This document shows, in pieces, positions 1 through 64,000 of a stretch of DNA of 64,000 nucleotides. Within the stretch, counting starts at the first letter, position 1. Each line of letters begins with the position of its first letter. The stretch is taken from contig CACGVC010000003.1 of NCBI GenBank assembly GCA_902576335.1, positions 21,001 through 85,000 of the forward strand, written 5' to 3'. The notes beneath the pieces are model-generated. The model searched no databases. It saw nothing but the letters and a program-made list of their open reading frames with translations, and was not told where the DNA came from. A program made the position numbers and the translations under genes. The stretch comes from an uncultured Pelagibacteraceae bacterium (GTDB lineage: Bacteria > Pseudomonadota > Alphaproteobacteria > Pelagibacterales > Pelagibacteraceae).

Positions 1-365
1 ATTCCATACGTCATAAGATAATCCTTAGCAGCATTTGCTCTTCTTTCACCTAGAGCCAAGTTATACTCTCTTGTGCCTCTTTCATCAGCATGACCTTCAA
101 GCACAATTGTGATCTTTGAATTTTTTCTTAAGTATGCAGCTTGTTTTCTCAAAGTCTCTCTAGAAGCTGTTGTCAAAACTGACTCGTTAGTTGCAAAAAA
201 TACTCTATCAGGAACTCCCGATGCTAAATACTCGACTGTATCTGTCCCAGTATAAACATCTCCCTGCATTTGACCTGTAGTTTTTTTTGAAGTTGCACAA
301 GCAGATAGCGCAAAACATGCAAAAACTATCAATAAAGTGTTTTTAAGAATTTTGTTTAATTTCAT
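1..365 (-). CDS. pal: Peptidoglycan-associated lipoprotein Pal (C-terminus cut by window edge)
   Basis: Manual reverse translation gives MKLNKILKNTLLIVFACFALSACATSKK (lipobox-like) and an OmpA-like TIVLEGHADERGTREYNLALGERRANAAKDYL motif; adjacent to tolB. Confidence 0.9.
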   Translation of the reverse strand, partial: MKLNKILKNTLLIVFACFALSACATSKKTTGQMQGDVYTGTDTVEYLASGVPDRVFFATNESVLTTASRETLRKQAAYLRKNSKITIVLEGHADERGTREYNLALGERRANAAKDYLMTYG

Positions 366-450
366 TATTGCTCCTTGATCAATATTTCTTATTCTTGACT
401 TTTTCACAACTAATTAGATGTTTCAAGTTAAAAAATCAAGATAAATCAGA

Positions 451-1794
451 TTAATTGCTTAATAATGATGACCATGATGGGTCAGAGGCATCTGTAGGGG
501 TTTTTACCATCCTCTCATTATAGCCTGTCAAATCAATAGACCATAATTTAGCAGAAAATCCCTCCCCTTTATCATCAGTTTTAGTTTCTCTATAAAATAT
601 TAAAACTCTACCATTCGGCGACCAAGATGGTGCCTCTTGATAAAAATTTTCAGTCAAAAGTCTCTCTCCACTACCATCTGTTCTCATAACGCCAATATAA
701 AATTTACCTTTATGAAGTTTGGTAAATGCTATCAAGTCACCTCTGGGTGACCAAACAGGCGTACCGTATAAACCTTTACCAAACGAAATTCTTTTAACAT
801 TGCTTCCATCACTTTTCATGACATAAATTTGTTGATAACCACTTCTGTCAGAATTAAAGCAAATAAACTTTCCATCTGGGGAGAAAGATGGAGAGGTGTC
901 AATTGAAGGGTGATTAGTAATTTTTTCTACAATACGGTTTTCTAAATCCATAGTATAAATTTCTGAATTACCATCTTTAGCGAAACTCATAATAATTTTT
1001 TTTCCATTTGGTGAAAAACGTGGAGCAAAAGTCATTCCAGGAAAATCACCAACAACTTCTTGCATTCCTGTCTCAATATCCAAAAGATATACCCGAGGTA
1101 AGTTTCTAAAGTAAGAAAGATAAGTCACCATTTGACTAGTTGGGTTAAACCTTGGTGTTAAAACAAGCTCATTACCCAATGTTAAAAATTTATTATTCGC
1201 TCCATCTTGATCCATTATCGCAAGCTTTTTAATACGTTTAGTTTTTGGACCTTCTTCTGCAACGTAAATTATTCTTGTATCAAAATAACCTTTTTCTCCA
1301 GTTAATCTTTGATATACTTTATCTGTTATTATGTGTCCTACTCTTCTCCAATTTGTTGGAACGGTTGTAAAAGCTAGCGCAACCATTTCCTTTCCAGCAA
1401 GTACATCCCAAAGTCTAAACTCAACTCGTAATTTTTCATCTAAGTAACTTACTTTTCCAGTAATTAATGCTTGAGCTTTAATTAAATTCCAATCTTCAAA
1501 TCTTGGCTTTAAGTTTGCGATATCGGGAGCTTGTAAAAACGCATCTTTATTTAATGGATTAAAAAGACCGGATGTTTTTAAATTTACCTCAATTATCTTT
1601 GAAATTTCTTCACCGATATTTCTTTTTTTTAAAATCTTCTCAAAATTTTGCCTTGAATTTTCATCAATTGATAAAGGTGAGACTGCAATAGGAAGAGGAT
1701 CCAGATTTCCTCTAGTAATGTCTACTTCAATAAGACTAAAACTTTTTGAGGGGATTATAATTAAAAAAATTATTATCTTTATTAGAATTTTCAT
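451..1794 (-). CDS. tolB: Tol-Pal system protein TolB
   Basis: Signal peptide plus repeated WD40-like PD40 blades ([15 protein letters not shown]); next to pal. Confidence 0.93.
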
Positions 1795-1803
1795 AAATTT
1801 ATA

Positions 1804-2613
1804 TTATCCCTCTAACATTTCTCTTGCATCAAAGTTTAATTGTAATTCTTTCCATCTTTCATAACCTGTAGTTGGAACCCTTAATGGTTGACATAATTTT
1901 ACCGCTCTAAGCGCACTTTCTGCTAATACTTTATAAAAACCCTGTCCAGGCTTATTCATTCTTGCATGATCTATTATTTCTGATTTAGCTACGGTGCCAT
2001 CTCGTTTTAATTTTAATTTAATTCTAACTAATAAATTTTCATTATAAGGTAATCCTAAAGGTATACTCCAACAACCAAAAATCTGTGCCTTAAGGGCATC
2101 CTCCTCGCTTAGAGATAAACCTGCGTTCTCAACATTTCTTTTTTGATCTTGAGTAACTTTGTCATTTTTCTTTGTGGTTTCAGCTGTTTCTTCTTTTGAT
2201 TTGTCAATTAATGCTGCAATATTGTTTGGATCAAAAAGTTCATCCTTTTCAAACTCTGAAACTTGTTTAACTTCATTATCTATAACTTCTGGGTTTTGCT
2301 TATCCTCTTTGACTTCTTTTTCATTTTTTACTAGATTATCGGGCATTGGAACAGAGTCAGGTTTTATTTTTTTTATTTTCTTAGGTGGTGCCTGCTCAGA
2401 TACTAACTTTTCCTCTTTTTTTTTTACCTCTTCTATAATTTTTTTTGCTTTTGGAGCAAAAGGAATATTTGTTTTGTCTGTAATTTGTATCAATTCTATT
2501 GATACAATTGGAGGAAGATCAATAGGTTTTTTTGATAAAAACGGCAAACTCATAGCGGTTAAAAATATAAATACTGCATGAAAAACTGACGATATAATTA
2601 CACTTTTGTTCAA
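1804..2613 (-). CDS. tolA: TolA/TonB-like cell envelope protein
   Basis: N-terminal TM, long K/E-rich middle, C-terminal TonB-like domain; between tolR and tolB. Confidence 0.75.
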   Translation of the reverse strand: MNKSVIISSVFHAVFIFLTAMSLPFLSKKPIDLPPIVSIELIQITDKTNIPFAPKAKKIIEEVKKKEEKLVSEQAPPKKIKKIKPDSVPMPDNLVKNEKEVKEDKQNPEVIDNEVKQVSEFEKDELFDPNNIAALIDKSKEETAETTKKNDKVTQDQKRNVENAGLSLSEEDALKAQIFGCWSIPLGLPYNENLLVRIKLKLKRDGTVAKSEIIDHARMNKPGQGFYKVLAESALRAVKLCQPLRVPTTGYERWKELQLNFDAREMLEG

Positions 2614-2617
2614 GTCT

Positions 2618-3034
2618 TTACCTTTCCTTATAAGGTTCTGAAATCAAAGCAACCTTTGTAAACCCCGATCCAGATAATAGACCCATTATTTCAAGTACTC
2701 TACCGTAATTAATCGTTTTGTCCCCTCTAACATAAATTCTTGTATCAGTTCTATTTTTTGAGACTGCTAAAACTTTTGCAATTATTTTTTCGTATTCAAC
2801 TTTTGACTCTTGTATAAAAATTTCACCTTTTGAATTAATTGATAAAGTCAGCGGTTCGGCTTCCTCTGGGAGTGAATCTGCAGAACTTTCAGGTAAATCA
2901 ACTTGTACTCCAACCGTAAGTAATGGAGCTGTAACCATAAAAATTATTAAAAGAACGAGCATTACATCTACGAACGGTGTAACATTTATTTCACTCATAG
3001 GTTCTTTAGATGATCTATTAAACTTAAAAGCCAT
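2618..3034 (-). CDS. tolR: TolR/ExbD biopolymer transport protein
   Basis: EINVTPFVDVMLVLLIIFMVTAPL motif. Confidence 0.93.
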   Translation of the reverse strand: MAFKFNRSSKEPMSEINVTPFVDVMLVLLIIFMVTAPLLTVGVQVDLPESSADSLPEEAEPLTLSINSKGEIFIQESKVEYEKIIAKVLAVSKNRTDTRIYVRGDKTINYGRVLEIMGLLSGSGFTKVALISEPYKER

Positions 3035-3037
3035 TAA

Positions 3038-3727
3038 TTAAATTATTGTTAAAAATCTTTTAGAAAAATTTTCTAGTCTCTGAGAATATTTAATTGAATC
3101 ATTATTAAATTTATTATAGGCGACAACTGCTGGTATAGCAGCCAATAAACCTAAAGCAGTCGCAAAAAGAGCTTCTGCTATTCCAGGTGCAACAATTGCC
3201 AAGCTTGTGTTCCGAGAAATTGCAATAGACTGAAATGAATTCATGATTCCCCAAACAGTTCCAAAAAGACCTATAAACGGAGCTGTCGATCCCACTGTGG
3301 CTAAAAAAGTGAAACCTTTACTAATCTTGGTAACTTGTTTTTCAATACCAGTCTCGAGCAGCGTTGTCATTCTGACGTTCAAATCTGTTTTTGATCTTCT
3401 TTTAAGTAAATTTTGCATTGCATCCCTAAAAAGTAAAGCCATTGGATCTTCAGTGGTTGCAGGGAGATTGTTATAAAAAGTTTCTGCAGACTTAGAGTTC
3501 CAAAACTTATTTTCAAATTCTTCGGTAGATTTATTAATTTTTTTGAAAAGCTTAAATTTTTCGAATATTACAGCCCATGAATAAATTGAGCAGGCGATAA
3601 GTATTAAAATAACAGACTTGACTACAATATCTGCTCTTATGAACAAATTCATTAATGAAAAATCAGCACTTGAAGCTAGTCCAACTGCTTGAGATGATAT
3701 ATCAGCTTCCATACCAGCTTCTTTCAC
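3038..3727 (-). CDS. tolQ: TolQ/ExbB proton channel
   Basis: GSTAPFIGLFGTVWGIMNSF and PGIAEALFATALGLLAAIPAVVAYN motifs. Confidence 0.93.
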   Translation of the reverse strand: MKEAGMEADISSQAVGLASSADFSLMNLFIRADIVVKSVILILIACSIYSWAVIFEKFKLFKKINKSTEEFENKFWNSKSAETFYNNLPATTEDPMALLFRDAMQNLLKRRSKTDLNVRMTTLLETGIEKQVTKISKGFTFLATVGSTAPFIGLFGTVWGIMNSFQSIAISRNTSLAIVAPGIAEALFATALGLLAAIPAVVAYNKFNNDSIKYSQRLENFSKRFLTII

Positions 3728-3763
3728 TTAAATGTGTCATGATTTTGACTTATTTATTAAGTT

Positions 3764-4258
3764 TTATTCCTCAATTTTATAAGTTTCATAATAAAAACTA
3801 GCGATTAATATAGCATCAGCCTTATTTGAATCTTTCTTTTTCGATAACTGTGATGAGAAATTCGGAAATATTTCAATAGCTCTTGTTCGACTAGCATCTT
3901 TTTCAGAATTGATTAAATTATAATATTTCTTCCATTTTGTTGGTCTAACAAAAAACATCGGTAACCTCATTGCAGAACAAATACCCTTTATAATTCCAAA
4001 AGACTGACCGAAATTAAACATACTTGTTACTCCTTGCCCCGGCATAGCTGTAACATGCTCTATCACAACTCTTGTTTTAGTCTCAGGATTGCTATTAATT
4101 TTTTTACTAATTTCATTACAAATCTGAGCTCCATTAACCTGTTTTTTGTTCTTTTTTCCTTCGTTCATTACGGGCATTTCAATTACATCTAAAATTTTTC
4201 CATCTTTAAAGAAGCAAATTGAACCAGAAATACCCGGATCTATACCAATTATTAACAT
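3764..4258 (-). CDS. RuvC-like Holliday junction resolvase, resembling the phage-type subfamily
   Basis: IGIDPGISG and VIEHVTAMPGQGVTSMFNFGQSFGIIKG; D/E/D-type RNase H fold motifs; located next to yebC. Confidence 0.75.
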   Translation of the reverse strand: MLIIGIDPGISGSICFFKDGKILDVIEMPVMNEGKKNKKQVNGAQICNEISKKINSNPETKTRVVIEHVTAMPGQGVTSMFNFGQSFGIIKGICSAMRLPMFFVRPTKWKKYYNLINSEKDASRTRAIEIFPNFSSQLSKKKDSNKADAILIASFYYETYKIEE

Positions 4259-4261
4259 AAT

Positions 4262-4984
4262 TTAATTTAGGAACTCTGCATTTGAATATACGTTTTGAAC
4301 ATCATCCTCATCCTCCAATGAGACAAAAAAATTTATTAAAGTTTCGTGATCTTTCTTTGGAATTTGTACATTGTTTAGTGGAACCCACTCTATTCCAGTT
4401 GATATAAAATTACTAATTTTTTTCTCTAAATCTTTTTTAATATTATATATATTGGCTACTGAACATTGAATTTCATGTAATTCTGCATTTGATTTACATT
4501 CTTCAGCACCTGACTCAATTGCTAAATCTAAAATTTTTTCTTCTGAAATTTCATTTTTGTCAATCTTTATAACACCTAACTGCTTAAAATTATGAGAAGC
4601 TGAGCCTTGTGTCCCAAGACTACCTCCAGATTTTTGGAAGATAGTTCTTATTTTCGATGCAGTCCTATTTTTGTTATCTGTTAGTGTCTCCACGATAACA
4701 GCAACTTTATTTGGTCCAAAACCCTCATATCTTAAATTTTCAAAATTTACACCATTGTTTGATGATGATTTATGTACAGCTCGCTCAATATTATCTTTAG
4801 GCATATTTGCAGATCTTGCAGCCTGTATAGCTGATCTTAATCTTGGATTCATATTTGGATCTTTATCTCCCAATTTTGCAGCAACAGTAATTTCTTTTGA
4901 TAACTTGGAGAATATTTTAGACCTTTCTTTATCTGCTTTTCCTTTTTTGTGTTTAATTCCTGCCCAATGTGAATGTCCCGCCAT
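4262..4984 (-). CDS. yebC: YebC/PmpR family regulatory protein
   Basis: MAGHSHWAGIKHKKGKADKERSKIFSKLSKEI N-terminus. Confidence 0.95.
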   Translation of the reverse strand: MAGHSHWAGIKHKKGKADKERSKIFSKLSKEITVAAKLGDKDPNMNPRLRSAIQAARSANMPKDNIERAVHKSSSNNGVNFENLRYEGFGPNKVAVIVETLTDNKNRTASKIRTIFQKSGGSLGTQGSASHNFKQLGVIKIDKNEISEEKILDLAIESGAEECKSNAELHEIQCSVANIYNIKKDLEKKISNFISTGIEWVPLNNVQIPKKDHETLINFFVSLEDEDDVQNVYSNAEFLN

Positions 4985-4987
4985 AAA

Positions 4988-5791
4988 TCAACTATTTTTT
5001 AATTGCTCTCCAAAAATATAACTTTCAACTTTATCTGCTAAACCAGTTTTTATATTACACTCAACGATTACTCCGCATAAAGTAGAATCTCCATTTGCTG
5101 GAAAATGTTTTACAGAATCTTTTTTCATAAATCTATTTAATGAATTATTTTTGTTCATCCCAATTACTGAGTCGTAATCACCACACATTCCTGCATCAGT
5201 TTGATATGCGGTACCGTTTTGTAAAATTCTTGCATCATTAGTTGGTATATGAGTATGTGTACCTACTACAAGCGACGCTTTACCATCAAAATAATGTCCA
5301 ATGGCATTTTTTTCACTCGTAATTTCTCCATGAAAATCAACGACTAAAAAATCAAAATCTTCTCTCAATTTAAACTTATTAATAAATTTATTTGCTGTTT
5401 CAAAAACATCATTACTTTTTTTCATAAAAACGTTTCCAATTAAATTTAAAACTCCAATTTTAAAATTATTTTCAGTTGTGAAAATTTCAAAACCCTTTCC
5501 AGGAGAAGGTTCAAAGAAATTTTCTGGTCTTAATATTCTTTTTTCATTCTCAATAAATTGCATTATATCTTTCTGATCCCAAATATGATTTCCACTTGTA
5601 ATCACATCAACTCCACTTGAAAAGAATTTTTGACAAATTTTTTGTGTTAGACCAACCCCGCTTTCGTCTGCATTTTCTCCATTTACAATTACAAAATCGA
5701 TCTTTCTTTGCTTTTTTTGAGAAGGAAGATCTTCAACTAATTTTGAACATCCTGAACTACCCACAACATCACCTAAAAATAATATTCTCAT
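4988..5791 (-). CDS. YmdB-like metallophosphoesterase (TIGR00282 type)
   Basis: MRILFLGDVVGSSG, VNGENADESGVGLT, VVDFHGE and VGTHTHIPT metal-binding motifs. Confidence 0.9.
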   Translation of the reverse strand: MRILFLGDVVGSSGCSKLVEDLPSQKKQRKIDFVIVNGENADESGVGLTQKICQKFFSSGVDVITSGNHIWDQKDIMQFIENEKRILRPENFFEPSPGKGFEIFTTENNFKIGVLNLIGNVFMKKSNDVFETANKFINKFKLREDFDFLVVDFHGEITSEKNAIGHYFDGKASLVVGTHTHIPTNDARILQNGTAYQTDAGMCGDYDSVIGMNKNNSLNRFMKKDSVKHFPANGDSTLCGVIVECNIKTGLADKVESYIFGEQLKNS

Positions 5792-6330
5792 TCTATAATT
5801 TTTTTTTCTGTCACTACAAAATCAAGTTTTTTGTCATATTTGTTAAGAGGAATACTTTTAACTCTTTGAAAAGAGTATGCCAATCCAATAAGGAGTGGTT
5901 TTTTTTTTCTTTTTATTCTGTGTATATATCTGTCGTAGAAACCACCTCCGTAACCTACTCTGTTCAATTTTTTATCAAAGCTCAATAAGGGTATTAACAA
6001 TATATCTGGAAATTTTATTTTACCATTACTTGGCTCTGGTATGCCAAATTTGTTTATAACTAATGGCTCTTTAGAGCTCCATTGAATAAAATCCATTTGA
6101 AAGTTTTTTTTTATTTTTGGTAAAGAAATAATGTAATTTTTCTTTTCTAATTTTTCCAAAATTTGAATACAATCTAACTCATTATTGTAAGGGTAATATC
6201 CTCCAACTATTTTTCCTTTTATTCCTCTTTTTTTTAAAAGCTTAATAATATTATTATGATTAATTGATTTAACTTTTTGCAACTTTTCTCTGAGCTTTAA
6301 AAATTTTTTTCTAATTTGAGATTTTTTCAC
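5788..6330 (-). CDS. 5-formyltetrahydrofolate cyclo-ligase
   Basis: LLIPLLSFDKKLNRVGYGGGFYDRYI motif. Confidence 0.9.
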   Translation of the reverse strand: MKKSQIRKKFLKLREKLQKVKSINHNNIIKLLKKRGIKGKIVGGYYPYNNELDCIQILEKLEKKNYIISLPKIKKNFQMDFIQWSSKEPLVINKFGIPEPSNGKIKFPDILLIPLLSFDKKLNRVGYGGGFYDRYIHRIKRKKKPLLIGLAYSFQRVKSIPLNKYDKKLDFVVTEKKIIE

Positions 6331-6335
6331 AAAAT

Positions 6336-6779
6336 TTAAGACAAATTTTTTAAATTTGCTTTTTTTATAAAATTTGAAATTTCATTTGTGGCTTCATCAA
6401 TTAATTTTTCATAATTTTGTTGACTTAGCTCAATTTCATTTTTTAAAAGAATATGTTTTGTATTCAATTTACTAATTTCATTCTCCTTTTTATCTCTATA
6501 CTCATATATTAAGGATTTAAGTTCTTTAAACTTATTCGATAAATCATTAAACTCCTTTTTTTTTTGCTCTACTTTTTTTTGTGTCTCATAGTATTCATCC
6601 ATAATTTTAACTGCGGTAATAAGTAAAAGTTTATTTTCACCTAAATTACCAAGATCATTTTTAAATTTATTAAACTTTTGATTTAATTGAATCAATAATT
6701 CTTCCAATTGTTCTTCTTGTCCATCTTCACAAGAAAGTAAAAATTCTTTACCGTTAAATTTAATGCTTACGTTTGCCAT
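6336..6779 (-). CDS. zapA: Cell division protein ZapA
   Basis: VSIKFNGKEFLLSCEDGQEEQLEEL; coiled coil; adjacent to FTHF cyclo-ligase as is common in proteobacteria. Confidence 0.8.
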   Translation of the reverse strand: MANVSIKFNGKEFLLSCEDGQEEQLEELLIQLNQKFNKFKNDLGNLGENKLLLITAVKIMDEYYETQKKVEQKKKEFNDLSNKFKELKSLIYEYRDKKENEISKLNTKHILLKNEIELSQQNYEKLIDEATNEISNFIKKANLKNLS

Positions 6780-7090
6780 TCATCTATTTCATTTAATAAA
6801 ATATCTGTTTCTTGATTTAATTCATCAATTTTTTCTGAAAAATTTAATTGGTTTTTTTTTTCAATTTTTTCTTGTTTCTCAAATTCATCTAATTTCCTCG
6901 ATAATTCATCATGTTCATTAACTAAAGAAGTGTATTTTTTCTCCAGTTCTTTTTTTTCAATTTCTAATTGATTTTTTTGATCCTTAAGATTTTCAATATT
7001 TTTATTTATATTTGGATCATTGAGATCTAAATTTTTTAATTTTGTTAAGGCATCATTTAACTTTTTTTCTTTTTCAGTAAAAAAATTCAT
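6767..7090 (-). CDS. Small coiled-coil protein, hypothetical
   Basis: K/E-rich coiled coil; overlaps zapA start; co-directional. Confidence 0.6.
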   Translation of the reverse strand: MNFFTEKEKKLNDALTKLKNLDLNDPNINKNIENLKDQKNQLEIEKKELEKKYTSLVNEHDELSRKLDEFEKQEKIEKKNQLNFSEKIDELNQETDILLNEIDEWQT

Positions 7091-7141
7091 ATATATATTT
7101 ATATTATTAAATAGATTCTTCTTAGTCTAGACAGGATAATT

Positions 7142-9145
7142 TTGAGTAAACAATACAGAGAATTAGCTAATTGCATTCGATTTCTATCAATTGATGCTGT
7201 ACAAAAAGCCAACTCGGGTCACCCAGGAATGCCTATGGGCATGGCCGATGTAGCGACAGTTTTATTTAAAGATTTTTTAAATTTTAACCCAAATAACCCA
7301 AGTTGGGTAAATAGAGACAGATTTGTTCTTTCTGCCGGTCATGGATCAATGTTGCTTTATTCACTTCTATATCTCACTGGTTATAAAAGTGTTTCTTTAG
7401 ATGATATTAAAAATTTTCGTAAATTGGATTCAATTTGTGCAGGTCATCCTGAATATCACCCTAATACTGGCATTGAGACTACTACAGGTCCTTTAGGGCA
7501 AGGGATATCTAATGCAGTTGGATTTGCTATTTCAGAAGAAATTTTAAAAAAACAAATTGGCAAAAAGATTATTGATCATAAAACTTATGTAATTGCAGGT
7601 GATGGGTGTTTAATGGAAGGAATTAGCCATGAGGCTCTAAGTCTGGCCGGACACCTTAAACTAAAAAATCTCATTATGCTTTTTGATAACAATTCTGTTT
7701 CAATTGATGGTCCCACAAACTTGGCAGTTTCTGACAATCATGAAAAAAGATTTCGAAGTTATGGTTGGGATTATATTAAAATTAATGGGCATAATTATAA
7801 AGAAATATCGAAAGCTCTTAAAAAAGCTCAAAAATCAAAAAAACCTATCGCTATTTCTTGTAAAACTACTATTGGTTATGGATCTCCTAACAAAGGTGGT
7901 AAAGCTTCTTCACATGGCAGTCCACTTGGTGATGATGAAATAAAATTAGTAAGAAAAAAATTAAACTGGAGTCACAATCCCTTTGAAATTCCAAAAAAAT
8001 TATTGAATGAGTGGAAATTAATCGGTGAAAGAGCATTTAAAAAAGCAAAAAAACATGAAAAAATTTTAAGTAAGGAACTTAAAAAATTAGGTTGGTTTGG
8101 ATGGTCAATATCCAATAAATTTAAAAAAGATTTTCCACCAGGATATAATCTTACAAAAAATGCTATTACTGAATCTATAGAAAAAGCAAAAACAGAATAT
8201 TTAAAAAATCTAGAGCCAATGGCAACAAGAAAATGTTCTGAAAGATACTTAGAAATTGTATCAAAACTTCCAAATTTAATTGGTGGATCAGCTGACTTAG
8301 CTGGCTCAAACAACACAAAAACGAAAAATCATAAAATTATAAAGCCAGGTGATTTCTCTGGAAACTATATTCACTATGGGGTAAGAGAACATGCCATGTG
8401 TGGAGTCATGAATGGTATTTCGCTTCATAGTGGTCTAATACCATACGGTGGAACTTTTTTAATATTTAGCGATTACTGTAAGCCATCAATTAGACTAGCG
8501 GCTATGATGAAACAAAAAATCATATATGTTTTTACCCATGACTCTATTGGGCTTGGTGAGGATGGTCCGACTCATCAGCCTGTTGAACAATTAGCAAGTT
8601 TAAGGTCCATTCCTAATTTAAATGTTTTTAGGCCTTCTGACCTTATTGAAACTTTTGAATGCTGGCAATTAGCATTGGAGAGTAAAAGTACACCAAGTGT
8701 GATTGCCTTAACAAGACAGGCAATCAAACCTGTAAGAATTAAAAGATCATCAAAAAATATGTCCTCATTAGGTGCTTATGAAATTTTTAGGACTAATGAT
8801 GATATAAAAGTTACAATTATAGCAACCGGATCTGAAACTAGTTTGGCAAGTGAAGTTGGTCATAAATTGGCCACAGATGGTATCTATTCAAAAATAATAT
8901 CAATGCCTTGTCACGAATTATTTGATCAACAAAGTGAAGGCTACAAAAATGAAATTTTATCAGAAACAAACCTTGTTGTGTCGGTAGAGGCTTCTGAAAC
9001 AAGTTATTGGAAAAAATATACAAACTACGATGGTTTAAATTTTGGAATTGATCATTTTGGGAAAAGCGCTCCATACAAAGATATTTATAATCATTTCGGG
9101 ATAAGCAGTGAGAATATAGTTAAAAAAATTAAAGAAAGGTTATGA
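7142..9145 (+). CDS. tkt: Transketolase
   Basis: Full-length transketolase motifs (GHPGMPMGMADV, GDGCLMEG, DSIGLGEDGPTHQPVEQL); apparent TTG start. Confidence 0.95.
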   Translation: MSKQYRELANCIRFLSIDAVQKANSGHPGMPMGMADVATVLFKDFLNFNPNNPSWVNRDRFVLSAGHGSMLLYSLLYLTGYKSVSLDDIKNFRKLDSICAGHPEYHPNTGIETTTGPLGQGISNAVGFAISEEILKKQIGKKIIDHKTYVIAGDGCLMEGISHEALSLAGHLKLKNLIMLFDNNSVSIDGPTNLAVSDNHEKRFRSYGWDYIKINGHNYKEISKALKKAQKSKKPIAISCKTTIGYGSPNKGGKASSHGSPLGDDEIKLVRKKLNWSHNPFEIPKKLLNEWKLIGERAFKKAKKHEKILSKELKKLGWFGWSISNKFKKDFPPGYNLTKNAITESIEKAKTEYLKNLEPMATRKCSERYLEIVSKLPNLIGGSADLAGSNNTKTKNHKIIKPGDFSGNYIHYGVREHAMCGVMNGISLHSGLIPYGGTFLIFSDYCKPSIRLAAMMKQKIIYVFTHDSIGLGEDGPTHQPVEQLASLRSIPNLNVFRPSDLIETFECWQLALESKSTPSVIALTRQAIKPVRIKRSSKNMSSLGAYEIFRTNDDIKVTIIATGSETSLASEVGHKLATDGIYSKIISMPCHELFDQQSEGYKNEILSETNLVVSVEASETSYWKKYTNYDGLNFGIDHFGKSAPYKDIYNHFGISSENIVKKIKERL

Positions 9146-10143
9146 GAATAAAAGTTGGAATAAATGGATTAGGTAGAATAGGAAGAATGATTATTCGTTC
9201 AATTATTGAAAATAATTACAAAAATATAGAGATCAAACATATAAATAATAGAGCAGATTCAGAAGCAAGCTCAAAACTTTTAAAATATGATTCTATTCAT
9301 GGAAAATTTAATGCAGAAATTAATTTTGATGAGAAAAACTTGATTATTAATAATAATAAAATTTCTTTTACCCAAGAAACTAATTTAAATAATATTGATT
9401 GGAAAAAACATGGTGTAGAGTACGTTTTCGAATGCACTGGTAAATTTAACTCTAAGGACAAATTGGAAACCCATCTAAAAAATGGTGCGAAAAAAGTTAT
9501 TGTTTCTGCCCCATGTAAAAATGCAGATAAAACAATTGTATACGGAGTAAATGAGTTAGAATTGAAAAAAAATGACAAAATCATTTCTGCTGCATCATGC
9601 ACAACTAATTGTCTTGCACCTGTAGCTTTTATTTTAAATAAAAATTTTGAAATTGAAAAAGGTTTTATGACTACTATTCATGCATTCACAAGTGATCAAA
9701 GAATTTTAGACAATTCTCATAAAGATCTAAGAAGAGCAAGATCTGCAAGCCAATCTATTGTTCCAACTTCAACTGGTGCGTCAAAGGCAATAGGCGAAAT
9801 AATTCCTTCTCTTAAAGGTAAATTAGAAGGTATAGCAATGAGGGTGCCAACACCAAATGTTTCTTTAATTGAACTTGTGTTTTGTACAAAAAAAGATTTG
9901 AGTATCGAAAAAATAAATTCAGTGTTTCAAAGTTTTAGTAAAAAAAATAAAGTTCTTGAATTCACAAAAGAAAAACTTGTATCTATAGATTTCAATCATA
10001 ATCCTGCTTCGTCAATTATTGATGGAAGTTTAACGAATGTAATAGGGAAAAAAATGGGTAAAATTTCAGCGTGGTATGATAATGAGTGGGGTTTTTCAAA
10101 CAGGATGTGTGATATTGCACAACACCTTTATAAAATTTCTTAA
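9142..10143 (+). CDS. gap: Glyceraldehyde-3-phosphate dehydrogenase
   Basis: KVGINGLGRIGR, SAASCTTNCLAPVA active site, WYDNEWGFSNRM. Confidence 0.96.
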   Translation: MRIKVGINGLGRIGRMIIRSIIENNYKNIEIKHINNRADSEASSKLLKYDSIHGKFNAEINFDEKNLIINNNKISFTQETNLNNIDWKKHGVEYVFECTGKFNSKDKLETHLKNGAKKVIVSAPCKNADKTIVYGVNELELKKNDKIISAASCTTNCLAPVAFILNKNFEIEKGFMTTIHAFTSDQRILDNSHKDLRRARSASQSIVPTSTGASKAIGEIIPSLKGKLEGIAMRVPTPNVSLIELVFCTKKDLSIEKINSVFQSFSKKNKVLEFTKEKLVSIDFNHNPASSIIDGSLTNVIGKKMGKISAWYDNEWGFSNRMCDIAQHLYKIS

Positions 10144-11321
10144 TGAAGTATCTAAAAGATCAAGGAAATCTTGAAGGCAAAGTTGTATTATTAAGGCTTG
10201 ACCTAAATGTACCTCTCAAGAACCAAGTGATTATTGATGAGACAAGGATTAACAAGATATTACCTGTCATAAATTTCCTTATTAAAAAAAATTCCAAAGT
10301 TTTAGTAATCTCACATGTAGGTCGACCAAAAGGGAAAATAAATTTTGATCTATCTTTAAAACCAATTTGTGAAAATTTAGAGAGAAAAATAGATCAAAAA
10401 ATAAAATTGGTTAAGGGAAATATTTATAAAATAAAAAAAGAAGACTTATTTAAAAACTCAAAAGATCAGATAGTTTTTCTAGAGAATATAAGATTTTATG
10501 TGGAGGAAGAAAAAAATGATATTAATTTTTCAAAAAATTTAGCAGAGCTGGGAGATATTTTCGTCAATGATGCCTTTTCTTGCTCACATAGGGCTCACGC
10601 ATCTGTAAGCAAAATCACTAAATTTTTACCATCATTTGCCGGCTTACAGTTTGAAACGGAAATAAGTGCCCTAAAAAAAGTTACTACAGAAATAAAAAAA
10701 CCAGTTACTTGCATTATTGGTGGAGCTAAAATATCTACAAAGATAGGTCTTATAAAAAACTTAATACCTAAGTTTGATAACATTATAATTGCTGGAGCAA
10801 TGGCTAATAATATTTTAAATTACAAAGGTAATCCAGTTGGAAAATCTTTAAAAGAAGAGAATTGCAAATCAGTAATTGATGACATTTTCGAAACAGCAAA
10901 AAAAAATTCTTGTTTAATCAATTATCCAGAGGATGTCGTAGTTGGAAAAAGTATGGATGACAAGGCCATAATCAAAGAACTTAGTGAAGTTTCCAATGAT
11001 GACTTAATTTTAGATATAGGACCAAAAACAATAAAAAAAATTAGAGATATCATTGAGAGAAGTGAAACAATCTTATGGAACGGGCCAGTAGGATATTTTG
11101 AAAATCCAAACTTTGCGAATGGTTGTTATGAAATTACAAAAAAAATCATTGAAAAAAATGATAAAAACCAAATTTATTCTATTGCTGGAGGAGGAGATAC
11201 AATAGCAGTTTTAAATCAAATGAATGCAATAGATAATTTCAATTTTGTTTCAACTGCTGGTGGAGCCTTTTTAGAATACCTTGAAGGAAAAGACCTTCCT
11301 GGTATAAAAGCCTTAAATTAA
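10143..11321 (+). CDS. pgk: Phosphoglycerate kinase
   Basis: VVLLRLDLNVPL, NDAFSCSHRAHAS, GGGDTIA. Confidence 0.96.
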   Translation: MKYLKDQGNLEGKVVLLRLDLNVPLKNQVIIDETRINKILPVINFLIKKNSKVLVISHVGRPKGKINFDLSLKPICENLERKIDQKIKLVKGNIYKIKKEDLFKNSKDQIVFLENIRFYVEEEKNDINFSKNLAELGDIFVNDAFSCSHRAHASVSKITKFLPSFAGLQFETEISALKKVTTEIKKPVTCIIGGAKISTKIGLIKNLIPKFDNIIIAGAMANNILNYKGNPVGKSLKEENCKSVIDDIFETAKKNSCLINYPEDVVVGKSMDDKAIIKELSEVSNDDLILDIGPKTIKKIRDIIERSETILWNGPVGYFENPNFANGCYEITKKIIEKNDKNQIYSIAGGGDTIAVLNQMNAIDNFNFVSTAGGAFLEYLEGKDLPGIKALN

Positions 11322-11322
11322 A

Positions 11323-12330
11323 ATGTCTGAATTAAATAATATTGCTTTAAAAATAATTGGGAAAGGAAAAGGTATCTTGGCTGCGGATGAAAGCACAGGT
11401 ACTATGACAAAAAGACTTGAAAGTGTTAACGTACCATCAACTCCTAAGAACAGGTTGGTATTTAGAGAGGCACTTTTTAGTTCAACTAGTATGGCTGACT
11501 GTATTGGAGGTGTTATTTTGTACGATGAAACTATAAAACAAATATCGTCAAAAAAAAATAAGATTACTGAGTTAATTTCTGAAATGGGATCATTGCCGGG
11601 AATTAAAGTGGACACAGGAGCAAAGGTTTTGGCAGGTTCCCCAGATGAAAAAATTACAGAAGGACTTGATGGATTGAGAGAAAGATTAAAGGAATATTAT
11701 AAGATTGGTGCAAAATTTACTAAATGGAGAGGAGTTTATAATATCACAAAGGAATTTCCGAGTAAGCTTGCGATAAGTTCTAATGCTCACGCTTTAGCAA
11801 GATATTCTGCATTAGTTCAAGAATGTAATATGGTACCAATAGTAGAGCCAGAGGTTTTAATGGATGGTGAACATTCTGCTAAAGATTGCTATGAAAAAAC
11901 ATCGAATGTAATTGAAAAGTGTTTTGAGGAATTGATTTTTCACAAGGTGGATTTAAAAGGAATTATTCTAAAACCAAATATGATTTTAGCTGGAAATATG
12001 TCAAAAAATAAAATTTCAAATAATGAAGTTGCAAAATTGACTCTAAAATGCTTAAAAAACTGTGTTCCAACAGAAGTACCTGGGATTGCTTTTTTATCTG
12101 GTGGACAATCAGAGCTAGAGGCAACAGAAAATTTAAATTTAATAAATAAGTATAACGATACTAATTTTATAATGAGCTATTCTTACGGAAGGGCACTTCA
12201 ACAAAGTGCCCTAAAATTTTGGTCAAAAGATATAAAGAATATTAAGGGTACTCAAAAAATCTTTAACCATCGAGCAAAAATGAATACATTGGCTGCTCAA
12301 GGAAATTGGTCTAAAGATCTTGAGATATAA
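11323..12330 (+). CDS. fba: Class I fructose-bisphosphate aldolase
   Basis: GILAADESTGTMTKR, LKPNMILAG, FLSGGQSELEAT. Confidence 0.95.
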   Translation: MSELNNIALKIIGKGKGILAADESTGTMTKRLESVNVPSTPKNRLVFREALFSSTSMADCIGGVILYDETIKQISSKKNKITELISEMGSLPGIKVDTGAKVLAGSPDEKITEGLDGLRERLKEYYKIGAKFTKWRGVYNITKEFPSKLAISSNAHALARYSALVQECNMVPIVEPEVLMDGEHSAKDCYEKTSNVIEKCFEELIFHKVDLKGIILKPNMILAGNMSKNKISNNEVAKLTLKCLKNCVPTEVPGIAFLSGGQSELEATENLNLINKYNDTNFIMSYSYGRALQQSALKFWSKDIKNIKGTQKIFNHRAKMNTLAAQGNWSKDLEI

Positions 12331-12934
12331 TAAAAAAAAATTTATCTATTTAATCTCACCATTAAAAATTGATAAAACTTTTTATTTTCATCTTGAAAAT
12401 ATCTTGAAACAAGAAAAAGTGAGTTTTTTTCAGCTTAGACTCAAAAACGAAAAAATTGAAAAAAAATTAATAATTGGAAAAAGGATAAAAAAAATTTGTA
12501 AAAAATTTAAAGTTAAATTTTTGGTAAATGATGATGCTTATTTGGCCAAACACTTAAATGCTGATGGTTGCCATTTAGGTCAGAATGATATGAGTATTCA
12601 TAAAGCAAGAAAATTGATTGGTGATAAAATAATTGGGATTACTTGTCATAACTCAATTAAATTAGCAAAAGTTGCTTTGAAGAATAAAGCCGATTATATA
12701 GCTTTTGGAGCCTTTTACTCAACAAGCACTAAAAAAACAAAATACAAACCATCGTTAAGTATATTAAAAAAAGCTAGAAAAATCACAAAAAAACCAATAG
12801 TTGCGATTGGTGGCATCAATTATAATAACTATAAAAATCTTTTATTGAATAAAGCTAACTTATTGGCTATTTCAAGCTACGTTTGGAAAAATAAAAAACT
12901 TAAACCTTTTGAAGCAATAAGGAAATTAAAATGA
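12320..12934 (+). CDS. thiE: Thiamine-phosphate synthase family protein
   Basis: LVNDDAYLA, DGCHLGQNDM, GAFYSTSTKKTKY, VAIGGI motifs. Confidence 0.8.
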   Translation: MRYNKKKFIYLISPLKIDKTFYFHLENILKQEKVSFFQLRLKNEKIEKKLIIGKRIKKICKKFKVKFLVNDDAYLAKHLNADGCHLGQNDMSIHKARKLIGDKIIGITCHNSIKLAKVALKNKADYIAFGAFYSTSTKKTKYKPSLSILKKARKITKKPIVAIGGINYNNYKNLLLNKANLLAISSYVWKNKKLKPFEAIRKLK

Positions 12935-13491
12935 AAATAAATGCTAGTGAAATAAGAGTAGGCATGTTGCTTGAGTACAAAGATGATTTATGGCAAGTCT
13001 TAAAAACACAACATGTAAAACCTGGAAAAGGTGGAGCTTTTGCACAAGTAGAGATGAAAAGTGTGAACAAAAATACAAAATTAAACGAGAGATTTAGATC
13101 AAATGAAAGTGTGGAAAAAGCATCTTTAGAAGAAATTAGTTTTAATTATTGTTACGAAGATGAAAATAACTTTTTTTTCATGGATCCGAAATCTTTTGAG
13201 CAAATTCAAATAAAGAAAAATATAGTTGGACAAAAAGGGAGGTTGCTGACAGAAAATCTAAAAGTGACCATAAGTTTTTATAATAATGATCCAATTTCAA
13301 TAGATTTGCCTAATCAAGTTGAATGCAAGATTGATACAACAGACGCTGCTCTAAGGGGTCAAACAGTCTCTTCATCTTATAAGCCAGCTACTTTAGATAA
13401 CGGATTAAGTATACAGGTTCCACCATTTATTGAAGCAGGTGATCAAATTATTATTGATACCAGAAATTTAGAATACGTTAAAAAAATTTAA
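12931..13491 (+). CDS. efp: Elongation factor P
   Basis: LEYKDDLWQVLKTQHVKPGKGGAFAQVEMK. Confidence 0.96.
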   Translation: MKINASEIRVGMLLEYKDDLWQVLKTQHVKPGKGGAFAQVEMKSVNKNTKLNERFRSNESVEKASLEEISFNYCYEDENNFFFMDPKSFEQIQIKKNIVGQKGRLLTENLKVTISFYNNDPISIDLPNQVECKIDTTDAALRGQTVSSSYKPATLDNGLSIQVPPFIEAGDQIIIDTRNLEYVKKI

Positions 13492-13496
13492 AAAAA

Positions 13497-14237
13497 ATGA
13501 ATTCAATTTCAGCAAATTTAAATTTAATGATTAAAGCTTGTGAAAAAGCATCCAAAATACTTATTAGAGATTTTGGAGAAATTGAAAAACTTCAAGTATC
13601 CAAAAAAGGGCCATCAGATTTCGTAACAAACTCTGATCTAAGAGTAGAAAAAATATTAATAGATGAATTATCTAAGGGCAAACCAGATTATTCGATTATA
13701 AGTGAGGAAAATGGGGTGAAAAAAAATAAGGACATCAAAAATACTTGGGTAATTGACCCGATAGACGGAACAGTGAATTTCTTACATGGAATTCCTCATT
13801 TTGCAACTTCGATTGCTTTAAAACGTGAAAATGAAATAATATCTGGCCTAATTTTTGATCCAATAAAGGATGAAATGTTTTATGCTGAAAAAAATAATGG
13901 AGCTTACTTAAATAATAAAAGAATAAGAGTATCTAAAAAAAATAATATGCGAGAATGCTTATTTGCAACTAGTGGAAATGTAGAGGGAAAAATGGAATTT
14001 TCTTTTCGAAAATCAGGCTCTGCAGCTTTAGATATGGCATACATAGCTTGTGGAAGATATGATGGATACTTTCAAAAAAATTTACACTTATGGGATATTG
14101 CGGCAGGATTAGTTATTGTCGAAGAGGCAGGAGGTGTGATTAACAAAATTAACCTTAATAATATTAAAGACTTTAAAATAATTGCCTCAAGTCCCGATAT
14201 TAATGAAAAATTAATGGAAAAAATAAGCAACTTTTAA
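13497..14237 (+). CDS. suhB: Inositol monophosphatase family protein (SuhB-like)
   Basis: [46 protein letters not shown]. Confidence 0.93.
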
Positions 14238-14272
14238 TTGTTTTAAAAGAAACTTTTGCTATAAGACACCGA

Positions 14273-14503
14273 ATGAAAAAAAATATACACCCTAAATACC
14301 ATACAATTAAAGTTGAAATGACAGATGGAACTCAATTTGAGACTAAATCGACTTGGGGGACTGAAGGAGACGTATTAAAATTAGAAATTGATCCTAAGTC
14401 TCATTCTGCCTGGACTGGAGGGAAGCAAAAACTTATGGATAAAGGAAGAATTAGTAAGTTTAATAAAAAATTTCAAAATTTTAAATCAGAAAAAAAAAAC
14501 TAA
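14273..14503 (+). CDS. rpmE: 50S ribosomal protein L31
   Basis: [29 protein letters not shown]...[10 protein letters not shown]. Confidence 0.95.
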
Positions 14504-15070
14504 ATGTCAAAAGCTCCATTAATGCCGATGGCTACAGCTTTGTGGCTCGTTGAGAATACTACACTCACTTTTAAACAAATAGCTGAATTTTGCCATTTAC
14601 ATGAAGTAGAGGTCCAAGGTATTGCAGATGGTGAGGTTGCAAAAGGTATTAAAGCATACAATCCCATAATAACTGGTCAACTTTCAAGAGAGGAGATTGA
14701 TTTATCCTCTAAAGATATTAATAGACCTTTAAATATAAAAAATACCGACGTAGAAATATCTAATAACGAAAAAAAAATTAAAAAATATATTCCTTTGTCA
14801 AAAAGACAGGACAAACCAGACTCAGCATTATGGTTAATTAAACAACATAATATTTTAAAAGACTCACAAATTTCAAGATTAATTGGGATAACAAAAAATT
14901 CTGTTACTTCAATAAGAAATAAGAGTTATTGGAATTATAATAATTTGAGTCCTAAAGACCCTGTAGCGCTTAACCTTTTTTCACAAAAAGATTTGATAGA
15001 AGCAATAGAAAAGGCAGAAAGAAGAATAAAAAGAGAAAAAAAGGAAAAAGAAAAAGCAAAATTAAAATAA
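14504..15070 (+). CDS. DUF1013 family protein
   Basis: MPMATALWLVENTTLTFKQIAEFCHLHEVEVQGIADGEVAKGIKAYNPI, characteristic alphaproteobacterial DUF1013 sequence. Confidence 0.85.
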   Translation: MSKAPLMPMATALWLVENTTLTFKQIAEFCHLHEVEVQGIADGEVAKGIKAYNPIITGQLSREEIDLSSKDINRPLNIKNTDVEISNNEKKIKKYIPLSKRQDKPDSALWLIKQHNILKDSQISRLIGITKNSVTSIRNKSYWNYNNLSPKDPVALNLFSQKDLIEAIEKAERRIKREKKEKEKAKLK

Positions 15071-15133
15071 ATATCAAAATTATGAATAAAATTTATAGAC
15101 ATAAAATTATAAAAATGTTATTCAAACATTTTT

Positions 15134-15340
15134 TTGGAGGAATTTATTAAAATAGACGTAAAAGATAACAATGTTGAACAAGCTCTAAGAGTTTTAAAGA
15201 GAAAACTTCAAAGAGATGGATTTTTTAAGGTAATAAAAATAAAAAATACTTATGAAAAACCGTCTGAAAAAAAAAAGAGAATACTCCAAGAAAATATTAA
15301 AAGAGTAAAAAAATTAAATAAATTAAGAAATAGAATTTAA
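15134..15340 (+). CDS. rpsU: 30S ribosomal protein S21 (true start may be 15146)
   Basis: VKDNNVEQALRVLKRKLQRDGFFKVIK...RRVKKLNKLRNR; start codon ambiguous (see findings). Confidence 0.92.
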   Translation: MEEFIKIDVKDNNVEQALRVLKRKLQRDGFFKVIKIKNTYEKPSEKKKRILQENIKRVKKLNKLRNRI

Positions 15341-15346
15341 TTATAT

Positions 15347-15423
<77 letters not shown>

Positions 15424-15429
15424 ATCTAT

Positions 15430-16128
15430 TTATATCTTAAATCTTGATTTTTTACTGTCAACTAAGAAAGCTTTTACAGTTTCTGTTGTGAGCTTTTTAT
15501 ATGAGCTGCCAAATTTTTCGATTTTTTCAATAATACTAGGTGGTATCGTTATTATATGACAACCTAATTGTTTCGCCTGTATAAAATTGTATGGCTCTCT
15601 TACACTAGCCCATAAAATTTCTACATTATTGTATTTTTTTGCTAACCGGATACTCTTTACAAATTCAGGTACAGGATCCTTCCCTGCATCACCAGCTCTT
15701 CCTGCAAATATAGAAATTATCACTTTTGTTTTTTTATTAATTTTGTCTAAAATTTTTTTTGTTTGTTTTGCTGTATAAACAGCTGTAACATTTAACTTAA
15801 TATTTTGATTATTTAATTTTTTTATAACTTTACCTGAAAATTTATTTTTGGAATTAACTACAGGTACTTTTACGTAAATATTTTTACCCCATTCATTTAT
15901 TTTTAATCCTTGATTAATCATAGATTTGTGGTCATCTGCAAAAACCTCAAATGAAATTGGTTTAGTTTTACAAACTTTTAGAATCTTTTTTGAGTATAAT
16001 TTGTAGTCTTTTGCACCAGCTTTTCTCATCAAGCTTGGATTTGTTGTGAAACCTTTTATAATTTTTAATTTATGAAATTTTTTAATTAAATTTAAATCTG
16101 CAATATCACAAAAAATTTTTATACTCAT
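15430..16128 (-). CDS. Transaldolase / fructose-6-phosphate aldolase-like
   Basis: IFCDIADLNLIKK, GFTTNPSLMRKAG, YVKVPVVN, ISIFAGRAGDAGKDP. Confidence 0.9.
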   Translation of the reverse strand: MSIKIFCDIADLNLIKKFHKLKIIKGFTTNPSLMRKAGAKDYKLYSKKILKVCKTKPISFEVFADDHKSMINQGLKINEWGKNIYVKVPVVNSKNKFSGKVIKKLNNQNIKLNVTAVYTAKQTKKILDKINKKTKVIISIFAGRAGDAGKDPVPEFVKSIRLAKKYNNVEILWASVREPYNFIQAKQLGCHIITIPPSIIEKIEKFGSSYKKLTTETVKAFLVDSKKSRFKI

Positions 16129-16134
16129 TTTATC

Positions 16135-17532
16135 TTATAAATTTTTTGTAATATCCTCAGTCATTTTTTTTGCATCTGCGAATAACATCAAAGTATTTTC
16201 TTTATAAAATAAGTCGTTATCAATTCCAGCGTAGCCAGGTGAAAGACTTCTTTTTACGAACAATACAGATTTACATTTTTCTACATCAAGAACGGGCATC
16301 CCATAAATTGGACTTTGAGGATCAGTTTTTGCAACTGGATTAGTTACATCATTAGCACCAATTACAAAAGCAACATCTGCATTTGCAAAGTCGTTATTTA
16401 TTTCCTCTAACTCAAATACTTCATCGTATGGTACGTTTGCCTCAGCTAATAAAACATTCATATGTCCAGGCATTCTACCGGCCACTGGATGAATAGCGTA
16501 TGAAACTTTTATATCGTTTTTCTTTAATGTGTCGACCATTTCCCTTAAAGCATGTTGAGCTTGAGCCACTGCCATACCATATCCAGGAACAATTATAACT
16601 GAGGAAGCGTTTTTCATGAGAAATGCCGCATCATCAGCATTACCACTTTTGACTGGTCTTTGCTCTTTAGATGATTTGCTTGATGTATCATCGGTAGCTC
16701 CAAACCCTCCCAAGATTACATTGAAGAATGAACGGTTCATACCTTTGCACATGATGTAAGACAATATTGCACCTGATGAGCCCACCAAAGCACCCGTAAT
16801 TATTAAAGCTGTATTTTCGAGAGTAAAACCAATTCCCGCCGCTGCCCATCCAGAATAAGAATTTAGCATTGAAATTACAACTGGCATATCCGCTCCACCA
16901 ATTGGAATTATCAAGAGAAAACCAATTAAAAAGGAAACGAATAATAATATCCAAAACAAATTTGATGATTGAGTTGAACACAATAGGTAAATTAAAATAA
17001 TTATCGAAATTAAAATTATTGCATTAAGTGGATGTTGACCTTTAAATGTAATTGGTGAACCGGACATAATTCCTTGCAATTTTAAAAAAGCAATTACAGA
17101 TCCTGAAAATGTTATAGCTCCAACTGCGGCTCCGATTGACATTTCAATTAAGCTTCCAAGTTTAATATTTCCAGGTGAGCCAAGATTGAATGCTACAGGA
17201 TTTAAAAATGCTGAAATAGCTACGAAGACTGCAGCTAGTCCAACTAAACTATGAAACCCCGCTACTAATTCTGGCATAGCTGTCATTGGAATTCTATACG
17301 CTATAAAGGCTCCAATTGAACCCCCAACCACAATAAAAATTATAACAAAAATAAACCCACTTGAAAAAGTTCCTATTGATAAAAAAGTTACAGTAACAGC
17401 TATAATCATTCCTAAAATTCCAAATAGATTTCCTTGTCTAGATGTCTCCGGTGATGAGAGACCTCTCAAAGCAAGAATAAATAACACCCCCGAGACTAAA
17501 TAAAAAATTGCTGATAAGTTTGCTGAAATCAT
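16135..17532 (-). CDS. pntB: NAD(P) transhydrogenase subunit beta
   Basis: IVPGYGMAVAQAQHALREMVDTL, HPVAGRMPGHMNVLLAEANVPYDEV. Confidence 0.96.
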   Translation of the reverse strand: MISANLSAIFYLVSGVLFILALRGLSSPETSRQGNLFGILGMIIAVTVTFLSIGTFSSGFIFVIIFIVVGGSIGAFIAYRIPMTAMPELVAGFHSLVGLAAVFVAISAFLNPVAFNLGSPGNIKLGSLIEMSIGAAVGAITFSGSVIAFLKLQGIMSGSPITFKGQHPLNAIILISIIILIYLLCSTQSSNLFWILLFVSFLIGFLLIIPIGGADMPVVISMLNSYSGWAAAGIGFTLENTALIITGALVGSSGAILSYIMCKGMNRSFFNVILGGFGATDDTSSKSSKEQRPVKSGNADDAAFLMKNASSVIIVPGYGMAVAQAQHALREMVDTLKKNDIKVSYAIHPVAGRMPGHMNVLLAEANVPYDEVFELEEINNDFANADVAFVIGANDVTNPVAKTDPQSPIYGMPVLDVEKCKSVLFVKRSLSPGYAGIDNDLFYKENTLMLFADAKKMTEDITKNL

Positions 17533-17840
17533 TATTTTTCTTTTTTCTTTTTCTTATACATTGCCAACATTCTTTGTGTTACTAAGAACCCGCCAAAAAT
17601 ATTTATTGCTGCAAGTGCAATTGCTAAAAAGCCAAATATACTCGATGTATTGAAAACACTTTGTGGATCTCCAGATAATCCTGCAATAATTGCTCCAACT
17701 ATAATTACAGAGGAAATAGCGTTTGTAACAGACATTAAGGGAGTGTGTAATGATGGTGTAACACTCCAAACAACATAATACCCAACAAAAATAGAGAGGA
17801 TAAAAATGCTTAGTCTAAATATCAAAGGATCAATTTCCAT
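17532..17840 (-). CDS. NAD(P) transhydrogenase subunit alpha part 2
   Basis: VVWSVTPSLHTPLMSVTNAISSVIIVGAI. Confidence 0.94.
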   Translation of the reverse strand: MEIDPLIFRLSIFILSIFVGYYVVWSVTPSLHTPLMSVTNAISSVIIVGAIIAGLSGDPQSVFNTSSIFGFLAIALAAINIFGGFLVTQRMLAMYKKKKKEK

Positions 17841-17844
17841 AATT

Positions 17845-18933
17845 TTATTTAATTAAAGTTTTACTTATTATCTCATCCTCTAGATTAATGTTAATTTTTT
17901 TTTGATCTTTATCATATAAATTTTCTATAAAGTTAAATACATTTTTTGCATATAAATTAGATGCAGAGATTGGTAGTTTGTTTAAAATATTACGTTCACC
18001 CATAATTTTTACACCATTTTTTTCAATAATTTTGTCTGCCTCCGTAAATGCTGTATTTCCACCTTGAACTGCTGCTAAATCATAAATTACAGATCCAGGT
18101 TGCATATTGCTTATCATATAATCTTTGATAATTAGTGGGGCTTTTTTTCCAGGTATCAATGCTGTGCATACTACTATATCAATTCTTTTTAATGTATCTG
18201 CTAACAATTCCTCTTGTTTTTTTTTAAATTCTTCGGAAGCCTCTTTTGCATAACCGCCTTCAGTTTCCAAATTTTCCGAACCCTCCACAGTTAGGAATTT
18301 ACCTCCTAAACTTTCCACCTGTTCTTTAGATGCCATTCTTACATCTGTGCCAAAAACTATTGCACCCATTCTTTTTGCTGTTGCAACCGCTTGGAGTCCC
18401 GCGACACCTGCACCAACAACCAAAACTTTTGCTGCAGGAATTGTGCCTGCAGCTGTCATCATCATAGGTATTGCTTTCTCAAAATTTGCAAAAGACTCTA
18501 TTACTGCCTTGTATCCCGCAAGATTTGCTTGAGAAGACAATATATCCATTGATTGTGCTCTTGTTATTCTTGGCAAAAGCTCTAAGGAAAAGAGATTTAC
18601 TTTTCTTTCTTTTAGATTTTTTAACTTTTCCTCATTTTCATAAGGATTTAAAACACCTATTAAAGTTTGATTATCTTTAATAAGTGAAATTTTTTTATCT
18701 GATAAAATTCCTAATTGAATTATAAGATCCGAGCTTTGTAAAATTTCATCTTCATTTTTTTTAAATTTTACCCCGAGATCTAAATATTCTTTATCCTCTA
18801 TACCTAAATGTAAACCATAATTTTCACTTAAAAATATCTCAAATCCAAGTGAAACATATTTTTTCACAATATCTGGGGTTAAAGCTATTCTTTTTTCAAA
18901 TTTTTGGTTTTCAAATATAGATCCAATTTTCAT
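17845..18933 (-). CDS. pntA: NAD(P) transhydrogenase subunit alpha part 1
   Basis: EKRIALTPDIVKKY, VVGAGVAGLQAVATAKRMGAIV. Confidence 0.95.
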   Translation of the reverse strand: MKIGSIFENQKFEKRIALTPDIVKKYVSLGFEIFLSENYGLHLGIEDKEYLDLGVKFKKNEDEILQSSDLIIQLGILSDKKISLIKDNQTLIGVLNPYENEEKLKNLKERKVNLFSLELLPRITRAQSMDILSSQANLAGYKAVIESFANFEKAIPMMMTAAGTIPAAKVLVVGAGVAGLQAVATAKRMGAIVFGTDVRMASKEQVESLGGKFLTVEGSENLETEGGYAKEASEEFKKKQEELLADTLKRIDIVVCTALIPGKKAPLIIKDYMISNMQPGSVIYDLAAVQGGNTAFTEADKIIEKNGVKIMGERNILNKLPISASNLYAKNVFNFIENLYDKDQKKININLEDEIISKTLIK

Positions 18934-18941
18934 TTAAAATT

Positions 18942-19052
18942 TTATAGTAAGAATATTGCCATTAAAGCCAAAACAAATATTACAGCCACGGTTCCCCAGA
19001 GAACAAACTTAGTAAAATTATTCCATGTATTTTTATGGTTTTCATTATCCAT
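18942..19052 (-). CDS. aa3-type cytochrome c oxidase subunit IV-like small protein (36 aa; not in ORF track)
   Basis: Manual translation MDNENHKNTWNNFTKFVLWGTVAVIFVLALMAIFLL*; single TM helix; next to pntA. Confidence 0.7.
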   Translation of the reverse strand: MDNENHKNTWNNFTKFVLWGTVAVIFVLALMAIFLL

Positions 19053-19057
19053 AAAAA

Positions 19058-19183
19058 TTACTTCTGTCTTGCTTTAAATTTTGGATTTGTTTTATTAATC
19101 ACGTAAACTCTCCCCCGCCTTCTTACGAGTTTAGAGTTTAAATCTCTTTTGATGATTGATTTGAGCGAGCTTTTTATTTTCAT
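19058..19183 (-). CDS. rpmJ: 50S ribosomal protein L36 (41 aa; not in ORF track)
   Basis: Manual translation [41 protein letters not shown]. Confidence 0.9.
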
Positions 19184-20091
19184 GATTTTATACCTTCTAT
19201 AAACGATGTTACATAATCTTTCAAACTTATTCTTCCAAATCTTTGAATTATATTTTTACCTTGTGAAATCTTTGTTAGGGCTGAAGCGTACCTTTCGCCA
19301 GGTCTAGATTTTAAGAATTTAATTCTAGAATTAAACATTTTAGCAACCTCTATAATAGAGTAGTTTTTCTTGTGAGAAATACTGTAATGGCAACATTTTT
19401 TATTTTTCCAAGCTTCATAACAGACGTTAACTGTATCGTTAATATGAGTAAATCTTCTAGTTTGTGATCCAGGTTTTACAACTGGTAATGGTTTTTTTTT
19501 TTTATAATTATTTTCGAATATACCAATTACAGTAGCCATATCCCCTTTTTGAATATGTCTCGACCCATAAACATTATAAAAATAAATGATTTCAAATTTT
19601 AAATTAAACCATTTTCGTAAATTTTCCAATAATTCTAAATTTTTTGATTTAGAAAATGCATAAGGGGATAAATTTTTATCATTACCATTATTACCTAAGC
19701 TAGCAGAAGTAGCTGAATAAATTATTTTTATTCTATTATCTAAACAGAACTTAAAAACAGCTTGAGTACCAATTGTATTTGATTTATAGCACTCGTCAAA
19801 CTTCAAAAAACTTTGATAAATTCTAGAAAATTCTCCAAAATGAAAAATAGTAATAATTTTTTTTTTAAATTTATTTAAATATAAACTTATGTTTTTTGTA
19901 TTGCCTGCAATGTATTTAACTCTATTTGATTCAAAATGATTTTGCTTACTACCACTAGAATAATTATCGATTGAAATTATATCATATTTAGTTTTTTTAA
20001 GTAATAATTCGATTAAGTTTGATCCAACAAAGCCCGCACCACCAGTTACAACTAAAATTTTTTTTATTTTTTTTCTAATATCTTTTCCCAT
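19180..20091 (-). CDS. NAD-dependent epimerase/dehydratase (extended SDR)
   Basis: [26 protein letters not shown], extended SDR fold. Confidence 0.85.
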
Positions 20092-21053
20092 GCTAAAGCC
20101 GTATTAATTATTTTTTTTAATGAATTATTTTTTGGTTGCCAAGAAAAAAATTTATTAAACTTTTTTGTATCAGCAATAATTTGTTCAACATCTCCATCTC
20201 TTCTTGGTCCAATTTTGTAAGGTATTTTTCTTTTTAAAATTTTATTTATTGCATTAATAACTTCAAAAACTGAGTAACCTTTTCCATAACCACAATTAAA
20301 AATTTGAGATGATCCATCTTTTAATAAATATTTTGCACATATATAATGTATATCAGCTAGATCTGATACATGAATATAATCTCTAATTGGAGTTCCATCT
20401 GGTGTATTGTAATCTGAACCATTTACTATCAAAATCTTTCTCTTTCCTGTTGCAACTTCGCAGGCAACTTTAATTAAGTGAGTCGAATACTTTGATATTA
20501 ACCCTGATCTTAATTTTTTATCAGCTCCAGCAACATTAAAATATCTTAAAATTATAAATTTTAGGTTATGAGATTTACTTTTTTTAACCAAATAATTTTC
20601 AAATTTAAGCTTACTTTTAGCGTATGGATTTATTGGTTTAACCTCATTCTTCTCTGAAATTTTTTTTTTTTTTGTATTTCCATATAATGAAGCGGTTGAT
20701 GAAAATATTATTTTTTTTATATTATGGTTAATGCAATTTTCAAAAAAAATTTTTGATTTTTTAAAATTAAAGAGAAAATATTTTTTAGGTTTTTTTATCG
20801 ACTCATCAACTCTTATTAATCCTGCAAAATGAAGTACAACATCAAATTTTTTTTTCTTTAAAATTTTCGAAACTTTTTTCTTATCACTCACATCACATAT
20901 AAAAAAATCAGCTTTTTTATTAACTAATTTTTTTGATCCTGTTATCAAACTATCTATAACAGTGATATTATAACCTTTTTCGATTAACAAATTGACAACA
21001 TGACTTCCAATATATCCTGCTCCACCAGTAACTAGTATATTTTTTTTTAACAT
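20064..21053 (-). CDS. galE: UDP-glucose 4-epimerase
   Basis: VTGGAGYIGSHVV, FSSTASLYG, YFNVAGA, GTPIRDYIHVSDLA, GYGKGYSV. Confidence 0.92.
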   Translation of the reverse strand: MLKKNILVTGGAGYIGSHVVNLLIEKGYNITVIDSLITGSKKLVNKKADFFICDVSDKKKVSKILKKKKFDVVLHFAGLIRVDESIKKPKKYFLFNFKKSKIFFENCINHNIKKIIFSSTASLYGNTKKKKISEKNEVKPINPYAKSKLKFENYLVKKSKSHNLKFIILRYFNVAGADKKLRSGLISKYSTHLIKVACEVATGKRKILIVNGSDYNTPDGTPIRDYIHVSDLADIHYICAKYLLKDGSSQIFNCGYGKGYSVFEVINAINKILKRKIPYKIGPRRDGDVEQIIADTKKFNKFFSWQPKNNSLKKIINTALAWEKILEKK

Positions 21054-21106
21054 TAACTTAGATTATATAATAATGTTTTTTTAAAGTGAGTGTAATATTG
21101 AAGTTT

Positions 21107-21226
21107 ATGCCTGGCAATGTCCTACTCTTCCATGTCTTAAGACAAAGTACCATTGGCGCTGAAAGGCTTGACTTCCGAGTTCGGAATGGGATCGGGTATA
21201 ACACTCTCGCAATAATCACCAGGCAC
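21107..21226 (-). rRNA. rrf: 5S ribosomal RNA
   Basis: Minus strand TGCCTGGTGATTATTGCGAGAGTGTTATACCCGATCCCATTCCGAACTCGGAAGTCAAGCC...GGAAGAGTAGGACATTGCCAGGCA; ends pair. Confidence 0.95.
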
Positions 21227-21300
21227 AAATTCTTTATACATAAAAATTGAGATTGTAAACCATAATTTAAATACTTCCCAAAAAAAATTTAGTAAATATT

Positions 21301-21647
21301 TTGATTATACTAGTTATTTTATCATTATTTCAATATTTTGAAATTTGGAAATTCTATCCAATTTATAGCGGAGAATTATTTCAAGATTGGAAATATATTA
21401 GCAATTATAGTTATTATTTGAACAATGAATTTACAAAAGTTTCCATGAATATTTGCAAAAATTTATTTGAAGTTCCATTTATTTATCCAAAAGTGTGGCT
21501 TTATATTACGGATATTTAATACAAAAATATTTTTTATGTTTGTTTAATCTTAATAAAAAATTTATTTTACTAGATTTTAATTCTATTCTTTTAATTATTT
21601 TAATAAATTTAGTGAGACACAAAATAAATTTTTTATTTCCTAAATAA
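21301..21647 (+). pseudogene. Possible degraded membrane-protein gene (two adjacent open frames: 21301-21519, then 21501-21647)
   Basis: First frame hydrophobic/aromatic (FEIWKFYPIYSGELFQDWKYI...PFIYPKVWLYITDI*); overlapping second frame LYYGYLIQKYFLCLFNLNKKFILLDFNSILLIILINLVRHKINFLFPK*; no good start codon. Confidence 0.3.
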
Positions 21648-22379
21648 ATTTAATAAATTTAATAAATTAATATAAAAAAACTCGATAGAATTTTCTAGGT
21701 TTAAACCTTTATTTTTAAACAATTTGATATAATTGGTGAAATTTTTTTTTCTAATTTTGCAAATATCTTTGTTAGCAAATTTATTTTTTGACTGACCATA
21801 AGGATTATTTTTATAAATTGTTGTCTCATTCGAAGTTAAATAAATCTTATAACCCTTCCTAAAATAATGAGATAATGTTGAGTAATCCTCAGGAAATTCA
21901 ATAATGTATCTAAATGATGTATTTATATTTAAATTAATTAACCATGAAGAATGAATGGTTGGATTATCAAATACTAAATATTTATCGTGTAAAAATTTTC
22001 TTAAATAATTTATTTTTTTTTTTTCAGCAATTATTAGAGAACTTTTATTTCTTTTATAAATATTTATTAAGTTTGATGCGTGATTAGATTTCCACTCATC
22101 ATCAGCATCAAGTCTCATAATTAAAGGAAACTCAGATATTTTTATTATTTTATTTAAAGATTTTGGTATACCAAGATGATTAGAGTTTTTTATATAAATT
22201 AATTTTATATTAAATTTAAAAGAATATTTTAGGAAATCATTTAAACCAGTTGGGTTTTTTCCATCGTCAACAAAATATACAATCTTTGGTAAAATTTTTT
22301 GATTGTTAATTGATTTAACATATTTTGCAATATCGTGATATTTTATAGATCTAGCGGATGTAGCGATGACATAATTCAT
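21633..22379 (-). CDS. Family 2 glycosyltransferase
   Basis: YFVDDGKNP, PLIMRLDADDEWK (DxD-like) motifs. Confidence 0.8.
   Translation of the reverse strand: MNYVIATSARSIKYHDIAKYVKSINNQKILPKIVYFVDDGKNPTGLNDFLKYSFKFNIKLIYIKNSNHLGIPKSLNKIIKISEFPLIMRLDADDEWKSNHASNLINIYKRNKSSLIIAEKKKINYLRKFLHDKYLVFDNPTIHSSWLINLNINTSFRYIIEFPEDYSTLSHYFRKGYKIYLTSNETTIYKNNPYGQSKNKFANKDICKIRKKNFTNYIKLFKNKGLNLENSIEFFYINLLNLLNLFRK
21643..21669. repeat. Short 9-bp tandem repeat (aataaattt x2 plus aataaatta) at the 3' end of the GT2 gene
   Basis: Direct reading; encodes the NLLNLLNLFRK-type C-terminus. Confidence 0.8.
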
Positions 22380-22381
22380 AT

Positions 22382-23233
22382 TTAGTATTTGTTTTCAATA
22401 AATTCATTCAAAATATCATAAATATTAGATTTAAAATTAAAACCTAATTTTTTTATTTTTTGATTATTACCAACTAAAAATTTTTCTCTTTTTAAAGTTT
22501 TATAATTTTTTTTTATTTTTACTTTATTTAAATTAAAACAAAAAAAATTAACTATACTAGTGAGATGAATCTTTTTTCCATTACAAATATTGAATATACC
22601 AGAGATTTTTTTCTCAATAAAAAATTCAATAGCTCTACAAATATCATCAACACTTACAAAATCTCTATATTCATTTTGTATTTTTAGCACATCATAAAAC
22701 ATATTATTTTTAATCTTATCAAAAATCGAGGGAACAAAAAAATTTTTGTTTTGCTTAAAATGGGTAAAACTAAAAATTCTACCTACACATACTTTCGATT
22801 TATCATAATTTTTAATCAGATAATTTTCAGATTTTAACTTTAATTGACCATAAAGAGTAATTGGTTTTTTTAAACTATTTTCATTTATTTTTTTTTTTGA
22901 AAAATTATACACATGTGATGTAGAAGCGAAAAATATCATGCACTTATTGTTATATTTTTTTAATCCTTCAACAATATTTCTTGTTCCTCCAAAATTTACT
23001 TGATAAGCCAAACTTTTATTCTTATTAACCTCTTTAATATCTACTTTTGCAGCTAAATGAATTAGATAATCAAATTTATATTTTTCAATCCATTGAAAAA
23101 CATCTTTTTTGTTTCTAATATCCCCTCTAAATTTAAAAATTTTATATTTTTTTTTTAATCTATTGTTTAAAACACTGCCAATTACACCAGTTGAACCTGT
23201 CAGGCCAACCTTATATATTTTATATTTCATCAA
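22382..23233 (-). CDS. NAD-dependent sugar epimerase/dehydratase
   Basis: GLTGSTGVIGSVL, YLIHLAAKVD, YGQLKLKSE. Confidence 0.8.
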   Translation of the reverse strand: MMKYKIYKVGLTGSTGVIGSVLNNRLKKKYKIFKFRGDIRNKKDVFQWIEKYKFDYLIHLAAKVDIKEVNKNKSLAYQVNFGGTRNIVEGLKKYNNKCMIFFASTSHVYNFSKKKINENSLKKPITLYGQLKLKSENYLIKNYDKSKVCVGRIFSFTHFKQNKNFFVPSIFDKIKNNMFYDVLKIQNEYRDFVSVDDICRAIEFFIEKKISGIFNICNGKKIHLTSIVNFFCFNLNKVKIKKNYKTLKREKFLVGNNQKIKKLGFNFKSNIYDILNEFIENKY

Positions 23234-24416
23234 TTTTCATTAAATTTTTTACTAAAAAATTAAGAGTATTTTTATTAATTGGTTTTGTGTGAAGACCTAT
23301 AAAAAAACCTCTGTTCTCTATTTCGTTAGCAAATTTATAGTGTCTTGGATTATCAAATTTATAAATTCGAGAAGCAGGCTGATTTAAAAAATTACCACTT
23401 AAAATCGGCCGATTTTCTATTCCAACTTTATCTAGATAATTTAAAAAAATTTTTTTTTTTTTGATTAATTTTTTGTTTAGTAAAATAGGTAGTCCAAACC
23501 AACTAGGTTTTATTTTCTTTTCATCATATGAGGTAAAACTAAATTGATTACTCCACTTGGATGATTTTCTTAAACTTTTTATTATTAAGTTTCTATTCTG
23601 ATTTCTTTGATGTTTAAATTTTTCTAGTCTTTTATATTGATTATTAGCTATAGCAGCTTGTATATCTGTGGGTCTTAGATTGTAACCAGCGGTTATAAAA
23701 TTGAATTTTTTAAATTTGCCTTTTTTTTCAAAAATTGTACCTCTCGACCATCCATGAGATCTTAGAGACTTTAATAAATTATAATCATCAAAATTATTAC
23801 ATACTACCATTCCTCCTTCACCAGAAGTTATTTGATGAGAATAATAAAATGAATAAGTTCCAAATCTTCCAAAAGTTCCTAAATTTTTATTTTTAAATTT
23901 TGCACCTAAACTTTCACAAGTATCTTCTATTAAATAAATATTTTTTTTTTTACATATCTTTATTAATTCATCCATGTTTGTGCTTAATCCCAAAACATGG
24001 ATTAACATTATAGCTCTCGTTTTTGATGATATTTTTTTTTTTAAATCGATTAATGAAATATTAAATGTGTTAATGTCTATATCTACAAAAACAGGTTTAA
24101 GGTTATTTTGTAAAATTGGCCACAAAGATGTAGACCAGCAAATTGCAGGTATAATTACCTCTGATCTCTCTTTTATTCTTTTTTTATTTAAAGGATTAGT
24201 TAATGCTGAAAGTGCAAGTAAATTTGCTGAAGACCCCGAATTTGTCATAATAGCGTATTTTGATCCGTTTTTTTTAGCAAATGTTTTCTCAAAATTTATC
24301 GTTTTTTTTGACATGGTAATCTGTTTTGATTTCAAAACTTTTATTCCACAATTCAAATCCTCTTTTGAGAATGCATTTTCTAATAAAGGGTAAATAATTT
24401 TGTTGTTCTTAGACAT
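23220..24416 (-). CDS. DegT/DnrJ/EryC1/StrS PLP-dependent aminotransferase
   Basis: NSGSSANLLALSAL, LIEDTCESLGAKF, GTYSFYYSHQITSGEGGMVV. Confidence 0.92.
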   Translation of the reverse strand: MSKNNKIIYPLLENAFSKEDLNCGIKVLKSKQITMSKKTINFEKTFAKKNGSKYAIMTNSGSSANLLALSALTNPLNKKRIKERSEVIIPAICWSTSLWPILQNNLKPVFVDIDINTFNISLIDLKKKISSKTRAIMLIHVLGLSTNMDELIKICKKKNIYLIEDTCESLGAKFKNKNLGTFGRFGTYSFYYSHQITSGEGGMVVCNNFDDYNLLKSLRSHGWSRGTIFEKKGKFKKFNFITAGYNLRPTDIQAAIANNQYKRLEKFKHQRNQNRNLIIKSLRKSSKWSNQFSFTSYDEKKIKPSWFGLPILLNKKLIKKKKIFLNYLDKVGIENRPILSGNFLNQPASRIYKFDNPRHYKFANEIENRGFFIGLHTKPINKNTLNFLVKNLMKIDEI

Positions 24417-24465
24417 AAAGAATATAATTTAGCTATTATCATAAATCTTTTTAAAAGCTATAAAT

Positions 24466-25068
24466 TTGATATTTAAAACTTTAAATAATTGGGGAATAAT
24501 TTCTACTTTTAAAATTATTTTAGGTGAAATTTATTGTTATTTTTTTGAAACAAAGTTTAAATTTAAAAAAATTAATAATATCAATACTTTTGACCATTTA
24601 CCTACCCCACTATTTATATTAAAAGAAATTGAGGAATTTCTTATCAATCAAAAACTTTATAATAGCATAATAGTTGACGTCGGGTCTGGTTCTGGAAGAT
24701 TCATTTGTTACATGCAAAAAAGAAAATTTCAAAAAATAATTGGAATAGAAAATGATGATATATTGTTTAAATGTGCAATTAATAATATTAAAAAAAATAA
24801 CTTAGATAAAAAAAAAATAAAATTAATAAACAAAGATGTATTTGATTTCAAGTTTCCAAAAAAGACAAAAGTAATTTATATTTTTAATCCTTTTAACAAA
24901 TTAAATACAATTAAATTTATTTCTAAAATTCATAAATCGTTAAAAAATGATGTATTTATTATATATGTAACACCAATTTTTTTAAAAGAATTCAGAAAAA
25001 AAGGATACAAAATTTTTTACAAAAGAATAATAAAAAAAAATAGAGGCTATGTAATTTTAAAAAATTGA
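24466..25068 (+). CDS. Class I SAM-dependent methyltransferase
   Basis: IIVDVGSGSGRFICYM, IIGIENDD; probable TTG start. Confidence 0.75.
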   Translation: MIFKTLNNWGIISTFKIILGEIYCYFFETKFKFKKINNINTFDHLPTPLFILKEIEEFLINQKLYNSIIVDVGSGSGRFICYMQKRKFQKIIGIENDDILFKCAINNIKKNNLDKKKIKLINKDVFDFKFPKKTKVIYIFNPFNKLNTIKFISKIHKSLKNDVFIIYVTPIFLKEFRKKGYKIFYKRIIKKNRGYVILKN

Positions 25069-26705
25069 GTCTTAAAGATTTTTCTTAGAATAGATAAATT
25101 ATTTTTATAATTTTTTGTATCAATTTGACATTTAGATGTTTCATTAATTTTTTTTAATTGATTATTAATATCATAAATCTCTGACTCATTCAGACTCAAT
25201 AAATATTTGCTATCATACTTAATTAAAATTTCAGATTTGTTTTTAAAATAATCCCATAGATAAATACTTTCATAGTTTTCAAGAGGATAATAATAAGTAT
25301 GTATTTTTAAAAACTTCTTAAATTGATTAATTTTATCTTGATCATACTGCTTATTTTTAACTTTATCTGTAATTTTTGCTTCCCAATTTTGAATTGGAAT
25401 AAATTTTAGATTTTCGAATTCTAGATTCCTACTTACCATAGACCGAGTAATATCCCAGGGTGCTGCAAAAATTTCTACACCGTTAATACTGCATGGACCT
25501 TTAAAAATAACTATATATTTTTTTGATAAATCAAATTCATCTTTATTATTTTTAAGAATGTCAGAATTAAATACTTCAGTTTGTACTCTCCAGCTTTTTT
25601 TCCAATTTAAAGATTCTCCAACAAATCCTAAAATACTAATAAAAGTAAAATAAATAATTACTAAGGTATTATTTCTATTTACTGCAATACTAAAAATAAA
25701 AATTAAAAAAAATAAAATTATAAAAGAGGCTCCATACATCGATCTAGAAAATACCCCCTGTCCCACAAAACCATAATGACCTCCAACCAAAATTGCACTA
25801 TTAAGACAAAAAGATAAAATTATTAAAAAAATAAAATAAATTTTATTTTTCTTTTCTAACTGACTCGATAACCAAAATTTTTTTATTGGGTAGAATATTG
25901 GGAGCATTAAAATAATAAATAAGACGGGATGTAAATATGTTTGAAATGACGAATAAATTGCGTAAAAAAATCTAGGTATATTTACTAAATTATTTAAGAT
26001 AAAAGAAAATAGCTCAAACTCATAATAGTCTCTTTTTCTGTCAATTATAAAAAAAATAAGAATTAAAACAGAATAATAAATATATTTCTTAAGCTCTTTT
26101 CCACCAATTGATCCAATCATAAAAAATATGATTACAAAGGTTAAATTTAAAAAATAAAACATTTCATAGCTATTAAAAGCTAATATTTGAAAAAGAATTG
26201 TGAAAAAAAATTTATTTCTTAAAAAAAATTGAAAATGTGCTAAAAAAAAAATGAAAGATACCTTGACGTGTAAGTCTGCTGTCCAAACCTGTCCGCCTAT
26301 ATTGAAAGGTAAAAAATACCATAATAATATTAAAGCTGGTAGATACAGCTCAATGAATTTATCATTTTTTTTTAAGATAGATTTTTCAAAAACAAGTTCA
26401 AATAAATCATGAAGTTGCCAACATATAAAAAAACCTATTATTAACCAAAATAAGTAAATTAATTTGATATTGTGAATTAATGAGGTTAAAATATAAAAAG
26501 GTACATTTACATATCTATTAAGTAACGATCCTTCAGTTTGCCAAATATACTTTGCATGTTGCTTAAAAGATGAATTATTTTCTACAAAAAAACCCCAATC
26601 ATCATGATAAAGACCATAATTAAATATTATAAAAATACCTAATGTGGAATAAATAAAAATAAAAATTATTTGATATAGCTTAATTTTTTTTAAAATTGAG
26701 GACAT
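25047..26705 (-). CDS. Polytopic membrane protein, putative GT-C glycosyltransferase
   Basis: Many TM helices; acidic motif YHDDWGFF in first loop, typical GT-C position; long soluble C-terminus. Confidence 0.55.
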   Translation of the reverse strand: MSSILKKIKLYQIIFIFIYSTLGIFIIFNYGLYHDDWGFFVENNSSFKQHAKYIWQTEGSLLNRYVNVPFYILTSLIHNIKLIYLFWLIIGFFICWQLHDLFELVFEKSILKKNDKFIELYLPALILLWYFLPFNIGGQVWTADLHVKVSFIFFLAHFQFFLRNKFFFTILFQILAFNSYEMFYFLNLTFVIIFFMIGSIGGKELKKYIYYSVLILIFFIIDRKRDYYEFELFSFILNNLVNIPRFFYAIYSSFQTYLHPVLFIILMLPIFYPIKKFWLSSQLEKKNKIYFIFLIILSFCLNSAILVGGHYGFVGQGVFSRSMYGASFIILFFLIFIFSIAVNRNNTLVIIYFTFISILGFVGESLNWKKSWRVQTEVFNSDILKNNKDEFDLSKKYIVIFKGPCSINGVEIFAAPWDITRSMVSRNLEFENLKFIPIQNWEAKITDKVKNKQYDQDKINQFKKFLKIHTYYYPLENYESIYLWDYFKNKSEILIKYDSKYLLSLNESEIYDINNQLKKINETSKCQIDTKNYKNNLSILRKIFKTQFFKIT

Positions 26706-27387
26706 AATTTAAATAATATTTAATAATTAGATAAATAAAATATATTCCAGATATTGTATTTAGTTTGGAATATCCAAATTTTCTTAGTTTTTCTCTGCTA
26801 GGAAACTCTTTGGTATTGTAATTAAACTTTTTAAGCAAATATAACATTTCTAATTCTATGCCAAACCCATTTTCTTTTGTTTTTAAATTATGAAAAACTT
26901 TTTTTTTAATCCCTCTAAAACTATAAAGTGTTTCTGTATGAGCGGTTTTAAAAAATCTATTAAAAAGCAAAGTAATCAAATTGCTTCCTGTAAATCTTAA
27001 AAAACCAATAAAAGAAATATTTGAAATAACATCTAAACTTCCACCAGTTATTCTACTAGTAATTACACAATCCGTATCTTTTTCATATAAAATTTCATAC
27101 ATTCGAGGGATATCATTATGATCATGAGAACCATCACCATCAAAAAAAATTATATTTTCATATTTGGCATGATTAGCCGCAACTCTTTGAGCGTCTCCTT
27201 TACCCAAGTTATTATCATTAATGTATCTAATATTAAATTTTGAGCAAAGTTCTTTTGTGCCATCATTAGAGTTACTATCTACAACAAATACATCATCTGA
27301 ATATTCTAATATTTCGTGTAAAAATAATTCGATATTTTCTTTTTCTTTTTTTGCTATAATAGCTATCGAAAGTTCTTTTAACTTCAT
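26680..27387 (-). CDS. GT2 glycosyltransferase, dolichyl/polyprenyl-phosphate sugar synthase-like
   Basis: DDVFVVDSNSNDGTKELCSKF, IIFFDGDGSHDHNDIPRM. Confidence 0.8.
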   Translation of the reverse strand: MKLKELSIAIIAKKEKENIELFLHEILEYSDDVFVVDSNSNDGTKELCSKFNIRYINDNNLGKGDAQRVAANHAKYENIIFFDGDGSHDHNDIPRMYEILYEKDTDCVITSRITGGSLDVISNISFIGFLRFTGSNLITLLFNRFFKTAHTETLYSFRGIKKKVFHNLKTKENGFGIELEMLYLLKKFNYNTKEFPSREKLRKFGYSKLNTISGIYFIYLIIKYYLNYVLNFKKN

Positions 27388-28202
27388 TAAATTTTTCTTT
27401 TAATTTTTTTCCAGGAACTTAATTTTTCAACTAAAATGTCAGCAACTTTAGGTAAAAGATAGTTTAAAAAAGTAAATAATTTAGTAATAGAGAATACATA
27501 AATAAACATTTTACCCTTTTCAGTTTCTTTAATCACTTGTTTAGAAAACTTAATATGAGAGTAAAAAGGTCTACTATCACTATAATAAATTTTATCCAAA
27601 TTTAATTTACCAAAATATTTTATTTTTTTAAAAAAATTTGTATCTAATTTAGGCGGTATTACATTTATTACATCAATATTGAATATTTTCAGCTCTAATC
27701 TTAAACTCTCTGTCAAAGAATTTAAAGCAGCTTTACTAGAGCAATAAGATGTCCTAGTGGGTATTGCTCTAAATGCTGTGTCAGAAACCATATTTATGAT
27801 TTTTTTTTTATTTTCACTAATAGAGTTTTGTATAAAAAATTTTATTAACAAAAAAGGTGAAAAAAAATTACAATTAAAATTTTTGTAAAATTCTTCCTCA
27901 GGAACCTCATTGATAAGAGATCCTATTTCGTATCCAGCACAATTAATTAAAACATCAAATTTTATATTCAATTTTTCTAATTCTTTAATTAAATTTTCTG
28001 TGTCTTTTAAATTACTTAAATTTGTTTTAAAAATTTTGATACTTGGATTTTTTATTTGTAAAGATTTTAGTTTTTTTTCGTCAATATCAACACAAAATAA
28101 ATTATTACGTTTATCATAAAGTTCATCACTTATTGCCTTACCTAGACCATCAGCAGCACCAGTAATTATTATATTTTTATTTGAAAAATAAAATTTACTC
28201 AT
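27387..28202 (-). CDS. Short-chain dehydrogenase/reductase
   Basis: IITGAADGLGKAI, LINCAGYE, TSYCSSKAALNSLTESLRLEL. Confidence 0.88.
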   Translation of the reverse strand: MSKFYFSNKNIIITGAADGLGKAISDELYDKRNNLFCVDIDEKKLKSLQIKNPSIKIFKTNLSNLKDTENLIKELEKLNIKFDVLINCAGYEIGSLINEVPEEEFYKNFNCNFFSPFLLIKFFIQNSISENKKKIINMVSDTAFRAIPTRTSYCSSKAALNSLTESLRLELKIFNIDVINVIPPKLDTNFFKKIKYFGKLNLDKIYYSDSRPFYSHIKFSKQVIKETEKGKMFIYVFSITKLFTFLNYLLPKVADILVEKLSSWKKIKRKI

Positions 28203-28203
28203 A

Positions 28204-29511
28204 TTAGATTTTTAAATTATTTAATTCTTTAATTGTATTCTTTATATCTTTATTTTTTAATTTACCATTTAAAGGTAAAAAAATACTATTTTCTCTAATA
28301 CGTTTTGAATTAGGTAGGTATTCAGAAAATTTATTAAATGCTTTAATCTCATTGCATAAAGGCAATCCATATCCAACACAATCAAAACCTCTATTAAACA
28401 TTGAGTACCTGAAATTTTCTGCTTCTTCTCTGGTATTAAATGTTAAAGGAAAATGCCAATAGGTATTTGTTTCAAATTTAAATGATGCTCTAGGTATAAA
28501 TTTTAAAAAATTTTGATTTAAATTTTCACAGTACAATTTTGCTTGAAATCTCATATTAGATATATTTTTTTCTAAATCGTCTAATGTTTGATTGAGTATT
28601 TCGAGTTGATTATTAGATAAATCAAAATATAATTCGGAAGGAAATTCAGTTCTCAAAATTTCTGGGTTTGAATAAAAAGTATTTTTTATTAATTTTTTGT
28701 TATAAATTTTATTTTTTAATTCTGGATCATTAAATTTTTTTTTAAAAAAAATACTCAATATTTTTAGGTAATAATAAGTTAACATGTTGAAAATCATCTT
28801 GGTGGTTGCTAAACTTATAGTTAGTTGCCAAATATTTAATTTAATCTCAAGGTTTTTTTTGGCTTCTTTTTGAAAATCTTTCATTTCAAATATCAGATTA
28901 TTTAAATATTTTTCATCATTTACAATTAAAATACCACCAGCTAATGAAGCTAAAGTCTTTCCAGTTGATAATGAGCCAATTGAAAAGGTGCCAATGTTTC
29001 CAATATCATAATTCATATACTTGGCGCCGTAAGCTTGAGAAATATCCTCAATAATTATTAATTTTTTTTTTTTAGCAATTTCTAAAATTTGTTCAAGATC
29101 AGGTATAATTCCTGAAAGATATGTAATATGAATAACTCTAGTTTTATCATTAATTTTAGACTTTAAATCCTCAATGTCAAAATTGTGGGTTTCTTTATCC
29201 ATATCAACAAACACGGGTTTACATCCTGCAAGAACGATAGAATTAATCTGGTCTGGTATAGAAATTGGAGTTACTAAAATTTCACTATTTTTTTCAAGAT
29301 TTAAAGATTTGAGACTGACAAATAATCCCGCTCTCCATGAGGAGATTGTAAAAATATTTTTAGTATTAAAAAGTTTTTGTAATTTTTCATATACTATAGA
29401 TTTAATATTTTTTTTTTTTATTCTAAAAAATATTCTAAATAAAGAATGTACCAAGCTTGATAAATTAATATAAAGCTTATGTCTAGGTAATTTATTTTGA
29501 AAAAATAGCAT
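28204..29511 (-). CDS. DegT-family aminotransferase-like protein
   Basis: SSWRAGLFVSLKSL, VIHITYLSGI, IIIEDISQAYGAKY, GNIGTFSIGSLSTGKTLASLAGGILI. Confidence 0.82.
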   Translation of the reverse strand: MLFFQNKLPRHKLYINLSSLVHSLFRIFFRIKKKNIKSIVYEKLQKLFNTKNIFTISSWRAGLFVSLKSLNLEKNSEILVTPISIPDQINSIVLAGCKPVFVDMDKETHNFDIEDLKSKINDKTRVIHITYLSGIIPDLEQILEIAKKKKLIIIEDISQAYGAKYMNYDIGNIGTFSIGSLSTGKTLASLAGGILIVNDEKYLNNLIFEMKDFQKEAKKNLEIKLNIWQLTISLATTKMIFNMLTYYYLKILSIFFKKKFNDPELKNKIYNKKLIKNTFYSNPEILRTEFPSELYFDLSNNQLEILNQTLDDLEKNISNMRFQAKLYCENLNQNFLKFIPRASFKFETNTYWHFPLTFNTREEAENFRYSMFNRGFDCVGYGLPLCNEIKAFNKFSEYLPNSKRIRENSIFLPLNGKLKNKDIKNTIKELNNLKI

Positions 29512-31177
29512 AAATCGAATTAATAAAAAAAGTTAAAATAAGATTTTTTTGCAATTCAATTCTCGCATTTTGAATATTTGAACTTTCATTATTAAAAAAC
29601 TTTTTTAGTAAATAGGTTACTTTATTTGTATATTCAGATTTAAATATATTGCAATTATAAGTACTTCGAATTTCACTAATTATTTCACTTGAAAAACCTT
29701 TTCTTTTCTTAAACTTTTCATTTTTGATTAAATAAATAACTTTAGAATTTTGAGTACTTCTCAATATATAATCTAAGTAAAATAAGTCCCATGTTATTTT
29801 TTGACAAACTTTATGTGGATTTAAATCAAATCCTCTAAAGTTCTCATTTAAACTTTTCGATAATCGTCTCAAGTCAAAGTTCTCTATATCATATGTAATT
29901 TTATAATATTCATTACTCTTGAATTCATCCAAGTAAATATAGGTGATCTGTTCTCGATTATGTAATAATTTTTGATTAGTATTTTCTAATATTATTTTTT
30001 CAGCATAACTTATTTTATACTGTATATTTTTTGCAAAATTGTAATTCTCAAATTGAAGATTAATAATTAATAAAGGAATAAGTGAGAAAAACATAATGTA
30101 TAAAAATTTAATAATTTTATTTTTATGAATATTTTCTGAAACCAAAATTAAAAATAATGTTAAAATTACAGACAACGATGCAAGCGATCTATTACCATAT
30201 CCAAAAAAAAATATTTTTGATTCTGATGCTACATGCATAAGAATTAATAAAAAAGTTGAAATAATAAATGAAATTAAAATTTTTTTTTTTTGTAAATCTC
30301 GATGATAGATTTTAACTCTAAAATATTTAAATATTAGAAAACTTATTGATAATAATAGAAATAAATTAATTAGATTTTTTTTTAAAATTATAATGATTAA
30401 ATCAAGAAAAGAAAAAAAAGTATTAATTAAAAGAAATAAATTTAAAAAAAAATTATGGATTATATGACTAACACTAAAGTTATCAATTCTAAATCTAGAT
30501 ACGTCAGAGCCATCAGGTAATAATAAGCTTTGAGATAAAAATCCAAATAAAATAAAAAAAAATAAAATAGATAAATCTAAAATTATTTTCTTAAATTTAT
30601 TTTTATCAAAAATTAAAAAGGCTATATTCATTCCAACCAATGGCAAAGCACTTTCATAAGTTATAATTAATAAATATAAAAATATTGAGGAAATAAAATA
30701 ATTAAGAATATTTAAATTATTTAAATATTTTTTTAAAAAATAAAAACTTAAAGACCAAAGCAAAATTGAAAGATTACCTGAAATTTGCATACCGGGAGAT
30801 AAAATATTCGTATAAGAAAAAATTGGGAAAAATAAAAAAATTAATGCAAAAAATTTTATTAATGAATTTTTAAAATAATCTTTAAGTGAACTTAAAATAA
30901 TCAATGATGAAGATCCCAAAATTAAAATATTTAATGAATATTGTAATTTAAAACTGTGAGCAAAAAATTGTGAATCTATTGCAAAGAATAGGGCTAACAA
31001 CGGTCTATTATAAAATGCAGGATGTATTGCTTTAAACGACGAAATAAAATCTAAGTTAGAAATTGAATAAATAGTCCAATCATCTACTAAATAAATTCCT
31101 TCAAAAAAACCGTAAAAATAAATACTTATAAAAAAAATAAAAATAATAATTTCCTTTTTATGAATTAGAGTTTTCAT
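29492..31177 (-). CDS. Polytopic membrane protein, putative GT-C glycosyltransferase
   Basis: Many TM helices, YLVDDWTIY acidic pair in first loop, soluble C-terminus. Confidence 0.5.
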   Translation of the reverse strand: MKTLIHKKEIIIFIFFISIYFYGFFEGIYLVDDWTIYSISNLDFISSFKAIHPAFYNRPLLALFFAIDSQFFAHSFKLQYSLNILILGSSSLIILSSLKDYFKNSLIKFFALIFLFFPIFSYTNILSPGMQISGNLSILLWSLSFYFLKKYLNNLNILNYFISSIFLYLLIITYESALPLVGMNIAFLIFDKNKFKKIILDLSILFFFILFGFLSQSLLLPDGSDVSRFRIDNFSVSHIIHNFFLNLFLLINTFFSFLDLIIIILKKNLINLFLLLSISFLIFKYFRVKIYHRDLQKKKILISFIISTFLLILMHVASESKIFFFGYGNRSLASLSVILTLFLILVSENIHKNKIIKFLYIMFFSLIPLLIINLQFENYNFAKNIQYKISYAEKIILENTNQKLLHNREQITYIYLDEFKSNEYYKITYDIENFDLRRLSKSLNENFRGFDLNPHKVCQKITWDLFYLDYILRSTQNSKVIYLIKNEKFKKRKGFSSEIISEIRSTYNCNIFKSEYTNKVTYLLKKFFNNESSNIQNARIELQKNLILTFFINSIYAIFSK

Positions 31178-31221
31178 GTTTATTATATTTTTTAAATTAT
31201 AGCTGTAAGAACACTATAATC

Positions 31222-32148
31222 CTATAATTCAATTGGTGCTAAAAATATATTAAGAAAATTTAATCGATTTTGTAATGCATAAATTGAAGTAAAAATTATT
31301 AAAAATATCAACAAGATTAATTCTTTACTTCTATAAAGCTTTTCTGGTGTTTGCGCTATTGAGTTTTTGCTAAGACCTAACCTAAAGTAAACTGTAAATA
31401 AACCTACTATAAATGGAAAAGTTAAAATAAATTCAATTTTGTATTTAATTAAAAATATTCCCAAAAAAAACGGCACACACATTGCAAAAAAGAAAGAGAG
31501 GCAAAGTAGAATACTTTCATCATAATATTTGAAAGATTTTCTATATTTAAAGGCTAATTGTTTATTATTCAAATATTTATATTCTGCATACCTTTTCATT
31601 GTCATTAAAAAGGCTCCGCCTGTCCAAAAAACAATTAAAAGACTACTAGGAGGAAAAATTGTATCAATTAAAATAAACCAACCCAATAAAAATCTAATAA
31701 CATTATTAAACGATTCCGAAATTATATCTAAATATGGTTTATCTTTAGTTCTGATTGGTGGAATATTATAAAACCATCCTGATACAATAAAAAGAAACAA
31801 GGTAATTTTATAAAAAAAATTAAAACCAATAATAAGTAAAAAAGAACTAGTTACCAAAAGAAAATAAACAGACAATAGAGAAGATAATGAAATTTTTTTT
31901 TTAACAAAACTTCTTTTTTTTTTTATTGGATGAAATTTGTCATATTTTGAGTCTAAGTGCTCATTTATTAAATAATTTGAAGATGCTGCCAACGAGGAAG
32001 ATAATAAGCATAAAAATAAATTTAATAAATTTTCAGTAAGATTTTCATAATTTCCAATAAAAAAAAGACTTGCTAAAAAACCTGGTATTATGAAAATATT
32101 TTTGAACCAATGATCTAGTCTTAAGGATTTTATTATTTGGTCAGTCAT
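31222..32148 (-). CDS. UbiA-family prenyltransferase, polyprenyl-phosphate phosphoribosyltransferase (DPPR synthase)-like
   Basis: LRLDHWFKNIFI, NYLINEHLDSKYDKFHPIKKKR, MTMKRYAEYKYL motifs. Confidence 0.75.
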   Translation of the reverse strand: MTDQIIKSLRLDHWFKNIFIIPGFLASLFFIGNYENLTENLLNLFLCLLSSSLAASSNYLINEHLDSKYDKFHPIKKKRSFVKKKISLSSLLSVYFLLVTSSFLLIIGFNFFYKITLFLFIVSGWFYNIPPIRTKDKPYLDIISESFNNVIRFLLGWFILIDTIFPPSSLLIVFWTGGAFLMTMKRYAEYKYLNNKQLAFKYRKSFKYYDESILLCLSFFFAMCVPFFLGIFLIKYKIEFILTFPFIVGLFTVYFRLGLSKNSIAQTPEKLYRSKELILLIFLIIFTSIYALQNRLNFLNIFLAPIEL

Positions 32149-32935
32149 TATTTTTTCTAAAAGATATATACAAAATTTTAAACATATCTAAAGGTAAAAT
32201 CTTACTTAAAATTCTTAAAGTAATCGGAATGACAAAAATTAAGCTCAATAAAAAGTTATTTTTCATCAGAAAAAATAATAAATAAAATTCTGATTGTATA
32301 GTTTTCAAATTGCGTCTTCTTTTAAAAGTATTAACATCAAGATTCGAATAAACTAAAGTTTTTTGTATGTTACCAATTTTTAATTTATTCATAAAAGACA
32401 TTAACCATAAAGCATAATCTTCCATGAAAGGAATCTCTGGATATCCACCAATTTTTAAAATTTTTTTTTTATTGTATATAACTGTCATATGATTTATTGG
32501 ATTTCTAAATATTAAATTAATTAAAAATATATACTTAGGCATAATTTTGACCAATTTTTTCCCTTCGAATTTTTCACATAAGTTGCTTCCTAATATGTCT
32601 AATTTATTATTTTTAAAAAATTTTAATTGCTCTTCAAATCTTTTTTTTGAATTTTTGTCATCAGCATCACATCTAAAAACAAGATCATTTTTAGTTTTAT
32701 TTAAACCAAAGTTTAGTATTTTTGAAAGGCTAGTTTTTTTTTTATAGTATATTTTTATTCGTTTATTATTTTTTAGTTTAAAAAATAAATTTTTTTTTTT
32801 CTTGTCTACTATTCCATCAACTATAATTACAAAATCATCAAATTTTTTAGAATTATTTAAAATAGACCTTAACGAATTTTCTAAATCGCTAAATTTAATT
32901 CCATTATGTACTGGCATTAAAACAGAAAATTTCAT
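32141..32935 (-). CDS. Family 2 glycosyltransferase
   Basis: SVLMPVHNG, VFRCDADDKNSKKRFEEQ, GYPEIPFMEDYALW. Confidence 0.85.
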   Translation of the reverse strand: MKFSVLMPVHNGIKFSDLENSLRSILNNSKKFDDFVIIVDGIVDKKKKNLFFKLKNNKRIKIYYKKKTSLSKILNFGLNKTKNDLVFRCDADDKNSKKRFEEQLKFFKNNKLDILGSNLCEKFEGKKLVKIMPKYIFLINLIFRNPINHMTVIYNKKKILKIGGYPEIPFMEDYALWLMSFMNKLKIGNIQKTLVYSNLDVNTFKRRRNLKTIQSEFYLLFFLMKNNFLLSLIFVIPITLRILSKILPLDMFKILYISFRKNND

Positions 32936-34008
32936 ATTTGAATATTTTTTTGAATAATTTTTTTTAAAGTTAAAAAACTAAAATTTTTTTTGTAATAATC
33001 TCTAATTTTTTTTGTCTCGTTTTTTTTTTTAATTAAATGTATAATTTTATTTTTCATCTCATTTAAATTTGAGCATTTAAATATAAATTTATTAGCATTA
33101 ATATTACCTAAATTAAATGAGATTGAACTCTTACCTAGTGATAAAGCTTCTATAATAGTTACTGGAAATACTTCTGTAATTGATGTGGAAATTAAATAAT
33201 TACACTTTTTTAATGAACTAATAATATTTTTTTTTGTTCCTTTGATAAAAATAACATTTTTGATATTTTTTTTTTTAATAAACTTTTTAACTTTAGATAA
33301 ATAATTATAATTATAATTTGTATAGCAAATTACAAACTTGATATTTAAATTTTTAAGCTGATTTGCTAAATTAACAAATTTCATTTGACACTTGATATGA
33401 TCAACATAACCAATGTTAAGTAATATTTTATTATCATTTTGTTTAAATTTGTAATTTCTATATTTCTCAAATCTTGAAGTGTTAAAATATTTTATAATTT
33501 TTGATTTTGAAAAATATTTTACAAACAATAAATCAATATTTCTAAAATTTTCAAATTTTGTGGAGAATGTAAAAAAATAGTCTAATTTTCTAAGAATTAG
33601 ATACATAAAAAACATATATGGTATCCAAATAATAAATCTTAAAAAATACGAAAGTTTCATTGAGTAAGGAAAAATTGAAACCCCATGACTAAATAAGCAA
33701 GTTTTTATTCTCAAGTTTTGAGCCGAATAAATAAAAATTTCAGAGATAAAAGTTTGCAAACTTTCAACTATGACTAAATCAGGATTAAAATTTTTGATTA
33801 TTTTTTTAGCTCTTAAATTATACATCCTAGATCTTGGTAATAATCTATAGAAACTCTTATCATAAGAATTTCCAAAAAATGATTTTGATGTCACTAGTTT
33901 ATAATTATTTCCCTTTTCCTTTAAAATTTTTTTATGAAAATAAGAAGATACGCCTAATCCTGTTTTATTGGTGGGGTAAATTTCTTTTGTAATATGGAGA
34001 ATTTTCAT
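32932..34008 (-). CDS. Glycosyltransferase (GT4-like)
   Basis: ILHITKEIYPTNKTGLGVSSYF N-terminus; ISTSITEVFPVTIIEALSLGKSSISF. Confidence 0.78.
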   Translation of the reverse strand: MKILHITKEIYPTNKTGLGVSSYFHKKILKEKGNNYKLVTSKSFFGNSYDKSFYRLLPRSRMYNLRAKKIIKNFNPDLVIVESLQTFISEIFIYSAQNLRIKTCLFSHGVSIFPYSMKLSYFLRFIIWIPYMFFMYLILRKLDYFFTFSTKFENFRNIDLLFVKYFSKSKIIKYFNTSRFEKYRNYKFKQNDNKILLNIGYVDHIKCQMKFVNLANQLKNLNIKFVICYTNYNYNYLSKVKKFIKKKNIKNVIFIKGTKKNIISSLKKCNYLISTSITEVFPVTIIEALSLGKSSISFNLGNINANKFIFKCSNLNEMKNKIIHLIKKKNETKKIRDYYKKNFSFLTLKKIIQKNIQI

Positions 34009-35195
34009 TTAATTTTTGTTTTGATCAATCTTATAACTACTTCAGTGAACCAAATAATAATTATCAATTTAAGGCAAAAACCAAAATTATGAACAAAATT
34101 TCCTCTTAAAGCCATAATTATCAAATAAATAGAAATAACATAAATAAACTTATCAGATTTAAATATAAATTTAGTTACAAAACCAAACGTCAGAAAATAA
34201 ATCAAAAAGACCCAATGATATAAATAGATCGAGTCAATTCCCCTCGTTGAATAATTTTTCATTAAATTTGATGGGTAATAGTTTATTAAATCATTATTAA
34301 AATAAAAAAAGTTGTTCAGAAAAAACTTTATATTATCTTTAAATACTTCAACATAATCTAGGTAAATTAACTGGTTGATTGCTTTTACTGAACTGATGAA
34401 TAAGCTATTTGTTTCCCAATAAAAAGAGAGTAAAAATGCTCCTCCTCTTGTTAATAAATCTCTATAAAAAACTATAAAAAATAAAATCAATATTAATAAT
34501 ACAGAATATTTAAAATTTATTTTATCAGAATAAATTGCTAGAAAATAAATAAAAATTATAAATAATTCAATTCTTGATAATGTAATTATGTTATAAAAAA
34601 ATAGAGATACAAGAAAAATAAATCCGATGTTATTTTTTTTTAAGATTAAATAAAAGGAACAAATCAATAATATATTTATATGAGTATTTCTTTTATCCAA
34701 AAAATTATAATAAATATAATACCTATCAAGACTTTTTTCATAAGAACCTAAAAAAATATTATTTACGTGGAAAGATGAAATATTAAAAATATCGATCAAT
34801 AAAAAAAAATAGGCAACCAAACAAACAAATGTAATTGCAAGAATATATTCCTCATTTTTTTTTTTAGATTTAAATATTGTTGGAATTTTAATTAAAATAA
34901 TAGCTAAAATTAAAAATGTAAAAAAATAAAAAAAAGATATTCTGTAAGATGAAAATAATTTTAAGTTATCCCAAATAAACCATCTTAGCTCTGCCTCGCT
35001 TATATTTATAAAAAAATTACTTAAGAAAATATTAAAATTATTATCTTTTACATCTAGAAAATTTCCTTTGAATAAAACCCAATCGTAATTAATAATTTTA
35101 TCAATATAATTAAAAAAAAATGTTGGTACAAAATAATAATAAATAGACAATATAAATATAAAAACAAAAAATAAATAATTTTTTTTATAATTCAT
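34005..35195 (-). CDS. Polytopic membrane protein, putative O-antigen polymerase (Wzy-like)
   Basis: Many TM helices, location between GTs and flippase; no decisive motif. Confidence 0.4.
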   Translation of the reverse strand: MNYKKNYLFFVFIFILSIYYYFVPTFFFNYIDKIINYDWVLFKGNFLDVKDNNFNIFLSNFFINISEAELRWFIWDNLKLFSSYRISFFYFFTFLILAIILIKIPTIFKSKKKNEEYILAITFVCLVAYFFLLIDIFNISSFHVNNIFLGSYEKSLDRYYIYYNFLDKRNTHINILLICSFYLILKKNNIGFIFLVSLFFYNIITLSRIELFIIFIYFLAIYSDKINFKYSVLLILILFFIVFYRDLLTRGGAFLLSFYWETNSLFISSVKAINQLIYLDYVEVFKDNIKFFLNNFFYFNNDLINYYPSNLMKNYSTRGIDSIYLYHWVFLIYFLTFGFVTKFIFKSDKFIYVISIYLIIMALRGNFVHNFGFCLKLIIIIWFTEVVIRLIKTKIK

Positions 35196-36333
35196 AATTT
35201 TGAAACTTTTTTCTAAAAAAAATAAAAACAGTTATCAAATTAAAGATCTGTATTACGAATAAACTAATAGCAAAACTTTTTAGATCATTTGCATAAAACG
35301 TAAATAATATTAATAATACCAACATATTTAGGAAATTTATTATTAATAAATAATTTTCATAGAGATTTTTGTACATTCTATCGTACCATAATCCAGAAGT
35401 AGAATTTAAAATAAAAGATGATGACATTAAGAATATTTCAAATTTGTAATTTTTTAGTTCATAGATATACAAAAAAATTTTATTTAAGTTTTTAAATTTT
35501 TCTAAAAAATAAATTTCATTTAAGTTTAAATTCCAAAAATTAATAATTAACATAATTAAAAACAATATAGAAAAAAGTAGAATTAATTTAAAAACAATTC
35601 CTAAATATTTTCTTATTTTTTTTCCAGATGTGATTTTAAACCTTTCCTCCCTAAAAAAAATTTCTGAAAAAATTTGAAAAATAGAACTAATTCTGTTTAT
35701 AAGAAAATAAGATATTAAAATTTTTGGAAAAAAAAGTGAAATAAAAATCTTATCTAAAGAAAATAATGATGATCCCAAAAATGTAATAAGTGAGCTTTTA
35801 AAGGAGTATCCATTTTTATTAAAACTAATCTCTATTTTTCCGTAAATATATACTGAGGCAATTAAATTTATTAGTGTAAAAAATAAAATTAAATTTAAAA
35901 AAGAAACCTCTAAAAGAATAGAAAAGTAAACTGAAAAAAACTTAAGAATCGCTACAAAAAACAAATATTTAGAGTTTGAAGTTAGCATATCTTTGTATGC
36001 AGCTTTTGCTGATATTAAATTTATCCAACATAAATTTAAACTCAAAATAATGAAAACAAAACCAATCAAAAAATCATATTTAATTGAGCAAAATATGAAA
36101 ATTAAAATTTTTAAGCATAAGTAAAATATTAAAATTTCCTTTCTTATTGATATGGTCCTTTTATTTTGAAAAAAAAACTGAATAGATCCAAAAACTCCAT
36201 TCAATAAACTTGAAATCGAAATTAGCTGAATATAAATAAAAAAGTCATCCGTAAAATCTTTTGCCAAAATTAAAAAATAAAACTGAAAAAAAATAGATAG
36301 AGAAGAATAAATGTAAAAAGTTTTTCTACTCAA
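35185..36333 (-). CDS. Polytopic membrane protein, putative polysaccharide flippase (Wzx-like)
   Basis: Many TM helices, MATE-like layout, context. Confidence 0.4.
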   Translation of the reverse strand: MSRKTFYIYSSLSIFFQFYFLILAKDFTDDFFIYIQLISISSLLNGVFGSIQFFFQNKRTISIRKEILIFYLCLKILIFIFCSIKYDFLIGFVFIILSLNLCWINLISAKAAYKDMLTSNSKYLFFVAILKFFSVYFSILLEVSFLNLILFFTLINLIASVYIYGKIEISFNKNGYSFKSSLITFLGSSLFSLDKIFISLFFPKILISYFLINRISSIFQIFSEIFFREERFKITSGKKIRKYLGIVFKLILLFSILFLIMLIINFWNLNLNEIYFLEKFKNLNKIFLYIYELKNYKFEIFLMSSSFILNSTSGLWYDRMYKNLYENYLLIINFLNMLVLLILFTFYANDLKSFAISLFVIQIFNLITVFIFFRKKFQNYEL

Positions 36334-36349
36334 TTTTAGAGCCCATTAA

Positions 36350-37597
36350 TTACTTTAATGTCTTATAATTACCCAATTTGTTTAGAGAATTAAACATTAA
36401 ACCAAGCACTAACCAATATTGTGACCCATTCCATGTTGTAAAAAAACTACCATTTGATGATAATGGCCATATATAAGCTAGATATAGACTAAAGGAACAA
36501 ATAAATAAGTAAAATTCTATTTTATCTATCTGATTTTTGGTGAATAAAAATTTAAATGATTTTAAAACTATAATTAAATTAAAAGCTATAAATAAAAATA
36601 ATCCTAATAATCCTGTTTCAGACATTAGCTCTAAATATAAATTATGCGGATGTGTAGAGCATAGTTGATGTCCATTTTCAGGTCTTAAGTCATTTAGCTC
36701 TATATCGCAATCAACTCTAAAATTTTTTACACCAACACCATTTAAAGGATTTTTTTTCCATAAACGATATCCTGAGCTATATAATTTTCCATAAGTACTA
36801 TCCTCAAAATTTAAAATTATATTTTTAAAATCCCCGTACCTATTTTGTACATGTGAACTATTGAAATTAATTAAAATAATTAAACTTAAGAAAAGTGTAA
36901 GAATTAAAATTTTATATTTTTTTAAAAAAATTAAAGTTAATATTAAGCTAAAGCAAAATAATAAAAAAGCCATTCTTTCACCTGTAATCAATATAATTAT
37001 CGTACTTGAAATAATAAAAAGAATTAATTGAAATATTTTTTTTTTATTTTTAAAAAAATTATATAAGAAATAACTCATTAAAATTATGCAAAATTTTTGC
37101 AGATATGATCCTGCGATCAATTCATCACCAAAGAAACCCGCAAATCTATCTCCATGATCAGGATAACCGAATATGTCTTTACCAAAAAAAAATTGTATTA
37201 AAATATCTACTTTTGTTAAAAAAATAATTAATATCCAAAATATAAAAACTTTCTCTAAAGTAATTCTTTGAAAAGCAAAAAAATATATACATCCAAAAAA
37301 TAATATAAACCTGATAAAGAAAAATGAAGTTTTTAATGATGATAAAAAATTTGTTGCAAAAAAAGAGTTTATTAAAATATAAAAATAGAAAGTTAAAATT
37401 ATTAAAATAAATTTTTCCTTAAATACCAAAAATTTATTTTCTCTTTTTGCCAATATGATAAAAAAAATTGAGCATAATAATGTCAAAAAATTAACAAAAG
37501 GTGAACCAAGAATATAAAAAATAGGGCTAATTAAAATTAAAACATCTAATAAATACTTTAAATCAAAATTTATTTTTTTCTGTAAGTAGTATTTCAT
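36350..37597 (-). CDS. O-antigen ligase/polymerase family (WaaL/Wzy_C-like)
   Basis: GDRFAGFFGDELIAGSYL, NPLNGVGVKNFRVDC...STHPHNLYLELMSETGLLGLFLF, classic ligase motif. Confidence 0.85.
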   Translation of the reverse strand: MKYYLQKKINFDLKYLLDVLILISPIFYILGSPFVNFLTLLCSIFFIILAKRENKFLVFKEKFILIILTFYFYILINSFFATNFLSSLKTSFFFIRFILFFGCIYFFAFQRITLEKVFIFWILIIFLTKVDILIQFFFGKDIFGYPDHGDRFAGFFGDELIAGSYLQKFCIILMSYFLYNFFKNKKKIFQLILFIISSTIIILITGERMAFLLFCFSLILTLIFLKKYKILILTLFLSLIILINFNSSHVQNRYGDFKNIILNFEDSTYGKLYSSGYRLWKKNPLNGVGVKNFRVDCDIELNDLRPENGHQLCSTHPHNLYLELMSETGLLGLFLFIAFNLIIVLKSFKFLFTKNQIDKIEFYLFICSFSLYLAYIWPLSSNGSFFTTWNGSQYWLVLGLMFNSLNKLGNYKTLK

Positions 37598-37619
37598 TTA
37601 TAGTAATTATATTTACACA

Positions 37620-38639
37620 ATGGATATTTCTTTTTTTCAAAAAATATTATTTATAATTTTAATTTCTTTCTTTGTTAATTTAATATTAACTTTGATATAC
37701 ATAAATCTTGCAAAAAAATATAGTTTTTTCGATATACCTGAAAACATAAGTGTCCATAAAAAAAAAATTATAACTGCAAGTGGAATAACTTTTGTTATAA
37801 CTTTTCAAGTTTTGGGTATAATTTATTTTTTCACTAACATTTCTGATAATTTAAACTTTGAATTTTATGGAAAATTTTGGATATTCTATTTTAGCATTTT
37901 ATTATTGGGAATTTTTTTTTTCTTCGATGACATAAAAAAGATTAATCCTGTATATAAGCTTTTTTTTCAGACAACTATTCTTTTTTTATCAATACCTTTG
38001 TTAAACTTAAATTATTTTCCTTTTGAAAATTACACTAAATTAAATTTAATAATTGGTCTATATTTTTGGGTTTATACAATAAATATCATCAACTTTACTG
38101 ATGGAACAGATGGCTTTCTTTCAACTAATTGTTTAATTTCCTTTATTGCAATTTCATTAACCGAAATTAATCAATCGAATTATTCATTTACATTAATGTT
38201 AAGTCTGATTTCAATTGGTATTATGATTTCTTATTTAATTTTCAACAAACCACCTGCTAAAATTTTTATGGGAGATACAGGAAGTATAATTTTAGGATTC
38301 ACTTTATTTGTTTGTTCTTACAAATTATTAATAGATGGATATTGGTATATTGTCTTTTCTTATATAATTTACACTTATCTTGATTGCACATTAACACTTA
38401 TTAATAAAATTTTGAAAGGCTATCTTCCTTGGGCTAGGTTATTTGATTATAATTTCTTGAAACCCATTAAAAAAAATATTTCTAATAAATCAAAAGTTTT
38501 TTATATAAATTTAACTTATAATTTGTTGATACTCTTAATTATAATTTTACAACTTTACTTTCAGTTAAACTATTTATTTGTTTTATCATTCATTTTAGCT
38601 TTATTTAAAATTAAAATCTATAAGGTCTTAGGAGGATAA
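37620..38639 (+). CDS. MraY/WecA-like polyprenyl-phosphate sugar-1-phosphate transferase (PNPT)
   Basis: [39 protein letters not shown]. Confidence 0.9.
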
Positions 38640-39662
38640 GTTTTCTAAATCAGAAGCAACCATCTCTTTAACTAATTTAATATAATTTATTTTTGGCGTC
38701 CATTTTAATATCTTTTTTGCCTTCATATTATTTCCCTTTAAAAAGTTAACTTCATTTGGTCTGAATAATCTTTTATCAATCTTAACTAAAACATTTTTTG
38801 TTTTTTTATCTATACCAACCTCATTTAAAGATTTTCCTCTCCAAATAATTTCAACATCAATGCACTTGAATGCATCTTCAACAAATTTTCTTACTGTAAA
38901 GCTTTTTCCAGTAGCTAAAACAAAATCATCTGGTTTCTTTTGTTGTAATATTTTGTGCATGCCTTCAACGTAATCTTTTGCATGTCCCCAATCTCTTTTA
39001 GCATCAAGATTACCAAGATACATTAATTTTTGTTTTCCTAACTTTATTTTAGCAACTGCCATAGTAATTTTTTTACTGACAAAAGTTTCTCCTCTTAAGG
39101 GGCTTTCATGATTAAACAATATTCCATTACAAGCAAAAATCTTATAAGCATCTCTATAATTTTTGGTAATATGGTATGCGTAAACCTTTGCGGTTCCATA
39201 TGGACTTTCTGGACTTAATATTGATTTTTCTGACTGTGGAGCAGGAGTGTTGCCAAACATTTCGGACGTAGATGCTTGATAAAATTTTATATTCTTTTTT
39301 TTTCCAACATTTCTAATAGCTTCTAAAATTCTTAGAGGACCTAAAGCATCACAATTAGCAGTATACTCAGGAGTTTCAAAACTAACTTTAACATGAGATT
39401 GGGCACCCAAATTATAAATTTCATCAGGTAAAATATCTGAAATTAAATTTTGTATATTAGAAGTATCTGTTAAATCTCCATAATGTAAAATTAATCTTCT
39501 ATTTTTTTTATATGGGTCCTCATAAATACCATCTACCCTCGAAGTATTGTATGAAGAGGACCTTCTTTTAATTCCGTGCACTTCATATTTTCGTTTAAGC
39601 AAATACCTCGCTAAATATGCACCATCTTGTCCAGTAACACCAAAAATTAAAGCTTTTTTCAT
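38628..39662 (-). CDS. gmd: GDP-mannose 4,6-dehydratase
   Basis: [57 protein letters not shown]. Confidence 0.96.
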
Positions 39663-40582
39663 TTTAATGAATTATACCAATTTATAGTTTCTTTTAACCC
39701 TTTATCCAAACTAATACTAGGTTTCCAGCCAATTTTTTTTAATTTATTAATATTCAATCTTTTTCTTGGAGTACCGTCTGGATACTTTCTATTAAAAATG
39801 ATTTTTCCATCATAACCAACAATTTTTTTTATTTTAAAAGCAAGAGATTTAATTGAGATTTCTTGACCTGTACCAATATTAATTGGTTTATCATCATTGT
39901 ATTTATCAATAGCAAATATTATTGCTCTAGCCAAATCCTCAGCGTATATAAATTCTCTTAATGGTTTGCCAGTTCCCCAGAGTTCAACTATATTTTGTTT
40001 ATTTAGTTTTGCTTTTGAAATTTTGTTTATTAAACCTGGAATCACGTGACTATTATAGTCGTCAAAATTGTCATATTTACCATAAACATTTGTCGGCATT
40101 AGAGATATATGATTACAATTATACTGTTTTCTATATGCTTCAATTAACTTCAATCCTGCTATTTTTGCTATACCATACCATTCGTTTGTTTTTTCTAAGT
40201 AGTCCGAAAGTAAGTATTCCTCTTTTATTGGTTGTTTGGAGTTTCTTGGATAAATACAAGAAGATCCTAAAAAAATAATTTTTTCAACTTTATTTTTCTG
40301 ACAGGCTTCAATGAAATTAATTTGTATTTTTAAATTTTCTAATAAAAAATTTACTGGATACTTATTATTTGCATAAATTCCCCCTACTTTAGCAGCACAT
40401 AAAACAGCTATTGAAGGTCTGTTTTTTTTTAAAAATAAATTAATTCTATTTCTTTTAAATAAATCACATTGACTTCTACTGCTACCTATTACTCTTCTTT
40501 TATTTTTTTTTAAAATATTAATCAAATTTTTTCCGACCATTCCATTAGCTCCAGCAACCCAAATTTTAGAATTTTTATTCAT
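39659..40582 (-). CDS. fcl: GDP-L-fucose synthase
   Basis: [47 protein letters not shown]. Confidence 0.95.
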
Positions 40583-41529
40583 TATTTTAGTTTAAGTTCA
40601 AAATAATTTTTTACAGTATTTTGTAGGCCCGTTTTTAAAAGTGTGAATTTTTTAAACCCTGTAATTTTTTTGACCAATCTATTATCTCCATATGTTTTTA
40701 AGCTATCTAAATTATTTTTATTTTTATAAATTATTTTAGGTCTCTTTATAAAATTATCTAAAATAGATATAACTTTGTTTAACGACACAGGTTTAGAACT
40801 ACAAATATTAAATATATTATAATTTGATTTTAGTTTTTTTTTTAAAAGAATATTCATAATTTCTACTGCATCTTTAATGTATGTAAAGTCTCTTTTATAA
40901 TTTCCATTGAAATTTAAATTAAATTTTTGTTTTTTTTTAAGAGAACCTAGATATTTATATAAAAACATATCAGGTCTACCAAGTTCACCATAAACTGTAA
41001 AAAATCTTAATCCAATTGTTTTCAACCCATAGTGATTTGTATATTGTTTTGCATATTCTTCATTATGAACTTTTGTAGATGCGTAAATTGATAAAGGATT
41101 AAGTTTATTATTTTCTTTAGTTGGAAATTTATTTGTATTTCCATATACTGAACTTGAAGAAGCATAAAATAATTTTTTCACATTTTGATTTCTTGCAAAT
41201 TCCAAAATATTAATAAAACTATTGATATTATTTTTGATATAAACTTTAGGATTTATAATTGAGTATCTTACACCTGGCTGAGCTGCCAAATGAAAAATTA
41301 CATCAATATTTTTAATTTTTTCATATAAATTTTTTTCTTTAGACAAATCTTCTTTCAAAAAAGAAAAATTTTTAAATTTTTTTAAAATTGATAATCTTTT
41401 TTTCTTATAATTTGTATTATAATAAGAGTTTAAATCATCTAAACCAATAATCTTATGATTTTCGCTTAATAACTTCATACTTAAATGAAATCCAATGAAG
41501 CCAGCAGAACCTGTAATCAATATTTTCAT
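40582..41529 (-). CDS. NAD-dependent epimerase, UDP-glucuronate 4-epimerase-like
   Basis: ITGSAGFIGFHLSMKLL, IFHLAAQPGVRYSIINP, RFFTVYGELGRPDMFLYKY, RDFTYIKD. Confidence 0.85.
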   Translation of the reverse strand: MKILITGSAGFIGFHLSMKLLSENHKIIGLDDLNSYYNTNYKKKRLSILKKFKNFSFLKEDLSKEKNLYEKIKNIDVIFHLAAQPGVRYSIINPKVYIKNNINSFINILEFARNQNVKKLFYASSSSVYGNTNKFPTKENNKLNPLSIYASTKVHNEEYAKQYTNHYGLKTIGLRFFTVYGELGRPDMFLYKYLGSLKKKQKFNLNFNGNYKRDFTYIKDAVEIMNILLKKKLKSNYNIFNICSSKPVSLNKVISILDNFIKRPKIIYKNKNNLDSLKTYGDNRLVKKITGFKKFTLLKTGLQNTVKNYFELKLK

Positions 41530-43202
41530 AAATTAGGTGGATCTAAGTAAATAATTTTTTCATTATCTATTGCCCATTTATACCATTTATCAAGATCATC
41601 CAAATTGTCCTCCATAATATTAATTTTTCTTTTAGGTAAGAGATTATGGTCTAGTGGATCAACTTTTCCAGGATTTTTTGAAAAAATAGATTTGAACGAT
41701 TGCATTTTCCACAATCTATTATCAAAACTTAAGAGCGCGTGTTTTTTCGCTAAATCAACTTTATTTTTTTCTAAACCACCTAATTTTTGCAAATTCATTA
41801 GAATACTTTCATATTCAACTATAGATTTTGGATCTACAGTAAATCCCAAATCAGAATATCTACCTGTGCCCGCTAATATTGTGGTAATCCCTTTTGTTGG
41901 TGCTTCCATCCCTGCAGTTCCCCTAACTGTAATTGCATAATTGCTAATATTAAACAAATCTGAAGTCCTAATATTTGTTGTTGGATATAATATTTTTACA
42001 TGTTCACCTAGATTACCCACAAATTTCTCTATAACTTGAATTTCTGCATACTTACCATCTACATTATTTCTTTTGTATTTCCATATATTTGCTGGGTGAA
42101 CTTTAAGTATCCAATTTATCTCTTTATTTTTATTTGCTAACTTTAAAGTTTCTATCAACCACTGACCGTAATCATCATACAAATCTTCACCAAAAAAAAG
42201 ATTGGTGTCCCAAAGAATATGGGAGTAAATTACAGCAACTTTTTTTTTATTTTTAAAATTAATTTTATCTAAGATTTCATCTTTGCTCATTTTTACTATT
42301 TTATGACTATTTCTAGATTGAAGTATATATTTATCATTATACCTATCTTGAAAAATATTATTTAAAATAATTTGATGATTTTCTGAAAATTCTATTTCAT
42401 GATTTTTTAAGAATTCTTCTTTAGTAATTATGCTTGGATGAAATCTTCTTGTCTTTTTATTTAATTTTAAGAAAGTAAGTGTTTTTTCATTCCATGGCTG
42501 ATGAAATTGAATTACGTTTTTACCCTGATTTATAATTACATCTACATAAGGTGCATATTCAATATAATTGACATCAAATGAGGCTAAATATATGTCAAAA
42601 CTCTTTTTTTTAAAAATTAGTTTTGATAGTTTTATTTTATATAAAATTTCATTTAAGAAATGTTTGATAGTTGAGATAACTTCAGGGTCGTTAAAGTCAA
42701 TTTTTCCTGAAAATAATTTTTTTGATAAACTTGCAATGATAGTTGGTCCTATCCAAACATTTTCAAAATACCATTCTTTTATAATATTGATAGAAATTTT
42801 ATCTTTTAAAAAATTTGAAGCTATTTCATTAATATCTTTTTTACTTATATCAGGATTGTATTTGTTTACATAAATAAATTTTTTTATACCGAAAGTTTTA
42901 AAAACTTTAATAGAGTCGTGATGATAGGTTTCAGTAAGTACTGTTATATCCCAGCCTTGTTTTAAAAATGGCAATATTAACATTGATTGTAATTTTGATT
43001 GATAAATCCAATTAGAAAGTGAAATAATTAAAACTTTTTTTCCGTTAGGTGCAACTTTATCCACCTCGAAAGATATCTTTTTATTTATTTGATAAAAATC
43101 TAAATAAATTTTTAATGACTGGATAGGGTTTTTTAAAACCCTTATAATTTTTAAAATAAAATTTATATCTTTAATTTTTTTTTTTAATTTATTGTAATCC
43201 AC
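41526..43202 (-). CDS. Surface carbohydrate/capsule biosynthesis protein (GT-B-like)
   Basis: WILKVHPANIWK, ITVRGTAGMEAPTKGITTILAGTGRYSDLGF. Confidence 0.6.
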   Translation of the reverse strand: MDYNKLKKKIKDINFILKIIRVLKNPIQSLKIYLDFYQINKKISFEVDKVAPNGKKVLIISLSNWIYQSKLQSMLILPFLKQGWDITVLTETYHHDSIKVFKTFGIKKFIYVNKYNPDISKKDINEIASNFLKDKISINIIKEWYFENVWIGPTIIASLSKKLFSGKIDFNDPEVISTIKHFLNEILYKIKLSKLIFKKKSFDIYLASFDVNYIEYAPYVDVIINQGKNVIQFHQPWNEKTLTFLKLNKKTRRFHPSIITKEEFLKNHEIEFSENHQIILNNIFQDRYNDKYILQSRNSHKIVKMSKDEILDKINFKNKKKVAVIYSHILWDTNLFFGEDLYDDYGQWLIETLKLANKNKEINWILKVHPANIWKYKRNNVDGKYAEIQVIEKFVGNLGEHVKILYPTTNIRTSDLFNISNYAITVRGTAGMEAPTKGITTILAGTGRYSDLGFTVDPKSIVEYESILMNLQKLGGLEKNKVDLAKKHALLSFDNRLWKMQSFKSIFSKNPGKVDPLDHNLLPKRKINIMEDNLDDLDKWYKWAIDNEKIIYLDPPNL

Positions 43203-44068
43203 GACGCGTTTTTTATTTTGTTGAAATTTTTTTCATTTATTACGAAAATTTTAGATTTAGGTGAAATCTTTTTTTTTAGCCACGCGGCCCACCAATAAAA
43301 ACTACTATTCGAAATTATTAAATGATCCATTTTAATCATTGAATTTAATGTTTTTATATTTCCATTTATCATTTCATTGTCTATAATTTTGAACTGTATT
43401 TTTTTTTTAAAAAAATATTTTATTAAAAGTGAATTTTTTAATAATTTCTTTTGCGTAATAAAAACAATAATAATTATATTTTTAAGATTTAGCTTTTTTA
43501 TAGCATTTATATATTTTTCTTGACTAACTACGTTGTGGTGATGTTTATCATGCGCAGAAACTTCTTCATACATTCTCATACAAATTCCAATAAACTGTTT
43601 ATTTTTGTTTTTATTTTTTAAATTATTTATTAGTTTATTTTTTTTTAAATTGATGATTTTTTTTAAGTTTGTTAATGAAAAATCTTTAAAATTATTTTCA
43701 TTTTGAAAATAACCATAGAGCAAGACTGGTTTAGAATTCTTTTTTAAATCACTCAAATTATGATTAAATGAATTTGCAAAAATATTATGAAAAAACATAT
43801 TTTTTTTAAAAATTTTGAAAAATATAAACTCAAAAAAAATTAAAAATTTTTCAAATAATCTTGTTTTAGTAATATTTGGATCAAGTGTGTCGAGTTCATA
43901 TTTTCTTTTATATTTGAAATCAAAAAAAAAACCCAAATAATTTTCAACAATTAACTTACTATGAATTTTTTTTGAGAAAGACAAAGATGATGCGTATTGA
44001 AAAAGCTGGTTCCCAAACCCACCCATAGAAATTAAATAAACTCTTTTTGGTGATTTAATTATTTTCAT
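43184..44068 (-). CDS. GT11-like (alpha-1,2-fucosyltransferase family)
   Basis: ISMGGFGNQLFQYASSLSFS and IISNSSFYWWAAWLKK motifs; adjacent GDP-fucose pathway. Confidence 0.85.
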   Translation of the reverse strand: MKIIKSPKRVYLISMGGFGNQLFQYASSLSFSKKIHSKLIVENYLGFFFDFKYKRKYELDTLDPNITKTRLFEKFLIFFEFIFFKIFKKNMFFHNIFANSFNHNLSDLKKNSKPVLLYGYFQNENNFKDFSLTNLKKIINLKKNKLINNLKNKNKNKQFIGICMRMYEEVSAHDKHHHNVVSQEKYINAIKKLNLKNIIIIVFITQKKLLKNSLLIKYFFKKKIQFKIIDNEMINGNIKTLNSMIKMDHLIISNSSFYWWAAWLKKKISPKSKIFVINEKNFNKIKNASWITIN

Positions 44069-45746
44069 TATTGCTCAAATCATAGACGTTATCACAAATA
44101 TACAATAATTTTTTTTTATGAGTAGATATGACCATTGTTAAATTCTCTTCTTTTAATTTAATTAAAGATTCTATAATTTTTGACTCGGTTTCATCATCAA
44201 GGGAACTAGTAAATTCATCGAAAATTATAATTTTCTTATTCTGATAAATCGCACGAGCTATACCTATTCGTTGTGATTGCCCTCCTGATAGATTAGATCC
44301 ATTCTCACCAACGACCATATCAATTCCTTTATTATCTACTAAATTTTTTAAACCTGCTAAATTTATTGATTTATTTAATCTGTTTTGGTCAATATTATCT
44401 TCTGTAAAAAAATTTAAAGTTATATTATTTTTTAAAGATGTATTAAGTAAATGAATACTCTGTGGAACTACTGTCATTAAATTTGATAAATCAAGGTTTT
44501 TGTTACTAACATCAATATCATCAATAAAAATTTTTCCATTAGGCATTTTAATTAGGCCAAGTAGAATATCAATTAAAGTTGTTTTTCCTGATCCAGATTT
44601 TCCAATTAATCCAACTATTTGATTTTTATAAATGTTAAAGTTTAAATTTTTAAATATAACTTTTTTTTCATAATCAAAATTTAAATTCATTTTAATTTCT
44701 TTTTTAAAATTATTTAATTTAAAAAATTCTTTTTTATTAGGTATAACTTTAATTGACTCATAAATTTCATTAAGTACTTTTTTTTGGGAGTTTAAAATTT
44801 GAATATTTGATACAAGTTTATTAAATATTGGAATTAATTTAATTAGTATTACAAAAAATACACCTAGAGAAACAATAATGTTTTGATCATCAAAAATTAT
44901 GTCTGAAAATATAATTATTGCACTAATTAGAACTATTCCAATAAATTCCATAAAAATTCTTGGAGTTTGAGTAATTATAATTACTTTTTCTTGAGGGTTA
45001 AAAAAATTATTTAAATGTATTTTGAGATTAGATAAAAATTTTAAATCAAATTTTAAAAACTTAATTTCCTTAAATAGAGAAAAACTATCTTTAACTATTT
45101 TAATAAAGTTTTCATTTGAGATTTGTCTTTGTTCAATAAAATTTGAGAGTTTAGTTTTATAAAAAGAAAAATAAAAATAAGAAACAAATATTAAAAATAC
45201 TGAAACAAATATTGTTATTTCTAAATTGTAAATAGTCAAAAAAACTAAGTAAGATATTAAAATTATAATATCAGGTATAATCAAGAAAAAAGGCAAAAAA
45301 ACATTTGAAGAAAAAAAACTTGGCTCATTAATAATATTCTTCAAATAATGAGATGTATCTTTTTTAATAAATTCTAAATATTCTTTAGATAATATATTTT
45401 CATAAATTTTAGTTGTTATTTTTTTTAAATTTTGAAAAATATATTTAGTACTTAAATTTAAATATATTAAAGAAACTAAAAATTTTAATAAACTTAAGAT
45501 AATTAATACTAAAACTATAAAATGTAAGTTACTTAACTCTGTATTAAAATATTCTTTAAGTTTAAATAATTTATCATAATTTTTTGGAACCCCACCTTCA
45601 TTTATAATTTGAAATAATCCTGGTAAAGTTGAGATTACTAATATTTCTAGAAATGTAATAAAAAGTGATATGAATATAAGAAAATAAAATACTTTAATAT
45701 TATTTTGTCTTAGTATAAAGATTAATTTTTTTAGATATGAAAACAT
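44055..45746 (-). CDS. ABC transporter, fused TMD-NBD, PglK/MsbA-like exporter
   Basis: GLIGKSGSGKTTLID Walker A, LSGGQSQRIGIARAIYQNKKIIIFDEFTSSLD. Confidence 0.93.
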   Translation of the reverse strand: MFSYLKKLIFILRQNNIKVFYFLIFISLFITFLEILVISTLPGLFQIINEGGVPKNYDKLFKLKEYFNTELSNLHFIVLVLIILSLLKFLVSLIYLNLSTKYIFQNLKKITTKIYENILSKEYLEFIKKDTSHYLKNIINEPSFFSSNVFLPFFLIIPDIIILISYLVFLTIYNLEITIFVSVFLIFVSYFYFSFYKTKLSNFIEQRQISNENFIKIVKDSFSLFKEIKFLKFDLKFLSNLKIHLNNFFNPQEKVIIITQTPRIFMEFIGIVLISAIIIFSDIIFDDQNIIVSLGVFFVILIKLIPIFNKLVSNIQILNSQKKVLNEIYESIKVIPNKKEFFKLNNFKKEIKMNLNFDYEKKVIFKNLNFNIYKNQIVGLIGKSGSGKTTLIDILLGLIKMPNGKIFIDDIDVSNKNLDLSNLMTVVPQSIHLLNTSLKNNITLNFFTEDNIDQNRLNKSINLAGLKNLVDNKGIDMVVGENGSNLSGGQSQRIGIARAIYQNKKIIIFDEFTSSLDDETESKIIESLIKLKEENLTMVISTHKKKLLYICDNVYDLSNNENN

Positions 45747-45783
45747 TTAAAATTATCTTCGAAATATAAAAAATACTTATCTG

Positions 45784-46620
45784 ATGAGATTGAAATTATC
45801 AAACTTAAAAACCTACATTGTGGCTGAAATAGGATGGAACTTTCTTGGTAACTTAAAATTAGCAAAAAAAATGATTAATACGGCAAAAAAAAATGGTGCT
45901 GATGCTGCAAAGTTACAAATTTGGGATCCAAAATATTTAAAAGAGGGATCTTGGGATCACGATGGAAGAAGAGAAATATATAATAAAGCAAAATTAAATA
46001 TGAAAAAATATAATATTTTAAAAAATTATTGTAAAAAAAATAAAATCTTATGCTTTGCCTCAGTATTTAATCTGAAAAGTTGTAAAGATTTAAAAAACAA
46101 TAAAGACAAGATTGTTAAAATTCCATCTCACGAAGCGTATAATAAAGAGCTAATCAAATATGCATTAAAAAATTTTAATACTGTAATATTGTCTGCTGGA
46201 GCAATAACACAAAAAGAATTAAAGTTTTTAGAAAAATTTAAAAATTCAAATAAATTAATCATTTTGCATTGCGTGAGCTCATACCCTCTTAAAAGTGAAA
46301 ACGTTAATTTTCAAAAATTTTTTCATTTGAAAAATATTTTTAAAAAGGTTGGGTATTCAGGTCATTTAGAAGGTTTAGATGATGCTTATCTAGCTATATC
46401 CTCAGGTGCTGTAATGCTTGAAAAACATTTTTCAATTGACAATAACTTGCCAGGTAGGGACAATAAATTTGCAATTCTTCCCAGGGAATTGTCTATTATA
46501 GTTAAATATAGAGATAAAGTTGAGCAAATGAATAAAAAAAAAGGTTTAGGTTTACAAAAATGTGAACAAGACATTTATAAAAATTATCGAGGTAGATGGT
46601 CAAAAAATCTAGAAAATTAA
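45784..46620 (+). CDS. NeuB-like N-acetylneuraminate/nonulosonate synthase family, short form
   Basis: IVAEIGWNFLGNLKLAKKMI, AAKLQIWDP, HCVSSYPL, VGYSGHLEGLDDAYLAISSGAVMLEKHFSID; lacks C-terminal SAF region. Confidence 0.85.
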   Translation: MRLKLSNLKTYIVAEIGWNFLGNLKLAKKMINTAKKNGADAAKLQIWDPKYLKEGSWDHDGRREIYNKAKLNMKKYNILKNYCKKNKILCFASVFNLKSCKDLKNNKDKIVKIPSHEAYNKELIKYALKNFNTVILSAGAITQKELKFLEKFKNSNKLIILHCVSSYPLKSENVNFQKFFHLKNIFKKVGYSGHLEGLDDAYLAISSGAVMLEKHFSIDNNLPGRDNKFAILPRELSIIVKYRDKVEQMNKKKGLGLQKCEQDIYKNYRGRWSKNLEN

Positions 46621-47852
46621 AAGTTTCAATTGTTATAAGAAATAAAAATGAAGCAAAATGGCTTAAAATTGTATTAAAAAAAATTTCAATTCAAACTTTT
46701 AAAGATTTTGAAATAATTTTCATTGATAATGATAGTGATGATAATTCAATAGATATCGCAAAAAAATTTAAAATTAAAAAAATTTTTAAACAAAAAAAAT
46801 ATATACCTGGAAAATTTTTAAATTTTGGTGTCTCAAAGTCTTACTCTGAATATATCATATTTCTCTCTGTTCATTGTATACCTTTAAATAAAAACTGGTT
46901 AAAAAATTTTATTAATTTCATGGATAATAATAAAAATATTGTAGCCGCGTATGGAAAACAAATTCCTTTACCTGGAACAAATTCAAAAAACTCTCTCGAT
47001 ATGAATTTATTGTTCAGAGATAAACCAATTTATCATCATAAGGATCCTTATATTAGTAATGCAAATTCAATTTATAGGACAAATATTTTAAAAAAAAATA
47101 AATTCAATGAGAGTGTAGGAAATATAGAGGATCGACTATGGGCTATGAAGGCATGTAAAAGAAATGAAGTAATAGCATATACAGGATCCTCTGAAGTTTA
47201 TCATCTACATGGAGTCCATCAACACGAAAATGAGTCGGAAAGATCGAGAAGTACAATGAAACTTTTAAGAAATAACTATAATTGGACCTCTTGTGATTTT
47301 ATTAAAAAAAATTACTTTAACTATTCAATCATTTTAAATTGTAGAGGTAACTTAACTCCAATGAATAAAATAAAAAAACTTTTAAAAATTTTAAATTTAA
47401 AAAAAAATAAATATTTAAATTTTAGTAAAATATTCGTCTTATCAAAAGAAAAAATAATGTTAAATAATTCAAAAAAATTAAATAAAATCCAACCTAGTAA
47501 AAATTTAGAAAAAGACCTTAAAAATATATATTATAGTTTTTATAAAGAGTGGATAAATACAGATTTTGTATTATATCTAAACTCAAAAGGAAGTTGGTCA
47601 AGCAGTACAATAAATAAACTGTTAAGTTACAATAGTAATTTTTCAAATAACTCAACATGTTATGCTAAAAAGTTTGTTGGAAATTTTATTGTAAATTTTC
47701 CTGAAGGTGGTCAAATTGAAAGCCTTAAACTTGAGGAAAGAGAGAAAAAACCATATTTGACTATTTTAAATTGGGCTAATGGTTCAATTTTTGAAAATGA
47801 TTATTTAAGAAAAGGTATAACTTTTGATAAAAATACCAAACTTTTGTTTTAA
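46596..47852 (+). CDS. Family 2 glycosyltransferase with C-terminal extension
   Basis: SIVIRNKNEAKWLKIVLKKISIQTFKDFEIIFIDNDSDDNS. Confidence 0.85.
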   Translation: MVKKSRKLKVSIVIRNKNEAKWLKIVLKKISIQTFKDFEIIFIDNDSDDNSIDIAKKFKIKKIFKQKKYIPGKFLNFGVSKSYSEYIIFLSVHCIPLNKNWLKNFINFMDNNKNIVAAYGKQIPLPGTNSKNSLDMNLLFRDKPIYHHKDPYISNANSIYRTNILKKNKFNESVGNIEDRLWAMKACKRNEVIAYTGSSEVYHLHGVHQHENESERSRSTMKLLRNNYNWTSCDFIKKNYFNYSIILNCRGNLTPMNKIKKLLKILNLKKNKYLNFSKIFVLSKEKIMLNNSKKLNKIQPSKNLEKDLKNIYYSFYKEWINTDFVLYLNSKGSWSSSTINKLLSYNSNFSNNSTCYAKKFVGNFIVNFPEGGQIESLKLEEREKKPYLTILNWANGSIFENDYLRKGITFDKNTKLLF

Positions 47853-48544
47853 TGAAAAAATATCCATGTTTTATACTTGCTAGAAAAAACTCTAAAGGAC
47901 TAAAAAATAAAAATATAGCCAAGTTACTTAAAAAACCACTAATCTATTATACAGTAAAATTTGCAAAGTCTTCTAAATTGGTTTCAAAAGTGATTGTATC
48001 TACTGATGATAGTAGAATATTTAATATAGCTAAAAAACTTGGCTGCTATGTTATATACCCAAGACCAAAAAAATTATCTAATGATAGTGCTAAATCAGAA
48101 GATGCTCTTATTCATGCGATAAATAATTATGAAGCTAATTTTGATAAAATAAGCGCATTTTCATATTTACAGATTACAGAACCACTAAGACCTAAAAATA
48201 TTTTAGATAAATGTATTAAAGTTTTTAATAAAAAAAAATGTGATAGTGTTTTTGCCGCTTTCAAAACACACAAAAATTATTGGATAAAAGATAAAAAAAA
48301 TTATTTTAGAATTTCTCCGAAAAATCAATCTATTCTGCCTAGACAAATTAAAACCCCAGTACTTAGGGAAGATACAGGAGTAGCCCTAATCACAAAAAAA
48401 GAAAACTTATATAAATATAAAAGTAGAATAGGAAAAAAAATTGAAATTATTGAATACGACTCTTTTCATGGACTTATAGATATTCATACTTCAAAAGATT
48501 TAAAATTAGCAAAAATTCTTTTGAAAAATAAAATTTCAAATTAA
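47852..48544 (+). CDS. CMP-nonulosonate synthetase-like cytidylyltransferase (NeuA-like)
   Basis: ILARKNSKGLKNKNIAKLLKKPLIYYTVKFAKSS, VSTDDSRI, LQITEPLRPKNI. Confidence 0.88.
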   Translation: MKKYPCFILARKNSKGLKNKNIAKLLKKPLIYYTVKFAKSSKLVSKVIVSTDDSRIFNIAKKLGCYVIYPRPKKLSNDSAKSEDALIHAINNYEANFDKISAFSYLQITEPLRPKNILDKCIKVFNKKKCDSVFAAFKTHKNYWIKDKKNYFRISPKNQSILPRQIKTPVLREDTGVALITKKENLYKYKSRIGKKIEIIEYDSFHGLIDIHTSKDLKLAKILLKNKISN

Positions 48545-48552
48545 TATTATTA

Positions 48553-49614
48553 TTAAGCTTTTTCGCCAGGTCTGATAACACCTCTAATATGGTCACATCC
48601 GTTACAAGCATCAATTTTATATGCCTGTTTTTTTTCATGTAGAGCTCTTGAATCTTTTAGTACCTGTCCATCCCAAATAGATTTAAGGTTATTTTTTTCA
48701 CTTAGTTTACCTAATGTAAGTCTTTTCCCTGCATCTCGACAACAAGCTGTAACTTCACCAGTCGCATTTATTGTCATTCTTTGCCACAAAGCAGGACAAG
48801 CATAAGATTTGTTTTCTTTTTTTGTTTTTACATATCGATCTACCTTGTCTAAGCCATCTTGGTTTCTATAATCAGTATAAGAAATTTCATCAGCATATTT
48901 ACCCCAGAAACTACTAAAATTTTTTACTTCATGATCATTTTCCTTCATCCTAACCATGCTTATTCTTATTACTGGTAATTTAGATTTTAGTTTCTCTCTA
49001 GTTTCATAAAATAATTTAACATTATTTACAGTTTCTTCAAAAGTTGCTCCGATCCGTATTTTTTCATAAATTTCCTTTGAAATACTGTCCATTGAGAAAA
49101 TTATTCTTGTTAAGCCAGACTCAACTAGCCCTTCTGCCATTTTGTGATCCATTTTTGTGCCATTGGTGTGCATCATAATATCTAACACACCTTTTTTACT
49201 CGCATAATTAATCATTTCGATAATGTTTTTGTTGTACAAAGACTCACCAAAGTTATTTAGGTTTATTGCTTTAAGGCCCTTTTCAGCTCCTTCATCTATG
49301 ATCCTCTTAAACTTATCCAGTTTCATCATTCTATTTTCCCAATTACCCATTTCAACGCGGTGTGTTCTGGGACACATAGGACAGGCTAGATTACAATATG
49401 AAGTAACTTCTATATCTAGATGTAAAGGAAAATTAGTTATTTTATGTTTTAAAGCTGTATCACGCCAATCTTTTCTATAATTTTGATATTCTTCAGTCTT
49501 TTTAAAATCTACATTGTTCTTTTCTTTTATAACTTTAAAATGGCTATAAAGTTGATTTAGCTCGTCATCAACATAATTGGTATTTTTTTGATTTATGTTT
49601 TTTTTAATTTCCAC
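48553..49614 (-). CDS. Radical SAM protein with SPASM-type C-terminal domain
   Basis: TSYCNLACPMCPRTH (CxxxCxxC), C-terminal Cys cluster CPALW...TACCRDAGKR...CNGCDHIRG. Confidence 0.93.
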   Translation of the reverse strand: MEIKKNINQKNTNYVDDELNQLYSHFKVIKEKNNVDFKKTEEYQNYRKDWRDTALKHKITNFPLHLDIEVTSYCNLACPMCPRTHRVEMGNWENRMMKLDKFKRIIDEGAEKGLKAINLNNFGESLYNKNIIEMINYASKKGVLDIMMHTNGTKMDHKMAEGLVESGLTRIIFSMDSISKEIYEKIRIGATFEETVNNVKLFYETREKLKSKLPVIRISMVRMKENDHEVKNFSSFWGKYADEISYTDYRNQDGLDKVDRYVKTKKENKSYACPALWQRMTINATGEVTACCRDAGKRLTLGKLSEKNNLKSIWDGQVLKDSRALHEKKQAYKIDACNGCDHIRGVIRPGEKA

Positions 49615-49721
49615 AATGTCCTATTTATGTGTAAATTGAGATTAATCAAGAAATTTATTATTGTAAATTCGCAAATGAATTTAGGGTTAATATCAAAAAT
49701 TCAAATTTATATTCTCTAAAA

Positions 49722-50540
49722 ATGCCCAATCTAGAAATATTTAATAAGAAAATTTATTTGTTTGACTTATGGGGAGTTATTCATGATGGCAGAAAACCTT
49801 ATGATAAAATAATCAGGTTAATTAAACATTTAAAAAAATTAAAAAAAAGAATTTATATTGTATCTAATTCTTCATCTTCAAGTTCGGAAGTAAAAAAAGA
49901 TTTAAAAAAAATGTTCATTAACATTAATTATTTTAATAAAATTTTTACTAGTGGAGATTTCGCATCAAATTATTTAAAAAGATATAAAAAAAAAAAATTT
50001 TATTCTCTTTCAGGTTTGGGACCTAAGAATTTAAAATTTTGTAAAGAAAATAAAATTATACTCACATCCGATCCAAAAAAATCAGATATTGGAATTCTAA
50101 TATCAAATGAAATTAATATTAGAGAAAGTGAGCTTATAGGTAATATTAACAACTTCTTTTTATTAAAGAAAAAAATTATTTGTATAAACCCTGATTATTT
50201 GAACATAAATAAAAAAAAATGTATGGGCTTTTATGCAAATAAATTTTTTTTAAAAGGAGGAAATGTAACGTGTCTTGGAAAACCTGAAAAATTATATTTT
50301 AATTTTATTTCAAAAAAAATTAAAAATTTTAAGAAGAGAGACGCTATTCTTATAGGTGATACTTACTTAAACGACATCTGTGGTGCAAATAAATTTGGGA
50401 TAGACTCAGTTTTATTTAAAAGTAGTAAAATAAATCAATATATTAAATTAAATAACGTAAAATTATTTGGAAAAATAAAAAAAAATTTAGAACCCTCAGC
50501 TAAAATTGATCCAAAAGAATTAGAAAAAATTTTTTTCTAA
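49722..50540 (+). CDS. HAD-superfamily class IIA (NagD-like) hydrolase
   Basis: YLFDLWGVIHDGRKPY, IVSNSSSSS, LGKPEKLYF, ILIGDTYLNDICGANKFGI. Confidence 0.87.
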   Translation: MPNLEIFNKKIYLFDLWGVIHDGRKPYDKIIRLIKHLKKLKKRIYIVSNSSSSSSEVKKDLKKMFININYFNKIFTSGDFASNYLKRYKKKKFYSLSGLGPKNLKFCKENKIILTSDPKKSDIGILISNEINIRESELIGNINNFFLLKKKIICINPDYLNINKKKCMGFYANKFFLKGGNVTCLGKPEKLYFNFISKKIKNFKKRDAILIGDTYLNDICGANKFGIDSVLFKSSKINQYIKLNNVKLFGKIKKNLEPSAKIDPKELEKIFF

Positions 50541-50543
50541 TTC
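50517..50543. terminator. Candidate bidirectional terminator between convergent genes, inside both coding ends
   Basis: Perfect 13-bp inverted repeat GAATTAGAAAAAA-T-TTTTTTCTAATTC spanning both stop codons. Confidence 0.5.
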
Positions 50544-52070
50544 ATTAATGATAAACAAGCCCTTGTAGAAGGATGTTAAAATAGAGTCATAATCCTCTTT
50601 AACGTAACCAGTTAAAGATAACCAAATCAGTCCATGAATTAAATCAATTTTGTTAATTTCTTTACCAAATTTTTCTTTAAAAAAATATTGATATTTTGCC
50701 CACCCATTTTCTAAAATATAATATTCTATATTCTTATTTATAATTCTTAGTGCAAACTTTTTATTATTGAAATTGTCATATGACCCGTAAACAGAGTAAT
50801 ATAATTTTGCCCAATCATACAATGGATCACCGAATAATTTTGAATTTCCAAAATTCATTCTCGGATCAATCAATTTAACATTATTTTTTTTATCAATAAG
50901 AATATTAGAAAAAGTTGTGTCACCATGAATTATTTTGAATTTGTTTGGATTAATTATTTTTAATAATTTTTTTAAATCCCCAATATATTTTTTTGAAAAA
51001 TAATTTTTACAATTTTGACCATTTATTCTAAATTCTTCATCTTTGAAATTAGGTATCATATTTTTTATACTTAAGACCCTATCAATCGTTTTTTTGTAAT
51101 AAACTTTATTTAAATCTTGTCTAGTAGCTTCTTTCTCAGAAATAGAATGTAAATCATCAATCGTTAGGAAAATTTTTTTTAGAATTTTTTCTCTGTTAGA
51201 AAAAATTTGATAAGGATGTTTACCGTGTATTCTTTCCAGTTTAATTGAATTTTTAGATTTATATATTTTTGGAATTTTATTAAAATTGTATTTATTTAAA
51301 TTTTTATACCATGCTTTTTCACCTTTTAGAAGTTCGTCAAAATCTTTGATCTTACTTTTCTTTATTACATATTTTTTAAATTTTGAAATTTCGTTAAAAT
51401 ATCTTGAGTTACTAAATTTACTCCTAAAAATTTCAAGATTTCCATCTTCACCGATTTCAGATACATTATCAAATTTTTGAGTATTAAATTTAATTTTTTT
51501 ATTTATCAAATATTCTACAAATTCTCCATCACTAGAAATATTTTTTAATAACTCTTTATTGGGAAAATAAAAAAAACCTATAACTCCATTTTTATTTTGA
51601 AGGTTAATATTTTTTTTAATTTTTTTATTTTGTATTAAATATCGACAAGGGAAATTATCGGAAATACCAACTAAAGGTTTATTTGATTTTTGTAATTTTA
51701 ATTTTGATGTAAAAAATAGATCACTCCATATAATTAATATTGGCCCATCATTTTTTATCAAATGCAAAGTTTGATTTATTCCAGATAAGGAGCCAGATCC
51801 TTTCGCTTTAATTAAATGTAAATTATTTTTTGGTTTAATCGTTTCTGTATATAATTTCAATGCATCGAATTTGTAATCACCAATCAAATAAAAGGAATTT
51901 GCGTCTACGGCATCTAAAGTATGATATAATAATGTTTTACCCAATACTGGTACCAAACATTTGGGTCTATTCCATGTGTTATGCTTTAGTCTAGTGCCTT
52001 TTCCACCTGCTTGAATAATTACATTTAGTTTAATATTTTTTTTTTTCATTTTGCCAATAAAAATTTTCAA
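50520..52070 (-). CDS. Fusion: sugar-phosphate/NTP nucleotidyltransferase + APH/choline-kinase-like phosphotransferase
   Basis: N-term VIIQAGGKGTRLKHNTWNRPKCLVPVLGKTLLYHTL; C-term IIHGDTTFSNILIDKKNNVKLIDPR. Start may be internal ATG at 52049. Confidence 0.85.
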   Translation of the reverse strand: MKIFIGKMKKKNIKLNVIIQAGGKGTRLKHNTWNRPKCLVPVLGKTLLYHTLDAVDANSFYLIGDYKFDALKLYTETIKPKNNLHLIKAKGSGSLSGINQTLHLIKNDGPILIIWSDLFFTSKLKLQKSNKPLVGISDNFPCRYLIQNKKIKKNINLQNKNGVIGFFYFPNKELLKNISSDGEFVEYLINKKIKFNTQKFDNVSEIGEDGNLEIFRSKFSNSRYFNEISKFKKYVIKKSKIKDFDELLKGEKAWYKNLNKYNFNKIPKIYKSKNSIKLERIHGKHPYQIFSNREKILKKIFLTIDDLHSISEKEATRQDLNKVYYKKTIDRVLSIKNMIPNFKDEEFRINGQNCKNYFSKKYIGDLKKLLKIINPNKFKIIHGDTTFSNILIDKKNNVKLIDPRMNFGNSKLFGDPLYDWAKLYYSVYGSYDNFNNKKFALRIINKNIEYYILENGWAKYQYFFKEKFGKEINKIDLIHGLIWLSLTGYVKEDYDSILTSFYKGLFIINELEKNFF

Positions 52071-52647
52071 CTTTTGTTATTAAGAAGTTTCTAAGTGTGT
52101 TATACTTTGAAAATAGTTTTAAATAATCTCTTATTTCATTTACAGAGCAATTGTTTATATTTCTATTATACAAAATCTCTTGAGATTCCCATAGTATAAA
52201 ATTAGAAATTAATAATTCAAAATAAGCTTCCTCGAAATTTGATGCATTTGAAATAATTTTATGCCTTGTTATTTTATTAAAATCAATTTTGTCTATACTT
52301 TGTGCATTTTTTAACGCTTTAATAATGCTATTAACTTCAAATAAAGTGATATCTGCTTTTTTTCTATCTTTTAATTTTTTTTTCAAATGATTTAATTTTA
52401 AACATAATACTGTCAATCTATCTAATAACAAACCTACTGTATTCATTCCAACAATTATATTTTTATTTTTTCTTATTATCTTTTTTTTTGGAAATTTTTT
52501 TGTAAATTTTATTTTTTGATTGAACAGTTTAGTTGAAAATTTATTTTTAATAAAATTAAGATGCATAATTTTATTTGTAGAATTAGAATTAATAAATTTC
52601 AGCGTAAGATTAAAAATCTTGTCAAAATATAGTGAATTTATAGTCAT
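52030..52647 (-). CDS. Hypothetical helical protein
   Basis: Open frame overlapping the NTP-transferase start; NTVGLLLDRLTVLCLKLNHLKKKL helical segment; no family assigned. Confidence 0.55.
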   Translation of the reverse strand: MTINSLYFDKIFNLTLKFINSNSTNKIMHLNFIKNKFSTKLFNQKIKFTKKFPKKKIIRKNKNIIVGMNTVGLLLDRLTVLCLKLNHLKKKLKDRKKADITLFEVNSIIKALKNAQSIDKIDFNKITRHKIISNASNFEEAYFELLISNFILWESQEILYNRNINNCSVNEIRDYLKLFSKYNTLRNFLITKVENFYWQNEKKKY

Positions 52648-53847
52648 TCAGATATCTAACATATTGATAAGTTTTTGAATATTTTTCATAGGATTATGGT
52701 TTTGTTCCCAATAATTTCTCGCATTAATACTTACTTTTTTCAATAGATCTTTTTCATTAATAATTTTATGAAATATTTCGTCCAATTTTTTTTTTTTATC
52801 TAATAAAAAACAATTTTTATTGTTCTCCAAAAGCGGAATACCCTTTTTTGCATTTATATCTGTTATGCAAGGCAATCCAAACGATTGACTTGTAATCACC
52901 CTGGTTCTTGTTCCAACTGGATAACTAGATATAACAAGATATAGATCATTTTTTTTATAATATTTTTCAATATTGTTTTGAAATCCATGAAAATTTAATT
53001 TTATATTTTTGTAATCGCTAAAAATTTTTTTTTCATACTTTCCAACAAAATTAAATTCAAATTCAAATTTTAATCTTGATAAGATTAATTCAATTTCATC
53101 TTTAAAAAATTTTATAAATGATCTACCAACACTTGTCCTTAAATCTCCTACGTGCAAAATTTTTATTTTGTTTTCTATATCAAAACTTTGTTTTATCTTA
53201 TCTTTTGAAATATATTCACTTGAGTATGGAAAAACGTCACATTTTAGTCCTTTTAAAGTGTATTCTTCTGCATGATGTTTTGAAAAAGAAAAAATTTTAA
53301 AATCTTTTTTTACTTCGTGATTAATTTTTTTTATAACATTCTTATTACCTAAAAAAATACCTCTAAAATAATTAAAATTATCTTTTAAATTGAATGTTAA
53401 ATTTGAGCCAAATTTTATTCTTTGATGTATAGGATCATTCAAAATACCAATACAATTTTTTATATTAGTACTTGATAATGCTAAAATCCACCCCAAATCG
53501 TAACATATATAGCCGTCAAAATTTAAATCAATTTTTTTTAAATATCTCTTTAAAAAATTTACATGGTATATTTTTTTTAAATACTCATATCCAAACTTAA
53601 GTTTTGATAAAAAACTTTCCTCATAATAATCTCCATCATCAATTATATTTATTTTAACTCCTAGATTTTTTAAATAATCTAAACTTGTTTGATTACTTTC
53701 TGATATGAATTTTTTATTAGTCCTGAAAAAACCTTCAATATAAAAATTGTTTTTAATTAAATAATCACAAAATAAATAATTAGTTATACCGGTACCTCCT
53801 TGGGTTAAGTCAGGTAAGCTAGTTGAAAAAAAAGCAATTTTTTTCAT
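52648..53847 (-). CDS. Glycosyltransferase (GT4-like)
   Basis: FSTSLPDLTQGGTGITNYLF, ILHVGDLRTSVG, ISSYPVGTRTRVITSQSFGLPCITD. Confidence 0.75.
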   Translation of the reverse strand: MKKIAFFSTSLPDLTQGGTGITNYLFCDYLIKNNFYIEGFFRTNKKFISESNQTSLDYLKNLGVKINIIDDGDYYEESFLSKLKFGYEYLKKIYHVNFLKRYLKKIDLNFDGYICYDLGWILALSSTNIKNCIGILNDPIHQRIKFGSNLTFNLKDNFNYFRGIFLGNKNVIKKINHEVKKDFKIFSFSKHHAEEYTLKGLKCDVFPYSSEYISKDKIKQSFDIENKIKILHVGDLRTSVGRSFIKFFKDEIELILSRLKFEFEFNFVGKYEKKIFSDYKNIKLNFHGFQNNIEKYYKKNDLYLVISSYPVGTRTRVITSQSFGLPCITDINAKKGIPLLENNKNCFLLDKKKKLDEIFHKIINEKDLLKKVSINARNYWEQNHNPMKNIQKLINMLDI

Positions 53848-53868
53848 TTTTCAATAATTCAATTAAAA

Positions 53869-54405
53869 TTAAATATGGTCAATTATAGTTAAAATTAAAA
53901 ATAAGTGAGCAGTCTCTACATGATTATATGTTTTGGAGTCTACCCAAAAACCTATGCCTTTTTTGTTAATTAAATTTAATTTATTATTTTTTTTAAATCC
54001 TGAAAAAGAAATTAAACCGACATTATTATTTTTACACCATTTGGCTGCATTAACTATGTTTTTTGACTCACCAGAGGATGAGATAATCACAACACAATCT
54101 CCTTTGTTATAATATTTTTTTAAAGCTTCTCGCATCCAGTATTCATGTCCAAAATCATTAGCAAAGCAGGTTATCAAATCTGCATCATTAAAATTCATTG
54201 CCTTAATTTTAGAATTTTTTAGAAAATCTACCGTAACATGGCTACATATTGCTGCACTTCCACCATTACCAATTAAAATTAATTTATTTTTTTTTTTTAA
54301 AGCTTTAATTTTGTTTATCGTCTTAATAATTAATTTTAAGTTATCTTTTCTTAAATTCACCAATTCTACGAATTGTTTGCTATATTTATATATTTTTTTT
54401 TCCAT
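53869..54405 (-). CDS. SIS-domain sugar isomerase, phosphoheptose isomerase (GmhA)-like
   Basis: LIGNGGSAAICSHVTVDFLK, VVIISSSGESKNIVNAAKWC, NHVETAHLFLIL. Confidence 0.88.
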   Translation of the reverse strand: MEKKIYKYSKQFVELVNLRKDNLKLIIKTINKIKALKKKNKLILIGNGGSAAICSHVTVDFLKNSKIKAMNFNDADLITCFANDFGHEYWMREALKKYYNKGDCVVIISSSGESKNIVNAAKWCKNNNVGLISFSGFKKNNKLNLINKKGIGFWVDSKTYNHVETAHLFLILTIIDHI

Positions 54406-55542
54406 TTAGCTATTATTTATCTTGAGTTTAACAAATTTAATAAGGTTCTCTGATGAATTATTTTCAATTTTTAAATTTGAGTATTTTTTATAATCATTAA
54501 TTTCTTTGTCATCAAGATATCTTTTTTCTGATACAAAATAAATTTTTTTATAAAGAACCTTTTCATTAAAAAAGAAATCTTTTGGTGGAAAAATATCTAA
54601 CCCAATTTTTAAGTCAGAATATGCAGCTAAAAGTCTTGCTCCACCTTGATTTCCTATGAAAATTCCAGAATTTAGAAATGAAAAAATTTCATATTCTTGT
54701 CTATCTTTTGCTTTTTTATCATAATTAAAAAACAAATCTTTATTTATAATCTCTTTTTCAAAATTTTTTTTAATATTATAATCCCCATTAAGAAATATTA
54801 GAAAGTTATTGTTAGTTAAATAATTTATTAAAGGAATATAACTTTCAAAGTTCTCTGCATTTCTTAGAACACTACTTTCATCTCCATCTTTTTTTCTCAA
54901 ATATAAATTAACTATTTTCTTTCTGTCTCTATTTGAAATTAAATCTGTAAATTTTTTAGAAAAAGAATAATTCAAATCAAAAAAATTTTTACTTCTATTT
55001 TTAATTATATAATAAAAAATATTACTTATGTTCTCTGTGTATAAAATTTCATTATAATTTTTAAAATCCTTTTTAGGCAATATGCTGCTAGCTGCTCTCC
55101 AATATAATTCAAATTTTGTAATTACATTATTATGCTTTATTAAAAGACCAATTAAATATTGAATAAAAAATTTTATAAAATTATCTCTGTTTTCAATAAA
55201 CCCAAATTCAATTTTTTTTCCAAAAATCATATAATTTTTTGAAACATTTAAATTGATAAAATTTGTATTAGTAACTTTATTAAAAAAAAAATTATGCCTT
55301 TTATCTTGTAATAAATTTATTATTAATCTTTTACTATTTGGATAAAGATATTCAAATATAACTGGTATTATAATTTGATGGCCAAAACCTCCTTCAAAAA
55401 AAATTACAATTTTTTCTGTTCTAATAATTTTTTTTAAATTTAAAAATAATTTAATAATTATAATTAACAAAGTTATAATCTTAAAAAAAAAGTTTATTAA
55501 ATTAAAAATTAGTTTACTCATAATTGATAGAATTAGGATCAT
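54406..55542 (-). CDS. Putative GT-B-type glycosyltransferase / hypothetical
   Basis: N-terminal TM; VIFFEGGFGHQI; GIFIGNQGGARLLAAYSDLKIGLD. Confidence 0.5.
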   Translation of the reverse strand: MILILSIMSKLIFNLINFFFKIITLLIIIIKLFLNLKKIIRTEKIVIFFEGGFGHQIIIPVIFEYLYPNSKRLIINLLQDKRHNFFFNKVTNTNFINLNVSKNYMIFGKKIEFGFIENRDNFIKFFIQYLIGLLIKHNNVITKFELYWRAASSILPKKDFKNYNEILYTENISNIFYYIIKNRSKNFFDLNYSFSKKFTDLISNRDRKKIVNLYLRKKDGDESSVLRNAENFESYIPLINYLTNNNFLIFLNGDYNIKKNFEKEIINKDLFFNYDKKAKDRQEYEIFSFLNSGIFIGNQGGARLLAAYSDLKIGLDIFPPKDFFFNEKVLYKKIYFVSEKRYLDDKEINDYKKYSNLKIENNSSENLIKFVKLKINNS

Positions 55543-57937
55543 CTTTTGAATCTGTAATGATTATATCTATTTTTTCATACGAATTTAAAAATATATTTTC
55601 ATTTAAATTAGTAATATTATTATTCCAAGTTGCAAATTTAAATTTTGTATGACCCAACATTTCTTCAACATATTTTTTTTGATCATAATTAAAACTTAAA
55701 TAGTCAATTACATTTGAATATTTTGTTAAGGAAAGATTGGGTATATAATTTTGACAATAATCATTATTATTATCTTTACAACTTGAAAGATCTTTTAACA
55801 TAAGCATTATATTATTTCCGTTTTCTTTAATTCTTTTAGCACAATTATATAATTTTATATTTTTAAAATTTGTTCCTCTTGGAAATTCTATATAAAAATT
55901 TATTTTTTTTTTGAATTTATCCAACGCATCATGTAGTGCTTCACAATTTTTTACATTATCTATATTTTTTCCATCTAACCAAACTGATTTAATATTTTTT
56001 TCGTTAGACGGTAAAATATCGAAAACCTTGTCTAGTGATAAATTGTTAATTTCATCTTCTAAGTGTGCAACATTAAATTTATTATTTTTAAATATAATAT
56101 CTATTTCAATACAATTAGAGGAATGAATGCCTCTCAGTATTTTACCGACTGTATTGGATCGATGATAACAAAACTTTTTTTCTTTAAATTTATTAGTTAA
56201 ATAAATATTATGAATTGCGTTAGAACTGAAATTTTTTGAATTTTTATATTTTTTATTTTTTAATGAAATATGCTTTCTACCATTAAATGTATTACGTTTT
56301 AATATTGGTGGTAATTTATCTACAGAAGTATTTCCTATAATTTCTGAATTTATTGTAGAGTTTTTAATTTCAATATCGTGTAGATGTAAAATTGTTGGAG
56401 ATAAATTTTTTAAAGTACTAATTTTTTTTTTGTTATAAATTTCTTTAATCTGATTATATTTATTAGGATATTCATTTATAAATGCATCATTAAAATAAAT
56501 GAAAAAAGGTACAGTTAGCATCTCATAAACAAACCTTGAAGATTCATGACCTCTATTTGTATAAACTGACTCCCCATGATCAGCAAAATATATGAAATAG
56601 TATGGTTGATTTAGCTTAGATATGATACTTATTATTTTGGAAATAGATTTATCAATATATTTTATTGTAGTATCATAACTCTCTATCAAGTCTATATTTT
56701 TTGCTAAGTTATCTCCTTTAAAATATGTATTACCAAAAATATCTACAATCTCTAAATTAGAATAATAATCATCAATTTTTGATCTTTCATTTTCAGGTAT
56801 ATGTTCTAAATATGGTCCATGTCCTGCATAAGAATGTAAAAGAATTAAAGTATTTTTTAATTCATCAAGTTCAGCTTTTTTAAGATTATTCTCAAAAAAC
56901 TCTAAATCTTTGACTTTTTTTTTGTTATTATTGAATTTTAGATTTTTAATTTTGTCAAAAATAATAGAATACTCAAAGTTTCCAAAGCTATTTGAGTACA
57001 TTTGAATATTTTTTTTTGCTGTTAACAATATTTCTATCAAGGATAATGATTTTGTCTCATATATCGTCTTTAGATTGTTTTCTTCTAATGATTTTTCGTC
57101 AACTAACTCTAATGAAAAAGCTTCTAATAAACTAGGGCCTGTATGTGTGTGAGTTGACAGAACATCAAATTTGAATAAATTTAATTTTTTTTCAAGAAGC
57201 TTCAAGTTTGGAGTTGTTTCTCGAAAATATCCATATGATGAAAAGTTTAATGATGATGTAGACTCGCCAATATAAATTATTCCATTTATATTATTATCAA
57301 AATTTGCGTCTAAATTTATATCATTATCAAAATTAAGTTTTACTTGCTCATGTAATTTTTTTGGAGATATCAAAAATGAGTTAAACTTTAAAAAAATCAT
57401 AAATAAAAAAATAAAAATTAATGAATATAGAAAATAAATTAATTTAAGTTTAAAGTTTGAATTTCTGACAAATAGTAAATTCAAAACAAACAACATTGAT
57501 GAAACTAGAAAAGATAAAATAAAAATATTTAGATATGTCGAGCTATAAAATAAAAAATCTGATAAAGTTGATAAATAAAAAAAAATTTCTTGAAAAGTGG
57601 TTACTTTGGTAGCATCAAAAGTGTCAATGCCAAAACTTCCGATCCATTCAAATAATTGTCTTCCATAAAAAGTTAAAAAAAACCAAAAAAAAATTATCAC
57701 TAAACCCTGAAATATTTTTTTTTTTTCTATTAACAAGAAGCTTAAAAGGCCAAGTGTTGTACTTAATAGAATTAAATGAATATAATTTGTGAAATAATAA
57801 AATAATTTCAAATAAATTTGAAAAAAAGAAAATGATTTAAGTATATTAAATGATGCTATTAAAGAAATTAAAATTAAAAATAAAAATATATTAAAATTCC
57901 TATTTTTTAATAATTTTTTCATGATTAAATTATTCAA
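55514..57937 (-). CDS. Membrane phosphoethanolamine-transferase-like sulfatase-fold protein fused to a GDPD-like TIM-barrel domain
   Basis: N-term TMs; IGESTSSLNFSSYGYFRETTPNL, HSYAGHGPYLEHIP, YFADHGESVYTNRGHE; C-term CYHRSNTVGKILRGIHSSNCIEIDIIFKNNKFNVAHLEDE. Confidence 0.75.
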   Translation of the reverse strand: MNNLIMKKLLKNRNFNIFLFLILISLIASFNILKSFSFFQIYLKLFYYFTNYIHLILLSTTLGLLSFLLIEKKKIFQGLVIIFFWFFLTFYGRQLFEWIGSFGIDTFDATKVTTFQEIFFYLSTLSDFLFYSSTYLNIFILSFLVSSMLFVLNLLFVRNSNFKLKLIYFLYSLIFIFLFMIFLKFNSFLISPKKLHEQVKLNFDNDINLDANFDNNINGIIYIGESTSSLNFSSYGYFRETTPNLKLLEKKLNLFKFDVLSTHTHTGPSLLEAFSLELVDEKSLEENNLKTIYETKSLSLIEILLTAKKNIQMYSNSFGNFEYSIIFDKIKNLKFNNNKKKVKDLEFFENNLKKAELDELKNTLILLHSYAGHGPYLEHIPENERSKIDDYYSNLEIVDIFGNTYFKGDNLAKNIDLIESYDTTIKYIDKSISKIISIISKLNQPYYFIYFADHGESVYTNRGHESSRFVYEMLTVPFFIYFNDAFINEYPNKYNQIKEIYNKKKISTLKNLSPTILHLHDIEIKNSTINSEIIGNTSVDKLPPILKRNTFNGRKHISLKNKKYKNSKNFSSNAIHNIYLTNKFKEKKFCYHRSNTVGKILRGIHSSNCIEIDIIFKNNKFNVAHLEDEINNLSLDKVFDILPSNEKNIKSVWLDGKNIDNVKNCEALHDALDKFKKKINFYIEFPRGTNFKNIKLYNCAKRIKENGNNIMLMLKDLSSCKDNNNDYCQNYIPNLSLTKYSNVIDYLSFNYDQKKYVEEMLGHTKFKFATWNNNITNLNENIFLNSYEKIDIIITDSKDDPNSINYE

Positions 57938-58769
57938 AAATATTTTTTTTAGAAATAAAAAGTGTTCCCTCTAAATGACTTTTCGGGATATGTTTTATAT
58001 TTGTACATCTTTTCCAATTATTTTTTTGAGAATACAGCTTAAATTGAGTATTTTTAAATTTATTCCAAATAATTTTTCTTGATATATTATCAGTAACTTC
58101 TACTAAAAAATCTGTTTTTTTTGCAATTTTTAAATTCAAATAATGAAAAATTTGTTTTTCTGAACCCTCACAGTCAAGTTTTACTAAATCATATTTGCTA
58201 ATTATTTCATTGATACCAATAGTTTTAATTTTGTATTCAAATATTTTTCCATATACTTTTAATTTCTTATTTTTAATATGACTACCAGTAGTATTTCCCA
58301 AAACTCTTGTGAAAGTCTCAATGCCACTAAAGTTAGAAACTCCTTTTTTTATTGTGTTTTTTATGCTTAATTTATTTTTCTTAAGGTTTTTAATAAGAAG
58401 TTTAAAATGTTTTTCATCTGGTTCATAAGAATCTACCTTATAACCAAGCTTTGATAAAACAATTGTATGAAGACCTATATTAGCTCCTACATCTGCCACT
58501 CTTGAATATATTTTCTTATATTTATTATAAAAAATAAAAATTATTAGTTCATCTATTCCAATCAAATTAAATATATCGGTATTTCCAAATTTTACGTAAG
58601 GAAAATAAATTGTTTTTCCAAATATAGAAAATCTTTTACTCAGCTTTTTTTTAAGCAAACTTAAATAAAAATTTTCAAATTTTAAAAATAAATCAGTGCC
58701 ATTAATTTGTATCTCGGGATTATCTTTTAATATTTTTAAAATGAAATCAAAATTTTGAATGTTTCTCAT
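57930..58769 (-). CDS. FkbM family methyltransferase
   Basis: VADVGANIGLHTIVLSKLGYKVDSYEPDEKHFKLL, DLVKLDCEGSEKQI. Confidence 0.92.
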   Translation of the reverse strand: MRNIQNFDFILKILKDNPEIQINGTDLFLKFENFYLSLLKKKLSKRFSIFGKTIYFPYVKFGNTDIFNLIGIDELIIFIFYNKYKKIYSRVADVGANIGLHTIVLSKLGYKVDSYEPDEKHFKLLIKNLKKNKLSIKNTIKKGVSNFSGIETFTRVLGNTTGSHIKNKKLKVYGKIFEYKIKTIGINEIISKYDLVKLDCEGSEKQIFHYLNLKIAKKTDFLVEVTDNISRKIIWNKFKNTQFKLYSQKNNWKRCTNIKHIPKSHLEGTLFISKKNIFE

Positions 58770-58817
58770 TATGAAAGTTTAGATTATTTTAGAAGTCATT
58801 TAAATGTTATTAAAATA

Positions 58818-59660
58818 TTAAATTATTGTGTTTAATTTATATTTTTTTATATAATCCGTAATTCCTTTTTCTATATTAAATTTAAATTTAAATTTAAATT
58901 TTTTTATTAAATTAGTATTATTGGAACACCATACTTTTTTATCATATATTTTATTAAATCTCGGTATATATGTTGCTTTAGATTTTTTTTTGAAAACTTT
59001 TTCACAAATATTAAGAATCTGCAAATTACTAAATTGCTTACCACTTCCAAAATTCACAATTTCTCCATAATTTTTTATTCTGTTTTCTGTAATTAACTTT
59101 TTGATAAATAAAATTAAATCATCTATATAAACATAATCATGATAACCATCATAAATATTCAGTTTTTTTTGAATTAAAAAGTGTCTAAATATATTTGGCA
59201 TTATTCTTGTTTTGTTTTCATAAAGACCATAAATTGAAAACGGCCTTATAATTATTGATTTAATTTTGAAATTTTTAGAATAACCCTGTACTAACATTGT
59301 GCCAGCTGCTTTTGTTGCTTCATAGACAGTTCTTGGAATGATTAAATCACTTTCCTTTGATTGCTTATTGGCAGCACCGTATTCACCTGATGACCCAAAA
59401 TGAATAAACTTAATTTGCTTATTCTCTTTAATTATTTTGTGTAAAATATCAAAAACTAATTTAGTATTATTTTTAAACATACTTTTCTCATCATAAACAT
59501 CAGCTGCTGCATTTATAATAAAGTGATAATTTTTAAAATTAATTTTTTGAATTGAGTCTCGTCTATATATTTTTTTGATAATATATTTTTTTTTAAAAAA
59601 ATTTATAATATTTTTTCCAAAAAAACCATTTGAGCCAATAAGAATAATTTTTTTTTTCAT
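58818..59660 (-). CDS. NAD-dependent sugar epimerase/dehydratase
   Basis: ILIGSNGFFGKNIINFF, FIHFGSSGEYG, RPFSIYGLYENKTR. Confidence 0.85.
   Translation of the reverse strand: MKKKIILIGSNGFFGKNIINFFKKKYIIKKIYRRDSIQKINFKNYHFIINAAADVYDEKSMFKNNTKLVFDILHKIIKENKQIKFIHFGSSGEYGAANKQSKESDLIIPRTVYEATKAAGTMLVQGYSKNFKIKSIIIRPFSIYGLYENKTRIMPNIFRHFLIQKKLNIYDGYHDYVYIDDLILFIKKLITENRIKNYGEIVNFGSGKQFSNLQILNICEKVFKKKSKATYIPRFNKIYDKKVWCSNNTNLIKKFKFKFKFNIEKGITDYIKKYKLNTII
58878..58901. repeat. Hexanucleotide microsatellite (AAATTT)x4 inside an epimerase gene
   Basis: Direct reading; encodes KFKFKFKF on the minus strand. Confidence 0.9.
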
Positions 59661-59685
59661 TTTTAAAACTAATATTTGATGTCAA

Positions 59686-60615
59686 TTATTTTTTTAAATT
59701 GTAAATCTTTTTCAGAATTATTTCTTCTGATATTCCATGTTTTTTTAACAATGAAGCTTGCGATCCGTAATCATTTAAAAATTTATCTTTTAGAGAAAAA
59801 TTAATTAAATTTCCATCATATTTATAGCGATAAGCCTCTTCTCTTAAAATTGAACCTAGCCCTCCTATTTCTGAATGATCTTCAATGGATATAATAGTTT
59901 TATAACTTTTACAAATTTTCTTGAAAGTTTTTGAGTCAAATGGTTTCAATGTATGACTAGAATAAATTGATGGTATTATTTTTTGTTTTTTTAAAGTATT
60001 TGAAATATTAAAGCTCATTTTAATTAATATTCCATGACTTATTAAACAGATACTTTTTCCTTTCTGTATTGTCCTAATTTTTGCAAATTTCCATTTATCA
60101 TCTGCTTTGGTTGTAAAATTTTTTTCACCTGATTTTCCTAATCTCAGATATATAGTTTCTTTTTTTTTATTTTTAACGCAATATGACACTGCACTTTTCA
60201 TTTCTGCTGGATCAGAAGGAGAAATAATATTTAAATTTGGAACACTTCTACAAATTGAAATATCTTCTTGACTCATATGGGTGCCACCCAAATTATTATA
60301 AATAGTGCCTGCACCCATCCCAACAACAGTAACTGGTAAATTTTGATAACAAAAATTATCTCTAATCATTTCAAATGGTCTATATAAAGAAAAAGTTGCA
60401 ATTGTATAAGTAAATACTTTTTTACCCTTCATGGCAAGACCTGCTGCAATACCAATCATTGACTGTTCAGAAACACCAACGTTAATAAATCTATTTGGAA
60501 ATTTTTTCCTAAATTTAAGCATGCTCCCCGCTGGAGAAATATCAGCTACAACAATATATATATTATTATCTTTTAAAGCTTCTCGGTAAAGTTGATCTGA
60601 AAATGCATCTCTCAT
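59686..60615 (-). CDS. Transketolase-like, C-terminal subunit
   Basis: RFINVGVSEQSMIGIAAGLAMKG, GTHMSQEDISICRSVPNLNIISPSDPAE. Confidence 0.92.
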   Translation of the reverse strand: MRDAFSDQLYREALKDNNIYIVVADISPAGSMLKFRKKFPNRFINVGVSEQSMIGIAAGLAMKGKKVFTYTIATFSLYRPFEMIRDNFCYQNLPVTVVGMGAGTIYNNLGGTHMSQEDISICRSVPNLNIISPSDPAEMKSAVSYCVKNKKKETIYLRLGKSGEKNFTTKADDKWKFAKIRTIQKGKSICLISHGILIKMSFNISNTLKKQKIIPSIYSSHTLKPFDSKTFKKICKSYKTIISIEDHSEIGGLGSILREEAYRYKYDGNLINFSLKDKFLNDYGSQASLLKKHGISEEIILKKIYNLKK

Positions 60616-61407
60616 TTATAGGTTACCTAAATTTTTTAATTCGTTCATAGCAATTGAAAATTCATCCTTTGATGGAGATCTATAATGCCATATAGGATTA
60701 TTTTGCATAAAACTAATTGGGTACCCTTTAATTGTTTTGGCAACTAAACAAAAAGGCTTCTTTTTATCTCTGTTTAAAATGGATTTGACTATTTCTTTTG
60801 TATTATGTCCATCACATATTTTTGAATCCCATCCAAAATTTATAAATTTCCTATCTATCGGATAAATTGATGGAGTTAAAATTGAAGACCGCTCTAAACT
60901 CTGAAGATCATTATTATCAATAATCGCTATAATATTTTTTAAATTTAAGTTTCTAATTGCCATGATCGCTTCCCAAGTGGAACCTTCTTGTAACTCGCCG
61001 TCGCTTAAAACTACATAAACGTTTTTTTTTCTATTGCTTAGAGCGAAACCTGCCGCCATAGACAATCCTTGACCTAAAGAACCTGTTGATGCATTCAAAC
61101 CTTCATTCTTTACTTCAGGGTGAACGCCTAACTTTCCATTTGATTTAGAGTATTTTCTTAAATCGTTTTCACTTAAAACTTTCAAATCTTTTAGAATAAC
61201 ATACTGGAGTGCTGAGCAATGACCTTTTGATAATATAAAGTTTTCTCTCTCATTTTTTTTCATTAATATATTATAAATAGCATCCAAAATCTCAGTTGAC
61301 GAAAAGGTTCCACCTAAATGGATTGCACTAACTCTTTGTGACATTTCTAATAGTTTGACCCTATAATTAATGCATCTTCTTTTTGCTATCGAAATTAATT
61401 TATTCAT
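60616..61407 (-). CDS. Transketolase-like, N-terminal (TPP-binding) subunit
   Basis: FILSKGHCSALQYVIL, STGSLGQGLSMAAGFAL, VVLSDGELQEGSTWEAIMAIRNLNLKNIIAIIDNN. Confidence 0.92.
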   Translation of the reverse strand: MNKLISIAKRRCINYRVKLLEMSQRVSAIHLGGTFSSTEILDAIYNILMKKNERENFILSKGHCSALQYVILKDLKVLSENDLRKYSKSNGKLGVHPEVKNEGLNASTGSLGQGLSMAAGFALSNRKKNVYVVLSDGELQEGSTWEAIMAIRNLNLKNIIAIIDNNDLQSLERSSILTPSIYPIDRKFINFGWDSKICDGHNTKEIVKSILNRDKKKPFCLVAKTIKGYPISFMQNNPIWHYRSPSKDEFSIAMNELKNLGNL

Positions 61408-62909
61408 TAAATATTTAAAATAGACTCTACAGCTTTTAATAGTTCTTTTTTATCTGGAACTTTAGAATTTCCAAAATTTTTTGAATGTAATCCGGCATAT
61501 ATATTTCCTAAAAATGGGACTATTTCATCATCAAATCCTAAATTTACCAAAAAAGAGGTCATAATAAAATAGGCATCTCCACATCCTGTTGTATCAGTTG
61601 GATTTTGATAAAAATTAGGACAGTAAAAAAGTTTATTTTTTTTATTTACAAAAAGACTTCCTCTGTGGCCTAACGTAACTGACATTGGAGATAATCTTTT
61701 TTTAATAATTAAATTTTTAATTTCATTGAAAGAGGTAATTTTTTTTTTAAAATTCAACTGAAATTCCTTTAGATTTATTGATAAGTAAGAAAACTTTTTA
61801 TATTTATCAAAAAGGTTAAATCCATAATTATTAGAATTTGATTGAACATTTAAGTATAGATTATTTCCTTTAAAATATTTTTTAGAAATATTTTCATCTA
61901 TCAACCCGAGTCCAAAATCAAGTAAAAAAACTGGATAATTTCTCTTATAAGATTGAATTTTATTTATAAATTTTTTGTACTGTTTGACTGCAGGTTTAAA
62001 TTCGTTTAAATCATTAACTTGAAAGATCTTGTTATTTCTTACTTTTGTAACAAATCTTGTTTTAATAGGAATTTCAAAATTAATATCTGATGAAACAATA
62101 TTTATTTTTTTACTTATTTTAGATAGTATTTTTCGATTAATATTTTTTTTTTTTGTGGGTAACAAATATAAAATATTTTTTGAGAAATTAGACATCATGT
62201 TTCCAGCAGCGATAGTGCCTCCAGCATGAATATCCTCTTTTATAAAGTTACTTGTAATTATCGGAGACTTGGTAGCTGTACCAATTACGTCTATATATTT
62301 GTAAATATCTAAAATTGGCTCACCAGTTAGTATAATTTTTTTATTATTAATTGAATTAATTGTCTTGGTTATTATTTCATTTGAATATTTTTTATTTATT
62401 TTTTTTAATAATTCTAGTGTATTTTTATCTAATTTACTAAAATGATTATTTAAAATTTTAGTTGAACTATATTTAATACCTTTTGTAAAAAATATTTTAG
62501 TTTTATTTTTTTTACATGCATTTTTTTCTTTAACTAAGTTTTTATCATTTTTTTTATTAATATAATCAGCGCCTTTAATGTAAAAATCTGGTTTAAAAAG
62601 ATTTAATGCTTCTTCCCCAGTTTCAGAGTTTGAAATATATACATAATCAACATATTTGATACTTGATAAAAATTTAGCTCTTTCATTAGATTTAAAAAAT
62701 GGTTGTGACGGCCCTTTATTAATAAAATCATCTGAAGTAATACTTACTAGCAAAATATCACAAATTTTTTTTGCTTCTCTAAAGTGATTTGTATGTCCAA
62801 GGTGTAAAATATCAAATACTCCATGACATAATCCTACAATCTTTTTTTTAAATTTTAATTTAAAATAATTATAGTTTTCTTTTCTAATAATATTTTCTGT
62901 TAAATTCAT
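61407..62909 (-). CDS. Bifunctional HldE-like enzyme with swapped domain order: N-terminal cytidylyltransferase, C-terminal PfkB/ribokinase-like
   Basis: N-term GLCHGVFDILHLGHTNHFREAKK and YIKGADY; C-term AGGTIAAGNMMSNF, NPTDTTGCGDAYFIMTSFLVNLG. Confidence 0.88.
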   Translation of the reverse strand: MNLTENIIRKENYNYFKLKFKKKIVGLCHGVFDILHLGHTNHFREAKKICDILLVSITSDDFINKGPSQPFFKSNERAKFLSSIKYVDYVYISNSETGEEALNLFKPDFYIKGADYINKKNDKNLVKEKNACKKNKTKIFFTKGIKYSSTKILNNHFSKLDKNTLELLKKINKKYSNEIITKTINSINNKKIILTGEPILDIYKYIDVIGTATKSPIITSNFIKEDIHAGGTIAAGNMMSNFSKNILYLLPTKKKNINRKILSKISKKINIVSSDINFEIPIKTRFVTKVRNNKIFQVNDLNEFKPAVKQYKKFINKIQSYKRNYPVFLLDFGLGLIDENISKKYFKGNNLYLNVQSNSNNYGFNLFDKYKKFSYLSINLKEFQLNFKKKITSFNEIKNLIIKKRLSPMSVTLGHRGSLFVNKKNKLFYCPNFYQNPTDTTGCGDAYFIMTSFLVNLGFDDEIVPFLGNIYAGLHSKNFGNSKVPDKKELLKAVESILNI

Positions 62910-62933
62910 AAAGATTTATCTAAATAAACATTT

Positions 62934-62964
62934 TTGATTATTAATTTTTATATACTGATATAAT
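62934..62964 (+). promoter_or_regulatory. Candidate sigma70 promoter with extended -10
   Basis: TTGATT (62934-62939), 19-nt spacer, TGaTATAAT (-10 at 62959-62964), upstream of the ORF at 63088; region is very AT-rich. Confidence 0.35.
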
Positions 62965-63087
62965 GTTAAATATTTGTTATTAGATAATAAATTATTAACA
63001 AAATACACAATTTGAAATTAATATATATATAAAAATTCTTATTTTTTGTATATTAAATATTTTTTTAATAAAAATTCAAAAAAAAAT

Positions 63088-64000
63088 ATGAATATTATAG
63101 TTTTAGGTGGTTGTGGTTATATTGGTTCAGTTTTGGTAAATGAACTACTAAAACAAAATCATAAAGTTTTAGTTATTGACACTCAATGGTTTGGTAACTA
63201 TTTAAAACCACATAAAAAGCTAAAGATACTTAAAAGCGATATAAGAAATTTAAAAAATATTAAATTCAAAGGATTTGACTCTATAATACATTTGGCAAAT
63301 ATCGCAAATGATCCAGCATCTGAACTTAATCCCAATTTGTCTTGGGAAGTTAATGTTTTATCTACTTATCAAATAATTGAAAAAGCAATAAATGAAGGTG
63401 TAAAGAAATTTATATATTCAAGTTCTGGTAGTGTCTATGGTATTAAAAAAGAGAGAAAAGTTACTGAAAAACTTCCGCCTTTTCCTCTTTCTATTTACAA
63501 CAAAACAAAAATGATTGCTGAAAGAGTTCTTTTAAGTTTCAAAGATAAAATTGATATCCAAATAATACGACCTGCAACAGTTTGTGGACTCTCCTCCCGA
63601 ATGAGGCTGGATGTTTCTGTAAATTTACTATCAATTCAAGCACTAGAAAAAGGTGTGATTACGATTTTAGGTGGCAAACAAAAAAGACCCAACATACATA
63701 TAAGAGATCTAGTTGATGTCTTCATTCATTTCCTCGATAATAAAGTTAAAAATGGAATATATAATGCTGGATTTGAAAATTTAAGTATTTTAAAAATTGG
63801 AAAAACAATTCAAAAAAAAATTGATTGTAAAATACAGATTAAAAAAGATAATGACTCTAGATCATATAATTTAGACTCTACAAAATTATTAAATACGGGT
63901 TTTTTGCCAAAATATTCAATTGTTGACGCAATAGATGAAATCAAGTTGTCGTTTTCAAAAAAAAAATTATATTCTAGACCACAATGGTATTCTGTTAAAT
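63088..64000 (+). CDS. NAD-dependent epimerase/dehydratase (truncated at window edge; not in ORF track)
   Basis: Manual translation MNIIVLGGCGYIGSVLVNELLKQNHKVLVIDTQWFGNY...YSSSGSVYG; open to the end. Confidence 0.85.
   Translation, partial: MNIIVLGGCGYIGSVLVNELLKQNHKVLVIDTQWFGNYLKPHKKLKILKSDIRNLKNIKFKGFDSIIHLANIANDPASELNPNLSWEVNVLSTYQIIEKAINEGVKKFIYSSSGSVYGIKKERKVTEKLPPFPLSIYNKTKMIAERVLLSFKDKIDIQIIRPATVCGLSSRMRLDVSVNLLSIQALEKGVITILGGKQKRPNIHIRDLVDVFIHFLDNKVKNGIYNAGFENLSILKIGKTIQKKIDCKIQIKKDNDSRSYNLDSTKLLNTGFLPKYSIVDAIDEIKLSFSKKKLYSRPQWYSVK

Follow-up and report, generated by a model that had tools for sequence, protein, structure and literature searches.

Head-group transferases change the charge of the cell surface and shape encounters with phages, predators, and antimicrobial peptides. 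The closest described systems, EptA, EptC/CptA, MCR-1, and OpgE, combine five membrane segments with a sulfatase-fold periplasmic domain, a catalytic Thr, and metal ligands; in EptA and MCR the catalytic domain also carries conserved disulfides. No second catalytic domain on such transferases was found in the literature searched, and the main text of a study that surveyed 69,814 MCR-like proteins (PMC10285318) contains none of the words fusion, fused, and phosphodiesterase. Here we describe a gene of an uncultured Pelagibacteraceae bacterium whose product shares all of the common elements, but has a transferase half that is free of cysteines and scores far below the family cut-offs, and adds ~225 residues with a second enzyme-like domain. 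An earlier note on this DNA knew of no characterization of the architecture. In agreement with this, we found no description of a transferase–phosphodiesterase fusion of this type in the literature searched, which was mostly without subscription papers, and the protein appears to represent an undescribed architecture built from known enzyme kinds.

The DNA analyzed, referred to as the window, is a stretch of 64,000 nt, and its genome groups with uncultured Pelagibacteraceae according to its nearest relatives. The fusion gene occupies positions 55514..57937 of its minus strand, exactly where the earlier note had placed an ORF of 807 aa; this ORF starts at a TTG, and all the motifs listed there (GES...NFSSYGYFRETTPNL, HSYAGHGPYLEHIP, FADHGES, HRSNT, IEIDIIF, and VAHLEDE) are present in it. 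The plus strand opposite the ORF contains stop codons throughout. An in-frame ATG at 57922, five codons inside the TTG-started ORF, would give a protein of 802 aa and is more likely to be the start codon; residue numbers are counted from this ATG unless they are TTG-based. Upstream, the gene for an FkbM-type methyltransferase (57930..58769, minus strand) overlaps the fusion gene by 8 bp if the latter is read from the TTG. The downstream gene (54406..55542, minus strand), which encodes 378 aa without a Pfam match, overlaps it by 29 bp. Because of the overlaps with both neighbors and the use of one strand throughout, the fusion gene is probably part of an operon with them. The surrounding island is bounded by an rRNA operon and 5S rRNA: the 5S rRNA lies at 21109–21223 of the window, and a 16S site lies past its right end (C3:90475). 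NDP-sugar epimerases, glycosyltransferases, NeuB- and NeuA-like genes, and methyltransferases are encoded in the island, together with flippase-like and polymerase-like membrane proteins; gene names derive from Pfam for ten neighbors and from reading of the translations for the remainder. Pelagibacterales keep their O-chain biosynthesis cluster between the 16S–23S operon and 5S (PMC11898729), and the island that holds the fusion gene is this SAR11 O-chain cluster, a variable gene island.

The N-terminal half starts with a membrane region (57362..57898, minus strand) of five hydrophobic segments (residues 9–34, 46–66, 69–87, 128–154, and 156–187), which were identified by hydropathy and form long helices in the full-length model. 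A sulfatase/alkaline-phosphatase-fold transferase domain follows (56375..57283, minus strand), as indicated by Pfam, phmmer, and Foldseek; the Pfam Sulfatase family (PF00884) spans residues 219–521 (TTG-based) with an E-value of 2.3e-25. The six NCBIfam matches of this half are all PEtN transferases, and its three PDB sequence matches are of the EptC and EptA type (EptC 5zzu, E 2.7e-11, phmmer). A Foldseek search with the full-length model (pLDDT 65.5, pTM 0.59) gave EptC as the best match (6a82, E 9.1e-15); EptC, EptA, MCR-1, and ICR lead the list, with E-values up to ~4e-11, whereas the phosphoglycerol transferases LtaS and GacH rank lower (~1e-7). Family matches, PDB sequence matches, and predicted fold all agree with the EptA/EptC-type transferase that had been suggested, and the assignment of the N-terminal half to a transferase nearest the PEtN transferases EptC, EptA, and MCR-1 is well supported. 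However, the best NCBIfam score is 64.7 bits against a curated cut-off of 561. Since the cut-off of the named subfamily is missed, the protein can be filed neither as EptA nor as CptA, and scores so far under the curated cut-offs do not fix the head group.

The metal-ligand residues E220, H368, D448, H449, and H459 of the transferase half are invariant in all ten fused proteins. The predicted nucleophile, Thr261 (57140..57142, minus strand), is located in the sequence STHTHT and presumably matches the Thr that comes second in the EptA/MCR motif; it is Thr in nine of the ten aligned proteins and Ser in L008. The conserved disulfides of EptA and MCR cannot form here because the transferase half contains no cysteine.

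A linker modeled with low confidence (56225..56347, minus strand; pLDDT <50 for residues 526–566) leads to a C-terminal domain of ~225 residues (55523..56191, minus strand), which AlphaFold and Foldseek indicate to be a GDPD-like barrel of the PLC-like phosphodiesterase type. Genome annotation has overlooked this subfamily: the tail (residues 567–807, TTG-based) has no Pfam match even at an E-value of 10, no NCBIfam model recognizes it, and PDB sequence searches returned nothing or chance-level matches only. An AlphaFold run on the tail alone, with six sequences as input, gave a model in which strands alternate with helices (mean pLDDT 76.7, pTM 0.79); of its five models, two were good and three were poor. 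GDPDs are the best PDB fold matches of the tail model (7e0v, E 8.9e-7; 1zcc, 3.7e-4), with other TIM barrels intermixed with and below them at weaker values, and in a viral structure library, proteins named GDPD or GP-PDE make up the majority of the 13 leading matches. The GDPD-like barrel that the earlier note had read from the order of a few motif residues is thus backed by two structure libraries on the level of predicted fold. Together with the motif order, the model supports well that the tail is a GDPD-superfamily barrel of an uncatalogued subfamily.

The tail keeps the order H..E.D..H..D.K..W. The predicted catalytic His587, the H of an HR.N motif (56162..56164, minus strand), and the predicted metal ligands Glu606 and Asp608 of the E.D motif (56099..56107, minus strand) are invariant in all ten fused proteins, as is Trp766 (55625..55627, minus strand). 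The predicted second catalytic His620 (56063..56065, minus strand) and a W.D.KN motif, whose Asp650 and Lys652 are predicted to bind metal and phosphate, respectively (55967..55975, minus strand), do not vary among the eight alphaproteobacterial fusions. Conservation therefore extends from the E, D, and H that had been singled out earlier to D.K and W. In the tail model, from whose strand positions the site was placed, the predicted active residues lie in or beside barrel strands, in most cases at the C-terminal end of the strand. His587 is found just past the first strand, E606 and D608 lie within the next, and His620 follows the third; D650 and K652 close the fourth strand, E679 lies within the fifth, and W766 ends a late one.

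The nearest solved folds are those of the GDPD family (PF03009), with which the tail shares the predicted TIM barrel and the H...E.D...H order. The GDPD signature comprises HRG..EN, E.D, and HD, whereas the tail has HR.N, E.D, and H, without the G and EN, and D.K where GDPDs have E.K. Some 30 residues separate the second His from Asp in the tail, whereas a typical GDPD (L030) has 60 between His and Glu, so the tail lacks the GDPD insertion. PF03009 matches neither the window tail nor any of the 11 members of the alignment at an E-value of 10. In an hhalign comparison with 24 alphaproteobacterial GDPDs, H-R, N, E.D, and H align in register, but the match is weak (P 0.01), with a score of 24.2 and no more than 13.4 in 20 shuffles. 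With the correlation option, the score is 30.75 and the maximum of 100 shuffles is 29.09; a shuffled control this close indicates that sequence alone is insufficient for a GDPD assignment. We conclude from the predicted fold and the motif order that the tail belongs to the GDPD superfamily, yet stands outside the GDPD family. The earlier GDPD-like reading thus holds for the superfamily, with the refinement that the tail is not a canonical GDPD.

GDPD-like phospholipase D uses a site of His12, Glu32, Asp34, His47, Asp91, Lys93, and Trp230 (PMC3815110, PMC5299669). Tail residues H587, E606, D608, H620, D650, K652, and W766 follow the same order as in this enzyme and sphingomyelinase D, and the early spacings are nearly the same (19, 2, and 12 in the tail versus 20, 2, and 13). 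By contrast, the C-terminal ATXXDNPW motif of these enzymes is absent from the C-termini of the fusions, and the tail is anchored to the membrane via the transferase and has no PDB sequence match. Menorin/FAM151, a member of the PLC-like phosphodiesterase superfamily described as an animal family (PMC6965129), was also considered. Among the relatives, L021, a standalone form, matches Menorin (PF10223) weakly (E 0.021; 14.7 bits, cut-off 25) over the H..E.D..H..D.K stretch; the window protein has no such match, and neither does any other relative. A Menorin search across 150 genomes gave no match, with the controls equally silent, and so is no evidence of absence. Of the folds with which a comparison had been proposed (GDPD, PI-PLC, and FAM151/menorin-like), GDPD gives the best matches to the predicted structure, and menorin is matched weakly, by one relative.

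The protein has six cysteines, every one of them in the tail (585, 604, 660, 694, 715, and 723). Five of them are aligned across the eight alphaproteobacterial fusions, where the sixth is found by eye at a matching place; these five are absent from L026 and L029. The confinement of the cysteines to the tail suggests that it may form three disulfides and reside in the periplasm, in agreement with the topology of the transferase.

The earlier proposal to look for the same fusion elsewhere yielded further examples. Seven Pelagibacterales genomes carry it, including the present one (G000, G019, G232, G330, G407, G451, and G626), as does a genome (L020) from a different alphaproteobacterial family. 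The Pelagibacterales fusions amount to ~1% of the SAR11 genomes searched, which numbered at most ~650 and were covered by queries of differing sensitivity. The further loci are L007, L008, L009, L010, L013, L017, and L020; the pairs L002/L009, L005/L007, L006/L010, and L008/L015 each represent a single contig. Each alphaproteobacterial fusion is one open frame of about 783–868 codons, and the tail motifs are invariant in all eight except for the Arg of HR in L020. A frameshift or assembly artifact that joined two genes was rejected because the same single-frame fusion recurs in independent genomes. The fusion is rare, yet conserved in distant relatives. Trees of the tail and the transferase contain the same groups, L009 with L013 and L007 with L008, L010, and L017; this agreement fits one old, inherited fusion. 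The window protein and L020 have no resolved place in either tree, and the window tail forms the longest branch. Scans with single sequences returned no relatives from viral or genome contigs, whereas a four-row alignment found four SAR11 loci and nothing in viral contigs. Plasmids searched with the tail relative P0003 and phage records searched with the full protein contained none either. Two candidate matches were discarded, a thioredoxin-like ORF in G073 (L003) and a weak match in G423 beside a transketolase pair (L018).

Relatives of the tail also occur in another class of the same phylum, in six of 78 genomes, all of one genus. An hhalign comparison of the alphaproteobacterial tails with these domains (97.6% probability, E 4.6e-12 over 188 columns; 0.64 in the reversed control) establishes homology at the level of sequence profiles. 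Three of the six genomes encode a standalone form, a single-anchor protein whose gene lies beside an OpgB-like sulfatase gene (L021, L022, and L028) and in L022 overlaps it by 4 bp. In the other three, the domain is joined to a CptA-like transferase. As this is a different transferase subfamily, the CptA-type fusion may have a separate origin. Two of these fusions, L026 and L029, retain H587, N590, E606, D608, W648, E679, and W766, but have Gly in place of His620, Glu in place of Asp650, and Asn in place of Lys652, indicating that the fold can outlast the full site.

We favor, with a probability of about 0.5, a model in which the protein is a two-domain inner-membrane enzyme that faces the periplasm and couples a PEtN transferase to a metal-dependent phosphodiesterase for a related phosphodiester; the activity, head group, acceptor, order, and side are those that we infer from the evidence above. 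In this model, Thr261 of the N-terminal half would accept phosphoethanolamine, the head group of phosphatidylethanolamine, and this half would then hand the group to a hydroxyl on an envelope glycan that the O-chain cluster produces. The tail would be a metal-dependent GDPD/PLC-like phosphodiesterase, with His587 and His620 as putative acid/base and Glu606, Asp608, and Asp650 as putative metal ligands. Its substrate would be a phosphodiester produced or consumed by the transferase domain; it might, for example, trim the added group or turn over a lipid or glycan by-product. In another class, the tail domain is encoded next to an OpgB-like transferase, which supports a functional link; the repeated pairing with phospho-head-group transferases, in two fused lineages and one adjacent arrangement, hints at the substrate of the tail. 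The earlier idea that one protein adds and trims a phosphodiester decoration of the surface is a plausible hypothesis. Its more specific form, in which the enzyme places PEtN (or a group like it) on a surface glycan and also cuts its phosphodiester, with a bare or cyclic phosphate left behind, we regard as tentative and rather doubtful. If this form is true, a single enzyme encoded in a hypervariable O-chain island, on which phages and grazers may select, would both write and edit a surface decoration. The fusion also gives rise to a chemical hypothesis about the poorly known surface of SAR11, which are among the most abundant bacteria of the sea.

Loss of His620, Asp650, and Lys652 in L026 and L029 suggests that a version of the tail that does not cut probably exists, and a comparable loss of the site is reported for the second domain of FAM151A (PMC6965129). 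Accordingly, the chief rival to the favored model holds that the tail was once a phosphodiesterase and now binds or positions the glycan acceptor or the phospholipid donor for the transferase, without cutting. All predicted catalytic residues are, however, kept in the eight alphaproteobacterial fusions at ~30% identity. Such strict conservation points to selection for catalysis and is hard to explain otherwise, so that a non-cutting tail is disfavored and, in our view, somewhat unlikely.

The tail could also act on substrates unrelated to the transferase product, such as environmental glycerophosphodiesters or periplasmic lysophospholipids, with the fusion merely localizing a phosphorus-scavenging activity. 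SAR11 often live in phosphorus-poor water, GDPDs elsewhere scavenge phosphorus, and a canonical GDPD was not found in this incomplete genome; moreover, a standalone, membrane-anchored form exists in the other class. But the partner is always head-group-transferase-like, whether fused (in the alphaproteobacteria and in L026 and L029) or adjacent (in L021, L022, and L028), the fusion gene is part of a glycan cluster and not of a phosphate-uptake cluster, and it was found in only ~1% of the SAR11 genomes searched, all of which make scavenging improbable. More doubtful still is a transferase half that moves phosphoglycerol or another head group, from which the GDPD-like tail would free glycerol phosphate. 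The OpgB-like neighbors of the standalone relatives are phosphoglycerol transferases, and GDPD enzymes by name act on glycerophosphodiesters, but every named family and PDB sequence match of the transferase half is a PEtN transferase, and, as fold matches, phosphoglycerol transferases fall behind by several orders of magnitude in E-value.

PEtN transfer from phosphatidylethanolamine releases diacylglycerol. A diacylglycerol kinase gene lies close by in L064, and a likely homologue lies close to the fusion in L007; because of this by-product, such a neighbor is consistent with PEtN transfer. In L010 and L065, a gene for a VTC-domain (polyphosphate-polymerase-like) protein is located directly ahead of the fusion. 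The diacylglycerol kinase, VTC-domain, and other neighbors may be just core genes of those loci. A CotH kinase gene stands ahead of the VTC-domain gene in L010, and in L065 this position is taken by a gene without a Pfam match, which is itself preceded by a DUF4956 gene.

The tail domain is not confined to SAR11. In two loci from another proteobacterial class (L026 and L029), a CptA-type transferase is joined to the same tail, whose active site has decayed: in an alignment of the fused proteins, the residues corresponding to His620, Asp650 and Lys652 of the window protein are changed to Gly, Glu and Asn, respectively. Judged from sequence, these tails probably represent a natural case in which catalysis has been lost and the domain retained.

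Two distant SAR11 genomes each carry a VTC gene immediately 5′ of the fusion, accompanied in the Pfam annotation by CotH in one (L010, 788–4188) and by DUF4956 in the other (L065, 1634–5148). This shared adjacency suggests that VTC and the fusion belong to a phosphate-handling envelope module.

The O-chain island that houses the fusion gene also encodes a single protein combining a PF00483 nucleotidyltransferase with a PF01636 APH-type kinase (Pfam; window 50520–52070, minus strand), which could be a source of an activated head group or sugar. A 205-aa protein (52030–52647, minus strand) matches DUF4254 below threshold (Pfam score 22.3 versus 27 bits). The ORF of a 378-aa protein (54406–55542, minus strand) overlaps the fusion gene by 29 bp; a Pfam search of this protein returned no matches. 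In E. coli HldE, the PfkB kinase precedes the cytidylyltransferase, whereas in the HldE-like protein of the window (61407–62909, minus strand; Pfam) this order is reversed, with the cytidylyltransferase domain preceding the PfkB kinase domain.
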